Of a stretch of DNA of 64,000 nucleotides, positions 1 to 64,000 are shown piece by piece (the stretch's first letter is position 1; every line of letters starts with the position of its first letter). The position numbers were made by a program, and so were the translations under genes. Location of the stretch: positions 1 to 64,000 of the forward strand of contig JAJYCS010000001.1 in assembly GCA_021778115.1 (NCBI GenBank). The letters are read 5' to 3'. This DNA comes from Deltaproteobacteria bacterium (GTDB lineage: Bacteria > Desulfobacterota > Desulfuromonadia > Geobacterales > Pseudopelobacteraceae). The notes under the pieces were generated by a model that saw only the letters and a list, made by a program, of their open reading frames with translations, ran no database searches and was not told the DNA's origin.

Positions 1-231
1 ATCCTGATGGACATCAACATGCCGGTCATGGATGGAGAGTGCGCCCTTTCGGTGATACGGGAACAGGAACAGCGCACCGGCGGCCATATCCCGGTGATAG
101 CGTTGACCTCTCATGCCCTGAAGGGGGACAGGGAGCGCTTCATCGCCGGCGGTTTTGACGGCTATATCTCAAAACCGGTGCTGATGGATCAGTTGCGAGA
201 GGAGTTGCAACGGGTAATCCCGCAGGGATAA
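1..231 (+). CDS. C-terminal receiver (REC) domain of a hybrid sensor histidine kinase, truncated by window start
   Basis: MDINMPVMDGE...HIPVIALTSHALKGDRERFIAGGFDGYISKP: classic REC motifs; paralogous to the C-terminus of the 5912..8044 kinase. Confidence 0.85.
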   Translation: MLMDINMPVMDGECALSVIREQEQRTGGHIPVIALTSHALKGDRERFIAGGFDGYISKPVLMDQLREELQRVIPQG

Positions 232-335
232 CCATCATCCCCTCCCTGCGGTGCGAACCGGAGCGGAGCCTTCTCCCTGACAGCGCTGCCGTACAAACAG
301 TCATACGTATCACGTCCGTACCTACCATTTTTTGC

Positions 336-1136
336 CTACCCCATACTTCCCATACTTGCGAGCCCGAAGATATGTTCGGGATGATAGGCCGGCGGCTGGC
401 CGGCGTACATCAGCTCCACCTCACCGATCACCTCGAAGCCGCGCGGGGTCAGCAGTTTGCCGGCACCCCGGTTGGCGAACGGCACATCCACCAGCATCCG
501 TCCGCCGTGGGGCATGGCCTGGTCGAGCAGCGTTGCGGCGGTGGTCAGATTCAGGGCGCCAAAGGGGCCGATCTGGTGCCCGTCACCCACCCGTTGCACC
601 ATCAGAAACCCCTCTTCGCTGCCGATGGCCGTGCCACCGGAGGCGGCATACTCCAAAAGTTCGGTACGTGCGTCTCCCCAGCCCAGGTAGTCGATCTCCT
701 GCCAGTCGGGCCGGATCGGCCCCGGTCGGTCAGGACCGCCCGCGCCGTTGTCGGTGCGCTCCCAACGTCGGATCCGATCACAGCTGCAAAAGCCGTTGCG
801 TTCGTAGATCGGTTTGCCGGCTGTGGAGGCGGTGAGCCAGACGGTGCTGACGCCGTTGCCAAGCAACAGTTCCATGGCCCGTGTGAAGAGGGCGCTACCG
901 ATGCCCCGCCCACGGTTGATCGCACCCACCAGTAGGTTGCCGATCCAGCCAGACCGTCCATGGCGTACGGCGGTCACAAAACCGACCGGCGCCCCCTTTT
1001 CACGGAAGACCAGGCAGCCCTCAGGCGAACGTTCCAGCAGGAAGGCCAGTTCACGGCGGTGGCTGATCCAGCCCTCGTCTTTGGCCAGGTCGAGGAAGGG
1101 ATGGATATCATCCGGGCTAAAGGTGGCGATCTGCAT
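336..1136 (-). CDS. GNAT family N-acetyltransferase
   Basis: MQIATFSPDDIHPFLDLAKDEGW... NLLVGAINRGRGIGSALFTRAMELLLGNGVSTVWLTAS acetyl-CoA binding motif; start chosen at the internal ATG of the longer ORF. Confidence 0.8.
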   Translation of the reverse strand: MQIATFSPDDIHPFLDLAKDEGWISHRRELAFLLERSPEGCLVFREKGAPVGFVTAVRHGRSGWIGNLLVGAINRGRGIGSALFTRAMELLLGNGVSTVWLTASTAGKPIYERNGFCSCDRIRRWERTDNGAGGPDRPGPIRPDWQEIDYLGWGDARTELLEYAASGGTAIGSEEGFLMVQRVGDGHQIGPFGALNLTTAATLLDQAMPHGGRMLVDVPFANRGAGKLLTPRGFEVIGEVELMYAGQPPAYHPEHIFGLASMGSMG

Positions 1137-1158
1137 ACAAGGTACCTCCGGCACAATC

Positions 1159-1983
1159 CTACAAAAGGCCCACGGCATCGGCCCGGCACTGCTTGCAATG
1201 CCGCATCTGGCCGATGATCCGTTCGTTGTCATCGCGAACCTGCGTCAGATACTCCGGACTCGGTGCCGGGATATGGGACAGGTCGGCCTGGGGGATGAGC
1301 GGCATCACGTTCATCACCAGTACGCCCAGCCCCTTGATCCGTTCGGCTATCAGGGGGATCTCGGCGTCGTTGATGCCGGGGATCAGTACGGTGTTGACCT
1401 TGACCACCAGCCCCAGCTCGCAGGCCCGCTGCACCCCCTCGTACTGGCTGGCCAACAGGATATCGGCCGCCTCAAGGCCGCTGTAGCGCTTGCCGTGATA
1501 CCAGATGTGGCGGTAGATGCGGGCCGCCGTGGCCGCCTCAACGGCGTTGACGGTGACGGTCAGGCTGTGCAGTCCCAGCGCCGCCAGGCGGTCCAGCGAT
1601 TCCGGCAGCAGCAGGCCGTTGGTGCTCATGCATGTGATCAGCCCGGGGAACTCCTCGCCCACCAGACGGAAGGTCTCAAAGGTCTGCTGGTTGGCTAGCG
1701 GGTCACCGGGACCGGCGATCCCCACCACCCGCATGGTGGGGCCCATAAGCGGTGAGGCCATCACCTCGCGTACCTTGTTCAGGGCCTCATGCGGTGTCAG
1801 CAGACGGCTGGTGACACCGGGACGTGATTCATTGGCGCAGTCGTGTCTGCGGGTGCAGTAGCCGCACTTGATGTTGCAGGCCGGGGCCACCGCCAGGTGC
1901 ATCCGGCCGTTCGTGTGGCGGTGGCCGGCGCTGAAACAGGGATGACCCTGCACCTTGGTGAGTTGTTGACAGGTGGTTGCCAT
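1159..1983 (-). CDS. nifB: Minimal (single radical-SAM domain) NifB-type FeMo-cofactor biosynthesis protein
   Basis: HPCFSAGHRHTNGRMHLAVAPACNIKCGYCTRRHDCANESRPGV (CX3CX2C radical SAM, NifB signature) and C-terminal RHCKQCRADAVG motif. Confidence 0.85.
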   Translation of the reverse strand: MATTCQQLTKVQGHPCFSAGHRHTNGRMHLAVAPACNIKCGYCTRRHDCANESRPGVTSRLLTPHEALNKVREVMASPLMGPTMRVVGIAGPGDPLANQQTFETFRLVGEEFPGLITCMSTNGLLLPESLDRLAALGLHSLTVTVNAVEAATAARIYRHIWYHGKRYSGLEAADILLASQYEGVQRACELGLVVKVNTVLIPGINDAEIPLIAERIKGLGVLVMNVMPLIPQADLSHIPAPSPEYLTQVRDDNERIIGQMRHCKQCRADAVGLL

Positions 1984-2003
1984 GATCAGTACTCCTTTCA
2001 GAC

Positions 2004-2046
2004 GGCAAACGGCGCCGCAGGGAGATCCCCCGCAGGCGCCGTTGCC
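2004..2046 (-). other. Long GC-rich inverted repeat in the 5' leader of the nifB-like gene
   Basis: Minus strand GGCAACGGCGCC TGCGGGGGATCTCCCTGC GGCGCCGTTTGCC; ends about 20 nt before the ATG. Confidence 0.6.
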
Positions 2047-2064
2047 TGAGATGCCAGAGGTAAA

Positions 2065-2079
2065 GCACAGAGCGTGCCA
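2065..2079 (-). promoter_or_regulatory. Sigma-54-type -24/-12 promoter candidate for the nifB-like gene
   Basis: Minus strand TGGCACGCTCTGTGC: GG-N10-GC spacing, -24 element matches consensus. Confidence 0.65.
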
Positions 2080-2082
2080 GGA

Positions 2083-2100
2083 TTGGCAGCTATCTTGCTT
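2083..2100 (+). promoter_or_regulatory. Sigma-54-type -24/-12 promoter candidate for the draG-like gene
   Basis: TTGGCAGCTATCTTGCTT: GG-N10-GC spacing with TTGGCA and TTGCT. Confidence 0.7.
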
Positions 2101-2111
2101 GACGCAGTGTC

Positions 2112-3023
2112 ATGAATCTGCAGTTCGATCTTGAAGAGGTGCGGCAGCGGGCCCGGGGGGCTTTTCTCGGCATGGCGGTGGGGGATGCCCTGGGGGCCAC
2201 GGTGGAGTTCATGACCGTCCCGGAGATCAGTGCCCGCTACGGCGTGCATCGGGAGATCATCGGCGGTGGCTGGCTGCGGCTGAAGGCCGGCCAGGTGACC
2301 GACGATACCGAGATGGCGCTTTGCATCGTCCGGGCCGTTGCGACGAGCCAGGGCTGGTCGCGAGAGGCGATTGCCCGAGAATTCGCGGCATGGCTCAAAT
2401 CGAGGCCGGTGGACTGCGGCGATACCTGTCGCAAGGGGATTCGCGCCTTCATGCTGCACGGCACGCTCGAAGTCCCCTACAACCACTGGGACGGCGGCAA
2501 CGGGGCGGCGATGCGGATGTTGCCGCCGGCCCTGCTGTCATTCCCTGACGGCGAGCTGCTGAAAAAGTACGCCCTGGAGCAGGCCCGGCTGACCCACCAC
2601 CAGGAGCTCTCCGATGCGGCCTGCCTCTGCATCGGCGCCATGCTGCACCTGATCCTGCAGGGGGTTTCCAAAAACCGCCTGCGCAGAGAGGCCGAGGCGT
2701 TGGTGGCCCGTCATCACCAGTTCGGATTCGAACCGTACCGGCGGCTCTCCAGCGCCTATGTGGCCGACACCCTGGCCACCGTTTTCCATTACTTCTTTAA
2801 AGGCCGGGATTTCGAGCACTGCCTGACCGGGGTGGTGAACCAGGGGGGTGATGCCGATACCACCGGCGCCATCTGCGGCATGCTGGCCGGCGGATATTAC
2901 GGCAGCGAGGGGATCCCCCGGCACTGGCTGAAAAAGCTGGACCGGCGGCTGGTCGCTGAACTGGAGCGAGCGACGGAGGGGTTGATTGCGGCCAGTCCCG
3001 CCGGCCGGTTGCCGGGCCCCTAG
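2112..3023 (+). CDS. draG: ADP-ribosylglycohydrolase family protein, DraG-like (ADP-ribosyl-[dinitrogen reductase] hydrolase)
   Basis: GAFLGMAVGDALGATVEF, VTDDTEMAL, NHWDGGNGAAMRMLP, GGDADTTGAICGMLAGGYYG motifs. Confidence 0.85.
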   Translation: MNLQFDLEEVRQRARGAFLGMAVGDALGATVEFMTVPEISARYGVHREIIGGGWLRLKAGQVTDDTEMALCIVRAVATSQGWSREAIAREFAAWLKSRPVDCGDTCRKGIRAFMLHGTLEVPYNHWDGGNGAAMRMLPPALLSFPDGELLKKYALEQARLTHHQELSDAACLCIGAMLHLILQGVSKNRLRREAEALVARHHQFGFEPYRRLSSAYVADTLATVFHYFFKGRDFEHCLTGVVNQGGDADTTGAICGMLAGGYYGSEGIPRHWLKKLDRRLVAELERATEGLIAASPAGRLPGP

Positions 3024-3571
3024 GGGAGTTGCCCCAGGAGCTCACGGGCCAGCCTGGCCAGTGATATCCGTCTGCTCATGGCCTGGCTCCGCATCCGGCG
3101 GTAGGCCTGTTCTTCGCTCAGCCCCTCGCGGGTCATCACGAGCCCTTTGGCCCGTTCGATATCTTTACGCTGTGCCAGCCCGGTGCGGGCCCTGGCCAGC
3201 TCATCGCTGAGACCGGCCAGCCGTTGCGCCGTGATGAGGGCGTAGTACAGGGCCGCTTCGCTGAACGGTTTGGTTAAAAAGGCGGCAGCCGGCGCCTCAA
3301 CTGCCTTTTTAACAAGCTGGCTGCCTTCAGGTTCCATCAGCAGGATAACCGCCGCCGTGACGGCGTCGGTCAACTCCCTGGCCAGCTCCAGGCCGGCAAC
3401 CGGCAGGGCAGCCTCCAGGAGGAGCAGGTCGGGCGTATGGTCCAGGGCCAGCTGCCGGGCGTCGTCACGCCGGTCGCACAGCAGGAAGCGCCCTATTCCC
3501 CACTGCGGCATCACCCGTTGCAGGGCCTCCAGAACGCTGCTGTCCCGGTCGCATATCAGGGCCGTTTTCAT
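3020..3571 (-). CDS. ANTAR-domain response regulator (NasT/AmiR type)
   Basis: N-terminal receiver-like domain; C-terminal DIERAKGLVMTREGLSEEQAYRRMRSQAMSRRISLARLARELL ANTAR signature. Confidence 0.85.
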   Translation of the reverse strand: MKTALICDRDSSVLEALQRVMPQWGIGRFLLCDRRDDARQLALDHTPDLLLLEAALPVAGLELARELTDAVTAAVILLMEPEGSQLVKKAVEAPAAAFLTKPFSEAALYYALITAQRLAGLSDELARARTGLAQRKDIERAKGLVMTREGLSEEQAYRRMRSQAMSRRISLARLARELLGQLP

Positions 3572-3614
3572 GACGCTTCCTCCTTTTCTGTTCCCAATGC
3601 TCGCCCGTTCGTCT

Positions 3615-3630
3615 GCATCCGGTATGCCAC
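3615..3630 (-). promoter_or_regulatory. Sigma-54-type promoter candidate for the ANTAR regulator
   Basis: Minus strand GTGGCATACCGGATGC, followed by A: GG-N10-GC. Confidence 0.5.
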
Positions 3631-3761
3631 CCGGGGCGGTTGCATATTTTTCGCTGCAAACGACCGGCATTCTGGTACACTACCCCTGCCGACGTGACAG
3701 GGCCGATCTCCACATACGTTGCCCCTGCCCGCCGGACATCGGACTCCCTCCTGGAGCGGCC

Positions 3762-5911
<2,150 letters not shown>

Positions 5912-5915
<4 letters not shown>

Positions 5916-8044
5916 TACGGCTGGAGCTCCTCCATAACAGCGCCATGCTGGTATCGCTCGCCTTCCTGCACAGCCTGCTGGTGCGACGCCTGAAGGGACA
6001 CCGCCTGCTGCCGGTGATCGCCGGGTGCACCTTCGGTGCCGTGACCATGGTGGCGATGATGACACCGGTCACCCTGCGTCCTGGTCTGATCTTCGACGGC
6101 CGTTCCATCATCCTGTCGGTTGCCGGTCTCTTCGGCGGTCCGGTGACGGCCCTCATCGCCACCCTATGCGGGGCGGCATACCGGATCTGGCTGGGGGGGG
6201 TCGGCACGTCGGTGGGGCTGGCGGTGATCGCCGGTTCAGCCCTGATCGGCAGCGCCTGGCGTTGGTTGCGCCAGCGCCGGCCTGCGCTCATGCGATTGCC
6301 GGCCCTGTACCTGTTCGGCCTGCTGGTGCATCTCTGGATGTTGCTCTGCATGACCATGCTGCCGTCGACGCTCGTCTGGCAGACCCTCTCCGCCATCACG
6401 CTGCCGGTGCTCCTGATCTATCCGTTGGTCACACTGCTGATCTGCGTCCTCTTCCTGCAGATGGAACGGCATGTCGCTGCCGAAGAGGCGTTGGAGCAGG
6501 AGCGCAACCGCCTCTGGGCCACGGTCCAGGCCATCCCCGATCTCCTCTTTGAGCTGGGGTTGGACGGCCACTATTACGCCTGTTATGCCCGGGAGTCTGA
6601 TAAGCTGGCGGCTCCGGCCGAACAGCTGGTGGGGCGGACGGTGCGGGAGGTGCTGCCGCCAGAGGCGGCCCAGGTCTGCCTTGATGCGTTGCAGGAGGCC
6701 CAGGAGCAGGGGCAGTCGATGGGGCGGCAGTTCATGCTCTCCCTCCCCCAGGGGGAGCACTGGTTCGAACTCTCCGTGGCCCGCAAACCGGCGCGTGCCG
6801 GACAGCAGCGCTTCATGGCCCTTTCCCGCGACATCACGGCGCGGAAGCAGGGGGAGGCGGCACTGTGCGCGGCCAAGCGGACGGCCGAAGAGGCCAGCCG
6901 GGCAAAGAGCGAGTTTCTGGCCAACATGAGCCATGAGATCCGCACCCCCTTGAACGGGGTTCTGGGGATGGTGCAGCTTCTGGCCTTTACCGAGCTGACC
7001 CAGGATCAGCGTGAATATCTGGACTGCCTTGAACTCTCCTCCAAGACCCTCCTGGCCCTGATCAACGATATCCTGGACCTTTCCAAGATTGAGGCCGGCA
7101 AGCTGCAGCTGTCGGTGGAGCCGTTTTCACTGCGGGAGACCATCGCCGAGCTGGCCACCACCCAGGGGCCGCTGCTGCGTCAGCGGGGGCTGCCGTTGCG
7201 GCTGGAGATCGACGATACCCTCCCGGAGCTGCTGCTGGGTGATCAGACCCGGGTCGCCCAGATCCTGCTGAACCTCCTGGGGAACGCCATCAAGTTCACC
7301 CGGCAGGGTGAGATCGTCATCACCGCCCGCCCCCTGGTACGACAGGGGCGGCAGCTGCGGGTCCACTGCACCGTCACCGATACCGGCATCGGCATGGAGC
7401 CGGAGATGCTGGAGCGGATCTTCGCCCCCTTTGAGCAGGGGGACGTCTCAACCACCCGCCGCTACGGCGGCACCGGGCTGGGGCTGGCCATCTGCCAACG
7501 CCTGGTCACCATGATGGGGGGGAATATCTGGGCCGAATCACGGCCGGGGGAGGGGAGCACCTTCCATCTGGAGCTTCCGTTCGAGGAGGCGGCAGGTCAG
7601 GCCGAAAAACGGTCCCCACCGCCTCCACGTCTTTTCCCGACCCCCGATGAGCGGCCATCACGCACTATCCTGGTGGCGGAGGACAACCGGGTGAACGCCA
7701 GTTTCATTACCGCCCTGCTGGGCAAGCTGGGGTACCACTGGCGGCTGGCGGGGGATGGCAAGGGGCTGGTGGCCCTCTGGGAGGCGGGGGGCGCTGACGG
7801 TATCCTGATGGATATCCAGCTGCCGGAGTTTGACGGACTGGATGCTGCCGCCCTGATCCGTAGGCGGGAACAGGAGACGGGCGGCCATATCCCGATCATC
7901 GCCCTCACCGCCCACGCCCTCTACGGAGATCGGGAGCGGTTCCTGGCCGCCGGGTTCGACGGCTATCTCTCCAAGCCGCTGGACCACCGGTTGCTGGCCG
8001 CCGAACTGCACCGTCTCATACACCCGTCGGGAGACCCGGTATGA
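5912..8044 (+). CDS. Hybrid sensor histidine kinase with 5TM LytS-like membrane sensor, PAS and receiver domain
   Basis: N-terminal multi-TM region, [47 protein letters not shown] overlap with upstream kinase. Confidence 0.9.
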
Positions 8045-8820
8045 CCGGCTCCCCGTTTCAGGATCACTTCGGCTCGGTGGCGCGCCGTTACGCCGCCCAC
8101 CGCCCCACCTATCCACCGGAGCTGTTTGCCTGGCTGGCGGATCGCAGCGCGCACCGCGACCTGGCCTGGGACTGCGCCACCGGCACCGGTCAGGCCGCCC
8201 TGGCGCTGGCGGAGCATTTCAGCGAGGTGGTCGCCACCGATGCCAGCCCGAGCCAGATCGAGGCGGCGTCCCCCCGGGACAACGTCACCTACCGGGTGGC
8301 GCCGGCCGACGCCTCCGGCCTCCCCGGCCAAAGCGCCGATCTGATCACCGTGGCCCAGGCCCTGCATTGGTTCGACCTCGATCGCTTTTATGCCGAGGCG
8401 CGGCGGGTCCTGAAACCTGACGGTCTCCTTGCGGTCTGGACCTATGGGGTCTTCCGGGTGGAAGGGGCCGATACGGCCGCCGTCCAGGGGGCGCTGGACC
8501 GCTTTTACCGTGAGACCGTCGGCCCTTGCTGGCCCCCGGAGCGTCGTCATGTGGAGGATGGCTACGCCACGCTCCCCTTTCCGTTCACCGAGCTGGCAGC
8601 GCCGGACCTTGCCATGGCGCTGGACTGGACCCTGGCGGATCTGGCCGGCTACCTGCGCAGCTGGTCCGCCACCAGCCGCTACCAGCAGCAGTATGGCGTT
8701 GATCCGGTCCAAGGGCTGACGGAGGAGTTGGCTCCCCTCTGGGGTGGCGGCCCACTCCGGGTGATCTGGCCGCTCTCCGTCCGGATCGGGCGGCTGCCGA
8801 CACTGCCGGCGGATAGCTGA
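8041..8820 (+). CDS. Class I SAM-dependent methyltransferase
   Basis: AWDCATGTGQAALALAEHF and VAQALHWFDLDRFYAEARRVLKPDG; ATGA overlap with upstream gene. Confidence 0.85.
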   Translation: MTGSPFQDHFGSVARRYAAHRPTYPPELFAWLADRSAHRDLAWDCATGTGQAALALAEHFSEVVATDASPSQIEAASPRDNVTYRVAPADASGLPGQSADLITVAQALHWFDLDRFYAEARRVLKPDGLLAVWTYGVFRVEGADTAAVQGALDRFYRETVGPCWPPERRHVEDGYATLPFPFTELAAPDLAMALDWTLADLAGYLRSWSATSRYQQQYGVDPVQGLTEELAPLWGGGPLRVIWPLSVRIGRLPTLPADS

Positions 8821-8876
8821 CAGCCGGTTTTGGTTTTGCTTGACGCCTTCCCCCCATCGGCACTACAACCAACGGC

Positions 8877-11081
8877 ATGGACCTTCTCGCCCATCTGAAC
8901 AAGCCGCAGAAACAGGCCGTGCTGCACGGCGTGGGTCCGCTTTTGATCCTGGCCGGCGCCGGCTCCGGCAAGACCCGTGTCATCACTCACCGTATCGCTT
9001 ACCTGATCCGGGAGCGCGGCGTGCGTCCGGCGCAGATCCTGGCAGTGACCTTCACCAACAAGGCGGCCAAGGAGATGGCCGAGCGGGTGCGTCACCTGCT
9101 TGCCAGTAACGACATCCCCCTGGTAGCCACCTTCCACGCCACCTGCGGCCGCATCCTGCGCAACGAGATCCACCACCTGGGCTATGACCGGAACTTCGTG
9201 ATCTACGACGACAAGGACAGCGAGCGGCTGCTCAAGGAGCTGCTCAAAGAGCTGGACCTGGACGAGAAGCGCTTTCCGCCCAATGCCGTGGGGGCCAGGA
9301 TCGATGACTGCAAGAACCGCGGCCTCTGGCCCGACGAACTGGAGAGCGGCGATATCTGGAACCAGCGCTTCATCCAGATCTATGCCGCCTACCAGGACCG
9401 CCTCAAACGCAGCAACGCCCTTGATTTCGGCGATCTGATCCTGCTGGCCGTGCGCCTGCTCGAACAGCATCCGCAGGTGCTGCAGCGCTGGCAGGAACGG
9501 TTTCAGTGGCTGCTGGTGGATGAGTACCAGGACACCAACCCGGTGCAGTATCGTCTGATTCGGCTCCTGGCCGGCGAGCGCCGCAACCTGTGTGTGGTGG
9601 GGGACGACGACCAGTCGATCTATTCCTGGCGCGGGGCCGACATCCGCAATATCCTGGAGTTCGAAAAGGATTTTCCCGACGTGACCGTGATCCGGTTGGA
9701 GCAGAACTACCGCTCCTCCGGCACGATTCTGAAAGCGGCCGGGGCGGTGGTGGCCAAGAACTTCGGCCGCAAGGGCAAGACGCTCTGGACCGAGAACCCC
9801 GACGGTGAGCCGATCCGGGTGGTACGGCTGGAGAGCGATCGTGACGAGGCCCGTTTTGTGGCCAGCGAGCTCAGGAACCTGCAACGTCATGCCCTCCCCC
9901 TGACCGACATGGCGGTCTTTTACCGTACCAACGCCCAGTCGCGGCTGGTGGAAGAGGCGCTGGTGGCGGACGGCCTGCCGTACCACATCGTGGGCGGCGT
10001 CCGGTTCTATGCCCGCCTGGAGGTCAAGGACATCCTGGCCTACCTGCGGCTGCTGGAGAATCCGGCCGACGAGCTGTCGCTGAAACGGATCATCAACGTG
10101 CCGCCCCGCGGCATCGGTGCTGCCACGGTGGACAAGATCGCCGAGCTGGCCAGCCGGCAGGGGGTAAGCCTGCTGACCGCCCTGCAGCAGGCCGGTCAGG
10201 GCGGCCTGCTGGCCAGTGGGCCACGGGGCAAGGTGGCGGCCTTCAGTGACCTGCTGCAGCGTTTCAGCAGTATGGTCACCACACGGCCCCTGCCGCAACT
10301 GGTGCGGGCGGTGATGGAGGAGAGCGGCTATCTGGATCGTCTGCGGCAGAGCCGCGACGATGACGACAGCGAACGGCTGGAAAACTTGGAACAGCTCCAG
10401 GCTGCGGTGGAGGAGTTCAGCGACGCCAATCCGGAGGCGGGCCTGTCCGGCTTCCTGGAACAGGTGGCGCTGGTGGCCGATCTGGAACGGGGGGAGGCCG
10501 GTACGCCGTCGGTGACCCTGATGACCCTGCATGCCGCCAAGGGACTCGAGTTCAAGGCGGTCTTCATGATCGGCATGGAGGAGCGCTTGTTCCCCCATGT
10601 GCGGGCCCTGGACGACCTGGACGGTATGGAGGAGGAACGCCGCCTCTGCTACGTGGGGATGACCCGCGCCCGGGAACGGCTCTATCTGCTGCATGCCCGG
10701 CGGCGGCAGCTGTTCGGCCAGGAACAGGCCAACCTGGCGTCCCGCTTTCTGCGGGATATCCCGCCGGAGCTCCTGGCCGAGGCAGCGGAGCCGTCCTGGG
10801 GCCATCGCCGGGAAAACCGGCAGGGCAACCAGGAGCGCCAGCCCGAGGTACACCGCCTGGCAGCCGTCAATGCCGCCCTTGCCGAGGTGGAGCGGATCCC
10901 GGAACCGCCGGATGAAGAGGGGGGGATCTATGTGGGGATGCGGGTCCGTCACGCCACCTTCGGCGCCGGCACGGTCAGGAAGGTTGAGGGGCACGGTGAG
11001 GGGCAGAAGGTGATCGTCTGGTTCGCCGCCGTGGGCCCCAAGAAGCTGATGGCCCGTTTTGCCGGTCTGGAGAGGGTGTAG
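8877..11081 (+). CDS. pcrA: UvrD/PcrA-family ATP-dependent DNA helicase
   Basis: GAGSGKTRVITHRIAYL Walker A, VDEYQDTNPVQY, GDDDQSIYSWRGAD, TLHAAKGLEF. Confidence 0.95.
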   Translation: MDLLAHLNKPQKQAVLHGVGPLLILAGAGSGKTRVITHRIAYLIRERGVRPAQILAVTFTNKAAKEMAERVRHLLASNDIPLVATFHATCGRILRNEIHHLGYDRNFVIYDDKDSERLLKELLKELDLDEKRFPPNAVGARIDDCKNRGLWPDELESGDIWNQRFIQIYAAYQDRLKRSNALDFGDLILLAVRLLEQHPQVLQRWQERFQWLLVDEYQDTNPVQYRLIRLLAGERRNLCVVGDDDQSIYSWRGADIRNILEFEKDFPDVTVIRLEQNYRSSGTILKAAGAVVAKNFGRKGKTLWTENPDGEPIRVVRLESDRDEARFVASELRNLQRHALPLTDMAVFYRTNAQSRLVEEALVADGLPYHIVGGVRFYARLEVKDILAYLRLLENPADELSLKRIINVPPRGIGAATVDKIAELASRQGVSLLTALQQAGQGGLLASGPRGKVAAFSDLLQRFSSMVTTRPLPQLVRAVMEESGYLDRLRQSRDDDDSERLENLEQLQAAVEEFSDANPEAGLSGFLEQVALVADLERGEAGTPSVTLMTLHAAKGLEFKAVFMIGMEERLFPHVRALDDLDGMEEERRLCYVGMTRARERLYLLHARRRQLFGQEQANLASRFLRDIPPELLAEAAEPSWGHRRENRQGNQERQPEVHRLAAVNAALAEVERIPEPPDEEGGIYVGMRVRHATFGAGTVRKVEGHGEGQKVIVWFAAVGPKKLMARFAGLERV

Positions 11082-11092
11082 CTGGGGGCGCC

Positions 11093-11950
11093 ATGGGGAG
11101 CTACGCGGGCAGGCTGTTCAGTCTCCTCGACCGGGTAACCCCGTGGCGGGCCTTCCTCCTCTCCTGCGTCATGGTGGTGGGGATCGCCCTGCTTGACTAC
11201 CTGACCGGCGAATACTCCCTCGTCCCGCTCTATCTCCTGGCGATCTTCGTGAGCGCGTGGTCAGCCGGCGCTGCCGCCACGCTGGCGATATGGTTTATGA
11301 GCGCCTGTGGCAGCATGTTTGCCGACTCCTTTCAGCCGGTGAGCTATCCGGCGGTCCATTACTGGAACAGCGCTACCGAGGTGCTGGTGATGCTGCTGTT
11401 TGTCTTTCTGATCCTGGAGGTGCGGAGGCTCTATAACGCGGAACAGCTGCTGGCCCGCTCCGATCCCCTTACCGGGTTGCAGAACCGGCGCAGTTTCTTT
11501 GAGCAGCTCCGCCATGAGACGGAGGTCACCCGGCGCTACCGGCGCCCTTTGACGTTGGTCTATTGTGATCTCGACCGTTTCAAGCAGGTAAACGATTCCC
11601 TGGGGCATGAGGCCGGGGATCGGCTTTTGCTTGCGGTGGCAGCCACCCTGCGCAAGGGGCTGCGGGCCACGGATTACCAGGCCCGGCTCGGCGGGGACGA
11701 GTTTGCCCTCCTGCTGCCGGAGACCGGACCGGAAGCGGCACGCGAGGTGGTGGAGAAGGTGCGTCGCGACCTGATGGAGACTATGCGGCGGCACGGCTGG
11801 CCGGTAACCTTCAGCATGGGGGTGGTGACCATCCACGCCGTTGACCGTCCCCCGGAAGGGCTGCTGGGGGTAGCCGATGCGCTGATGTATCGCGTCAAGA
11901 CCGGCGGTAAGAATGCCGTCATCTATGAGGAGTATCCGTCACCATGCTGA
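11093..11950 (+). CDS. Diguanylate cyclase with N-terminal membrane domain
   Basis: DPLTGLQNRRSF, CDLDRFKQVNDSLGHEAGD, RATDYQARLGGDEF (I-site RATD plus GGDEF). Confidence 0.92.
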   Translation: MGSYAGRLFSLLDRVTPWRAFLLSCVMVVGIALLDYLTGEYSLVPLYLLAIFVSAWSAGAAATLAIWFMSACGSMFADSFQPVSYPAVHYWNSATEVLVMLLFVFLILEVRRLYNAEQLLARSDPLTGLQNRRSFFEQLRHETEVTRRYRRPLTLVYCDLDRFKQVNDSLGHEAGDRLLLAVAATLRKGLRATDYQARLGGDEFALLLPETGPEAAREVVEKVRRDLMETMRRHGWPVTFSMGVVTIHAVDRPPEGLLGVADALMYRVKTGGKNAVIYEEYPSPC

Positions 11951-13149
11951 CCTACGGCCTGATCCAGGAAGCGGCCGACCGCCTGAAGAAACGGGTCCGC
12001 CATACCGAGCTGATCGCCTCGCCCCCGTTCAGTGAACAGCTTGGGCATCCGGTCCTCTTCAAGTGTGAAAACCTCCAGAAGACCGGGGCCTTCAAGCTGC
12101 GGGGCGCCATGAACTTCATGACCGCCCATCCCCGCGGCAGCCTGGCCCAGGGGGTGACCGCCGCCTCGGCCGGCAACCACGCCCAGGGGGTCGCCTTCGG
12201 CGCCGACCTGCTGGGGATACCGGCCCGTATCTTCATGCCGGAGAGCACCCCTCCCCAGAAGGTGCAGGCCACCCGGGACCTGGGGGCCGAGGTGCTGCTG
12301 ACCGGGGCCAACTTCGACGAGTCCTTCGCCGCGGCCCAACAGGACAGTGCTCAGCACGGCACGGTCTTCATCCACCCCTTTGATGATCCGCTGGTGATGG
12401 CCGGCCAGGGGACCATCGGGCTGGAGATCCTGCGCCAGCTGCCCGAGGTTGATACCGTGATCGTGCCGATCGGCGGTGGAGGCCTGCTTGCCGGTATCGT
12501 CACCGCCATCAAGGAGACCCACCCCCAGGTACGGGTGGTGGGGGTGGAATCGGCGGCAGCCCCCTGCATGTACCGGGCGGTGCGGGATAACCGGATCAGT
12601 GAGGTCCCCTTGCGCTCGACCATCGCCGACGGCATCGCGGTGAAGAAGGCCGGTCAGGCCACCATGCCGATCATCCGGCGACTGGTGGATGATCTGGTGC
12701 TGGTGGAGGAGGAGGAGATCGCCCTGGCCATCGTGGCGTTGCTGGAACGGGGAAAGTTGCTGGTTGAAGGGGCCGGCGCGGTGCCCCTGGCCGCCTTGCT
12801 GAATCACCGGATCAAGGGGAATTTGGGGAGGACGGTCTGCCTCCTCTCCGGCGGCAACATCGATGTCCGGACCCTGGCGGTGGTGGTTGAGCGGGGACTT
12901 CTGGCGGCCAGCCGTTACCTGAAGCTGCGGATCGAGCTGGCCGATACCCCCGGTGCCCTGGCCTCCCTGGCCGCCGATCTGGCGGCGCTGCGGGCCAATA
13001 TCCACGACATCACCCACGACCGACGCACCAGGGGGGTGATGCTGGGGAGCACGGCCGTGTTGTTGCTGCTGGAGACCAGGGGACGGGATCATGCGGCGGA
13101 GATCGTGGCCGGCCTGCAACGACAGGGCTATCAGCTGGCCCAGGAATAA
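11944..13149 (+). CDS. ilvA: Threonine ammonia-lyase (threonine dehydratase) with ACT domain
   Basis: FKCENLQKTGAFKLRGAMNF PLP lysine motif, IGGGGLLAGI, C-terminal ACT domain. Confidence 0.92.
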   Translation: MLTYGLIQEAADRLKKRVRHTELIASPPFSEQLGHPVLFKCENLQKTGAFKLRGAMNFMTAHPRGSLAQGVTAASAGNHAQGVAFGADLLGIPARIFMPESTPPQKVQATRDLGAEVLLTGANFDESFAAAQQDSAQHGTVFIHPFDDPLVMAGQGTIGLEILRQLPEVDTVIVPIGGGGLLAGIVTAIKETHPQVRVVGVESAAAPCMYRAVRDNRISEVPLRSTIADGIAVKKAGQATMPIIRRLVDDLVLVEEEEIALAIVALLERGKLLVEGAGAVPLAALLNHRIKGNLGRTVCLLSGGNIDVRTLAVVVERGLLAASRYLKLRIELADTPGALASLAADLAALRANIHDITHDRRTRGVMLGSTAVLLLLETRGRDHAAEIVAGLQRQGYQLAQE

Positions 13150-13176
13150 CGGAGCGGATTGCGTGGTGGGTGTACG

Positions 13177-14184
13177 ATGCAGATACTGGTAACCGGCGCG
13201 GCCGGCTTCATCGGTTTTCACCTCTGTCAGCGCTTGCTGGACCGGGGTGAGCAGGTGATCGGCCTGGACAACCTGAACGACTACTACCCGGTGGCCCTGA
13301 AGGAGGCCCGTCTGGACCGGCTCCTCCAACGGCCGGACTTCCGTTTTGTCCGGGCGGGGCTGGAGGACCGGTCGGCGATGGAGGCCCTGTTCAGCGCCAA
13401 CCGGTTCCGTTGCGTGATCAACCTGGCGGCCCAGGCCGGGGTCCGCTACTCCCTGCAGAATCCCCACGCCTATCTGGAGAGCAACCTGGCCGGGTTCCTC
13501 AATATCCTTGAAGGATGCCGCAGGCAGGAGGTGGGGCACCTGGTCTACGCCTCTTCAAGCTCGGTCTATGGTGCAAACCGGGCCATGCCGTTCTCCACCC
13601 GGCATCCAGCCGATCACCCACTCTCGCTCTACGGTGCCACCAAGAAGGCCAATGAGGCCCTGGCTCACAGCTACGCCGCCATGTACGGTCTCCCCGCCAC
13701 CGGTCTGCGTTTTTTCACTGTCTACGGTCCCTGGGGACGCCCCGACATGGCCTACTTCTCCTTCACCCGGGCGATCCTGGAGGGGCGGCCGATCGACGTC
13801 TATAATCAGGGCCGGATGCAGCGGGATTTTACCTATATTGACGACATCGTGGAGGGGATCATACGGGTGGCCGACCGTCCGGCCGCTCCCGATCCGGCCT
13901 GGGATCCGGTCGCCCCCGATCCCGGCCGCAGCTGCGTTCCCTGGCGCCTCTACAACATCGGCAATCATCAGCCGGTGGAGCTGTTGCAGTTTATCGGGAT
14001 ACTGGAGGAGTGTCTGGGGAAAAAGGCGGTGAAGAACCTCCTGCCGCTGCAGGTGGGTGATGTCCCCGCCACCTGCGCCGATGTGGCGGATCTGATGGCC
14101 GACACCGGCTTCAGACCGGCCACCGGCATCGCCGATGGCCTTGCCCGTTTTGTGGCCTGGTACCGTGGGTATTATCGGGTCTGA
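13177..14184 (+). CDS. NAD-dependent epimerase, UDP-glucuronate 4-epimerase-like
   Basis: MQILVTGAAGFIGFHLCQRLL, ASSSSVYGANRAMPFS, SLYGATKKANE. Confidence 0.9.
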   Translation: MQILVTGAAGFIGFHLCQRLLDRGEQVIGLDNLNDYYPVALKEARLDRLLQRPDFRFVRAGLEDRSAMEALFSANRFRCVINLAAQAGVRYSLQNPHAYLESNLAGFLNILEGCRRQEVGHLVYASSSSVYGANRAMPFSTRHPADHPLSLYGATKKANEALAHSYAAMYGLPATGLRFFTVYGPWGRPDMAYFSFTRAILEGRPIDVYNQGRMQRDFTYIDDIVEGIIRVADRPAAPDPAWDPVAPDPGRSCVPWRLYNIGNHQPVELLQFIGILEECLGKKAVKNLLPLQVGDVPATCADVADLMADTGFRPATGIADGLARFVAWYRGYYRV

Positions 14185-14201
14185 GAGGGGTTGCGGCAGT
14201 C

Positions 14202-14720
14202 TCAGGGGGTGGCCAGCTGTTTTTTAACCAGGGCCTCGATAAGCTGGCCGGCATTGTCGGAGAAGCCCATGAACTGTTCCTGGACGATTCCCCGTTTGTC
14301 GATCAGGAACAGCACCGGCAGGGCGCGGATACCGTACGCATCCTGAATCCGGTTGCCGGCGCTGACGATCTGGTACGGGATCCGTTTCTCCTGGACAAAG
14401 GCCTTGAGGCTCCGCTCGCTCCCCTCATCCACGTTCATCCCGACGATCTGCAGCCCCTGTTTGCCGTACTTGCGGTACAGTCCGGCAAGGAACGGGATCG
14501 ATTCCCGGCAGGGGGGACACCAGGTGGCCCAGAAGTCCAGTATCACCACCGAACCTTTGAGGCCGGTGATGGAGAGGGGCTGCCCGGTGAGGGAGAAGAC
14601 CCTGAAGTCGGGGGCCGGCTGTCCCTTGCGGGGGATGGCCATGGCCGTGGCGGTGGTCATGAGAAGGGCTGCCGTGCAGAGTACGGCAGCCCGTTTCAGG
14701 CGTACGGCAAGGGACGGCAT
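14202..14720 (-). CDS. TlpA/ResA-family thiol-disulfide oxidoreductase
   Basis: Signal-like N-terminus, DFWATWCPPCRESIPFL. Confidence 0.9.
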   Translation of the reverse strand: MPSLAVRLKRAAVLCTAALLMTTATAMAIPRKGQPAPDFRVFSLTGQPLSITGLKGSVVILDFWATWCPPCRESIPFLAGLYRKYGKQGLQIVGMNVDEGSERSLKAFVQEKRIPYQIVSAGNRIQDAYGIRALPVLFLIDKRGIVQEQFMGFSDNAGQLIEALVKKQLATP

Positions 14721-14724
14721 CGGG

Positions 14725-15054
14725 TTAGAGCGCCTTGGCGATCAGGGCATCCAGCTGGGACTTGGGCACCGCCCCCACCACCTGGTCCAGGACAGCCCCG
14801 CCCTTGAACAGGATCAGGGTAGGGATGCCACGCACCCCGTATTTGCCGGGGGTTGCCGGGTTGTCGTCCACATTAACCTTGCCCACCTTTACCTTGCCGC
14901 TGTAATCGTCGGCCACGGCGTCAATAAGGGGAGCAATCGCCTTGCAGGGGGCGCACCAGGTAGCCCAGAAATCCACCAGCACCGGGATATCGGACTGCAG
15001 GACCTCACGGTCGAAATTGGCATCGGTAAAGGTCATCACTTTGTCGCTGGCCAT
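14725..15054 (-). CDS. trxA: Thioredoxin
   Basis: [34 protein letters not shown]. Confidence 0.93.
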
Positions 15055-15146
15055 GAAACGCCTCCTTCTGACGATGTATTCAAGTTTTGGAATGATACTG
15101 CGGTGGATAATTTTTGCAAGTGGAAACTTTTCCTTAAGGAACTCTC

Positions 15147-15815
15147 ATGACCGCATTGAACCTGACTTTACAGGTTGAGCGCCGGCGGGCGGTGCTGGTG
15201 GGTGGGGGCGTCGTCGCGGCACGGAAGGGGGCGGTCCTGCGTCGTGCCGGCCTCTGTCTGACGGTGGTGGCGCCGCAGTTGCACCCCTCTCTCGCCGACT
15301 GGGTCACCGCAGGAGAGGTTGCGTGGCTCCCCCGTCCCTACCGGACCGATGACCTACAGGGGGCCTTCCTGGTAGTGGCGGCCACCGGTCTGCGGGAGGT
15401 GAACCGTCAGGTGGCCCTGGACGCCCATCGTTTGGGCCTGCTGGTCACGGTCGTCGACGCTCCCCGGGAGGGGAACTGCACCTTTCCGGCCATCCTGCAG
15501 CGGGGCGATCTGCAGGTGGCGGTCAGTACCGGCGGCCATCTTCCCCCCTTTGCCGCTGCGGTGCGTGATGAACTGGCCCAGGTGCTGGATGAGGTCTACG
15601 CCGAGGCCCTCGATCTGTTGACCCCGTACCGTGAAAAGCTGTTGACGCTGGGACAGGGTCACACGTACAATACCCACTTCATTAAAAAATTGCTGGCCGC
15701 CGGATTGCTGCAGCTCCTGCGACGTGGCGACCGGGTAGCCGCCGCCGCGCTGATCCGGCAGCACCTGTCCGGCACCGGGGACTCCCCCGATCCACTGCCG
15801 GAGGCCCGGCACTGA
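15147..15815 (+). CDS. Siroheme synthase N-terminal-like: precorrin-2 dehydrogenase / sirohydrochlorin ferrochelatase
   Basis: LTLQVERRRAVLVGGGVVAARKGAVLRRAGLCLTVVAP; TFPAILQRGDLQVAVSTGG. Confidence 0.88.
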   Translation: MTALNLTLQVERRRAVLVGGGVVAARKGAVLRRAGLCLTVVAPQLHPSLADWVTAGEVAWLPRPYRTDDLQGAFLVVAATGLREVNRQVALDAHRLGLLVTVVDAPREGNCTFPAILQRGDLQVAVSTGGHLPPFAAAVRDELAQVLDEVYAEALDLLTPYREKLLTLGQGHTYNTHFIKKLLAAGLLQLLRRGDRVAAAALIRQHLSGTGDSPDPLPEARH

Positions 15816-15825
15816 GGTTCTCCCG

Positions 15826-16644
15826 ATGATGATCCAGATCTCCTTTTACCTGACCATGGCGCTGTACGGTATCACCACCCTGCTGTACCTCGCCTGCCTC
15901 CTCCGTGCGGCCCCCTGCTGGGCCGTGGCGGCCCGTCGCCTGCTGATAGCCGGTTTTCTGACCCACTGTCTGGCCACCATCCATCGCTACATCGCCGCGG
16001 GGCACCTGCCGATCACCAATATGCATGAGTCCCTCTCCTTCTTCGCCCTCTCGCTGGTGGCGGCCTACCTCTATTTCGAGTTCCGCTTCAAGGTCTCCAC
16101 CCTGGGCTCCTTTGTCATGCCGGTGGCCCTGCTGATGATCATCGGCTCCAGCACCTTTCCCCAGGCCCTGCGTCCGCTCAACCCGGCCCTGGAGTCGGCC
16201 TGGATCTATTCCCACACCATTTTGGCCTTTGGCGCCTACGCCTTCTTTACCATCGCCTGTGGCGTGGCCGCCATGTACCTGATCCAGTCCCATTTTCTGA
16301 AGAAGAAACAGTTGGGGCCGCTCTTCAAGAAGCTCCCCTCCCTGGACACCCTGGACGAGATCGGCTACCGCTGTCTCTCCTTCGGCTTCCCGCTGCTAAC
16401 CCTGGCCATCATCACCGGCGCCATCTGGGCGGCTCAGGCCTGGGGGAGCTACTGGAGCTGGGACCCGAAAGAGACCTGGTCCCTCATCACCTGGTTCGTC
16501 TTCGCCGCTCTGTTGCACGGGCGGCTCACCACCGGCTGGCGCGGACGGCGGGCCGCCTGGCTCACCGTGGCCGGTTTTCTGATCATGCTCTTTACCTTCA
16601 TCGGGGTGAACCTCTGGATCCCCGGTCTGCACAGTTATAACTAA
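15826..16644 (+). CDS. ccsB: Cytochrome c biogenesis protein CcsA/CcsB (ResC)-type
   Basis: [23 protein letters not shown] tryptophan-rich heme-handling motif, multi-TM. Confidence 0.93.
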
Positions 16645-16657
16645 GGGACGGCGCACG

Positions 16658-17962
16658 ATGAACATTATCGTTGTCGGCCTCTCCCATAAAACCGCCTCGG
16701 TGGAGATACGAGAAAAGGTGGCCTTCTCCCCCAACAGCATCGAGCAGCCGCTTAAGGCCCTGCTCATGCTGGAAGGGATCGTTGAAGGGGTGATCGTCTC
16801 CACCTGCAACCGGGTGGAGATCTACGCCACCACCCGTGACATCGCCGGCGGTATCGGCCGGATCCGGCGGTTTCTGGCCGATTGGCACCACCTCCCCTTC
16901 GACCTCATCGAACCACACCTCTACAGCTACCACGGCGAGACGGCCATCCGCCACGTCTTCCGGGTGGCCTCCTCCCTGGACTCGATGGTGGTGGGGGAGC
17001 CCCAGATATTGGGGCAGATCAAGACCTCCTACGGCTATGCCGCCGAGTACGGCACCTCCGGCGTCATCCTGAACCGCTTCCTGCACAAGGCGTTCTCCGT
17101 GGCCAAGCGGGTCCGTACCGAGACCAGGATCGCCTCCTCGGCGGTCTCCGTCTCCTTTGCCGCGGTGGAGCTGGCCCGCAAGATCTTCGACAGCCTCTCG
17201 GACAAGACCGTGCTGCTGATCGGCGCCGGCGAGATGTGCGAGCTGGCGGCGCGCCACTTCCTCACCAACGGTGCCAAGGGGGTGCTGGTTACCAATAGGA
17301 CCTTCGCCAAGGCCCAGCGTCTGGCCGAGGAGTTCGCCGGTGAGGCGATCCCCTTTGAGGAGCTGTTCGACCACCTCCACAAGGCCGATATCATCCTCAC
17401 CTCCACCGGCGCCCCCCACTGCATCGTCGCCCCCAAGGACTTAAAGCCGGTGATCCAGCGGCGTCGGATGAAGCCGATGTTCTTCATCGACATTGCGGTG
17501 CCGCGGGACATCGATCCGGCGGTGAACGATCTGGACGCGGTCTACCTCTACGATCTGGACGACCTGCAACAGGTGGTGGCGGCCAATCTGGAGGGCCGCC
17601 GGCAGGAGGCGGAAAAGGCGGAGGCGATCATCGCCGAGGAGATCATCCAGTTCCACAAATGGGTGGCCACCCTGGAGGTGACCCCCACCATCGTGGCCCT
17701 GCGTAGGCAGTTTGACCATCTGCGCCATGCCGAGCTAGCCCGGACCCTGGTGGCCTGGAAGGATGCCCCGCCGGATGCCGAGAAGCGGCTTGAGGCGTTG
17801 ACGGCGGCCCTGGTGAACAAGATCCTGCATCACCCCACCGTGGCCTTGAAAAAAGGCGGCCAGGGGAACCGCACCGATCTCTATCTTGATGCCCTGCGGG
17901 CCCTGTTCGACCTTGAGACGCCGGCTCCGGTGGATGACGATGCGGCCGATACGGAGGAGTAG
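16658..17962 (+). CDS. hemA: Glutamyl-tRNA reductase
   Basis: [45 protein letters not shown]. Confidence 0.96.
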
Positions 17963-18027
17963 CCGGATGCCGGACGCCGCTCGTCCGACCGTTTGCCGCC
18001 TGCCGGGCAGGGGATAGGGGCTCCGAC

Positions 18028-18978
18028 ATGGAACAGCGTCCCACCATCTTGATCATCGACGACACCCCGATCAATATCCGGATACTCTCCGAGCTCCTGA
18101 TGGACCGTTGTGAGGTCATCTTCGCCGCCAGCGGCCGGGAAGGGCTCGAGCGGGCCATGACCGCCCGTCCCGACCTGATCCTACTGGACATCATGATGCC
18201 CGGGATGGACGGTTACGAGGTCTGCCGCCGTCTCAAGGCGGAGCCCGCCACCCAGGATATCCCAGTGATCTTCGTCACCGCCCTGGGTGCGGAGGCGGAC
18301 GAGGCGCGGGGGCTGCAGGCCGGGGCCATCGACTACATCACCAAACCGATCAGCCCGGCCATCGTCAGGATGCGGGTTCATAACCACCTGGAGCTGAAGC
18401 GGCACCGGGACCTGCTGGCGGAGATGGCGACCCTGGATGGGCTGACCGGCATCGCCAACCGGCGACGGTTTGATGAGCTGCTGCAGCTGGAGTGGCATCG
18501 AGCCCGGCGCACCGGCCACCCGTTGTCGCTGTTGATGATCGACATCGACCATTTCAAGCGGTACAACGACCGCTACGGTCATCTGCAGGGGGATGACTGT
18601 CTGCGGGCCGTGGCGCAGGCCCTCTGCCGGGCGATGCAGCGGGGGGGCGATCTGGTTGCCCGCTATGGCGGCGAGGAGTTCGTCTGCATCCTGGCCGAGA
18701 CCGATGCCGCAGGGGCACAGGCTGTTGCCGAGCGTCTGCTGGCCCAGGTGGCGGCCCTGCAGATACCCCATGAGGACTCGCCGGTGGCGCCGCAGGTGAC
18801 CATCAGCATCGGCTACTGCACCGCCACCAGTCTCTCGGGGCATACCTGGCAACAACTGGTCAGCTGCGCCGACCGCAACCTGTACCAGGCCAAACAGGCC
18901 GGCCGCAACCGCGTCGCGGTCTGCGATCTGGCCCATTGCAATCTCTTATCCTGTGATGAAACGGAGCAGAACCCATGA
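18028..18978 (+). CDS. PleD-like response regulator diguanylate cyclase (REC-GGDEF)
   Basis: LIIDDTPINIRILSELL, LLDIMMPGMDGYEVCRRL, RGGDLVARYGGEEF. Confidence 0.93.
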   Translation: MEQRPTILIIDDTPINIRILSELLMDRCEVIFAASGREGLERAMTARPDLILLDIMMPGMDGYEVCRRLKAEPATQDIPVIFVTALGAEADEARGLQAGAIDYITKPISPAIVRMRVHNHLELKRHRDLLAEMATLDGLTGIANRRRFDELLQLEWHRARRTGHPLSLLMIDIDHFKRYNDRYGHLQGDDCLRAVAQALCRAMQRGGDLVARYGGEEFVCILAETDAAGAQAVAERLLAQVAALQIPHEDSPVAPQVTISIGYCTATSLSGHTWQQLVSCADRNLYQAKQAGRNRVAVCDLAHCNLLSCDETEQNP

Positions 18979-19913
18979 CCGTACAACGTCTTCGCATCGG
19001 TACCCGGGCCAGCCAGCTGGCCCTCTGGCAGGCCAACTGGACCAAGGCGCAACTGGAGCAGCGCTATCCCGGCATAACGGTGGAGCTGGTTAAGATCAAG
19101 ACCATGGGGGACAAGATACTTGATGTGCCGCTGGCCCAGGTGGGGGGAAAGGGGCTCTTCGTCAAGGAGATCGAGGAGGCGATGCTGCGGGGGGAGATCG
19201 ACCTGGCGGTGCACAGTATGAAGGACGTCCCCACCGAGTTTCCGGACGGGCTGGGGCTGGTGGTGACCACCGAGCGGGAGGACCCACGGGACGCCTTCAT
19301 CGCTGACGGGATCACCTTCAGCCAGCTGCGGCAGGGGGCCCGGATCGGCACGAGCGCCTTGCGGCGTCAGGCCCAGCTCTTACAGGCCCGCCCCGACCTG
19401 GAGATGGTCATTATCCGCGGTAATGTGGAGACCCGGATCCGCAAACTGAAGGAAGACAATCTGGATGCGGTGATCCTGGCCGCTGCCGGCCTGAAGCGAC
19501 TGGGATTCACCGATGTCATCAGCGAACTGTTGCCCACCGACTTCTCCATCCCGGCCATCGGCCAGGGGGCGTTGGGGCTTGAGTGTCGTCTGGACGATCA
19601 GGCTACCATCGAGGCGCTGGCCTTTCTGAACCATGCTGAGACCGCGGCGGCGGTGGCCGCCGAGCGGGCCCTGCTCAAACGGTGTGAAGGGGGATGCCAG
19701 GTGCCGATTGCGGCCCATGGCGCAGTCCACGGCGCTATTCTGACCCTTGTTGGGTTCATCGCCTCGGTGGATGGCCGGCAGACCGTGCGGGATAGCATGA
19801 CTGGCGCCGTGGGCGACGCCGTCACGCTGGGGCGCGACCTTGCCGACCGGCTGCTGGCCGCCGGCGGACGCAGGATACTTGAGGATGTCTACCAGCGTGA
19901 ACTGGGCGCCTGA
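18975..19913 (+). CDS. hemC: Hydroxymethylbilane synthase (porphobilinogen deaminase)
   Basis: LRIGTRASQLALWQANW; ALLKRCEGGCQVPIAAH cofactor cysteine motif. Confidence 0.96.
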   Translation: MTVQRLRIGTRASQLALWQANWTKAQLEQRYPGITVELVKIKTMGDKILDVPLAQVGGKGLFVKEIEEAMLRGEIDLAVHSMKDVPTEFPDGLGLVVTTEREDPRDAFIADGITFSQLRQGARIGTSALRRQAQLLQARPDLEMVIIRGNVETRIRKLKEDNLDAVILAAAGLKRLGFTDVISELLPTDFSIPAIGQGALGLECRLDDQATIEALAFLNHAETAAAVAAERALLKRCEGGCQVPIAAHGAVHGAILTLVGFIASVDGRQTVRDSMTGAVGDAVTLGRDLADRLLAAGGRRILEDVYQRELGA

Positions 19914-21438
19914 TCAGCACAGCGGTATGGTCTACCTGGTGGGGGCGGGCCCGGGGGATCCCGGGCTCGTCACCGTTCGGGGGGTCGCCTGCCTTGAGCG
20001 GGCCCAGGTGGTGATCTACGACTACCTGGCAAACCCCACACTGCTGGGGTATGCCCCGGCCGGTGCGGAACTGATCTACGCCGGCAAGATCGGCGGCCGC
20101 CACAACCAGGATCAGGGGGAGATCAACCGTCTCTTGATCGACCGGGCCCGCCTCGGCAGGCGAGTGGTGCGGCTTAAGGGGGGTGACCCGTTTGTCTTCG
20201 GCCGTGGGGGCGAGGAGTGCCAGGCCCTGGCCGCAGCCGGCATCCCGTTCGAGGTAGTGCCGGGGGTGACGGCTGCCGTGGGGGCGGCGGCAACGGCGGG
20301 TATCCCCCTGACCCATCGCGGCTACACCCCTTCCGTGGCCTTTGTCACCGGTCATGAGGAGGAGGGGAAGGCGGAATCTGCCATCGACTGGCCACGGCTT
20401 TCCACCGGCGGCGGCACCATCGTCTTTTACATGGGGATGACCCACCTGCGCCACAACATGGCCCAGCTGGTGGCCCACGGCCGGGCGCCCCGGACGCCGG
20501 TGGCCCTGATCCGCTGGGGCACCACTCCGCAACAGCAGGTGTTGACCGGCACCCTGGCCGACATCGCCGATCGGGCAGCCGCCGCCGGTTTCAAACCGCC
20601 GGCCCTGATTGTCGTGGGTGAGGTGGTGGGACTGCGGGACCAGCTGGCCTGGTTCGACCGTCGCCCCCTGTTCGGCAGGCGGATCATGATCACCCGGGCC
20701 GCCGATCAGGTCGGCGAGTTTTCCCGGATGCTGACGGAGCGGGGAGCGGCGGTTGTTGAATGCCCCACCATCACGCTGGTCCCCCCTGATGCGTGGGATG
20801 AGATTGATGCCGCCATTGACGAGCTTGCCGCCTATGACTGGCTGATCCTGACCTCGGCCAACGGGGTGCGGTTCTTCTTTAACCGGCTGCGGGAACTGGG
20901 CAGAGACAGCCGCAGCCTGGGGCGTTGCAAGGTCTGCGTGGTAGGACCGAAGACGGCGGAGCAGCTGCAGGGGCAGGGTATCGTGCCGGACTTGCTGCCT
21001 GAAGAGTTCACCGCCGAGGGGGTTGCGGCGGCCTTCAGCCGGATCGGTATCGCCGGGCAGCGTCTGCTGTTTCCCCGGGCCGACGGGGCCCGGGAGGTGA
21101 TCATGACGGAGCTGACCCGGCTGGGGGCCACGGTGCACGCGCCGGTGGTCTACGGCAACCGGCTGCCCCAGGCGTTGCCGGAGGGGGTCGTTGAAGCGCT
21201 GGAACAGCGGCGGCTGGAGGTGATCACCTTCAGCGCCTCGTCCACGGCGCGTAACCTGGCCACCCTGGTGGGGGGCGCCGGACGCCTGGTCGATCTGCTG
21301 GACGGCGTGGTGGTGGCCTCCATCGGGCCGATCACCTCCGCCACCTGCCGGGAGCTGGGGCTCTCCGTGACCGTGGAGCCGGGACGCGCGACCCTCGCCG
21401 ATCTGGTGACGGCGTTGGAACGGTATTTCACCCGCTAA
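19885..21438 (+). CDS. Fused uroporphyrinogen-III C-methyltransferase / uroporphyrinogen-III synthase (CobA-HemD)
   Basis: MVYLVGAGPGDPGLVTVRG (SUMT) then RRIMITRAADQVGEFSRML (HemD); start ambiguous (19840, 19885 or 19927). Confidence 0.9.
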   Translation: MSTSVNWAPDQHSGMVYLVGAGPGDPGLVTVRGVACLERAQVVIYDYLANPTLLGYAPAGAELIYAGKIGGRHNQDQGEINRLLIDRARLGRRVVRLKGGDPFVFGRGGEECQALAAAGIPFEVVPGVTAAVGAAATAGIPLTHRGYTPSVAFVTGHEEEGKAESAIDWPRLSTGGGTIVFYMGMTHLRHNMAQLVAHGRAPRTPVALIRWGTTPQQQVLTGTLADIADRAAAAGFKPPALIVVGEVVGLRDQLAWFDRRPLFGRRIMITRAADQVGEFSRMLTERGAAVVECPTITLVPPDAWDEIDAAIDELAAYDWLILTSANGVRFFFNRLRELGRDSRSLGRCKVCVVGPKTAEQLQGQGIVPDLLPEEFTAEGVAAAFSRIGIAGQRLLFPRADGAREVIMTELTRLGATVHAPVVYGNRLPQALPEGVVEALEQRRLEVITFSASSTARNLATLVGGAGRLVDLLDGVVVASIGPITSATCRELGLSVTVEPGRATLADLVTALERYFTR

Positions 21439-21459
21439 GCAGTCTCCCCATCCAAACGG

Positions 21460-21493
21460 GAAGGCCCCGCCGGTATTCCCGACGGGGCCTTCT
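21460..21493. terminator. Bidirectional intrinsic-terminator-like hairpin between cobA-hemD and flgM
   Basis: GAAGGCCCCG-CCGGTATTCCCGA-CGGGGCCTTC perfect stem. Confidence 0.7.
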
Positions 21494-21523
21494 GCGCATC
21501 ACGGCGGTCTGCCCGGCCGGGTG

Positions 21524-21808
21524 TCACTCCTTGAGCAGTTGGAGCATCTTGCCGGCCACATCCTGTCCGCTTATGTTGTAACTCCCCTGGGCCAGCTGGT
21601 CCTTTACCTGGTTGACCTTGTCCCAACGGACCTCACCGTTTGAGGGGGCCACATCGGCCACCTTGGCCATCAGGTCGGAGAGCTGGACATGAAAGGCGCT
21701 CTGGCTCCCCTGGCTGTCGCTGCTGGAGCGGCTCTTTTCCGTTGTCGCAGGACGCAGTACCGGCTGCACACCAAAGATCATCGCCTGTTGCCCGGTATCA
21801 ATTCGCAT
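21524..21808 (-). CDS. flgM: Anti-sigma-28 factor FlgM
   Basis: MRIDTGQQ... VRWDKVNQVKDQLAQGSYNISGQDVAGKMLQLL. Confidence 0.85.
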   Translation of the reverse strand: MRIDTGQQAMIFGVQPVLRPATTEKSRSSSDSQGSQSAFHVQLSDLMAKVADVAPSNGEVRWDKVNQVKDQLAQGSYNISGQDVAGKMLQLLKE

Positions 21809-21831
21809 GGCATCTCCCTCCATTACTCCTT

Positions 21832-21859
21832 CCATCGGACAGGGGGCCGAAAAACTTGA
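21832..21859 (-). promoter_or_regulatory. Sigma-28 (FliA)-like promoter candidate for flgM
   Basis: Minus strand TCAAGTTT-N12-TCCGATGG. Confidence 0.4.
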
Positions 21860-21865
21860 GGCTGA

Positions 21866-23272
21866 TCATGGCAGGGGGAGGGTCCGCACGGCGCCGAAGC
21901 TGCTCAAGGGGCGGTCGAAGCGTCGGTCATCCCCCACCACCACCAGTTTGAAGGCGTCCGGGTGCAGGTGGCGTCGTGCCGCCTGCAGCACCTCCTCGCG
22001 GGTCACGGCGGCGATCCGCTGCCGGTAGCGGTCCAGGTAGTCGGGGGGATAGCCGTAGAACTCCAGCCGTGCCTCCTGGTTGACGATGCTGGCCGGGGTG
22101 GTGAAGGCGAACAGGAAGGAGTTGATGATGGACTCCTTGGCCAGCGTAAGCTCCTCTGCACTGACCGGCGCCGTGCGGATCCCGGCGATGATGGAGGTCA
22201 TCAGGCTGATGGTCCTGGCCGTGGTGTCGGCCTTGGTCTCGGTCTCGGCGATAAAGGTGCCGGGGAAGCGGCGTCCCACGTCGAACGCGCTGTCAACGTT
22301 GTAGGCAAGCCCCTGGTTGGTCCGTATCTCCATCATCAGACGGGAGGTGAAGCTCCCCCCCAGGATAAAATCAAGCAGACGGACGGCGTAGAGATCGGGA
22401 TCATCCTTGGTGATCCCCAGGTGCCCCAGCCTGATCACCGTCTGGTTGATCCGTTTGCGGGCAAACAGGACCTCCGGGGTAACGGTCTGCGGTACCGGCG
22501 GGACGGCCGGTAGCGCCAGCGGGGTGGCGGGACGCCACGATCCGATGAGCCGGTTCAGCCGGTCGACGATCGCGTTGCGGTTGAAGTCGCCGGCCACGGT
22601 GATGATCAGATTGTCCGGCCGGACAAAGCGCTGCTGGAAGGCCGTCAGGTCAGTGCGGGTGATGGCGGTGATGGAGGCGGCGGTGGGGATCACCCCCAGG
22701 GGATGACCGCGGTAGATCGCCCGGATGAGCTCCCGGTCGGCCAGCTCCTTCGGGTCGTCGTTCTGGCGCCGGATCGCCTCAAGGGCCCGCTGCCGGGCAA
22801 CCGTGAACCGTTGCTCGTCGAAGCGGGGGTGGTGCAGGATATCGCCGAACAGCTCCAGGCTGCGGGGCAGATTCCTGGTAAGGGTGGTCATGGTGACGGT
22901 GCCGCTGTCGGCGCCAAAGGAGCTCTCCACCGACGAGGCCATGTATTCCAGTTCGTCGTCCAGCTGGGCCGCTGTCAGCCTCGTGGTGCCGCCACCACGC
23001 AGCTGTGCCCCGGTCAGGGCCGCCAGACCGCTCTTGCCGGGTGGATCGTAGACCGAACCGGTATGAATGAGGGCGCTCACCGTGACGATCGGCAGCTCGT
23101 GGTCCTCAAGCAGGTAGACCGGGGTGCCGTTGTCAAGGAGGAGCCGTTCCGCCCGCGGGATGGTGAAATGGAGGGGGGGAAACTGCATGGTGCGGGGATT
23201 TTCCCGGTCTGCCCCCCAGGCCGTGCCCAGACAGCAGAGGGTGATCAGCAGTGTGGTGAAGCAGGTTCTCAT
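21866..23272 (-). CDS. M16-family (insulinase-like) peptidase, likely non-catalytic partner
   Basis: Secretion signal; M16 fold sequence (LEDHELPIVTVSALIHTGSVYDPPGKSGLAALTGAQLRGG) without an HXXEH motif. Confidence 0.88.
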   Translation of the reverse strand: MRTCFTTLLITLCCLGTAWGADRENPRTMQFPPLHFTIPRAERLLLDNGTPVYLLEDHELPIVTVSALIHTGSVYDPPGKSGLAALTGAQLRGGGTTRLTAAQLDDELEYMASSVESSFGADSGTVTMTTLTRNLPRSLELFGDILHHPRFDEQRFTVARQRALEAIRRQNDDPKELADRELIRAIYRGHPLGVIPTAASITAITRTDLTAFQQRFVRPDNLIITVAGDFNRNAIVDRLNRLIGSWRPATPLALPAVPPVPQTVTPEVLFARKRINQTVIRLGHLGITKDDPDLYAVRLLDFILGGSFTSRLMMEIRTNQGLAYNVDSAFDVGRRFPGTFIAETETKADTTARTISLMTSIIAGIRTAPVSAEELTLAKESIINSFLFAFTTPASIVNQEARLEFYGYPPDYLDRYRQRIAAVTREEVLQAARRHLHPDAFKLVVVGDDRRFDRPLSSFGAVRTLPLP

Positions 23273-24771
23273 GGGGTGGTCCCTCCGGTGGCGGTTTTGG
23301 TCAGGATGCCGACCGTCCGGTTCGAGCGGGTGAACCAGGCGCGGGCTACCCGCTGGATGTCGGCGGGGGTGACCCGCGCCACCTTGGCGCGGTAGGTCAG
23401 CAGGTAGCGCCAGCTGCCGGCCACCGCCTCATACTCGGTCAGGTTGCGGGCCAGACCGCCGTTGGTCCCCATCCGCCTGATCTCCTGGAACTCAAGTTGA
23501 TTGAGAATCTTCTGCAACTCCCACGGGGTGACCGGTTCCTTTTTCAGGCGATCCAGTTCATCAAGGAGCGCCTGTTCCACCTCTCCGGCGGTATGCGGCG
23601 CCCGGGGCGAGGCCGCCAGCACGAACAGGCTGGGGTAGAGGCTGCCGGGAGCGGTAAAGGTGGAGACATCGCTGGCGAGCTGTTTTTTGAGCACCAGCGA
23701 ACGGTAGAGCCGGGAGGTGCGCCCCTGGCTCAGGAGGGCTGAGATCACGTCGAACACCTCGTCGTCCTTGTCCCCCAGGGCGGTCTTGTGGAAGCCGATC
23801 AGCACCTCGGGCTCGGCATCGGCCCGTACTTCAACCCGTCGTTCCCCCCGTTGGGGTTCCTCCTGCACCGTCACCGTCGGCACCGGCGTCCCCGGGGGGA
23901 TCTCCCCGAAGTAGCGTCCCACCAGTCTGATCACCTGCTGTGGGTTGATATCCCCCACCACGGCGATAACGGCGTTATTGGGGGCGTAATAGCGGTGCAG
24001 GAACCGTTCCGCCTTGGTGCGGGAGAGGAACTGGATGTCGGACATCCAGCCGATGGTGGGCTGCCCGTAGGGGTGGGCCTGGTACGAGGCGGCCAGGAAG
24101 GTCTCCCAGAGCTTGGCTGAGGGTTCGGCATCGTAGGAACGCCGGCGCTCCTCCATCACCACCGCCCGTTCGGTGTAGAACTCCCGCAGCACCGGATCCC
24201 GCATCCGGTCCGATTCAATGGCCGCCCAGAGCTCCAGTTTGTTGGAGGGGAGCGAGATCAGGTAGGTGGTGCCGTCCTTGGCGGTGAAGGCGTTGTAGCC
24301 CACCCCGCCGTTGCGGGAATAGAGATCGAAGAACTCATCCTTGACCACGTAGCGCTCCGCCTCTTTCTCAAGGGCGGCCAGTCTGGCCTGCAAGGCGGCA
24401 ATACGGGCCGGGTCCCCCTTCTTCTCCTTCGCCTGCTCCGCCATCATCAGCTGGGCGGTGGCCTCGATCTTGTCCAGGAGCGGCTTTTCCGCGGCATAGT
24501 CGGTGGTGCCCAGGGTCTTGGTCCCCTTGAACAGCATATGCTCCAGCATATGGGCCACTCCCCGCTCATCGCTCCGTTCGTTCACACTTCCCACCTTGAA
24601 GCGGATCCAGGCGGAGACGGTGGGGGAGGTGTGGCGTTCCACCATCAGCAGCTTCAGGCCGTTTTGGTAGGTGTGTTCCACCACCCGGCCATCGAGGCCT
24701 GCCGCCTGCAGCGGCAGGGGGGCGGTCAGCCAGATAAGCAGCAGACAGCCGGAGATCAGATGTCTCATCAT
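23269..24771 (-). CDS. M16-family zinc peptidase (catalytic)
   Basis: VNERSDERGVAHMLEHMLFKGT contains the HMLEH inverted zinc-binding motif. Confidence 0.92.
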   Translation of the reverse strand: MMRHLISGCLLLIWLTAPLPLQAAGLDGRVVEHTYQNGLKLLMVERHTSPTVSAWIRFKVGSVNERSDERGVAHMLEHMLFKGTKTLGTTDYAAEKPLLDKIEATAQLMMAEQAKEKKGDPARIAALQARLAALEKEAERYVVKDEFFDLYSRNGGVGYNAFTAKDGTTYLISLPSNKLELWAAIESDRMRDPVLREFYTERAVVMEERRRSYDAEPSAKLWETFLAASYQAHPYGQPTIGWMSDIQFLSRTKAERFLHRYYAPNNAVIAVVGDINPQQVIRLVGRYFGEIPPGTPVPTVTVQEEPQRGERRVEVRADAEPEVLIGFHKTALGDKDDEVFDVISALLSQGRTSRLYRSLVLKKQLASDVSTFTAPGSLYPSLFVLAASPRAPHTAGEVEQALLDELDRLKKEPVTPWELQKILNQLEFQEIRRMGTNGGLARNLTEYEAVAGSWRYLLTYRAKVARVTPADIQRVARAWFTRSNRTVGILTKTATGGTTP

Positions 24772-24786
24772 CGCGGGGTATCCCTC

Positions 24787-25869
24787 CTAAAACAGTGACA
24801 ACTTCACGTAACGGCCGGGGTGCTGCCTGATGTCCAGCACCAGGGCATCCAGGGATTCCACGGTTTTATTCAGCTTGTCGTACAGCTCCTGTTCGTTGAT
24901 CAGCTTGCCGGCGGTACCCCGGCCGGTCTTGATCCTCGTGGTGATAGCCTCCAGATCCTGCATCGATCGGTCGGCGGCGGTAACCAGGGCAACGGCCTGG
25001 TCGTACAACGCCTTGTCGTTGAGGAGCATCCCGATGGTGGACTCCTTGGAGGTCAGCTTCCGGTTCAGCTCCCGCACGTCGTCTGCCGCCTGGATGCTCT
25101 TGTCGGCCAGGGCGGAGAGCTTCACATACAGGGTCTTGTCGTAGATGAGGCGGCTCAAGGTCCCCTGGGAGGTCTGGATATCCTGCAGGGTCTTGTCAGC
25201 CCTGGTCAGGATGCTCATCAACCGGTCGTAGGGTTCGCTGTTGCGGGCAAAACGGCCCAGGCTCCCCTGACCCCGGTTGATGGTGGCGGTCAGCTCGTGC
25301 AACTCCGCCGTAAGACGGACCGTGTTGGTGTAGAGGGTGGTATCGGTGGCCAGTTTGCCCAGGGTCCCCTTGCCCTGGCGGATGTCGTCCACGATGCTGT
25401 TTAGCTTGTCAAAGGTAACCCCGGCCTTCTGGGCCACGTCATCCAGGGTATGTACCGGCTGCCCCCGGAAGCTGGTGGGGGGATGCTCGAAGTACTGCTG
25501 AGAGGGCATGATATCCACATACTTCTCCCCCATCAGTCCACGGGTCTTGATGGTGATCGGCGAATCGGGCCCCACCTTCTTCGTGGCCTCCCGGTCCACC
25601 TGCAGGGTGATGGTCACCGCATTGCTCCGGCGCGGGTCCTGGAAGCGGATATCCTGCACCACCCCCACATCCACCCCTGCCAGCCAGACCGGCGCCCCGG
25701 CCTTGAGCCCCACCACGTTGTCCATGGTGACCGTGAGGGTGCTGGTGGGGGTGAATAGCTTGGTCTTCTGCCCCATCAGCAGGATCGCCCCGGCCAGCAG
25801 CAGGAGCGCCGCCAGAATAAAAATGCCGGCCCGTACCTGGGCCCAGCCGATCTGATCGCTTCGTTCCAT
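24787..25869 (-). CDS. mlaD: MlaD/MCE-domain substrate-binding protein of a lipid ABC transporter
   Basis: N-terminal TM then LTVTMDNVVGLKAGAPVWLAGVDVGVVQDI MCE motif; long helical C-terminus. Confidence 0.9.
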   Translation of the reverse strand: MERSDQIGWAQVRAGIFILAALLLLAGAILLMGQKTKLFTPTSTLTVTMDNVVGLKAGAPVWLAGVDVGVVQDIRFQDPRRSNAVTITLQVDREATKKVGPDSPITIKTRGLMGEKYVDIMPSQQYFEHPPTSFRGQPVHTLDDVAQKAGVTFDKLNSIVDDIRQGKGTLGKLATDTTLYTNTVRLTAELHELTATINRGQGSLGRFARNSEPYDRLMSILTRADKTLQDIQTSQGTLSRLIYDKTLYVKLSALADKSIQAADDVRELNRKLTSKESTIGMLLNDKALYDQAVALVTAADRSMQDLEAITTRIKTGRGTAGKLINEQELYDKLNKTVESLDALVLDIRQHPGRYVKLSLF

Positions 25870-25882
25870 AAGGGTCACCGTC

Positions 25883-26644
25883 TCATACAAAGAGTGATGC
25901 GTCCGTGGGCTGGAGAAACTCCCGGACATGGGGCAGGGCGCAGGCCTTCAGCCCCTCTTCGGTGCCGTCGAAGGCCAGCCTGCTCGCAACAATGAGGGAA
26001 AACCGCTGGGAGGTGGCAAAGGCGGTCGGCAGGTCGTGGGTCACCATCAGGGTGGTCTTGCCCGCCTCCTGCAGACGCCGCATCAGCGACACGATGTTGT
26101 AGACCCCGATCGGGTCCAGGCCGGTGGTCGGCTCGTCAAAGAAGATGTAGTCCGGATCCGCCGCCAGGGCGCGGGCGATGGCCACCCGCTTCTTCATCCC
26201 CCCCGACAGTTCCGCCGGGTACAGGTCAAGGGCCGGCTCCACCCCGACAAAGCGCAGCTTCTCCCGCACGATCGCCTCGATCTCCGCCTCCGGCAGCCGT
26301 CCCTCCTCGAACAGGCGGTACCCCACGTTCTCCCCCACGGTCATGGAATCGAACAAGGCCCCCCCCTGAAAGACGATGGCGATCTTTTTCCGTTGTTCAC
26401 GGTAGTCGGACTCCGGACGGCCGGTGATCTCCTGCCCGTTGATGAAGATATGGCCGGACTGGGGCTGGATCAGCCCCAACAGCAGCTTCAGGATAGTGGT
26501 CTTGCCGGCGCCGCTCACCCCCAGGATGGTCCGGTTCACCCCCCGCTCCAGCAGCAGATCGAAGTCGGTCAGGATGGTCCGGCCGCCCACCCGGTAGCAG
26601 ACCTGCTCCATCCGTATGCAGGACTCCACTGCAGGCGCCGTCAT
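25883..26644 (-). CDS. mlaF: ABC transporter ATP-binding protein MlaF-like
   Basis: GVSGAGKTTILKLLLGL, ELSGGMKKRVAIARALAADPDYIFFDEPTTGLDP. Confidence 0.93.
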   Translation of the reverse strand: MTAPAVESCIRMEQVCYRVGGRTILTDFDLLLERGVNRTILGVSGAGKTTILKLLLGLIQPQSGHIFINGQEITGRPESDYREQRKKIAIVFQGGALFDSMTVGENVGYRLFEEGRLPEAEIEAIVREKLRFVGVEPALDLYPAELSGGMKKRVAIARALAADPDYIFFDEPTTGLDPIGVYNIVSLMRRLQEAGKTTLMVTHDLPTAFATSQRFSLIVASRLAFDGTEEGLKACALPHVREFLQPTDASLFV

Positions 26645-27411
26645 CTGAACACCACAAAGATCTTGGCCAGGAAGAAATCCACCATCAGCACCGAGACGGA
26701 GGAGATCACCACCGCCCGTTTGGCCGCCGCCCCCACCCCCTCGGCGCCACCGCCGGTGTTGAGGCCGGTGTAGCAGGCGATCATGGTGATCAGGCCGCCG
26801 AAGGCCAGCGGCTTGACCAGCCCTTCGACGTAGTCCAGCGGAAACAGGAACTGGGTAAAGGAGGAGAGGTACAGGGTGGGGCTGATGCCGTAACCGGCGG
26901 CCATGAGGTAACCCCCCAGCAGCGAGACGGCGTCGGTCATGACCGCCAAAAGCGGCATGGCCAGCAGCATCGCCTTCAGGCGTGGCGTCACCAGACGCTG
27001 GATGATGTCGGTCCCCTCCACCCGCATGGCGTCCACCTGTTCGGTGACGATCATGGTGCCCAGCTCGGCGGTGATGGCGGAGCCGACCCGGCCGGCCACC
27101 ATCAGGGACGAGAGGACCGGCCCCAGCTCCTTGATCATGGTCACCGCCACCATGCCGCCCACATAACTGGTGGCGGCAAACGGCTTCAGCTGGATCAGGA
27201 ACTGCAGCGCCATCACCATGCCGGTGAACAGGCCGGTGAGGAAGCAGATGGTGATGGAGCCGAACCCCAGCTTGTCGAACTGGATGGCGAAGTCGCGGTA
27301 GTAGCGGGGACGCTGGAAGATCCGGTGGAACGCCTGCCAGCCCAGGAGGAAGACCCCCTGGAGATCGGCAAAGAACCGTAGGGCGGCCCGGTCGATTCGG
27401 GAGAGACGCAT
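26641..27411 (-). CDS. mlaE: MlaE family ABC transporter permease
   Basis: ELGPVLSSLMVAGRVGSAITAELGTMIVTEQVDAMRVEGTD. Confidence 0.94.
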   Translation of the reverse strand: MRLSRIDRAALRFFADLQGVFLLGWQAFHRIFQRPRYYRDFAIQFDKLGFGSITICFLTGLFTGMVMALQFLIQLKPFAATSYVGGMVAVTMIKELGPVLSSLMVAGRVGSAITAELGTMIVTEQVDAMRVEGTDIIQRLVTPRLKAMLLAMPLLAVMTDAVSLLGGYLMAAGYGISPTLYLSSFTQFLFPLDYVEGLVKPLAFGGLITMIACYTGLNTGGGAEGVGAAAKRAVVISSVSVLMVDFFLAKIFVVFR

Positions 27412-27414
27412 CGC

Positions 27415-29736
27415 CTACAGCACCGCCGCCACGGCCTCGGCGGCCTCGTCGATAAACCGGATCGCAAGCTCCTGCCGCACATTGTCCGGCAGGTCCTCCA
27501 GGTCATCCCGGTTGCGCGATGGCGCCAGCACCGTCTTGACCCCTGCCCGGTGGGCCGCCAGCACCTTCTCCTTCAAGCCGCCGATGGCCAGCACCCGGCC
27601 GGTGAGGGTGATCTCGCCGGTCATGGCCACGTTGCGCCGGGCCGCCTTGCCGGTGAGGAGCGAGACCAGGGCGGTGACGATGGTCACCCCGGCGGAGGGG
27701 CCGTCCTTCGGGATGGCCCCGGAGGGGACATGGATATGGATGGCACGGTTTTCAAAGGCCTCCCCGGCGATGCCGAACTGGTCGGCATGGGCCTGGATGT
27801 AGGAGAGGGCGGCCCGGGCCGACTCCTTCATCACCTCTCCCAGGGAACCGGTCAGGATCAGCTCCGGCTTGCCCGGCATGGCCGTGGCCTCCACAAAGAG
27901 GATATCGCCGCCGGTCTCGGTCCAGGCTAGGCCGGTCACCACCCCCACCCGGTCCAGTTCGGCCGCCACTTCGTTGTGGAACTTGCGGGGGCCCAGCAGC
28001 TCACCCACCACCTCGGGGGTGATCTCCCGGCGCGGCTCCTTCTGCTGGGTGATCTCCTTGGCCACCTTGCGGCAGACCGAGGCTATGGTGCGCTGCATGC
28101 TGCGCACTCCGGCCTCACGGGTGTAGTCGCCGATGATCCGGACCAGGGCCCCCTCCGAGAAGGCGGGGGGCGTCGTGGCCAGGCCGTTCTCCTCCAGCTC
28201 ACGGGGGATGATGAAGCTGCGGGCGATATGCAGCTTCTCCTCGGTGGAGTAGCCGGCCAGCCGGATCACCTCCATCCGGTCCTTTAAGGGGCCGGGGATC
28301 GGGTCCAGCTGGTTGGCGGTGGTGATGAACAGTACCCGCGAGAGGTCGAACGGCACGTCCAGGTAGTGGTCCTGGAAGGAGAAGTTCTGCTCCGGGTCCA
28401 GCACCTCCAACAGGGCCGACGAGGGGTCGCCGCGGAAGTCGTGGGACAGCTTGTCGATCTCGTCCAGCATGAAGACCGGGTTGTTTGAGCCGCAGCGGAA
28501 GATCTCCTTGATGATCCGTCCCGGCAGGGCGCCGATGTAGGTGCGGCGGTGACCGCGGATCTCCGCCTCGTCCCGCACTCCTCCCAGGGAGACCCGGACG
28601 AACTTCCGCCCCATGGCCCGGGCGATGGAACGCCCCAGGGAGGTCTTCCCCACCCCCGGGGGGCCGACGAAGCAGAGCACCGGCCCCTTCATCGACTCCT
28701 TCAGGGAACGGACCGCCAGGAACTCCAGGATCCGTTCCTTGACCTTCTTCAGGTTGTAGTGGTCCTCGTCCAGCACCTCCTCGGCCTTGACGATGTCCAG
28801 CAGGTCCTGGGTGGAGACGTTCCAGGGCATCCCGGCCAGATAGTCCAGGTAGGTGCGGGAAACGGTGTACTCCGGGGAGGAGGCGTTGATCCGTTCCAGC
28901 CGTTTCAGCTCCTTGACGGCGATCTTGGCCACCTCATCCGGCAGACCCGCCTCCTCGATCCTGGTCCGCAGTTCGTTGATGTCGGCAGCACGGGGGTCCT
29001 CATCCCCCAGCTCCTCCTGGATCTGCTTCATCTGCTCCCGCAGCAGGTACTCCTTCTGGTTCTTCCCCACCCGGCGGTTGACCTCGGTCTTGAGCTCAGA
29101 GTTCACCTGCAGCTTCTGCACCTCGTTGGTCAGGTGGATGTAAACCTTCTTCAGCCGCTCCAGCGGGTCGATCGTCTCCAGCAGCTCCTGCAGCCCGGCC
29201 AGGGGCAGGTTGACGTAGAGCGCCACCAGGTCCGACAGGCGGGCCGGGTTGTCGATATAGTCGATCATCTTCATCACATCGTCCGGCAGCGGCTTGCCGT
29301 AGGAGAGGGATATCTTCAGCAGGCCGATCATGGACTGCACCAGCGCCTCTGAGACCAGCCCCTTTTCGGCGAACTCCCGCTCCACCGCCACCTGCACCAG
29401 GGGAAAGGGCGTCCCCTGCTCCAGCTCCCCCAGCCGGATCCGGTTCACCCCCTCCAGGGTGATCTTGTGGCGGCCACCGGTCACCTTCTTCAGCTGGGTC
29501 ACCTTGCAGACGGTGCCGATATCGTGGCTCCGTCTCCGCAGCTCCGGTTCTCCCTCCAGGTTGTCCCGCTGCAGGGCAACGGCGATGAAGCCGTCGTACT
29601 GCTCCTGGGCCTCACGGAACAACAGGGCGCCCCCTTCCTCCAGGTAGACCGGAAAGACCATGTAGGGGAAGGCCACCATGTCTTTCAGCAGGTAGAGCGG
29701 CAGGGACTCCGGTATGTTCAGTTCGGCGTGGGGCAT
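27415..29736 (-). CDS. lon: ATP-dependent protease La (Lon)
   Basis: CFVGPPGVGKTSLGRSIARAMGRKF; PKDGPSAGVTIVTALVSLLTGKAAR Ser-Lys dyad. Confidence 0.97.
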   Translation of the reverse strand: MPHAELNIPESLPLYLLKDMVAFPYMVFPVYLEEGGALLFREAQEQYDGFIAVALQRDNLEGEPELRRRSHDIGTVCKVTQLKKVTGGRHKITLEGVNRIRLGELEQGTPFPLVQVAVEREFAEKGLVSEALVQSMIGLLKISLSYGKPLPDDVMKMIDYIDNPARLSDLVALYVNLPLAGLQELLETIDPLERLKKVYIHLTNEVQKLQVNSELKTEVNRRVGKNQKEYLLREQMKQIQEELGDEDPRAADINELRTRIEEAGLPDEVAKIAVKELKRLERINASSPEYTVSRTYLDYLAGMPWNVSTQDLLDIVKAEEVLDEDHYNLKKVKERILEFLAVRSLKESMKGPVLCFVGPPGVGKTSLGRSIARAMGRKFVRVSLGGVRDEAEIRGHRRTYIGALPGRIIKEIFRCGSNNPVFMLDEIDKLSHDFRGDPSSALLEVLDPEQNFSFQDHYLDVPFDLSRVLFITTANQLDPIPGPLKDRMEVIRLAGYSTEEKLHIARSFIIPRELEENGLATTPPAFSEGALVRIIGDYTREAGVRSMQRTIASVCRKVAKEITQQKEPRREITPEVVGELLGPRKFHNEVAAELDRVGVVTGLAWTETGGDILFVEATAMPGKPELILTGSLGEVMKESARAALSYIQAHADQFGIAGEAFENRAIHIHVPSGAIPKDGPSAGVTIVTALVSLLTGKAARRNVAMTGEITLTGRVLAIGGLKEKVLAAHRAGVKTVLAPSRNRDDLEDLPDNVRQELAIRFIDEAAEAVAAVL

Positions 29737-29756
29737 CGTCTGGTGGTCGCTCCTGG

Positions 29757-31511
29757 TCAGTGGATGATCTTTGCGGCCCGGGCCCGGGCCGGGTCGGCCT
29801 TCAGGGCCGCGTAGGCCACCCTGTCGCGGGGCACCGGGATCGAGAAGTCGCCGGCAACCTCCCAGACGTCCAGATAGACCCAGGGGGCGAAGCTGGAGAG
29901 CTGGGCCCCCGGTTCGAGGACGATCCGCTCGGTGGCCTGGATCCCCTTGATCTTCAGGCCGGTACGGGTCGCCACCACGGTATGCTCCCCCTTGAACGGG
30001 TCGGCCCCGGCGTCGCTGTACTCCCAGGTCACCTTCTGGATTTGGCTGCCGCCTGACAGATCGCCGTGGCAGGAGTCGCAGCTGCGGGCCGGCCCCAGCT
30101 TGTGGGACAGCTTGTCCAGCTGGATCCAGGTGAGGGCCTTGTTGTTGTCCGGCATCCCGCCGTAAAGGCCGGTATAGGCCCAGGCGTCATCGGTCCGCTC
30201 GCTGTCCGGCAGGCTGGCCGGAAAACGCCAGTGGAGCCCCGGCGTAAACGGGGCGCTCTCCTGGTTCATGGCCGCCATCGGGAACGGCTTCACCGGGATC
30301 CAACGGCCCCGTTGATCCCGGATCAGGATCGGCTCCGGCATGATGCCGTAGTAAGCCATATGTTTGAAGAACGGCGTTGGCACCCCCGCCAGGCGGCCCG
30401 GCCCCCAGTAGGTCCCCTGATAGCCGCCCACCTGCTGGATGTGGCAGGCCTCGCAGGTCAGCCGTTTGTGCAGCGAGGCGTTATGCCCCTCCACCTCCCG
30501 GCGGTGGCAGCGGATGCAGGAACCCTCGGCCTGGCGCAGCACGGTGCCGTGGCCCAGCCCGGGGTTGGTCTTGCTGCTCTCGTGGCAGTCCAGACAGCCC
30601 ACTTTGGCCTGCAGGTGCAGGTCGGGCTGCCCCCCTTCCGGGAACGAGAACGAGCCGCCGAAATAGCCGGCGCCCCGGCGCCGGTCCTCGGGGCCGGCGT
30701 GGCAGATGGAGGCCCGTCCGTTGCCATAGCAGGAAAGGGGTGGCGGGGTCTTGGCAAAACTGTGGGGGCCGATGGCCGGATTATTGGGCTGCTTGGGTTG
30801 GGGGTTGAAATGGCAGTCCAGGCAGCCCACGTGGCAGGTGTTGCAGGCCCGCTGGTTCACCGCCGCGCTGTCCGGCGGGATCGGCACGCCGGTGGTTGCC
30901 TGCAGCCGCTGCAGGTTGCCGGCGAACCAGGGGCCGCAGTTGTGGGGCCCCCGCGGGGAGGTCCAACCGGCGTACTGGCTCTGCTTGGCGTTGGTCCCCA
31001 TGGCGCTGGTGCGGAACTGGGCCAGCTCCTGGGGATGGCACCGGCCGCAGGTCTGTTCCATCTCAGGGTAGTCCTGGGTCAGCTGATCGTTCTTATCCTG
31101 CCACTGGATGGCGGCCACCGCGGCATCCCTGGTCACCTGGCCGTCACGTCGTACGGCGACATAGAGGCGGTTTGTCAGGTTTGTGCCGTAGGCCAGGGGG
31201 TAGGGGCGCGGGGTGGTGCGATCGGCGGTCAGCCCCTTCTTGCGCACCAGCTGCAGCCGGGCCAGCCCCTGGTGGGCCGCCGCCGTGGTGGTCGCCCGGG
31301 GGTTCCCCAGGTGGCACTCCTCGCAGGAGGCCGGCATCCCGGTCTGGGCCGCCGCCTCCTCTCGCGTCACGGTGAAATGGGCAAAACCCAATTCTTTCAT
31401 TTTCTGTCGGTTTTCATGGCAGGCAAGGCAGCTGTTGCTCTCCGTTGCTAAGGCGGGCATGGGTGACATGACTACAACGGTGGCAATGAGGATGAAACTG
31501 CTCCAGCGCAT
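29757..31511 (-). CDS. Exported multiheme c-type cytochrome (nine CXXCH motifs)
   Basis: Signal peptide; CLACH, CEECH, CGRCH, CNTCH, CLDCH, CLDCH, CIRCH, CEACH, CDSCH. Confidence 0.92.
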   Translation of the reverse strand: MRWSSFILIATVVVMSPMPALATESNSCLACHENRQKMKELGFAHFTVTREEAAAQTGMPASCEECHLGNPRATTTAAAHQGLARLQLVRKKGLTADRTTPRPYPLAYGTNLTNRLYVAVRRDGQVTRDAAVAAIQWQDKNDQLTQDYPEMEQTCGRCHPQELAQFRTSAMGTNAKQSQYAGWTSPRGPHNCGPWFAGNLQRLQATTGVPIPPDSAAVNQRACNTCHVGCLDCHFNPQPKQPNNPAIGPHSFAKTPPPLSCYGNGRASICHAGPEDRRRGAGYFGGSFSFPEGGQPDLHLQAKVGCLDCHESSKTNPGLGHGTVLRQAEGSCIRCHRREVEGHNASLHKRLTCEACHIQQVGGYQGTYWGPGRLAGVPTPFFKHMAYYGIMPEPILIRDQRGRWIPVKPFPMAAMNQESAPFTPGLHWRFPASLPDSERTDDAWAYTGLYGGMPDNNKALTWIQLDKLSHKLGPARSCDSCHGDLSGGSQIQKVTWEYSDAGADPFKGEHTVVATRTGLKIKGIQATERIVLEPGAQLSSFAPWVYLDVWEVAGDFSIPVPRDRVAYAALKADPARARAAKIIH

Positions 31512-31528
31512 GGTAATGCCTCCGTATC

Positions 31529-31543
31529 TGTCGAATGTCGACA
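31529..31543. promoter_or_regulatory. Inverted repeat over the predicted transcription start of the cytochrome gene
   Basis: TGTCGA-ATG-TCGACA; upstream minus-strand TTGCAG-N17-TATAGA. Confidence 0.5.
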
Positions 31544-31580
31544 TAAATCTATATCACAGTGCCATTGTTCCTGCAAACAG

Positions 31581-32168
31581 CTAGGTCTCGCGGCCGTTGT
31601 GCAGAGTGATATTGACGATGCGGACACAGGCGGCGGGGCCTGCCAGGTCCCGGTACAGGCGGACCAGAAAACGTACCGTAACCAGACGGTGCATGGTGGA
31701 TTGAGTCAGGCGGTACAACCAGCGCCTGAACAGCGATGGTTGTGATGAGCCGAGTAGCAGTGGACAATAATCCGCAAGTCGCAGCGTGATGCGTTGACCG
31801 CCGTAGGCTTGCTGCGACAGGAGCAGTAGCAGTTCCCCCCGTTCACATTGGTCACGCTGCACCAGCAGACCTCCGCAGATTCGCAACGCCAGGCCGTCAC
31901 CTTTTGGTGTGCTGGCTGGCGAGGGGGGGAGGAAACTGAGCAGTGGCCACCTTCCGCAGAGTAAAAAGGATATCCCCTGTGCCGAGATGACCGGTCGGAT
32001 CAGGCCGATGGTCAGTTGTCGTATGTCCCGCAGGTAGCGCTGTAGCAGGTCATGTGCTGAAAACGGCGGGAGTCCGGCCGGCAGGTCGGTCCATTGCATC
32101 GAGAACACGGAGTTGTCTTGCTGGAGTACCTGCTGGCAGGCTATCTGCTGGGCCGGTCGGGAGTTCAT
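31581..32168 (-). CDS. Hypothetical protein, unknown function
   Basis: Uninterrupted 195 aa ORF, divergent to the SDR gene; no family recognised. Confidence 0.6.
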   Translation of the reverse strand: MNSRPAQQIACQQVLQQDNSVFSMQWTDLPAGLPPFSAHDLLQRYLRDIRQLTIGLIRPVISAQGISFLLCGRWPLLSFLPPSPASTPKGDGLALRICGGLLVQRDQCERGELLLLLSQQAYGGQRITLRLADYCPLLLGSSQPSLFRRWLYRLTQSTMHRLVTVRFLVRLYRDLAGPAACVRIVNITLHNGRET

Positions 32169-32215
32169 GGTTAATAGTGTGCCATAAATTGGCTGGCTTG
32201 CCAGCGAGTGATTTT

Positions 32216-33160
32216 ATGGCATACTGCAGGGTATCTATGGCGGCTCGTGTTGAAGGAATAATTTTGGTGACCGGCGCCGGCGGTTTTATCGGGCGTCGGC
32301 TGGTGCGCGAGTTGCTGCAGCGCGGGTATCGGGTGCGTTGTATGGATCGCCATCCGATCGATCATCCGGCAGAAGCTGAGCAGGTACGGGCCGATCTGCT
32401 GCAGCCGGAGAGCTTGCCGTCAGCCTTTGCAGGGGTTAGCGCAGCCTACTATCTGGTGCACTCCATGGGGCGGGGCAAGGCGGATTTTGCTGAGCAGGAC
32501 CGGTGCGCCGCCCGCAACTTCGTGGCTGCCGCCGAAGCGACCGGCGTACAGCGGGTAATCTACCTGGGCGGCCTGGGTGAAACCGGCGACAATCTGTCCC
32601 ATCATCTGGCCAGTCGGCTTGAGGTTGCCCATATCCTGCAGTCAGGTCGCTTCAACACTACCTTTCTGCGGGCCGCCGTGATTATCGGGTACGGTGGCGC
32701 CTCTTACGAGATGGTACACAGTCTGGTACGGCGTTTGCCGATCATGATCACGCCCCGTTGGGTCTCCACCCGCAACCAGCCGATTGCGGTTAACGATGTG
32801 ATCGGGTATCTTACCGGTTGCCTGGAGGAACCGCGGACGGTTGGCCAGACTTTTGACATCGGCGGTCCGGAGGTGCTGACCTACCGTGAGATGATGGAGC
32901 GTTTTGCCCGGGTTGAGGGGCGTTTTCTGTGGATACTTCCGGTGCCGGTGCTGACGCCCAAGCTATCGTCCTATTGGGTCGGCCTGGTCACGCCGGTCAG
33001 GCCGGCCATCGCAATCGCCCTGATCGAAGGGCTGAAGAACGAGGTAATCTGTCGCGATAACCGGATTCGCGAGCTGGTGCCGATTCCGTTGACCACGTTT
33101 GACGATGCGCTCAGAACGGCTTTAACCGAACAACAAGAGGCAGGAGGAAACAAAGCATGA
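32216..33160 (+). CDS. NAD(P)-binding atypical SDR / NmrA-like epimerase family protein
   Basis: LVTGAGGFIGRRLVRELLQRGYRVRCMDR; alternative start 32237. Confidence 0.85.
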   Translation: MAYCRVSMAARVEGIILVTGAGGFIGRRLVRELLQRGYRVRCMDRHPIDHPAEAEQVRADLLQPESLPSAFAGVSAAYYLVHSMGRGKADFAEQDRCAARNFVAAAEATGVQRVIYLGGLGETGDNLSHHLASRLEVAHILQSGRFNTTFLRAAVIIGYGGASYEMVHSLVRRLPIMITPRWVSTRNQPIAVNDVIGYLTGCLEEPRTVGQTFDIGGPEVLTYREMMERFARVEGRFLWILPVPVLTPKLSSYWVGLVTPVRPAIAIALIEGLKNEVICRDNRIRELVPIPLTTFDDALRTALTEQQEAGGNKA

Positions 33161-33813
33161 GCAAGAAGATTGGCGTAGTACTTTCGGGATGCGGTGTGCG
33201 GGATGGCAGTGAGATCCATGAGGCGGTGCTGACCCTGCTGGCCATTGATCAGGCAGGGGCCGAGGCGGTCTGCATGGCCCCCGATAGCGAGCTTGCCGAG
33301 GTGAACCATTGCACCATGGAGTCCACCGGCGCCAGGCGTAAGGTGTTGGTGGAGTCGGCCCGTATCGCACGCGGCACCATCACGGACATCAAGCAGGTCA
33401 CGGCCGGCGATCTTGACGCGCTGATCTTCCCCGGCGGTTTCGGTGCGGCGCTCAATCTGTGTGACTTCGCCCAGAAAGGTGCGGCGGCAAGCGTGAATTC
33501 TGAGGTGGCCCGGTTGGTGCGTGAGGTCCATGCAGCCCAAAAGCCGATCGGCGCCATCTGCATCGCCCCAACCCTGCTCGCCCTTGTCCTGGGGAAGACG
33601 GCTGGCCCGACGCTGACCATCGGCAACGATGCCGCCACCGCCGCCGAGATCGAAAAGACTGGCGCTCGGCATCAGAACTGCGGGGTAACGGAGTTCGTGG
33701 TGGATACCAAGAACCGGATCGTCACCACCCCGGCCTATATGTTGGGAACCCGGATCAGTGAGGTGGCGGTGGGGATTACCAAATGTGTCAATGAGGTGAT
33801 CAAGCTGGCCTGA
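33157..33813 (+). CDS. elbB: Isoprenoid biosynthesis glyoxalase ElbB
   Basis: IGVVLSGCGVRDGSEIHEAVLTLLAIDQAGAEAVCMAPD; DJ-1/PfpI-like core IFPGGFG, GAICIAPTL. Confidence 0.93.
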   Translation: MSKKIGVVLSGCGVRDGSEIHEAVLTLLAIDQAGAEAVCMAPDSELAEVNHCTMESTGARRKVLVESARIARGTITDIKQVTAGDLDALIFPGGFGAALNLCDFAQKGAAASVNSEVARLVREVHAAQKPIGAICIAPTLLALVLGKTAGPTLTIGNDAATAAEIEKTGARHQNCGVTEFVVDTKNRIVTTPAYMLGTRISEVAVGITKCVNEVIKLA

Positions 33814-33820
33814 TTGGCGA

Positions 33821-33848
33821 AACGGGCGCCCTGTGCGGGGCGCCCGTT
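33821..33848. terminator. Terminator-like hairpin between elbB and the XRE-cupin gene
   Basis: AACGGGCGCC-CTGTGCGG-GGCGCCCGTT. Confidence 0.6.
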
Positions 33849-33875
33849 GGTGCTAGGGGAATACCACGCCAGTGG

Positions 33876-34469
33876 TTATTTCGAGTACAGCACCGCCACA
33901 ATGCGGGCCTTCTGGTTGCCTACTGACACCAACCCGTGGGGCTGGCCTGAGTCGTAGTAGACGCTGTCGCCGCTCGTGATCCGGTAGATATCGCTATCGT
34001 AGTGCAGCTCGATCTCCCCCTCCAGCACATAGAGGAACTCCTCCTCCCCTTCGTGCCGCAAGAACAGCTTGTCATCCCAGTGGGAGTCTTCCACCTCCAC
34101 CAGGAACGGTTCCATATGCTTGTGGCGCATCCCCGGCGCCAGGGAGTGGTAGGTGTAGGGGCGATGCTCGGCATTGACCGCCTGGCGTTGCAGGTCGGGG
34201 CGTAGCTGATCGCCATGGGTCACCACCAGCCGCTGGCGGTTGCCCTCATCCTCGAAGAAGAAGTGGATGTCCACTTTCAGGCCTCGCCCTATCTTGAGCA
34301 GGGTAGCCAGCGGCGGAATGACCTGCTCGTTCTCGATCTGGGACAAAAGCGGCTTGGAGAGGCCGGTCAGCTCCGAGAGCTCCTGCAGGGTGAGGCGTCG
34401 TTGCTGGCGCTGGTGGCGGATCTTCTCGCCGATCCGGAACTCCTTGATCTGGGCCTTGATGTCGGTCAC
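33876..34469 (-). CDS. XRE-family HTH transcriptional regulator with C-terminal cupin domain
   Basis: LTLQELSELTGLSKPLLSQIENEQVIPPLATLLKI; cupin EEEFLYVLEGEIELHYD. Confidence 0.92.
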   Translation of the reverse strand: MTDIKAQIKEFRIGEKIRHQRQQRRLTLQELSELTGLSKPLLSQIENEQVIPPLATLLKIGRGLKVDIHFFFEDEGNRQRLVVTHGDQLRPDLQRQAVNAEHRPYTYHSLAPGMRHKHMEPFLVEVEDSHWDDKLFLRHEGEEEFLYVLEGEIELHYDSDIYRITSGDSVYYDSGQPHGLVSVGNQKARIVAVLYSK

Positions 34470-34595
34470 GGGACCTCCTGCAAAACGGTATGGTAGGGGG
34501 CTGAACGGTTGACAGCGTGCGGAAAAGTGATTATCTCTAACCCTGTTTTATCCGCCGATTTTTCCATGTAGCAACTAACGGAACAGGTTGTCAAT

Positions 34596-35765
34596 ATGAT
34601 GCGCCATCTCTCGTCCGTTCTCCGTTTTCTCCTGATGGGCGCCGCCGTTGCGGCGCTGCTGGCCGGTTGTTCCTCCTCGTCCCGGGACGAGCCGCTCTTC
34701 TACAATTCGAAGCGCCCTGGCGGTCAGGCGGCGGCGCCGGTGCAGGAGGTGCCGGCCGATATCCTGACCGCGCAGCGGGGCTTCACCGCCGTTTCCCGTG
34801 CGGTGACCCCCTGCGTGGTGAACATCTCCACGGTGGGGCGGCGCACCATTGTCCGGCCGCTCCCCGATCTGCCGCCGTTTTTCGAGGAGTTCTTCGGCGG
34901 TCCCGAGGTGCGGCAAAACAGGAGTCTCGGCTCCGGGTTCATCATCAGCCGGGACGGCTATATCGTCACCAACGAGCATGTGGTGCGGGATGCCGCGAGC
35001 ATCCAGGTGAAACTGTCCAACGACAAGGTGTACCAGGCCCGGATTGTGGGCGGGGATGCCAAGACCGACATCGCGGTGATCAAGATCGGGGCCAGGGACC
35101 TGCCGGTGGCGGTGCTGGGGGATTCGGACCGTCTTGAGGCGGGGCAGTGGGCCATCGCCATCGGCAACCCCTTCGGCCTTGAAGGCTCCATGACGGTGGG
35201 GGTGATCTCCGCCACCGGCCGCTCCAACGTCGGCATCGAGCCGATCGAGAACTTCATCCAGACCGATGCCGCCATCAACCCAGGCAACTCCGGCGGTCCT
35301 CTCCTGAATATCCATGGCGAGGTGGTGGGGATCAATACCGCCATCGTGGCCGCCGGTCAGGGGATCGGGTTCGCCATCCCGGTGAACATGGCCAAGCCGA
35401 TCATCACCCAGCTGGTGGCAACGGGGAAGGTGACCCGGGCCTGGCTGGGGGTGAGTATTCAACCGGTCCCCGCGGATCAGCTGCAACGGCTTGGAGTGAG
35501 GAGTACCGACGGGGCCCTGGTCGCCGAGGTGATCCCCGGAGGTCCGGCGGCTCAGGGGGGGATCCGGTCCGGCGATCTGATTGTCTCCTTTGCCGGCAGT
35601 CAGGTGCGAGATCCCGCCCATCTGCAACGGCTGGTGGCCGCTGCCAGGATAGGGGCGCCGGTGCCGGTGGGGGTAGTGCGCCACCGGCATCACCTGACGA
35701 TCACCCTGGTCACCGCCAAGGCGGACGATGCCCGGCCCCTTCGTTCCGGGGGACGGCCACGGTAA
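34596..35765 (+). CDS. DegP/HtrA-like S1C serine protease with PDZ domain, lipoprotein-type N-terminus
   Basis: LLAGCSSS lipobox, TNEHVV (His), DAKTDIAVIKI (Asp), NPGNSGGPL (Ser), PDZ. Confidence 0.94.
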   Translation: MMRHLSSVLRFLLMGAAVAALLAGCSSSSRDEPLFYNSKRPGGQAAAPVQEVPADILTAQRGFTAVSRAVTPCVVNISTVGRRTIVRPLPDLPPFFEEFFGGPEVRQNRSLGSGFIISRDGYIVTNEHVVRDAASIQVKLSNDKVYQARIVGGDAKTDIAVIKIGARDLPVAVLGDSDRLEAGQWAIAIGNPFGLEGSMTVGVISATGRSNVGIEPIENFIQTDAAINPGNSGGPLLNIHGEVVGINTAIVAAGQGIGFAIPVNMAKPIITQLVATGKVTRAWLGVSIQPVPADQLQRLGVRSTDGALVAEVIPGGPAAQGGIRSGDLIVSFAGSQVRDPAHLQRLVAAARIGAPVPVGVVRHRHHLTITLVTAKADDARPLRSGGRPR

Positions 35766-35860
35766 CGGTCGGGTTACAAGTGGTTTACTTTGTGTCAAGA
35801 GTACGGTAAAGTGCCCCCAATTTCGATGGCTTGGCATTTAAACCTCCGAAGGGGTGCCCC

Positions 35861-36124
35861 ATGAACATCATCACCAGCAAGGAGCAGGCAGCGCGTCTGG
35901 CCCGGGCGATCATCTCCGATGTGGCGATCTATAACCAGGAGAAGGTGGAGAAGGGGATAAAAAACGATAATATCTTCGAGCTGTTGAGTGAGGAGATCGA
36001 GGAGGGGCGGCAACATTTCTATTCCCGGGTGGCCCCTGAGCTGGGGCCGGAGCAGCTGTTCGACCTGACCCTGGTGGATATCCTGATCAAGCGGGCCGGC
36101 AAGATCGAGTCGACGATCTGGTAA
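35861..36124 (+). CDS. Small conserved-looking hypothetical protein (87 aa)
   Basis: Coding-like ORF with internal ATG preceded by clear spacing; no family recognised. Confidence 0.65.
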   Translation: MNIITSKEQAARLARAIISDVAIYNQEKVEKGIKNDNIFELLSEEIEEGRQHFYSRVAPELGPEQLFDLTLVDILIKRAGKIESTIW

Positions 36125-36196
36125 CCGGTCGTTGCCGTGGATCTGATTGACAGGGGCGTGCCCAGGCGGGTGCGTCTCTGCTGTTTGGAGGGCTGT

Positions 36197-37159
36197 ATGA
36201 TGGACCTGCAGTACGACATACCGGTGCCGGATGACGCTGTTGGCCAGCGTCTCGATGCCTTCTTGGCGGGCAGCCTGCCCGCATTCAGCCGTTCCGCCTT
36301 GCAGCGTCTGATTGAGGAAGGGCGGGTGCTGGTGAATGGCCGGCAGCAGCGGCCATCGTATAAGGTGGCCGCCGGGGAGGCGGTAACGGTGACGGTGCCG
36401 CCGCCGGTGCCGACAACGCCTCAGGCCGAGGCGATTCCGCTGCAGGTGGTTTACGAGGACCACGACCTGATCGTGATCAATAAGCCGGCGGGCATGACGG
36501 TCCATCCGGGGGCGGGGGTGGATTTCGGGACCCTGGTGAATGCCCTGCTGGCCCATTGCACGGATCTCTCCGGGATCGGCGGCGAACTGCGGCCCGGTAT
36601 CGTGCACCGTCTGGATAAGGGCACCTCCGGCCTGCTGGTGGCGGCCAAGCATGACGTGGCGCATCGCGGGCTGGCGGAACAGTTCAGCGTCCATAGCATC
36701 AAACGGCTGTATTGGGCCCTGGTCTACGGTTCGCCGGCCGCAGACAGCGGCAGGATCAGTGGCATCATCGGCCGCCATCCCACCGAGCGCCTGCGTCTCT
36801 CGGGCAAGGCCCGCCAGGGAAAGCAGGCCGTCACCAACTGGCGGGTGCTGGAACGGTTTGGCAGCGCCAGCCTGGTGCAGCTGCGGCTGGAGACCGGCCG
36901 CACCCATCAGATCCGGGTCCACCTGACCGAGGCCGGCATGCCACTGTTGGGTGATCCGCTGTATCCCGATGGCGGTCGTTTCAATAACCTGAAGGACCTG
37001 GTGCTTAAAAAGATGATCGGCGGCCTGGGACGACAGGCGTTGCATGCCCGGGTACTGGGATTTGTCCACCCGGTCAGTGGTCAGTACCTGGAGTTCAGCG
37101 CCGATCCGCCCGAGGATGTTATGGCGGTGCTGCGCTATCTGCGGGAAGGTGCCGTTTGA
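36197..37159 (+). CDS. rluD: RluA/RluD-family 23S rRNA pseudouridine synthase
   Basis: S4 domain; VINKPAGMTVHPG; GIVHRLDKGTSGLLVAAK; GRTHQIRVH. Confidence 0.94.
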   Translation: MMDLQYDIPVPDDAVGQRLDAFLAGSLPAFSRSALQRLIEEGRVLVNGRQQRPSYKVAAGEAVTVTVPPPVPTTPQAEAIPLQVVYEDHDLIVINKPAGMTVHPGAGVDFGTLVNALLAHCTDLSGIGGELRPGIVHRLDKGTSGLLVAAKHDVAHRGLAEQFSVHSIKRLYWALVYGSPAADSGRISGIIGRHPTERLRLSGKARQGKQAVTNWRVLERFGSASLVQLRLETGRTHQIRVHLTEAGMPLLGDPLYPDGGRFNNLKDLVLKKMIGGLGRQALHARVLGFVHPVSGQYLEFSADPPEDVMAVLRYLREGAV

Positions 37160-38966
37160 GGGCGAGGGCCAGCTCCAGGCTGATGCCCGGCAGCTGCGCC
37201 AATTCATCGGCTGTGGCCTGACCTATTCCCGTAAGCGACCCGAAGCGGGCGAGCAGGAGCCGCTCCCGGCGGGGGCCGACACCGGGGATATCCCGCAGTG
37301 CCGAGTGAAGCGCCGCACGGTCGCGCAGGCTGCGGTGATATTCGATCGCAAAGCGGTGGGCCTCGTCGCGGATGGCGGCCAGGAGCTTCAACGGCGCCGA
37401 ATCCTGCCGCAGCCTCACCGGATTGCGCCGTCCCGGCAGAAAGACCCGCTCCTCGCTCCGCACCACCCGTACATCCTTGCCGTCCCCCTGTACCCGGCTT
37501 TTGGCCAGGGAGACCACGGCACACCTGCCGGTCATCCCCAGCTCAGCCAAGGCGGACAGGGCGCTGTTCAGTTGGCCGATGCCGCCGTCCACCACCACCA
37601 GATCCGGTACCCCCCATTGCGCTATCCGCTCCGGACTGAAGCGTCTGCTGAAGACCTCCTGCAGCATGGCGAAGTCATCCTGCCCTGCAATCTCCCTGAT
37701 CCGGTAGCGTCGGTAGCGGGCCTTGTCCGGAACGCCGTCCAGGAAGGCCACCCCGCTGCCGACGGAGTGCCGCCCCTGCAGGGTCGAGATGTCATAACAT
37801 TCGATACGCCGCGGCAGTGCCGGCAGCAGGAGCCGCTGCTGGAGCTCCTCGAGCGTGGTGGCCGTCGACCGTTCACGGGCGCCCTTTTCCAGGAGCGCCG
37901 CCTGGGCGTTGCGTATCGCCAATTCGACCAACGCCGCCTTCTCTCCCCGCTGTGGCCGGTGCAGCCGTACCTTTCTGCCTTTCAGGTCGCCCAGCCACGC
38001 CTCGATGATGGCGTGGTCCGCCAGATCCTCGGGTAGTAACAGCTCGTCAGGGATGTCGGCGCCTTGCGCATAGTACTGCTGGATGAAACCGGACAGGGCG
38101 TCGGCGTCTTCCAGTGCGCCGAGGCCGTGCAGTACGCTGCTGCCGGACAGGGTGCCACCCCGCACGAACAGCAGCGCCACGGCCAGCCGTTCATCGTCGC
38201 GGGCCAGCCCGAGGACGTCGCTGTCACCGCCGCGGCTCACCACCTTCTGGTGTTCCAGGGTGGTAGCAAGCGCCTTCAGCAGATCACGCCAGCGCGCCGC
38301 CTCTTCGTACCGTTCCGCCGCCGCCGCTTCCTGCATCCGCAGGCGGAAACGCTCCACCAGCTCCCGGTTTTTCCCTTCGAGAAACAGCACCGCCCCATTC
38401 ACCAGGGTGGCGTAGGCCTCTGCCGTGATCGTGCCCCGACAGGGGGCGCTGCATTGGCCGATCTGGTGGTACAGACAGGGGCGGGAGCGGTTCATGCAGC
38501 TTTTGAGCGGATAATGGCGCAGCGGAAACATCCGCTGCAGCTGGCGCAGCACCTCGCGGGCCGCCGCCGCCGACACGTAGGGGCCAAAGTAGCGGGCACC
38601 GTCGCGGGGGACCTTGCGGATTACCGTGAAGCGGGGAAATGATTCCTTCAGATCGATGCGGAGTGAAAAATAGGTCTTGTCATCCTTGAGGCTCAGATTG
38701 TAGCGGGGTTTCAGCTGCTTGATCAGGGTGTTTTCCAGCAGCAACGCCTCTTTTTCCGTATCGGTGACGGTGAAGTGGATCTCGGTCACCCGTGCCATCA
38801 GGAACCGCACCTGCGGGCGGCTGTCGGTGCCGGCGCCGAAGTAGTTCCTGACCCGCTGGCGCAGGTTGCGGGCCTTGCCGACGTAGAGCACGGTGCCGTC
38901 GGCGTCGAGCATCCGGTAGACACCGGGGGTGGTGGGAAAGGTGCGGAGGGAGTCAAGCAGTTCCAT
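37119..38966 (-). CDS. uvrC: Excinuclease ABC subunit C
   Basis: TTPGVYRMLDADGTVLYVGKARNLRQRV (GIY-YIG); DLVVVDGGIGQLNSA; HhH C-terminus. Confidence 0.96.
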   Translation of the reverse strand: MELLDSLRTFPTTPGVYRMLDADGTVLYVGKARNLRQRVRNYFGAGTDSRPQVRFLMARVTEIHFTVTDTEKEALLLENTLIKQLKPRYNLSLKDDKTYFSLRIDLKESFPRFTVIRKVPRDGARYFGPYVSAAAAREVLRQLQRMFPLRHYPLKSCMNRSRPCLYHQIGQCSAPCRGTITAEAYATLVNGAVLFLEGKNRELVERFRLRMQEAAAAERYEEAARWRDLLKALATTLEHQKVVSRGGDSDVLGLARDDERLAVALLFVRGGTLSGSSVLHGLGALEDADALSGFIQQYYAQGADIPDELLLPEDLADHAIIEAWLGDLKGRKVRLHRPQRGEKAALVELAIRNAQAALLEKGARERSTATTLEELQQRLLLPALPRRIECYDISTLQGRHSVGSGVAFLDGVPDKARYRRYRIREIAGQDDFAMLQEVFSRRFSPERIAQWGVPDLVVVDGGIGQLNSALSALAELGMTGRCAVVSLAKSRVQGDGKDVRVVRSEERVFLPGRRNPVRLRQDSAPLKLLAAIRDEAHRFAIEYHRSLRDRAALHSALRDIPGVGPRRERLLLARFGSLTGIGQATADELAQLPGISLELALALKRHLPADSAAPP

Positions 38967-39114
38967 CCAGTTATTGTAGCGCCCCTATGCTGCAAAAGAA
39001 AGAGGGGAGCTCTGTCTAAAGATGAGGCAACAGAGTCTAAAAAATAGGCAGCATGTCGTGAACGTTTTTTGTGCTGATGCCTTGTTTTTCAACTGGTTAA
39101 CGTGAAAATGCAGA

Positions 39115-39132
39115 TTGGCCGCGATATTGCTT
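39115..39132 (+). promoter_or_regulatory. Sigma-54-type promoter candidate for the ammonium transporter
   Basis: TTGGCCGCGATATTGCTT: GG-N10-GC. Confidence 0.65.
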
Positions 39133-39195
39133 GTGCTGAACCGCTGCTGCAAAAAAGGCACTGCAGCCAATTTTTTTATCACGGAGGCGACCGCC

Positions 39196-40416
39196 ATGGA
39201 GTCGGTGTCCACGCTTACCACCTTGAAGCAGAGTGGAGATGTGCTGTTTTTGATGCTTGGCGCGGTCATGGTCTTTGCCATGCACGCCGGGTTCGCCTTT
39301 CTGGAGGTGGGCAGCGTCCGCAAAAAGAGTCAGGTGAACGCCTTTGTCAAGATCCTTACCGACTGGGCGGTCTCCACGGTGGTCTACTTCCTGATCGGCT
39401 TTCCTCTGGCCTACGGCATCTCCTTCTTCCGGCCGGCCGATGAACTGATGCAGGGGGCCATGGGGTATAACCTGGTGCACTACTTCTTCCTGCTCTGCTT
39501 TGCCGCCTGCATCCCGGCCATCATTTCCGGCGGTATCGCCGAGCGGGCGAAGTTTTGGCCCCAGGTGATCGCCGGCGGGATCTTCGCCGGCCTCTGCTAC
39601 CCCCTGTTCGAGTCCCTGATCTGGGGTCAGAACGCCTCGCTCCTGCAGGGGCTCTTCAAGTCGATCGGCGGGCTGGAGTTTCACGACTATGCCGGCTCGG
39701 TGGTGGTCCACTCCATCGGCGGCTGGATCGCCCTGCCGGCGGTGCTGCTGCTGGGGGCCCGCAAGGGGCGCTACAGTCAGGGAAAATCACACCCGCTGCC
39801 GATCAGCAATATCCCCTTTCTGGCCCTCGGTTCCTGGATCCTGGCCGTCGGCTGGTTTGGCTTCAACGTGATGAGCGCCGGCAATCTGGACAAGATATCC
39901 GGGCTGGTGGCGGTGAACTCGCTGATGGCCATGGTGGGCGGGATACTGGCGGCCCTGGTGGCTGGCAAGAACGACCCCGGTTTTATCCATAACGGGGCCT
40001 TGGCCGGGCTGATCGCCGTCTGCGCCGGCAGTGACCTGATGCACCCCCTGGGGGCGCTGCTGACCGGGGCCATTGCCGCAGTCATCTTTGTCTACGGTTT
40101 TCATATCGAGCAGGAGAAACTGAAGATTGACGATGTCCTGGGGGTCTGGCCCCTGCATGGTGTGATCGGTACCTGGGGGGGCATCGCCGCCGGGATCTTC
40201 GGTCAGAGATGCCTGGGCGGCATGGGGGGGGTCAGTTTTATCTCCCAACTGGCAGGTTCCCTGGTGGCGGTCTTGTTCGCCCTGCTCTGCAGCTTTCTGG
40301 TCTACGGCCTGCTAGCCAAGACCATCGGGATCCGCCTGAACGCCGAAGACGAGTATGCCGGTCCTGACCTGAGCATCCATAAAATTGGCGCCTATCCCGA
40401 GGATCATATCCGCTGA
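39196..40416 (+). CDS. amtB: Ammonium transporter (Amt family)
   Basis: GFAFLEVGSVRKKSQVN; VVHSIGGWIALPAV; WPLHGVIGTWGGIAAG (twin histidines). Confidence 0.95.
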   Translation: MESVSTLTTLKQSGDVLFLMLGAVMVFAMHAGFAFLEVGSVRKKSQVNAFVKILTDWAVSTVVYFLIGFPLAYGISFFRPADELMQGAMGYNLVHYFFLLCFAACIPAIISGGIAERAKFWPQVIAGGIFAGLCYPLFESLIWGQNASLLQGLFKSIGGLEFHDYAGSVVVHSIGGWIALPAVLLLGARKGRYSQGKSHPLPISNIPFLALGSWILAVGWFGFNVMSAGNLDKISGLVAVNSLMAMVGGILAALVAGKNDPGFIHNGALAGLIAVCAGSDLMHPLGALLTGAIAAVIFVYGFHIEQEKLKIDDVLGVWPLHGVIGTWGGIAAGIFGQRCLGGMGGVSFISQLAGSLVAVLFALLCSFLVYGLLAKTIGIRLNAEDEYAGPDLSIHKIGAYPEDHIR

Positions 40417-40544
40417 AACGGCCTGCCGGTCTGCTTTCCCCGGTTGACAAGGGACGGCGAAGGTGCTATGGAATACAGCATTTTATGCCAGTATTTCTTA
40501 GCAGTTATCAACGTCGCCCTGTTGACCGGGGAAAGGGTGTTCCT

Positions 40545-42995
40545 GTGAAGATGCTTAAGACCTGTCGCCGCTTGGCGACAATCGCCGCCGGACTGGCTTG
40601 CATGGTCCTGCTCATCGCACCTTTGGCCGGCGCCCAGGAAACCGGTGATTCCCAGATGTTCCTGGCCGGTTTCAACGCCTATCAGCAAAAGGATTACCCC
40701 GCCGCCGTCGCCCGCCTCAATGAGGTTCTGCAGAAACACCCCGATACCCCCCTGCGGGACATGACCCTGTTCTGGCTGGCCCGTTCCTACTACAAGGCCG
40801 GCAACCGTGACCAGGCAGCCCGCTATATGGCTCAGTTCAACCATGAATACCCTGACAATCCCCTGAAGAATACTGTTGACGCCGAGCTGCTCTCCCTTGC
40901 CGATCAGTACGAGAAGAACGCCGGTGGCACTCCAAAAGGGATGGGGACAGCCTCACAGACTCTTGCATCGCAACCGGCGGCCAACGAGAAGGCCCAGGCG
41001 GAAGAACAGGCGAAGCTCAAGGCCGAAGCAGCGCGGAAGGCCAGGGAGGCGGAGGTGCAGCGTCTGGCAGCGGCACAGGCGGCACAGGAAAAGGCCCAAG
41101 CGGAGAAGGCCCAAGCGGAGAAGGCCCAAGCGGAGAAGGCTGCGAAGCTCAAGGCTCAGGCGGAAGAACAGGCGAAGCTCAAGGCCGAAGCAGCGCGGAA
41201 GGCCAGGGAGGCGGAGGTGCAGCGTCTGGCAGCGGCACAGGCGGCACAGGCGGCACAGGAGAAGGCCCAGGCGGAAAAGGCTGCGAAGCTCAAGGCTCAG
41301 GCGGAAAAGGCCCCGAAGTCAAAGGTGACCCAGGCGAAGGTGGCCCCCCGGAAGAAGAACGCCGTCACTGCCCGGCGCCAGGCGCTGCGCACGAAGGCGA
41401 TCAACGACTATACGCGTATCGTGACCCGGTTTCCCGGGACTCCGGCTGCCCGGCGCGCAGCAGCGCGGCTGAAGGAACTGGGTGTGGCGGAGCCGCATGT
41501 CGCCTCACTGCCGAAGCCACATGGGGAACAGGTTGCCGAGAACGCCCAGGTCCTCTCCTTTGAGGTGGCCCAGTACGCCGCCTTCGATTTTACCCTGCAG
41601 CCCCCTAAGACAGCGGTGCAGGTGGCCCATACCACCGTCATACCGTTCGAGCTGGTAAACCGTGGCAACGGCAGTGACAGCTTCTACCTGGCCTCCGCTT
41701 TTCCCGCCGAGTACAATGCCCGTTTCGTGGCGGTGACCGCACCGGAACAGGCCCTCAACCAGACCCCCCTGCTGGCCCCGGGAGAGGGCTTCAAGGGGCG
41801 TCTCCAGCTGACCATACCGGCCTCCGCCATCGACGGGCTGCGGATCACCTATCCGGTCAGGGCCGCCTCCCGCCTCTCCGGCGACAGTTCCCAGAGCCGG
41901 GAGATCTCGCTGGTGGCCTCGGCGCCGCTCCTGCGGGCCATGGTCAAGGCGGACAGGACGGAAGCCGCGCCGGGTGAGCTGGTTACCTACCGGGTGACGC
42001 TGCTCAATCTGGGCACCCTTGCTGCCGGTGATGTCAGTCTGCGCCTCAACTACCCGCCCCAGTACGAGCCGGTCAATGCCGCCGGTTTCCGTCAGGAGAT
42101 GCAGGCGGCCCTGGTGCAGGACGGGATAGCGCTCAAGTCGGGGGAGAGCCGCGACTTTGTGGTCCGTTTCAAGGTGAAGGAGGAGGCACTGGCCCGTGAG
42201 GAGCTGGTGGTCCGGGCCGATATCCTGGACGAGCCCTTGAAGGAGATGGCCACCTTCCACGCCGCTGCCATCTCCGTCAAGCCGGTAAGTGCCGTCTCGG
42301 TGCGGCTGACCACCAAGCGGGTGGTGGTGATCCCGGGCCAGACCGTCGTCCTGCCGGTGACGGTGGTCAATAACGGTAACCAGCGTGAGCGGTTTAGCGT
42401 GGTGGCAAGCGCACCGTCCGCACAGAAGGTGACCGTGTATCAGGACCTGAACCGCGATGGCCTGCGGCAACCCGACGAACCTGCAGTGACGACGATCGGC
42501 CCCCTGGGACCCAAGGAAGAGGCTGCGCTGCTGCTGGAAGTGGCCACCAACGGTACGGTCCAGGATGGCTCCGAGGTGGGGGTCGATCTGCGTGTTGCAC
42601 CCGAATCCGACCAGGGTGCGGCAGCCGTCGCCAATGCTCGTTTGGCCTTCTCCCGGCCGGTGCTGCAGCTGGCCCTGAAAGGGCATGGCGGGCTGCTGGT
42701 GCCGGGTGAACTGCAGACCGTTGATCTGGTGGTACACAACCTGGGGTCGAATCTGGCCAAAGGGGTGCTGCTGCGGGCATCATGGCCGGCACAGCTTGAA
42801 CTGGTGGCCTCCGATCCCGCCCCAGGGACGATAGGGGGACGAAACGGCGCGGACTGGCAGCTTCATGAGCTGGGGGCCGGCGAGAAGCGGGTGGTCAAGG
42901 CATCGTTCCGGGTCAGGCCCGGCACCGGTGTCGGCACCGGTATTCAGGTAAAGAGTACCCTGTCGTATGAAGATCAGCTGGGGAACAGGTACTGA
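40545..42995 (+). CDS. Exported TPR protein with Ala/Lys/Glu-rich coiled coil and C-terminal CARDB/DUF11-like beta repeats
   Basis: Signal peptide; FLAGFNAYQQKDYPAAVARLNEVLQKHPDTPLRDM TPR; KAQAEKAQAEKAQAEK repeats; repeated Ig-like segments. GTG start 40545 or ATG 40551. Confidence 0.8.
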   Translation: MKMLKTCRRLATIAAGLACMVLLIAPLAGAQETGDSQMFLAGFNAYQQKDYPAAVARLNEVLQKHPDTPLRDMTLFWLARSYYKAGNRDQAARYMAQFNHEYPDNPLKNTVDAELLSLADQYEKNAGGTPKGMGTASQTLASQPAANEKAQAEEQAKLKAEAARKAREAEVQRLAAAQAAQEKAQAEKAQAEKAQAEKAAKLKAQAEEQAKLKAEAARKAREAEVQRLAAAQAAQAAQEKAQAEKAAKLKAQAEKAPKSKVTQAKVAPRKKNAVTARRQALRTKAINDYTRIVTRFPGTPAARRAAARLKELGVAEPHVASLPKPHGEQVAENAQVLSFEVAQYAAFDFTLQPPKTAVQVAHTTVIPFELVNRGNGSDSFYLASAFPAEYNARFVAVTAPEQALNQTPLLAPGEGFKGRLQLTIPASAIDGLRITYPVRAASRLSGDSSQSREISLVASAPLLRAMVKADRTEAAPGELVTYRVTLLNLGTLAAGDVSLRLNYPPQYEPVNAAGFRQEMQAALVQDGIALKSGESRDFVVRFKVKEEALAREELVVRADILDEPLKEMATFHAAAISVKPVSAVSVRLTTKRVVVIPGQTVVLPVTVVNNGNQRERFSVVASAPSAQKVTVYQDLNRDGLRQPDEPAVTTIGPLGPKEEAALLLEVATNGTVQDGSEVGVDLRVAPESDQGAAAVANARLAFSRPVLQLALKGHGGLLVPGELQTVDLVVHNLGSNLAKGVLLRASWPAQLELVASDPAPGTIGGRNGADWQLHELGAGEKRVVKASFRVRPGTGVGTGIQVKSTLSYEDQLGNRY
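40995..41250 (+). repeat. In-frame tandem duplication (period 162 bp) plus internal 15-bp triplicate
   Basis: 94-bp block 40995..41088 recurs at 41157..41250; GCCCAAGCGGAGAAG repeats between. Confidence 0.9.
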
Positions 42996-42996
42996 T

Positions 42997-43548
42997 ATGC
43001 GTCTTCTGATCGGCCTCCTGGCCATCTCGTTCCTGACCGCTCCCGCCTGGGGGGAAGAGCTCCTCTATCAGCCCCGTCTCCTTGCCCCGGGGGAGCAACC
43101 GGCCCCTGACGGCGTTCTCGTCAGGGTGGTCATGGTGAAGAAGGGGGATACCCTGTCGCACCTGGCCAGACGTTATGCCGGTCGGGGTTCCTACTACCCC
43201 CAGATACTGCTCTTTAACAGGATCAGAAATCCACGTCTCATCTATCCGGGTGAACGGCTGCGGGTGCCGGTGATGGCCCGTCATCGCCGCCGGACGACTG
43301 CTGCGGCCAAACGGCGCCACGGGGGAGCGCGCCCTGCACCGGCGGTGCAGGGCGATGTCACCCCCCCCCGTCAGGCGGACCCCGAACAGGCAGGCTATGC
43401 CGCCGCCCTGGCCTCCCTCAAGCGGGGCGACTGCAGCGAGGCGGTGGCGCAGTTCGACCGCTTCATCGAACGGTATCCCCAATCCCCCCTCCTGGCTGAG
43501 GCGACCCTCCATCGGGCCGACTGTTATCTGAAACTCTCTGCCCGATAG
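42997..43548 (+). CDS. LysM-domain exported protein with C-terminal TPR-like region
   Basis: VKKGDTLSHLARRYAGRGSYYPQILLFNRIRNPRLIYPGERLRVP LysM. Confidence 0.88.
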   Translation: MRLLIGLLAISFLTAPAWGEELLYQPRLLAPGEQPAPDGVLVRVVMVKKGDTLSHLARRYAGRGSYYPQILLFNRIRNPRLIYPGERLRVPVMARHRRRTTAAAKRRHGGARPAPAVQGDVTPPRQADPEQAGYAAALASLKRGDCSEAVAQFDRFIERYPQSPLLAEATLHRADCYLKLSAR

Positions 43549-43570
43549 TCTACTGCGCGCACCGCAGACG

Positions 43571-43609
43571 CGAAACGGGCGACCCGATGCACAAAGGTCG
43601 CCCGTTCGC
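43571..43609. terminator. Terminator-like hairpin between convergent genes
   Basis: CGAAACGGGCGACC ... GGTCGCCCGTTCGC followed by TTT. Confidence 0.7.
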
Positions 43610-43639
43610 TTTGCCAAAACTGCCGTCTGGAAGAGACGG

Positions 43640-44938
43640 TCAGGGCCAGCTGACCACAAACCCCCGCAGACGTCCCCCCTGGGCATCCCGGTACTGTACC
43701 AGATCGAGGCCACCCACCATGCCGCGGCGGATTTCGTACCCCTCCTTGATGAGGGAGGAGGTCGCCCGCATGGTGGTGGCACCGGCAAGTTCCTTCAGCA
43801 CGGCGGCGTAGAAGCTGTCCTGGATGCCGGCGCCGCTGCGGTCGATCACCTGCAGCGCCTGTATGGCGCCGTCTTTCCCCCTGAATACCCGAAATTCGTT
43901 GGCTACGCCCTGATAGCGCGCCCAGCCGGGGTTCTCCTTGCCGTATGCCGGGTCGAGGCCCGAGCGGGGGATGAACGACGGAAGGGCCTTGGGGCGTCCG
44001 CTGCCGTGGGAGGGGAAGGGTCCCGGACCGGCGGCTGCGGTGGTCGTCGGGGGCTGCCGTACGCCGGCTGGGACCGTTGCCGGGGGCGGCCGTTCGATGG
44101 TCACGGGCGGTACGGGGCGTGGACGCTGCTGGATCCAGGTGATGGCAACCACCAGGGCCACCATGGCGAGGGAGAGCCAGAGTGCGGGACGGCGGAGGGA
44201 GCGGCCCTGGCCGGATACCGGCGCAGGGAACGGCGGTTCCTGCTGCAGCTCCCGGATGTCCGGTGCTTCCTCCTCCGCCGGCAGGCGGGCGGGCTGCGGT
44301 CTGAGCTCCTCCGCGGTATGGTCGAGGTGCCGGCTGAAGGCCGAGATGATGGCCCGGTTCGGGCGGCCTGGGCGTTCGTAGGTGCCCGGTGCGGGGACCG
44401 TCTCGTCAGTCGGGCTGTTCAGGCCGGCCAGACCGGGGGGGATGGACGGGGCCACCGTGGCGCGGGGTGGCCCGTCAACGGTCTCGGGCGGCGCCTGGAT
44501 CTGGGGTGGCGCCCCCTCTGGCAGGGAGGGCTGCTGCAGCGCCGGTATGACGCTGGGCGGCTGGCCGTTGTCGGAAGGCGCCGGTGCAGGGGCGAGGAGG
44601 AGGGCGGTCACTGCCTGTTCCAGGTGTTCGTCGGCCAGGGTTGGATCGAGGATGGCCGCAAAACGGGCCGTTAGTTCGGGGTCCAGATGTTCCGCTGGGG
44701 AGATCAGGGCGAAGCGGGCCTTGCGTCTGCCCAGGCGCGATCTCAAATGTTTGAGCAGGATGTCGGCGGAAAGTCCGGAGAGGTGGTTCTGGATGATGAT
44801 CAGCTCAGGTTTCAGCCGTTCCAGCTCCTCGATGCCACGGTGGATCTCGCCCACCACCACCGGCTGGTCCCCGGGGACCGGGAGCCGCTCGAACAGGGCG
44901 GCGATGCGAGGAATATCGGTGATGACCAGCGTGATCAT
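43640..44938 (-). CDS. Membrane protein with N-terminal degenerate receiver-like domain and C-terminal extracytoplasmic domain
   Basis: MITLVITDIPRIAALFERL... PELIIIQNHLSGLSADILLKHLRSR (REC-like, no Asp), TM segment LWLSLAMVALVVAITWI, Pro-rich linkers. Confidence 0.7.
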   Translation of the reverse strand: MITLVITDIPRIAALFERLPVPGDQPVVVGEIHRGIEELERLKPELIIIQNHLSGLSADILLKHLRSRLGRRKARFALISPAEHLDPELTARFAAILDPTLADEHLEQAVTALLLAPAPAPSDNGQPPSVIPALQQPSLPEGAPPQIQAPPETVDGPPRATVAPSIPPGLAGLNSPTDETVPAPGTYERPGRPNRAIISAFSRHLDHTAEELRPQPARLPAEEEAPDIRELQQEPPFPAPVSGQGRSLRRPALWLSLAMVALVVAITWIQQRPRPVPPVTIERPPPATVPAGVRQPPTTTAAAGPGPFPSHGSGRPKALPSFIPRSGLDPAYGKENPGWARYQGVANEFRVFRGKDGAIQALQVIDRSGAGIQDSFYAAVLKELAGATTMRATSSLIKEGYEIRRGMVGGLDLVQYRDAQGGRLRGFVVSWP

Positions 44939-45081
44939 GGTGGCTCCGGTGGGTGAAGGCTGGCCTATCTTACGGGAAGGGGGCGTAACAGGCAACAGGG
45001 AATCGCGCCCCGTTTCCCTTGCCTTTCCTGCGGTGAATCGGGTAATCTCGGCCAGTACTTAAGGATTGCGAGGAACCGGCT

Positions 45082-46482
45082 ATGCTGTCTCCCCTCATCA
45101 TCGAACAGCTGCGGGCCATTGTGGGCCCGGAGAATATCGCCACCGACAGGCAGGATCTGATCTGTTACGGCTATGACGCCACCCAGATGGAGTTTCTGCC
45201 CGATGCGGTGGTCCATCCGGCCAACCCGCAGGAGGTGGCCGAGGTCTTGAAGCTGGCCAATGCCAAGCGTTTCCCGGTCTTCCCCCGCGGCGCCGGCAGC
45301 GGTTTCACCGGCGGCGCTCTGCCCAAGGCCGGCGGCGTGGTGCTGGTCACCACCCGGATGAACCGGATCCTGCGGATCGACACGGAAAATCTGATCGCCG
45401 AGGTGGAACCGGGAGTGGTGACCGAGGAGTTTCAGATCGCCGTGGAGAAGCTGGGGCTGTTCTACCCCCCTGATCCGGCCTCGCTCAAGTTTTCCACCCT
45501 GGGGGGGAACGTGGCCGAAAACGCCGGCGGTCCGCGCTGCGTGAAGTACGGGGTGACCCGCGACTTCGTGATGGGGCTGGAGGTGGTACTGCCCTCCGGC
45601 GCGATCATCCGCACCGGCACTGAGACCTACAAGGCGGTGGTGGGCTACGATCTCACCCGCCTTTTGTGCGGCAGCGAGGGGACCCTGGGGGTGATCACCA
45701 AGATCATCTTTAAGCTCCTGCCCTTGCCCGAGGCAAAAAAGACCATGCTGACCATCTTCGATTCCATCGATGGCGCGGCCAAGGCGGTCTCCACCATTAT
45801 CGGCAACAAGATCATCCCCACCACCCTGGAATTCATGGACTACGCCACCCTGCAGTGCGTGGAAAAGCGTTTCAGTCTGGGAATCCCGCCGGAAGGGCGG
45901 GCGGTGCTCTTGATCGAGGTGGATGGCGATCGTGAGCTGATCGAGAAACAGGCCGTCCGCATACAGGAACTGATTGCGCCGTTGGGGCTGGTGCAGTGCA
46001 CGGTGGCCAGGGACAATGCCGAGTCCGAGGCGCTGTGGCGGGTGCGGCGGCTGGTGTCCCCCTCGCTGCGGGACGTCAATCCGACCAAATTCAACGAGGA
46101 TATCGTGGTGCCCCGCAGCAAGGTGCCGGAGGTGATCCGGCGCATCGAACGTATCCAGCAGAATTACGCCATCCCGATCGTCAACTTTGGTCATGCCGGA
46201 GACGGCAACATCCATGTCAACGTGATGATCGACAAGGAGATTCCCGGCCAGGAGGAGAAGGCCCACGAGGCGATCAAGGAGATCTTTCAGGCCGCCCTCG
46301 ATCTGTACGGCACCATGTCGGGCGAACATGGGGTGGGGCTGGCCAAGCAGCCGTACATTGAGTTGGAACTGAATCCGGCCCAGATCGCCGCCATGCAGGC
46401 GATCAAGCTGGCGCTGGACCCCAACAATATCCTGAACCCCGGCAAAATCTTCCCCTGGAAGGAGCAGACCCATGCAGCATGA
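45082..46482 (+). CDS. glcD: FAD-linked oxidase, GlcD / lactate dehydrogenase type
   Basis: VFPRGAGSGFTGGALPKAGGVVLVTTRMN; GDGNIHVN; C-terminal NPGKIF. Confidence 0.93.
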   Translation: MLSPLIIEQLRAIVGPENIATDRQDLICYGYDATQMEFLPDAVVHPANPQEVAEVLKLANAKRFPVFPRGAGSGFTGGALPKAGGVVLVTTRMNRILRIDTENLIAEVEPGVVTEEFQIAVEKLGLFYPPDPASLKFSTLGGNVAENAGGPRCVKYGVTRDFVMGLEVVLPSGAIIRTGTETYKAVVGYDLTRLLCGSEGTLGVITKIIFKLLPLPEAKKTMLTIFDSIDGAAKAVSTIIGNKIIPTTLEFMDYATLQCVEKRFSLGIPPEGRAVLLIEVDGDRELIEKQAVRIQELIAPLGLVQCTVARDNAESEALWRVRRLVSPSLRDVNPTKFNEDIVVPRSKVPEVIRRIERIQQNYAIPIVNFGHAGDGNIHVNVMIDKEIPGQEEKAHEAIKEIFQAALDLYGTMSGEHGVGLAKQPYIELELNPAQIAAMQAIKLALDPNNILNPGKIFPWKEQTHAA

Positions 46483-46738
46483 TGAGGCAAAGGAACGTCA
46501 GGAGGCATCGCTGCTGGGACGCCTGTTTTCTCTGGAGGCGGCGCTGCTGCTGATGGGGATCGCCTCCCTGGTCTACGGCCTGGTAACCACCAACTCCATG
46601 AATATCTTCTTCGGTCTGGTGATCGTCCCCGGCGTCTTCGTGCTGAATAGGGTGAAGAAGAAGGACTGGAAGGCCCACTGGGCGGCCTTGGAAGAGGCAC
46701 AGCGTAGGGAACAGGAGCGCAGGCGCGATGGCCGCTGA
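46472..46738 (+). CDS. Small membrane protein of unknown function
   Basis: 88 aa, two hydrophobic segments, overlaps both neighbours in an operon-like arrangement. Confidence 0.75.
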   Translation: MQHDEAKERQEASLLGRLFSLEAALLLMGIASLVYGLVTTNSMNIFFGLVIVPGVFVLNRVKKKDWKAHWAALEEAQRREQERRRDGR

Positions 46739-47315
46739 GCCGTGTATCATCCTGGCTTCCGCCTCTCCCCGCCGAGCCGAACTGCTGGCGCTGGCCGGGA
46801 TTCCGTTCAGGGTGGCCCCGGCCGATATCCCGGAGGAGCCGCTGCCCGGCGAGGAGGCGATCCCCCATGCCCTGCGTCTGGCCGAGGGAAAGGCCCGGAC
46901 CGCGGCCGGGCGGGAGCAGGCGGGGCGGTTTTTCATCGGCGCCGATACCATTGTGGCGCTGGATGGCGGGATCATGGGGAAACCGAAGGACGGCGATGAC
47001 GCCTGCCGGATGCTGGCCTCCCTCTCGGGGCGCAGTCACGAGGTGGTCACCGCCTATTGCGTGCTGGACCGTCTGGAGGATGTCGCCATCTGCCGGGTGG
47101 TGCGAACGGTGGTGCAGTTTGCCGTACTCAGGGCGGAGGAGATCGAACGGTACGTGGCCAGCGGCTGCCCGCTGGACAAGGCTGGCGCCTACGCCATTCA
47201 GGGAGGGGCGGCCCACTTCGTGCGGGAGATCCGCGGATCCTATACCAATGTGGTGGGGCTGCCCACCTGTGAACTGTACGAAACCTTGCAGCAGCTGGGG
47301 GCGCTCACACCATGA
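46728..47315 (+). CDS. maf: Maf-family nucleotide pyrophosphatase
   Basis: IILASASPRRAELLALAGI; GADTIVALDG; GSYTNVVGLP. Confidence 0.95.
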   Translation: MAAEPCIILASASPRRAELLALAGIPFRVAPADIPEEPLPGEEAIPHALRLAEGKARTAAGREQAGRFFIGADTIVALDGGIMGKPKDGDDACRMLASLSGRSHEVVTAYCVLDRLEDVAICRVVRTVVQFAVLRAEEIERYVASGCPLDKAGAYAIQGGAAHFVREIRGSYTNVVGLPTCELYETLQQLGALTP

Positions 47316-47998
47316 CGGCCATTGCCGAACATCTGGACGCTGTCCGGCAGCGTATCGGGCAGGCCGCCGAGCTGGCCGGCCGTGACCCGGCCTCCGTCCG
47401 GCTGGTGGCGGTCTCCAAGACCAGGCCGGCCCAGGATGTTGAGGCCGCCTTCCAGGCTGGTCAGCAGCTGTTCGGCGAAAATTACGTCCAGGAGTTGGCG
47501 GCCAAGTCGGCAGCTGTCAGATCGCCGGTCGAATGGCATTTCATCGGCCATCTGCAGAGCAACAAAGTGAAGTACCTGGCCGGTCTGGTCAGCCTGATCC
47601 ATTCTGTTGACCGGCTCTCGCTGGCGGCAGAGATCAGCCGGCAGTGGGGAGAGCTTGGCGGTTGCTGCGACCTGCTGGTGCAGGTAAATGTCGCCCAGGA
47701 GGCCACCAAATCGGGCACCAGCACTGAGGAGGCGCTGGCCCTGGTCCGGCAGGTGGCGCAGCTTCCCCATCTGCGGGTGCGGGGGTTGATGACCATGCCC
47801 CCCTTTTTTGATGATCCGGAAGGGGCGCGTCCTTTTTTTCGCGGATTGCGCCTGCTGGCAGAGCAGATAAGGGCCGCCGCAATTCCGGGGGTGACCATGG
47901 ACGAGCTTTCCATGGGGATGTCTGGTGATTTCGAGGTGGCCATCGCGGAGGGGGCCACCCTGGTGCGGGTGGGGACGGCGATCTTTGGTGAGCGTTAA
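47312..47998 (+). CDS. yggS: YggS/ProSC-family PLP homeostasis protein
   Basis: [61 protein letters not shown]. Confidence 0.95.
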
Positions 47999-48555
47999 CG
48001 ACCTGCGTCGCTGTAGCCGCAGGTCACCAGTTCCAGGCTGCCGTCGTCGGGGCAGAACAGCAGCCCGTGAATCGGCACGTCGTTCGGCAGGAGCGGATTG
48101 GTACGCAGGATGCCCACTACCCGTTCCACGTTTTCCCGCGGGTGGGAAAAGGCCCCGACCCATTGGGCCAGGTCCGGTATCAGCCGGTTGATCTCCTGGG
48201 CGGCCACGCCCCGTGCCAGCATCTTGGCCCGCAGACTTTCGCCATCAACGCTGGACATGCCGCAGTCCTTGTGGCCGATGACAATCACCTCCTCAACCCC
48301 CAGCTCATAGATCGCCACCACCAGACTGCGGATTACCCCCCCCTGATGGGGGTCGACGATGGTATTGCCGGCGTTCTTGATGATCTTGGCGTCGCCCCGG
48401 GTGATCCCCATGGCCGGCTCAAGGAAATCCACCAGCCTTGTATCCATGCAGGTGAAGATGGCCAACTGCCGCCGGGGGGACTTGGAGAGGGGCGGAAAGG
48501 CGTTGGGGCGGGTAAAGGTGATGTTGTGGCGCAGAATCTCGTCAAGCAGGGTCAT
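47995..48555 (-). CDS. Beta-class carbonic anhydrase-like protein
   Basis: IFTCMDTRLVDFLEPAMG; VIGHKDCGM. Confidence 0.9.
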   Translation of the reverse strand: MTLLDEILRHNITFTRPNAFPPLSKSPRRQLAIFTCMDTRLVDFLEPAMGITRGDAKIIKNAGNTIVDPHQGGVIRSLVVAIYELGVEEVIVIGHKDCGMSSVDGESLRAKMLARGVAAQEINRLIPDLAQWVGAFSHPRENVERVVGILRTNPLLPNDVPIHGLLFCPDDGSLELVTCGYSDAGR

Positions 48556-49330
48556 GGTCCGGCTCCTCCGGCACAGCTGGGGTGGACCCGTCCACTCGGG
48601 GGGACGGGCGCTGCAGGTCCTCAACGATTTTGAGCACGAAACGCTGGGCCGTCTCCATGGCCCGTGGCAGGTCCCAGCGGGCGAGGTCACGGTCTTCCAC
48701 GAGATTGCTGATGCCACGTATCTCCAGGCAGGGGATGCCGTAGCGCAGGGCCACCAGGGCCACCGCCGCGCCTTCCATGTTTTCGCAGATCGCCTGGTAC
48801 CGCTGCGCCAGCTCCAGGCCGCGGGACAGGGCGCCGCTGCAGGTCGAGACGGTCAGAAAAGAGCCCCGTGCCAGGCGGACGCCGTGGTTTGCAGCCAGCT
48901 GCATCGCCTTCTCAGCCCCATGGCGCGACAGGGGGATGCGGTTGAAATACTGACGTCCCCTCCGGGTGACCAGCGGCAGCCCCATGGCCTTCAGGTCCAG
49001 CCAGCCGGACGGCGTGGCCACCCCTTCATCGGCGAACAGTTCGTCGCTGGCCACGGCCAGGTCGCCCACCGCAAGGCCGCTGCCGGGGTAGGCGCCGCCG
49101 CAGCCGGTCACGATGACCAGCCCCGGACGGTGTCGCTCCAGCAGGGCGGCGGCGGCAGCAGCGGCATTGGCCTTCCCCACGCCGCCGGCGCAGCAGATCA
49201 GCCGGGTCTCCCCCAAAAAACCCTCGATGGTGGGGAATACCCCCTGCCCGCCGGTGCAGCCCCCCTCCAGGGAATGCGACAGTATCTCCAGCTCGCGGGG
49301 AACGGCCGCCATGACCAGGGTCGGTTTCAC
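48542..49330 (-). CDS. mqnB: Futalosine hydrolase-like nucleosidase
   Basis: MAAVPRELEIL; GCGGAYPGSGLAVGDLAVASDE; CENMEGAAVALVALRYGIPCLEIRGISNLVEDRD. Confidence 0.87.
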   Translation of the reverse strand: MKPTLVMAAVPRELEILSHSLEGGCTGGQGVFPTIEGFLGETRLICCAGGVGKANAAAAAAALLERHRPGLVIVTGCGGAYPGSGLAVGDLAVASDELFADEGVATPSGWLDLKAMGLPLVTRRGRQYFNRIPLSRHGAEKAMQLAANHGVRLARGSFLTVSTCSGALSRGLELAQRYQAICENMEGAAVALVALRYGIPCLEIRGISNLVEDRDLARWDLPRAMETAQRFVLKIVEDLQRPSPRVDGSTPAVPEEPDHDPA

Positions 49331-50148
49331 GGCTGCACGGTGCCGGCTGTCTGCCGGTCATCTCGCCGGTCCAGTTCCACTGCGGCGTAGGCCGAGTGGT
49401 TATGGATCGACTCGAAGTTCTCCGCCTCCACTGAAAACCAGGTGACCTGTTCCAACGCCGCCAGCCGCAGGTAGGCCTCCCGCACCATATCTTCGACAAA
49501 GCGGGGGTTCAGGTAGGCCTGCTCGGTGACCTGCTTCTCATCGGCCCGCTTGAGCAGGGCGTAAAGAGGGCTGCTGCCACACTGTTCCATCAGCTCCACC
49601 AGGTCTTCGATCCAGAGAAAATCGCGATACCGCACCTTGACGGTCATGATGCTGCGCTGGTTGTGGGCGCCGAAGCGAGAGAGTTCCTTGCTGCAGGGGC
49701 AGAGGGAGGTGACCGGCACCTTCACCTCCAGCACGAAGTCCAGGTGGTCGCCAGCCAGAGAGGCGTCAAAGGCGCAGGGGTACTCCATCAGGCTCCGGGC
49801 CTTGGAGACCGGCGCCGCCTTGTCGATGAAGTACGGGAACTCCACCCGCAGATGGGCGGTGGCGGCCCCGAGCCGCTGACGCATCTCCTGCAGGATCTCC
49901 TCCAGCCGGTCCAGGGCGATCTGTTCCCGATGCCGGTTCAGGATCTCCACGAAGCGGCTCATGTGGGTCCCCTTGAACTGATGCGGCAGGTCCACGTACA
50001 TATCCACCCGTGCCACGGTGTGCTGCAGTGTATGCCGCTTATCCTGGACCACGATCGGGTAGGAGATGTTCTTTACCCCCACCTTGCGGATTGGGATCCG
50101 GCGGTGGTCGCGGCTCTGCTGTAGATCAGGCATGGTCTGCGGCTGCAT
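49327..50148 (-). CDS. folE2: GTP cyclohydrolase FolE2 (type IB)
   Basis: [45 protein letters not shown]. Confidence 0.95.
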
Positions 50149-50749
50149 GGCGCTCATCCTCCTCAACTGCCCTCCTGACCTCCGCCCAGACCCCGTCACG
50201 CCCCTCCCGGGAGAGGGCGGAGAAGTGCAGCAGCAGCGCACGGTCCATCTGCAACCGGCCGGCGATGGCGGCGGTTTGCCGGGCCAGCTCATTTTTGGTG
50301 ACCTTGTCGCATTTGGTCAGTACGATGATCGGCTGGCGGCCGTAGGTATGCAGCCAGGCCAACATCTGCAGGTCGTCATCCGAGGGTATGCGGCGGATAT
50401 CCAGTATCAGCACCACGGCCTGCAGGGTATCCCGTCCCGACAGGTAGCGTTCCATCATCGGTCCCCACTGGCGCTTCACCTCCAGCGGCACCCGGGCGTA
50501 GCCGTAACCCGGCAGGTCTACCAGATTGAGGGCCATATCGTCGCCAGTGACCTGAAAGAAGTTGATGAGCTGGGTACGGCCGGGGGTTGCGCTGGTCCTG
50601 ACCAGCCCTTTGCGTTCCACCAGCACGTTGATCAGGGAGGATTTGCCCACATTCGACCGGCCGGCAAAGGCGACCTCTGGCAGCGAGGGCGGAGGGTAAT
50701 CGGCCGGTTTAACGGCGCTTTTTATGAAGGTTGTACTCTTGATCCGCAT
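50126..50749 (-). CDS. engB: Ribosome biogenesis GTP-binding protein EngB/YsxC
   Basis: [40 protein letters not shown]. Confidence 0.96.
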
Positions 50750-51077
50750 GGTTGGCGCATTATAGGCGTCGCCCGGTCCGGTTGCAAGAATGAAACGGAA
50801 TAGTCAGCTTTCCGTAGCCAAGGTGCGCGTTATGTGGTACATAGAAAACCGTGCAGGATACTCCGGAAGCCGGCAGGTGGTTATGGCGGATCAGGTGGTT
50901 GACAGCATACGGTTGGTAGCCGGAGAGGCCCATCCCCTCTGCGGCGGCAGCTTATACGATGGCCCCCCCGGTATCCCGGCAGTATCCCCCGTATCGTGCA
51001 GAACCGGCAGCTCCCCAGGTTTTCAGGCCCTGCGTCATTTCCCCGGACAAAGATTACACGCACAGGAGGAGGCAGCA

Positions 51078-51500
51078 ATGGAGAATGTCAATGCCAAGGA
51101 TCGTAATGGCCACACCCAGCTGATCACCGCATCCAAGGAGGGGCGGGTCGAGTCGGTGCAGGATCTGCTCCGGCGCGGCGCGGATATCACGGCCTCCAGT
51201 GATAAAGGCAAGACCGCCCTGCATTATGCCGCTGCCAACGGTCAGACCGAGATAGCCAGGATGCTGCTTGAAAAGGGGGCCGAGGTGGACTCACGGGATC
51301 GGGAAGGGCATACCCCGCTGATGCTGGCCGCCATCTATGGCTGCAACAAAACGGTGCAGCTGCTGCTTGAGGCCGGGGCAGACCCCCGCGCCAAGACGAA
51401 AACCGGCAACACCGCCTCCCTCTATGCCGAGAACAACAATCATCCTGTGGCCACGACCCTGCTTAGAAAGGCCGAGCGGGTAAAACACGGCAACGCCTGA
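51078..51500 (+). CDS. Ankyrin-repeat protein
   Basis: KTALHYAAANGQTEIARMLLEKGAEVDSRDREGHTPLMLAAIYGCNKTVQLLLEAGAD. Confidence 0.92.
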   Translation: MENVNAKDRNGHTQLITASKEGRVESVQDLLRRGADITASSDKGKTALHYAAANGQTEIARMLLEKGAEVDSRDREGHTPLMLAAIYGCNKTVQLLLEAGADPRAKTKTGNTASLYAENNNHPVATTLLRKAERVKHGNA

Positions 51501-51504
51501 TGCG

Positions 51505-51542
51505 CGGGCGTCCCGTCGGTTTTCGTCCCGGCGGGGCGCCCG
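51505..51542. terminator. Terminator-like hairpin downstream of the ankyrin gene
   Basis: GGGCGTCCCGTCGG-TTTTCGTC-CCGGCGGGGCGCCC (two G-U wobbles). Confidence 0.6.
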
Positions 51543-51605
51543 TCACCGTATGAAGGACTGCAGCTCGTTGCAGTCTGCAGGTAAGATACTGCAAGGAGCC
51601 TTTTC

Positions 51606-52169
51606 ATGCTGACCACCTCTGATTTCAAGCGCGGACTGGTTATCCAGCTCGACGCCGCCCCCTGTCTGATCCTGGATGTGACCTTCCAGTCCCCTTCCGC
51701 CCGTGGGGCAAACACCATGGTCAAGACCCGTTATCGCAACCTGTTGACCAACCAGGTCCTTGATCGGACCTTCCGCTCAGGCGACAAGGTGGATGAGGCC
51801 GATTACGAACGGCATAAGGGGCAGTTCCTCTATGCCGATGGCAGCGGCGGGGTCTTTATGGACCTGGAGACCTATGAACAGTTTGAGATGGGTGAGGAGG
51901 GTTTCACGCCGTTGGCCCCCTATCTACTGGAGGGTACCGAGGTGACCCTGGGGCTTTTCGAGGGGCGGATGGTGGCGGTAGAGCTGCCGCTCACGGTGGA
52001 ACTGACCGTGACCGAGACGGCGCCGGTGATCAAGAACGCAACCGCGACGGCCGAGACCAAGGACGCCCTGCTGGAGACCGGCCTCAGGATCAAGGTCCCT
52101 CCGTATCTGGAAAGCGGGGTCAGGGTAAAGGTGGATACCCGTGATGCCCGCTTCATAAGCCGTGCCTGA
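51606..52169 (+). CDS. yeiP: Elongation factor P-like protein EfpL/YeiP
   Basis: VTFQSPSARGANTMVKTRYRNLLTNQVLDRTF; Arg33 at the tip loop as in YeiP; GLRIKVPPYLESGVRVKVDTRDARFISR. Confidence 0.92.
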   Translation: MLTTSDFKRGLVIQLDAAPCLILDVTFQSPSARGANTMVKTRYRNLLTNQVLDRTFRSGDKVDEADYERHKGQFLYADGSGGVFMDLETYEQFEMGEEGFTPLAPYLLEGTEVTLGLFEGRMVAVELPLTVELTVTETAPVIKNATATAETKDALLETGLRIKVPPYLESGVRVKVDTRDARFISRA

Positions 52170-52231
52170 TAGGGCAGCGCCGGAATGACTTGACAGTAAC
52201 GCGCAAGTTCCGGTACCTTTATAATTTCGAC

Positions 52232-52308
52232 GGGCCTATAGCTCAGTTGGCTAGAGCCACCGGCTCATAACCGGTTGGTCCCAGGTTCGAGTCCTGGTGG
52301 GCCCACCA
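52232..52308 (+). tRNA. tRNA with CAT anticodon, probably tRNA-Ile2 (lysidine type), possibly annotated as tRNA-Met
   Basis: 77-nt cloverleaf GGGCCTA TA GCTC...GAGC C ACCGG CTCATAA CCGGT TGGTC CCAGG TTCGAGT CCTGG TGGGCCC ACCA. Confidence 0.93.
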
Positions 52309-52382
52309 TATCTTTTCAACGTCAGGGGATCAGACCGGATGCGGTCACCGAGCACGCGACCAGCCTCGCCTACAGCCGTACC

Positions 52383-52414
52383 AGAGTGCATGCCTACAAG
52401 CTGCACTCTTTTTG
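52383..52414 (+). terminator. Intrinsic terminator downstream of the tRNA
   Basis: AGAGTGCA-TGCCTACAAGC-TGCACTCT-TTTTG. Confidence 0.8.
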
Positions 52415-52424
52415 TTTCTTGTTG

Positions 52425-53543
52425 ATGAAGTTGGCCAGAGTTTCAGACATAGCTGGAATTATTAACAAAAAATATCCCTTCGCCAAAGCCGAGGAGTGGG
52501 ATAACGTCGGTCTGCAGCTGGGGGATCCGGCTAGTGAGGTGGAGCGTATCCTGGTCGCCCTGGATCCGCTCTCTGCAGTCCTGGACGAGGCGCGGCAACG
52601 GGCGTGTCAGCTGCTGATCACCCATCATCCGCTCATCTTCAAACCGCTGCGCCAACTCACCACCGCATCACCCACCGGCCGGTTGCTGCTGCGGGCCGTC
52701 AACCATAACCTGGCTGTGCTGGCGATGCACACCAATTACGACATAGCCGCTGACGGCTTAAACGATCTGCTGGCAGCTCGGCTGGGGTTGCAGGACCTCC
52801 GTCCCCTCAGGGTGACGGGCCGTTCCACCTTGGTCAAGCTGGTGGTCTTTACCCCCGAGACCCACCTCGAAATGCTCCGCCGGGCCCTTGCCGACTCTCT
52901 CTTCGCCGTGGGCGCCTATCGGGATTGCAGTTTTGCCGCACCGGGAGAGGGGACCTTCACCCCACTGCCCGGCGCGCAGCCTGCCATCGGCCGTATCGGC
53001 AGGTTGGAGCGGGTTGCGGAACGCCGTCTGGAGGTGTTGATCCACCAGGATCAGCTCACCGGGGCCATCGCGGCTATCAAGGCGGTGCACCCCTACGAGG
53101 AGCCTGCCATTGACTGTTACCCGGTGCTCAATGAGGCCTTACCTCAGGGGTTGGGACGGATCGGCCGTCTGCCGGAGCCCTGCCCCCTTGCCATCCTGAG
53201 CGATATGGTGCGGGAGCGCCTTCATGCCGGTCTGGTGCGGTTGGTGGGCGATCCAGGGCGGCAGATCCGTACGGTGGCCCTCTGCAGCGGCAGCGGGGCC
53301 TCTCTGCTGCCGGATGCGGTGCGGGCAGGCGCGGATCTGCTGCTGACCGGCGATTGCAGCTATCATCAGGCGAGGGAGGCGGAGGCGAACGGCATCGCCC
53401 TGCTGGATGCCGGCCATTTTGCCACCGAGCAGCTGATGGTGCCAGGGGTGCAGCGGTTTTTGCAGGAGGCCCTGGCAGCTGCCGGCTACGACGTTGAAGT
53501 GTTGGCTGCGGAGGGGGAGCGGGATCCCTTCCAGCTGAGATAG
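52425..53543 (+). CDS. Nif3-like dinuclear metal centre hexameric protein
   Basis: AEEWDNVGLQLGD; LLITHHPLIFKPL; LLTGDCSYHQAREAEANGIALLDAGHFATE. Confidence 0.95.
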   Translation: MKLARVSDIAGIINKKYPFAKAEEWDNVGLQLGDPASEVERILVALDPLSAVLDEARQRACQLLITHHPLIFKPLRQLTTASPTGRLLLRAVNHNLAVLAMHTNYDIAADGLNDLLAARLGLQDLRPLRVTGRSTLVKLVVFTPETHLEMLRRALADSLFAVGAYRDCSFAAPGEGTFTPLPGAQPAIGRIGRLERVAERRLEVLIHQDQLTGAIAAIKAVHPYEEPAIDCYPVLNEALPQGLGRIGRLPEPCPLAILSDMVRERLHAGLVRLVGDPGRQIRTVALCSGSGASLLPDAVRAGADLLLTGDCSYHQAREAEANGIALLDAGHFATEQLMVPGVQRFLQEALAAAGYDVEVLAAEGERDPFQLR

Positions 53544-53613
53544 CAGTGTAAACGTAGCGGGAAGTGGGAGAAGGTACAGTAAGGGAGCAGAGGCATCCCG
53601 GGAGGAGACGGTT

Positions 53614-54327
53614 TTGAAGAAGAAACTGCTGTTGCTGGAGGAGTTGCAGGAGATCGATACGGCCATTGACCTGACCAGGGCGGAGCAGGCCGTACATCAG
53701 GCGGCCATCACCGGGCTTGAGGCGGGAGTGGCCACGCTCCATGGGGCCCTGGCCGATGAACAGGCCCGTCTGGCGGCTATCGAACAGATGAAGCGGGAAC
53801 TTGAGATTGCCCTGCAGGCTGAGCAGGATAATATCAGACGTTCCGAGGGCAACATGAAGGAGATCCGCACCAACAAGGAGTTTCAGGCTGTTGGGCGCGA
53901 GATTGCTATGGCCCGTAAACAGGCTGCCGAGCTGGAGGAGCAGATCCTCCAGAAGACGGCCCAGCTGGAGGAACTGCAGGGGGGGATCAACGCCCGCACC
54001 GGCGAGTTGGAGACGCTGCAGGCCACCACCGACGTCGACCGTCGGGAACGGCAGGAGGCCATGGACGGGTTGCAGGGGACGGTTGATACGGCCCTTGAGA
54101 AGCGTGAGAGGATCGTGAAGGAGTTGCCCGCCGGTCTGGTGCGTCGTTATGCAAAGCTCCGGGAACAGCGCCGCGGTCAGGCCCTGGCCGAGGCGCGGGA
54201 CGGTTCCTGTACCGGCTGCAACATGCAGTTGCCGCCGCAGCTGTACAACACCCTGTTCAGGGGGGATGAACTGCATGCCTGCCCCCATTGCCAGCGGATT
54301 CTGGTGTTGAAACAGGAGCAGGGCTAG
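53614..54327 (+). CDS. C4-type zinc ribbon domain protein with coiled coil
   Basis: CTGCNMQLPPQLYNTLFRGDELHACPHCQRILV; TTG start. Confidence 0.9.
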   Translation: MKKKLLLLEELQEIDTAIDLTRAEQAVHQAAITGLEAGVATLHGALADEQARLAAIEQMKRELEIALQAEQDNIRRSEGNMKEIRTNKEFQAVGREIAMARKQAAELEEQILQKTAQLEELQGGINARTGELETLQATTDVDRRERQEAMDGLQGTVDTALEKRERIVKELPAGLVRRYAKLREQRRGQALAEARDGSCTGCNMQLPPQLYNTLFRGDELHACPHCQRILVLKQEQG

Positions 54328-54463
54328 CAACCGGTGGATAAAAACGAGGATTTTTTTATGCTGGGTACGGCAGATGGGGCATGGCGCGGAGGCGTACCTG
54401 CAGGTACACCGCACAAACCAGGCCGCGTATGACGGGGCCAGCGTGAAAAAAGACCGTGTAACG

Positions 54464-54839
54464 ATTGGCTGGAGCAGGACAGACGGTCGCCGCTGCTGAC
54501 GCAGGGGAGGAAAGTCCGGGCTCCGCAGGGCAAGGCGCTGGATAACGTCCAGCGGGGGCAACCCCAGGGAAAGTGCCACAGAGAGCAGTCCGCCCGCCAC
54601 GGCGGGTAAGGGTGAAAGGGTGAGGTAAGAGCTCACCGGGTTCGGCGGTGACGTCGGATGCCAGGTAAACCCCGCCTGGAGCAAGGCCTAATAGGGAGGC
54701 GTCAAGGGTGGCCCGCCCGTGCCTCCGGGTTGGCCGCTTGAGGCCATCGGTAACGGTGGCCCTAGATGAATGACCGTCACGCACCGTCGGGTAACCGGCG
54801 GCGCGCACAGGACCCGGCTTACGGCCTGCTCCAGCCAAT
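54464..54839 (+). ncRNA. rnpB: RNase P RNA component, bacterial class A
   Basis: ATTGGCTGGAGCAG...CTGCTCCAGCCAAT P1 pairing; GAGGAAAGTCCGGGCTCC; CACAGAGAGCAGTCCGCC; GGTAAACCCC; final GTAACCGGCGG...GGCTTACGG. Confidence 0.95.
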
Positions 54840-54880
54840 GTTTATGCAGTTCATGATGATGAGGGAGAGAGGTGGCGTAT

Positions 54881-55231
54881 ATGGCCGTTGAACAGGATCT
54901 CTTGCTGGTGCATGTCGATAACAAGCCCGGTTTTTACGCCCGGCTGGAAGAGATCGTGCCCGATGTCAAACCGGGCTGGTGGCAGGTAAAGCTCCTGGTC
55001 TTGACCTTTCCCCTGCAGCTCTTTACCTGGATCCTGGACGATCATCAGATTGAAGGGGAACCGTTCACCATGGGAGGGACGCCGCTCCGCCTGGAAAAGC
55101 TCATTTCGCCGGTGGAGGAGGGCCAGCAGGCCGCCCGTGACGCTGCCGGCCAGCAAGCGACCATCCCCGGGCAGAAGGCTGCGACCAGTGGCGCCAAGGT
55201 GGTCTCACTGGCAGAACGGCGCAAGAAATAA
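54881..55231 (+). CDS. Hypothetical protein downstream of rnpB
   Basis: Coding-like ORF MAVEQDLLLVHVDNKPGFYARLEEIVPDVKPGWWQVKLLVL; no family recognised. Confidence 0.65.
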   Translation: MAVEQDLLLVHVDNKPGFYARLEEIVPDVKPGWWQVKLLVLTFPLQLFTWILDDHQIEGEPFTMGGTPLRLEKLISPVEEGQQAARDAAGQQATIPGQKAATSGAKVVSLAERRKK

Positions 55232-55265
55232 GGCGGTCGCGGTGGTCATCTTCCCCGCTGCCCAC

Positions 55266-55290
55266 GCCCTCATTGGAGGGCTTTTTTGTT
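55266..55290 (+). terminator. Intrinsic terminator
   Basis: GCCCTC-ATT-GGAGGGC-TTTTTTG. Confidence 0.85.
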
Positions 55291-55333
55291 TCTTCGCGGG
55301 GACGCCGGTCGTCTGGGCCGTGACTGCGGCTGG

Positions 55334-57229
55334 CTAGCCGGGAACGGACAGGGCGGGCAGACAGGGGGAGGCGAGCCGTTTTGCCGTAAACGACTCTGCC
55401 GGTTCCGGTGGGCAGAAATAGAACCCCTGGGCGATGACGCAACCGAGAGTTTTCAGGGCCTGACGCTGTTCCAGGGTTTCCACCCCTTCGGCGACCGTGG
55501 TCAGCCCCATCTGCTGGGCGATGGCCAGGATCGTGGCGATGATCGCCCGGTCGCTGCTGCTGGTCATGATGTTATTGACAAAGGTGCGGTCTATCTTGAG
55601 GGTATCGATGGGGAACCGTTTCAGGTAGACCAGGGAGGAGTAACCGGTGCCAAAATCGTCTATGGCGATGCTGAAGCCCAAGAGTCGCAGCTCGGTCAGG
55701 ATGGCGCCGATCCGTTCCGGGTCATCCATCAGGCAGCTCTCGGTCAGCTCCAGCTCGATGTTCACCGGCGATACGCCGGTCTCCTCCAGTATCCGCACCA
55801 CCCGTTCCACAAAGAACGGGGCCTCGAGCTGCTGGGGGGAGACGTTGACGGCAATCCTGCCGCAGCAGGGGAGCCCCTGCTGTTTCCATATCCTGATATG
55901 TCTGCAGGCGGTACTGAGCACCCAGTCGCCGATCTGGGTCATGAGCCCCCGCCCCTCGGCCACCGGTATGAATTCACCGGGGGGTACCCAGCCCAGAAGC
56001 GGATCGTGCCAGCGGAGCAGCGCCTCGGCGCCGACGATCATGCCGGCGTACAGCTCCACCTTGGGCTGGTAGTACAGATGCAGATTCCCCTCGTCTGCTG
56101 CGCACTCAAGGCGGGTGATCAGCTCCAGTTTCCGGATCAGGGTCTGCGACATCTCGCTCCGGTAGAAGCAGTAACCGCCCCCCCCTTTCTTTGCCTTTGA
56201 CATGGCGAGATCGGCCCGCGCCAGGAGCTCGGCCGGATGGTCGGCGTCGTCCGGGTAGAGGGCAATGCCGATGCTGCCGCCGATGGAAAATGAACGGCTG
56301 TCGATGGTAAACGGCTGTCTGATGGCGGACAGCATCCGCTGGGCGAGCTCGGCGGCCAGCTCCCGATCGCCGTTGGCGCAGATGAGGACAAAATCGTCGC
56401 CGCCGAACCGGGTCACGGTGCAGCCTTCAGTGGTCAGCGCCCGCAGTTTTCGGGCAACCTGGGCAAGGATCTGGTCCCCCGTGCTGTGCCCGTAGGTCTC
56501 GTTGATCTCGCGGATGTAGTCGAGATCGAGCATGAGGAGGCTCATGGTACGCCCGGTGGCGTGGGCTGCCGTGGTGGCATCGGTCAGGAGGTCGGTCAGG
56601 TGGTTTCGGTTGGGAAGGCCGGTAAGGCTGTCAAAAAAGGCCAGACGGTGGATATGGGCGTTTGCCTGCTCGTGGGCCCTGCGAAGGCGGATGGTCTCAA
56701 TGCCGAACGAGAGATCGGAGGCCAACTCCTCCAGGAGTTTAACCTCGCTCCCCTGGAAGGCGTTGGGTTCCGGCGCGTAGATGGCGATGGCGCCGATAGT
56801 CTCGCCTTCAACAATGAGGGGCAGCGCCACGGCGGATTGATAGTTTCGTTGTCTGGCCTCCCCCTGCCAGGGGGTGAGCAGAGGGTCGTGGAGGATATCG
56901 TTGCGCAGCTGTATGGCGCCGGTGCGGATGGCGCTCCCCATGGCGCTGTGCCCTCGCTCGGTATCGGCCCAGCTCATGTTGGCGGTGGCGAGGAAACCTT
57001 CTTCGTGCCCGTGATAGGCGACGGGGCGCACCGTTTTTTTGCTATCCAGCTCTTTGTAGCCGATCCAGCTCAGGGAGTAGACCCCGATCTCGGTGGCAAT
57101 GCGGCAGACGTCGTAGAGTAGCGTGCTTTCATCGTCGGCCCTGAGCAGGGTGCGGTTGCTGCTGGAGAGCAATCGCAGGGCGCGGTTGGCGCGCTGGAGT
57201 TCGTCCTTGATGGTGTGGGTCTGCGGCAT
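55334..57229 (-). CDS. GAF-GGDEF-EAL c-di-GMP phosphodiesterase-like protein
   Basis: GAF-like N-terminus, degenerate GGDDF, EAL domain with AEALLRW and DDFGTGYSSL. Confidence 0.93.
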   Translation of the reverse strand: MPQTHTIKDELQRANRALRLLSSSNRTLLRADDESTLLYDVCRIATEIGVYSLSWIGYKELDSKKTVRPVAYHGHEEGFLATANMSWADTERGHSAMGSAIRTGAIQLRNDILHDPLLTPWQGEARQRNYQSAVALPLIVEGETIGAIAIYAPEPNAFQGSEVKLLEELASDLSFGIETIRLRRAHEQANAHIHRLAFFDSLTGLPNRNHLTDLLTDATTAAHATGRTMSLLMLDLDYIREINETYGHSTGDQILAQVARKLRALTTEGCTVTRFGGDDFVLICANGDRELAAELAQRMLSAIRQPFTIDSRSFSIGGSIGIALYPDDADHPAELLARADLAMSKAKKGGGGYCFYRSEMSQTLIRKLELITRLECAADEGNLHLYYQPKVELYAGMIVGAEALLRWHDPLLGWVPPGEFIPVAEGRGLMTQIGDWVLSTACRHIRIWKQQGLPCCGRIAVNVSPQQLEAPFFVERVVRILEETGVSPVNIELELTESCLMDDPERIGAILTELRLLGFSIAIDDFGTGYSSLVYLKRFPIDTLKIDRTFVNNIMTSSSDRAIIATILAIAQQMGLTTVAEGVETLEQRQALKTLGCVIAQGFYFCPPEPAESFTAKRLASPCLPALSVPG

Positions 57230-57490
57230 GGCGTCTTATCTGCCCGGCATGGCCGGAGCGGTGGCGATGGTGTGGGATGATCCCGGTCCGGCGCCGTTTC
57301 CAAACGGTTCGCGGCTAACGTCTGGCGGCATAATACACTGTTATATACAGGGTATGTCAGCACTTGACAACAACAAACCACCAGAGAACACCGTGGTTTC
57401 TCACCATCTTTCTTTCAGCCGTCCCGAAGCTCAAGGTGTATCACCAATCGCTCTGCCGGCCCTCACCACAATGAATTACTTCCTTTGTAC

Positions 57491-57518
57491 TTGACACCCT
57501 CTTGACTGCTGGTATAGT
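57491..57518 (+). promoter_or_regulatory. Sigma-70 type promoter of the dcw cluster
   Basis: TTGACA-N16-TATAGT. Confidence 0.75.
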
Positions 57519-57528
57519 TTGCCGCAAA

Positions 57529-57562
57529 GTGGAAAAAAGTGGTAATAAGTGGAAGCAAGGGG
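57529..57562 (+). promoter_or_regulatory. MraZ box repeats (GTGG x3 plus GGGG at exact 10-bp spacing)
   Basis: GTGG at 57529, 57539, 57549; GGGG at 57559, immediately upstream of mraZ. Confidence 0.8.
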
Positions 57563-57572
57563 ATGGGTTGCC

Positions 57573-58052
57573 ATGTTTCGTGGCGAGAGCCTGACAACTA
57601 TCGATACCAAGGGGCGGACCAGCATCCCGGTGCGGTTTCGGGAGGCGTTGAGCGACAGCTTCGGTGACCAGCGTTTTATGTTAACCAAGGCCTCCCCGGT
57701 GGATTTTGGTGACGGTAGCTTCGGTCGTGGGCTCTCGGTCTATCCTCTTTCTGAATGGCGGGAGTTGGAGAAGAAGATCCAGGCCAATGAAGGGGGGCTG
57801 CCGCTGGCACAGCTGAACAGTCTGAAGCGTCTGGTGTTGGGGCCGGCCCAGGAGTGCACGGCCGACAAGCTGGGGCGCGTGTTGATTCCGCCGGCACTGC
57901 GGCTACATGCGGCGCTGGAGCGCGATCTGTACTTTGTCGGCATGGGTAGCCGGTTCGATATCTGGGGTAGGGAGACCTACTGTCGGGTCAATGCCCAGGA
58001 TGAACGCAACTTCCCCCAGGAGTCGGCGGCCCTGGCGGAGCTTGGCATTTAG
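57573..58052 (+). CDS. mraZ: Transcriptional regulator MraZ
   Basis: [40 protein letters not shown]. Confidence 0.93.
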
Positions 58053-58997
58053 GTGGAACCGTTCATTCACCAGTCGGTCATGCCGGCCGAGGTGCTGCAG
58101 TACCTGGCCCCCCGACCGGGTGGTGTCTATCTGGACGGCACCCTGGGCGGGGGTGGCCATAGCGAGTTGATCCTTGAGGCGAGTGGTCCGGATGGGATGC
58201 TGTACGGCATCGACCGTGACCCATCGGCACTGACGGCTGCCGGCGAGCGGCTGAACCGTTTTGCCCGCCGTTTCCGGCCGCTGCAGGGCAGTTTTGGCGA
58301 TATGGCCGCCCTGCTGGCGGGCCAGGGAGTGACTGCCGTAGATGGCGTGCTGTTGGACCTGGGGGTTTCATCGCCGCAGCTGGACCGCGCCGAGCGGGGT
58401 TTCAGCTTCCGTGCCGAGGGACCGTTGGACATGCGGATGGACCCCAGCCAGGGGGAGACCGCTGCCGAGCTGCTCAACAGTCTGCCGGAGCGGGAGTTGG
58501 AGCGGATCATCAAGGGGTATGGCGAGGAACGCTGGGCCAGAAAGATCGCCCAGCGGATCGTGGTAAGCCGCCAGGAACGGCCGTTCGAGACCACGCAGCA
58601 GCTGGCCGAGTTGGTGGGACGTACGATCCCGAGGAGGTTTCAGGAGGAGCGGATCCATCCCGCAACCCGTACCTTTCAGGCGCTGCGGATACTGGTGAAC
58701 GGTGAGCTGGAACAGGTGGAGCAGGGGGTTGCGGCTGCAATTAGCCTGCTCAGGCCGGGAGGGAGGCTGGTGATGATCTCATTTCACTCCCTAGAAGATC
58801 GGATCGTCAAGCAGCGTCTGCGGGACGCCGCCACCGGCTGCCGCTGCCCGCGGCAGCTGCCGCAATGCGTTTGCGGTCAGGTCCCCCTGGTGCGGATATT
58901 GACCGGCCGGCCGGTCGTGGCGGGTGGCAGTGAGTTGGAGGCCAATCCCCGCTCCCGTAGCGCCAAGCTGCGGGCTGCAGAGCGCTTGGCCGGCTGA
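58053..58997 (+). CDS. rsmH: 16S rRNA (cytosine1402-N4)-methyltransferase
   Basis: [53 protein letters not shown] start. Confidence 0.96.
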
Positions 58998-59011
58998 AAG
59001 GAGGGGGCACG

Positions 59012-59350
59012 ATGCAGATGGCTAAGGCGAATTACGGCAAGATGACGCTACCAGCCCAGGTGGGGCTGGACGTGTCGGGGCATCGGCTCGATATCGTCAG
59101 GTTTCTGATGATCTGTATGCTCCTGTTGACGGTGGTCTCCATCTTCCACGTCTGGTCCCGCTTTCGGGTGGTCGAGCTGAATCTGCAGCTCAGTGATGCC
59201 ACCAAGCAGATGAAGGCGCTTGAGCAGGAGCAGCTGCGGCTCAGCCTGGAGGCGGAATCGCTGCGGACCCCGGCGCGGATCGAGACTATCGCCAAACGTG
59301 ACCTGGGGATGACCGTGCCCCAGGAACAACAGGTGGTTGTGGTAAAATGA
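59012..59350 (+). CDS. ftsL: Cell division protein FtsL
   Basis: Short single-TM protein with coiled coil between rsmH and ftsI; IETIAKRDLGMTVP. Confidence 0.85.
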   Translation: MQMAKANYGKMTLPAQVGLDVSGHRLDIVRFLMICMLLLTVVSIFHVWSRFRVVELNLQLSDATKQMKALEQEQLRLSLEAESLRTPARIETIAKRDLGMTVPQEQQVVVVK

Positions 59351-59381
59351 GCCGCGCCACCATCGAACCTCGGGGGGCGGC

Positions 59382-61373
59382 ATGAGGGAGCAGCAGGAGC
59401 GATGGGGCAGGATACGGATTGTCATCCTGGCCGGTCTGTTCGCCTGCGGTTTTCTGGCCGTCTGTGCGCGGGGTTTTGATCTGCAGGTGCTGCAGCATGA
59501 TCAACTGGTCAAACTGGCAGATCGACAGCATAACCGTACCGTACCGCTCATACCTGCCCGTGGCGGCATCTTTGACTGCAATGGTGCTCCCATGGCGGTC
59601 TCGCTGGATATGGATTCATTATATGGGGACCCGCGCCGAATCAAGGATCCGGCGGCCCTGGCCGCAGCCCTGGCGCCTCTCTTGGGGGAGTCGCGGCAGG
59701 AGCTGCAGAAGAAGCTGAGCAGTGAACGGGGGTTTGTCTGGCTGGATCGGCGTTTGAACCCGGCGGTGGTTGCCAGGATCAAACAGCTGCAGCTGGCCGG
59801 CATCGGCTTCATCAAGGAGAGCAAGCGATTTTACCCAAACTTCGATCTGGCGGCAAACGTGCTGGGGTTCACCGGGATCGACCCTCAAGGGCTGGAGGGG
59901 ATTGAACGTCGCTATGACGGCACGATTCTGGGGACTGCCGGCTGTCTGATGACCGAGCGGGATGCCCTGGGGCGTGATGTGGGCGTACGTACCGCCGTGG
60001 TCAAGGAGGCTGTGCCGGGGAAGAACGTGGTGCTGACACTGGATAAAAATATCCAGTACCTGGCGGAGAAGGCACTGGCCAAGGCGGTGCAGGGGAGCGG
60101 CGCCAAAGAGGGGATGGCGATCGTGGCGGAACCGGGTACCGGCAAGATACTGGCCATGGCCAATTACCCCAGTTTCAACCCCAACGCCTACAATCAGTAC
60201 CCCGCCGTACAGCTCCGCAACCACTGCGTTGCCGATAGCTTCGAGCCCGGTTCGACCTTCAAGATATTTCTCATGTCTGCCGCGGTAGAGGAGAAGGTGG
60301 TACGCCCCCAGGACCAGTTCTTCTGTGAAAACGGTCATTTTTCCTTCGGTGGGAGGATAATCCGCGACGATCACCCGGAGGGGCGGATTTCAGTGGCGGA
60401 TATCCTCAAGTATTCGAGCAACATCGGCGCGGCCAAGATCGGTTTCAAGATGGGGGACGCACGGTATTACCGCTATTTGCAGGCCTTCGGTTTCGGTGAA
60501 AAGACCGGTATCGACCTGCCGGGAGAGACAAGCGGTGATCTGCGGCCGGTATCCCGTTGGTACGGCAGCGATCTGGCCACCATAGCCTTTGGACAAGGGG
60601 TTACCGCCTCGGCGGTGCAGCTGGTGGCGGCGGTCTCCACCGTGGCCAACGGAGGGCTGCTGATGAAGCCGTATCTGGTGGAACGGATTACCGACGACAG
60701 CGGCCATACGGTGCAGGAGTTTCAACCCCAGGTGGTGCGTCGGGTGATCTCGCCGGCAACGGCCGCCACGGTCACCCGGATGATGGAGGGGGTGGTGGCC
60801 AACGGCGGGACCGGCGCCAGGGCGGCCCTGGACGGTATTCAGGTGGCGGGGAAGACCGGTACCGCCCAGAAGGTGGATCCGGTGACCAGGACCTATTCGC
60901 CCACCAAACGGACCGCATCCTTTATCGGTTTTGTGCCGGCGGAAAGGCCGCTCCTCACCATCCTGGTGGTGATCGATGAGCCCAAGACCAGCCCCTATGG
61001 CGGTGTGGTCGCCGCTCCTGCCTTCCGTGAGATCGCCTTCAACACCCTTTGCTATCTGAAGGCCACCGCCGGGGTAAGTGATGGGCAGAAGATGAAAACC
61101 ATCCAGACAAAGGCCGCCTCGCCCCCCCCCCGTTCACCGCAGCAGACGGCTGTCGATGCGGAGGAGGGGGGGCGTATCGATGTGGCCGGGACCGGCACCG
61201 TCATGCCTGATTTTCGCGGTATGAGCATGCGTCGAGTCCTGCAGGTGATGGAAAAGCGGCAGATCAACATCCAGTTGCGCGGGAGTGGCCACGTGGTGGA
61301 TCAGTTTCCGCAACCTGGCCAGATTATCCGAGGCGCCGACGAGATATGGGTCCGTCTGGCTCCGACGGCGTGA
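59382..61373 (+). CDS. ftsI: Peptidoglycan transpeptidase FtsI (PBP2B/3) with C-terminal PASTA domain
   Basis: EPGSTFKIFLMSAAVE (SXXK), YSSNIGA (SXN), VAGKTGTAQ (KTG), PASTA MPDFRGMSMRRVLQVMEKRQI. Confidence 0.95.
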   Translation: MREQQERWGRIRIVILAGLFACGFLAVCARGFDLQVLQHDQLVKLADRQHNRTVPLIPARGGIFDCNGAPMAVSLDMDSLYGDPRRIKDPAALAAALAPLLGESRQELQKKLSSERGFVWLDRRLNPAVVARIKQLQLAGIGFIKESKRFYPNFDLAANVLGFTGIDPQGLEGIERRYDGTILGTAGCLMTERDALGRDVGVRTAVVKEAVPGKNVVLTLDKNIQYLAEKALAKAVQGSGAKEGMAIVAEPGTGKILAMANYPSFNPNAYNQYPAVQLRNHCVADSFEPGSTFKIFLMSAAVEEKVVRPQDQFFCENGHFSFGGRIIRDDHPEGRISVADILKYSSNIGAAKIGFKMGDARYYRYLQAFGFGEKTGIDLPGETSGDLRPVSRWYGSDLATIAFGQGVTASAVQLVAAVSTVANGGLLMKPYLVERITDDSGHTVQEFQPQVVRRVISPATAATVTRMMEGVVANGGTGARAALDGIQVAGKTGTAQKVDPVTRTYSPTKRTASFIGFVPAERPLLTILVVIDEPKTSPYGGVVAAPAFREIAFNTLCYLKATAGVSDGQKMKTIQTKAASPPPRSPQQTAVDAEEGGRIDVAGTGTVMPDFRGMSMRRVLQVMEKRQINIQLRGSGHVVDQFPQPGQIIRGADEIWVRLAPTA

Positions 61374-61383
61374 AGGGGTGGGT

Positions 61384-62904
61384 ATGCAGTTACGACAGCT
61401 GCTGGAGAGCATAACGCCGCTGCAGGTCTCTGGTGATGACCGGGTCGCCATCAGTCGTCTTACCTGCGACTCACGGCAGGTGGGACCGGGGGCCCTCTTC
61501 TTTGCCCTCCCCGGTGCCAATGCGGACGGGCATCGCTTCATCCAGAGCGCGGTTACGGCAGGGGCGGCTGCCGTGCTGCTGGAGGACCCCGCCTATGCGC
61601 CCCTAGAACTGCCGTGGGTGCAGGTTGCCGACGGACGGCAGGCCATGGCGCGGATGGCCGCCTGCTACCACGGCGACCCAACGGCCCGGCGGCCGTTGAT
61701 CGGTATTACCGGCACCAACGGCAAGACCACGACCACCTATCTGATCGAGGCGATCCTGGCTTCCGCCGGGATGCCGGCCGCCGTGCTGGGCACCATCAGT
61801 TACCGTTTTGGCGCCACTACCATCGGTGCGAGTCATACCACACCTGAGTCAACCGAGTTGCAGGACGCCTTCCGGCAGCTGGCGGAGGCCGGAGCCCAGG
61901 CCTTTGTCATGGAGGTATCCTCCCATGCCCTGGAGCAAAAGCGGGTAGATGGCTGCCATTTCGATGTAGGGGTCTTTACCAACCTGACCCGGGATCATCT
62001 GGATTACCATCGGACTATGGCCGCCTACCAGGAGGCGAAACAACGGCTCTTCAGCGAGCTGTTGCGGCCTGATGTCACCAAACCCCGCAGGCGGGCGGTG
62101 ATCAACCTTGACGACCCGGCCGGGGGGGATTTTGTCAAGGGATCGGCCTGTCCTGTTATCACCTACGGGATGACGACCGACGCGGCGGTAACGGCCCGCG
62201 ACCTGCAGTCATCGGTGGACGGCATCCGCGGCGCCCTGGTGACGCCGGCCGGTGAGATCGCCTTCAGTTCGGGCCTGGTGGGACGCTATAACCTCTCGAA
62301 CATCCTGGCTGCCGCTGCCGTCGGTATCGCCCTGGAGCTGCCGCTTGCATGCATCAGTCAGGGGATCAGTCAGCAGACCAGCGTGCCGGGCAGGCTGGAA
62401 CGGGTGCCGAACCGGCGTGGTGTGACCTGCCTGGTGGATTACGCCCATACCGGCGATGCGCTGGAGAATGTGCTTAGCACCCTGAAGGAGCTTGCCAGCG
62501 GCCGGATAATCACGGTGTTTGGCTGCGGCGGCGACCGCGATCCCGGCAAGCGGCCGGTGATGGGGGCGATAGCCGCCCGGCTGTCTGATGTCGCGGTAGT
62601 GACCTCCGACAACCCGCGCACCGAGGATCCGTCCGGGATCGTGAGCCAGGTGCGTGAGGGGATACTGCCGCTTGGGCTGCGGGAATACCGCCCGGCGGAG
62701 CTTGAGGGGGGCTTTGACGCCAGGGGTTTCGTGGTCATAGAGAACCGGCGTGAGGCGATCCGGTTGGCGGCCCGTCTGGCGCGGCCGGGCGACATCCTGC
62801 TTCTTGCCGGCAAGGGGCATGAAGACTATCAGATTATCGGCGCCACCAAGCACCATTTCGATGACCGGGAAGAGGCCGCCGCCGCCCTGGCGGGGGAGGG
62901 GTAG
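61384..62904 (+). CDS. murE: UDP-N-acetylmuramoyl-tripeptide synthetase MurE
   Basis: GITGTNGKTTTTYLIEAIL; DYAHTGDALENVL; TSDNPRTEDPSGI. Confidence 0.95.
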   Translation: MQLRQLLESITPLQVSGDDRVAISRLTCDSRQVGPGALFFALPGANADGHRFIQSAVTAGAAAVLLEDPAYAPLELPWVQVADGRQAMARMAACYHGDPTARRPLIGITGTNGKTTTTYLIEAILASAGMPAAVLGTISYRFGATTIGASHTTPESTELQDAFRQLAEAGAQAFVMEVSSHALEQKRVDGCHFDVGVFTNLTRDHLDYHRTMAAYQEAKQRLFSELLRPDVTKPRRRAVINLDDPAGGDFVKGSACPVITYGMTTDAAVTARDLQSSVDGIRGALVTPAGEIAFSSGLVGRYNLSNILAAAAVGIALELPLACISQGISQQTSVPGRLERVPNRRGVTCLVDYAHTGDALENVLSTLKELASGRIITVFGCGGDRDPGKRPVMGAIAARLSDVAVVTSDNPRTEDPSGIVSQVREGILPLGLREYRPAELEGGFDARGFVVIENRREAIRLAARLARPGDILLLAGKGHEDYQIIGATKHHFDDREEAAAALAGEG

Positions 62905-64000
62905 ATGTTCACCGTGGCCGAGATAGCCGTTGCAAGTAACGGTCGGGTCATGGGGAGTGACAGCGGTAGGGTCAGCGGCGTGAGTACCGACTCTCGGACC
63001 GTTGTGCCGGGGGAGCTGTTCGTGCCGTTACAGGGCGAACGGTTCGACGGCCATACCTACCTGGAGCAGGTGGCTGCCACCGGGGTTGGCGTCTGTCTGG
63101 TCGAAGAACGCTGGCTGAAGCAGCATGCGCTGCCGGAAGGGCTCACAGCCGTGGTGGTGCGGGATACCCTGCGTGCCCTGGGGGACCTCGCGTTGGCCTA
63201 TCGTCAGCGTTTCGAACCACTGCTGATCGGGGTAACCGGCAGCAACGGCAAGACTACCACCAAGGAGATGCTGGCCAGCATCCTGCGACTAACCGGCCCC
63301 GGCCTGGCCACTGAGGGTAACCTGAATAACCTGATCGGCCTGCCGCGGATGGTCTTCCGCCTGCAGCCGGAACACCGCTGGGCCGTGCTGGAGATGGGGA
63401 TGAGCGAGCCGGGGGAGATCGACCGTCTGGCAGAGATTGCGCGTCCCAAGGTGGGAGTGGTCCTGAACGCCTTTCCAGCCCACCTGCAGAGCATGGGGAG
63501 TGTGGAGGCGGTGGCCAGGGCCAAGGGTGAGCTGTTATTCCGGATCAGCGACAACGGGCTGGCCGTGGTCAACGGCGACGACCCCCGCATCGTCTCCTTG
63601 CCGCAGAACCCTTCAGCGCGCCGGATCAGCTTCGGCATCAGCCGGGGGGAGGTGCGGGCCGAAGGGATACACTCTCACGGGACAGAAGGGCAGCGTTTTA
63701 CCCTGGTGACCCCGAAGGGTGGGGTGGAGGTCTCTCTGGCAGTCTGCGGCAGGCATCTCATCTATAACGCCCTCGCCGCCGCGGCAGCCCTCCTGGATAT
63801 GGCGCCGCTGCCGGTCATCGCCGAGGGGCTTGCCCGTTTTACCCCCTATCGCGGCCGCTTCTGTGTTGAACAAGTTGGCGGCTTGACCCTGATAGATGAC
63901 AGCTATAACGCCAATCCCGCCTCAACCGCGGCAGCGTTGACCACCCTGGAGCAGCTGAAGGGTGACGGCAGGGTCTTTGTCGCCCTGGGGGACATGCTGG
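62905..64000 (+). CDS. murF: UDP-N-acetylmuramoyl-tripeptide--D-alanyl-D-alanine ligase MurF, truncated by window end
   Basis: ATG at 62905 directly after the murE stop; encodes VSTDSRTVVPGELFVPLQGERFDGH, GVTGSNGKTTTKEML, DDSYNANPAS; open to window end. Confidence 0.93.
   Translation, partial: MFTVAEIAVASNGRVMGSDSGRVSGVSTDSRTVVPGELFVPLQGERFDGHTYLEQVAATGVGVCLVEERWLKQHALPEGLTAVVVRDTLRALGDLALAYRQRFEPLLIGVTGSNGKTTTKEMLASILRLTGPGLATEGNLNNLIGLPRMVFRLQPEHRWAVLEMGMSEPGEIDRLAEIARPKVGVVLNAFPAHLQSMGSVEAVARAKGELLFRISDNGLAVVNGDDPRIVSLPQNPSARRISFGISRGEVRAEGIHSHGTEGQRFTLVTPKGGVEVSLAVCGRHLIYNALAAAAALLDMAPLPVIAEGLARFTPYRGRFCVEQVGGLTLIDDSYNANPASTAAALTTLEQLKGDGRVFVALGDML

Follow-up and report, generated by a model that had tools for sequence, protein, structure and literature searches.

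Closely set divergent sigma-54 promoters and an ANTAR-target-like nifB leader in a 128-bp nifB–draG spacer

Genes and sigma-54 promoters of the nifB–draG locus

The analysed stretch of 64 kb (the window) contains near its start a nifB-type radical-SAM gene (positions 1159–1983, minus strand) and a draG gene encoding ADP-ribosyl-[dinitrogen reductase] hydrolase (2112–3023, plus strand), which lie on the two sides of a 128-bp spacer (1984–2111). The 274-aa NifB-type protein is without the C-terminal NifX-like domain, and its match to TIGR01290 (325.9 bits, under the cut-off of 343.65) covers only model positions 6–276 of 441; the DraG protein scored over the cut-off of TIGR02662 (436.2 bits). 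These assignments confirm that the spacer separates nifB-like and draG-like genes, as proposed in the preliminary description of this DNA. Next to draG there is a gene for a response regulator with an ANTAR RNA-binding domain (3020–3571, minus strand; PF03861 and PF00072), which is GnfR-like in its domain layout, and divergent from it a gene for a hybrid histidine kinase with HisKA, HATPase_c, PAS, and receiver domains (3762–5915, plus strand). A similar kinase is encoded near the ANTAR gene in the relatives L001, L003, and L005, and the kinase is a possible partner of the ANTAR protein. Named close relatives of the window are Trichlorobacter and 'Geobacter sp.' MAGs. The L001 locus also contains a small ORF of 146 aa between draG and nifB (4397–4837), which has no Pfam match and is not present in the window; ORFs judged by eye to be similar were seen in L004, L006, and L007.

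The genes nifH, nifDK, and nifEN were not found in the 99% complete assembly to which the window belongs (G000), despite the presence of nifB, draG, and draT. Hits to nifH over the cut-off were obtained in 10 of the 15 genus members. Because position 1 of the window is the contig start, only 1.2 kb beyond nifB, and because nifH is located about 6 kb past the nifB element in the L003 genome, the absence of nifH and nifDKEN is likely an assembly gap, with the loss of nitrogen fixation as another possible explanation. On contig 75 of G000 (L113 5284–6833), a sigma-54-like site, TGGCATGGCTTGTGC, precedes a gene for a FeMo-cofactor-type protein, a small ferredoxin-like ORF, and draT.

The 64 kb were scored with a sigma-54 matrix that was weighted by hand according to the textbook consensus. 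The site directed toward nifB (2063–2079, minus strand; TGGCACGCTCTGTGCTT) has the element letters TGGCACGCTCTGTGC, with GG at 2078/2077 and GC at 2066/2065, and the site directed toward draG (2083–2100, plus strand; TTGGCAGCTATCTTGCTT) has GG at 2085–2086 and GC at 2097–2098. The earlier reading had placed two sigma-54 elements of opposite polarity in this spacer, and its positions and strands proved exact to the base. With scores of 17.65 bits for the nifB site and 14.88 bits for the draG site under this consensus-weighted matrix, the two ranked first and second over the whole 64 kb, with either strand considered, and both fit the GG-N10-GC pattern in a TGGCAC-N5-TTGC-like context that is characteristic of sigma-54 promoters. 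In a first-order Markov control, a stretch of 64 kb yielded 0.95 sites with 14.8 bits or more, which corresponds to about 0.002 per 128-bp spacer. Genome-wide, the draG-type pattern TTGGCAN6TTGCTT had three exact matches, and the pattern TGGCACN6TGCTT had five, versus one for the reversed control. On the other hand, the loose sigma-54 consensus did not occur in the 64-kb window more often than expected by chance; hence, the case for the promoters rests on the quality of the sites, their position, and their conservation, rather than on loose counts. The rpoN gene was found in the same genome (440.9 bits). Taken with the retention of the sites in relatives (below), both predicted promoters are well supported. 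No terminator or sigma-70 promoter was called in a scan of the spacer.

The positions of the sites predict a nifB transcription start at about 2053 and a draG start at about 2110–2112. The –12 box of draG ends only 13 nt 5′ of the ATG (GC-N13-ATG), because of which the draG mRNA is predicted to be almost leaderless, starting at the ATG or no more than about 3 nt from it. Leaderless mRNAs are known in other bacteria, e.g., in S. meliloti (PMC3616915), and the predicted draG start at or beside the AUG resembles them; the difference is that the draG prediction comes from a sigma-54 –12 box, in a layout that is kept in 31 of 80 loci.

Conservation and spacing of the promoters in relatives

The conservation of the promoters was analyzed in 80 NifB loci, which were the window and 79 relatives, most of them labeled Geobacteraceae or Desulfuromonadales and the rest MAGs grouping with them. 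The gene order ANTAR–draG–nifB–GNAT recurs in many of these loci. A nifB-directed GG-N10-GC site was present in 74 of the 80 spacers, mostly 90–99 nt before the ATG, and a draG-directed site ending 12–14 nt before the ATG was present in 31 loci, where shuffled sequences would give 0.94; the relatives in these counts are not independent of each other. The close-set draG layout covers the whole clade of the window (13/13 loci) and most Geomonas-type loci. In a second large group, the GG-N10-GC of draG is located further upstream, often together with a Shine–Dalgarno-like sequence. Two of the checks proposed earlier, weight-matrix scoring, which was run here on the 64 kb, and comparison of orthologous spacers, thus both came out in favor of the two divergent promoters. 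In the spacer of L049 (about 4880–5000) a draG-directed GG-N10-GC seems to share its GC with the nifB –12 box in a face-to-face overlap, which has a weak score and may be due to chance.

The GG dinucleotides of the nifB and draG sites in the window are separated by 6 bp. Most relatives have the two promoters roughly 280–900 bp apart, with a repeat of the form TGC-N11-GCA between them, and the length of the spacer varies among the loci from 112 to more than 900 bp. This repeat is a gapped palindrome with an A/T-rich core, and it was found in 48 of the 63 spacers of 270–600 bp, compared to 3.4 expected. Its distance to the GG of nifB falls into clusters of 115–119, 127–129, and 135–140 bp (near 117, 128, and 139), which are spaced by about one helical turn, and a related repeat (10–14 bits) is located 117–118 bp before the GG of nifH in all eight genus members examined. 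Because of these clustered distances and the nifH copies, the repeat is a strong candidate for an activator (enhancer) site. Several loci in the wider clade of the window have a copy, in some cases weak, about 61 bp before nifB. Across G000, the UAS pattern gave as many matches as the reversed control. A good copy of the repeat, TGCATATATTTTATGCA, was seen on contig 75 in the region between glutamate dehydrogenase and ETF genes (L113 8200–8640); this match is suggestive from its position alone.

The repeat was not found in the spacers of the window, L003, and L005. It had been supposed that any enhancer would lie inside one of the transcribed leaders or genes, which was not borne out by a search of positions 1500–2700 of the window; this search gave no convincing match, only a weak one at 2557 (7.2 bits, about nt 446 of draG). 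Because this codon position of draG gives a score as well in relatives whose spacers are normal, the match at 2557 is best read as coding. Matches at nt 117 of draG in L029 and L049 were likewise read as coding. The window may have an enhancer of another kind or at a more remote position.

The compact loci are those of the window, L003, and L005, with spacers of 127–128 bp and the identical 6-bp gap; most invariant columns of these three spacers belong to the two promoters, the leader hairpin described below, and the Shine–Dalgarno sequence of nifB (AAAGGAG, 1992–1998, minus strand; GAAAGGAG), which is invariant in all three. Near neighbors are not compact, as L001 has a spacer of 647 bp, L009 of 354 bp, and L010 of 357 bp, and long spacers are also present in L004, L006, L007, L008, and L011. 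In the tree, L001 groups with L005 inside the group of the window, so the three compact loci are not set apart from L001, which suggests that the length change was likely repeated or reversed. Together with the wide spread of spacer lengths, this would be expected if the compact spacer reflected neutral genome shrinkage, with the promoters served by an enhancer that has diverged or lies far away, and if the compaction had no regulatory meaning. Arguing against it are the identical length and geometry in three species and the 6-bp gap of L029, which is distant in the tree and has a weak draG site (8.9 bits). We give neutral shrinkage a substantial chance, somewhat short of even, and it is compatible with the explanation favored below. 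The compact 128-bp form appears to be an enhancer-depleted state of a conserved Geobacteraceae nitrogen-fixation locus.

The nifB leader RNA and the ANTAR regulator

The region downstream from the nifB promoter contains an RNA layer, consisting of a leader hairpin and the nearby ANTAR gene, which the preliminary description missed. The nifB RNA has, only about 7 nt from its predicted 5′ end, a hairpin GGC[AACGGC]GCC (2035–2046, minus strand), in which a hexaloop (2043–2038) with A1 and G4 is closed by a stem of 3 bp. Targets of the ANTAR proteins EutV, NasR, and AmiR are characterized by a hexaloop in which A1 and G4 are fixed, on a stem of 3 bp or more, and by an overlap with the stem of a terminator, and those of EutV require two hairpins (PMC3369931). 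The leader of the window resembles them in the loop and the stem; its hairpin overlaps a terminator-like stem, which has a weak U tract. It differs from the EutV targets in that it has room for one hairpin only, because the predicted 5′ end is so close to this hairpin. This spacing, with 4–8 nt before the hairpin, is common to the window and most short leaders. Many Geomonas-type loci have the textbook two hairpins; such dual hairpins, e.g., AGGTAC[AACGAT]GTATCT followed by GGC[AACGAT]GCC, are present in Geomonas and Citrifermentans. Since there is one hairpin and not two in tandem, the nifB leader of the window is better called ANTAR-target-like than a proven member of this class.

The hexaloop hairpin is enclosed by a putative competing attenuator hairpin (2004–2046, minus strand), which overlaps it completely. 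The fold of 2002–2046 has a predicted energy of –35.9 kcal/mol, and the z-score of the leader is –3.8. The U tract of the attenuator is weak in the window, where no terminator was called, and ends in TTTTT in relatives; in most relatives the 3′ arm of the hexaloop hairpin is also the 5′ arm of an intrinsic terminator. The hairpin GGC[AAYGNN]G(C/T)(C/T) was found downstream from the nifB promoter in 72 of the 80 leaders. Loop nucleotides A1, A2, and G4 were invariant in an alignment of 38 rows, but the motif used to pick the rows already prescribes these nucleotides, and the evidence is therefore the 72/80 count and not the invariance. The three base pairs of the hairpin stem (P2) never vary in this alignment and gave no covariation, and the stem that follows the hexaloop hairpin has double-sided changes among relatives.

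A covariance model (R1) recovered the nifB element in G000 with a value of 3.6e-10, and it also detected the element across the genus, with weaker copies before nifH. In eight genus members the nifH leader contains a sigma-54 site, then AAGGC[AACGGC]GCCTT, and then a terminator-like stem; this arrangement was not found in the L123 nifH leader that was inspected. The motif GGCAAYGNNGCC alone is not specific, because it had 51 matches genome-wide versus 48 for the reversed control. The sole Rfam hit, RcsR1, was sub-threshold (16.6 bits, cut-off 60) and on the wrong strand. Other R1 matches that were inspected in the genus (L140, L142–L149) resembled ordinary terminators without GGC[A..G..]GCC before a nif gene. 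In one genus member (G001), GGC[AGTGAG]GCC with a terminator precedes a hypA-like gene (L141 1501–1544), which could be a further ANTAR target or a chance occurrence.

The ANTAR protein encoded at 3020–3571 is the only one in the genome of the window, and exactly one ANTAR protein was found per genome in all 15 genus members, with its gene about 2 kb or less from the nifB element in most of them, as judged by coordinates. The ANTAR gene is preceded by a third predicted sigma-54 promoter (3613–3629, minus strand; TGGCATACCGGATGCAG), which scored 12.0 bits and lies 58 nt before the ATG, and 37 of 39 relatives have an equivalent site 45–70 nt before this gene. No enhancer-like repeat of the TGC-N11-GCA class was found at a conserved distance from the sigma-54 site of the ANTAR gene.

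That the leader hairpin could be an ordinary attenuator or an mRNA-stability hairpin with no link to ANTAR is suggested by its single copy and poor U tract in the window, the lack of covariation in P2, and the absence of an Rfam match. However, the GGCAAYG sequence is conserved although most relatives have it outside the stem of the terminator, dual hairpins are found in Geomonas, a lone ANTAR gene is located near the locus in every genome of the genus, and an element of the nifB type also precedes nifH, which together make this explanation unlikely.

Regulatory interpretation of the locus

The explanation that we consider probable is a nifB gene with two gates, sigma-54 and ANTAR antitermination, next to a draG gene with one gate, in a compact locus depleted of its enhancer. 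Under nitrogen limitation an enhancer-binding protein would activate the sigma-54 promoters of three genes, nifB, draG, and the gene for the ANTAR regulator. The control of draG would be exerted at initiation only, with the mRNA starting at or near the ATG. The nascent nifB RNA would open with the hexaloop hairpin, which the ANTAR protein may hold, and the held hairpin would block formation of the overlapping attenuator hairpin, so that RNA polymerase could reach nifB; in the genus, nifH would have a gate like that of nifB. In the lineage of the window, the TGC-N11-GCA repeat between the promoters would have been lost, and the –24 boxes now have only 6 bp between them.

At this distance the footprints of two sigma-54 holoenzymes are expected to overlap, and thus only one holoenzyme would probably be seated at a time. 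That the two holoenzymes exclude each other is therefore plausible, as a reasonable physical expectation and not as a demonstrated function. The preliminary description had gone further and proposed a compact switch of competing promoters that sets cofactor synthesis against nitrogenase reactivation. The divergent promoters of this proposal stand and are conserved, while its status as a conserved device is not supported, because most relatives have their promoters far apart; the opposition of cofactor synthesis to reactivation is without support, and the common layout, with a single repeat between both promoters, argues instead for co-activation. Hence, a switch in which exclusion sets nifB against draG, although consistent with the expected overlap and with the 6-bp gap of the window, L003, L005, and the distant L029 with its weak draG site, is quite improbable, considering the separated promoters of most relatives, including L001, L009, and L010, that nifB and draG belong to one physiological program, and that exclusion by itself yields no signal-dependent choice. 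We also put forward, tentatively and as rather unlikely, that the 128 bp are a minimal unit combining a mutually exclusive promoter pair that has lost its enhancer and has no dedicated activator site, a single-hairpin ANTAR target at the 5′ end of the nifB RNA, and a leaderless sigma-54-dependent draG transcript.

Operons that diverge from sigma-54 promoters with an enhancer between them are known, e.g., hyc/hyp of E. coli. The divergent –24/–12 promoters resemble this type, which is also the layout of most relatives of the locus; the window differs in that the likely enhancer between the promoters is missing and in its –24 boxes only 6 bp apart. In Geobacter sulfurreducens, the GnfL/GnfM and GnfK/GnfR systems of Ueki and Lovley 2010 reportedly combine sigma-54-dependent nif activation with antitermination by an ANTAR response regulator. 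The control of the locus is best modeled as a variant of this Gnf cascade, with which it would share sigma-54-dependent nif activation and an antiterminating ANTAR response regulator. It differs in that the ANTAR gene is located beside draG–nifB, in that nifB and nifH of this clade have a single hexaloop hairpin, and in that the compact locus is without the enhancer-like repeat. The paper on the Gnf cascade (Ueki and Lovley 2010, doi 10.1093/nar/gkq652) is cited in PMC8164766.

The locus family forms a natural series, from separated promoters with a likely enhancer between them to promoters that nearly touch and are without it, and it could therefore serve to test if an enhancer at a fixed place is a requirement of sigma-54 promoters. 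The data also suggest that ANTAR control likely extends to nifB and nifH in Geobacteraceae, where orthologous genes offer both single- and dual-hairpin leaders of the ANTAR type, and they predict a conserved, sigma-54-driven leaderless mRNA for DraG, the enzyme that reactivates nitrogenase.
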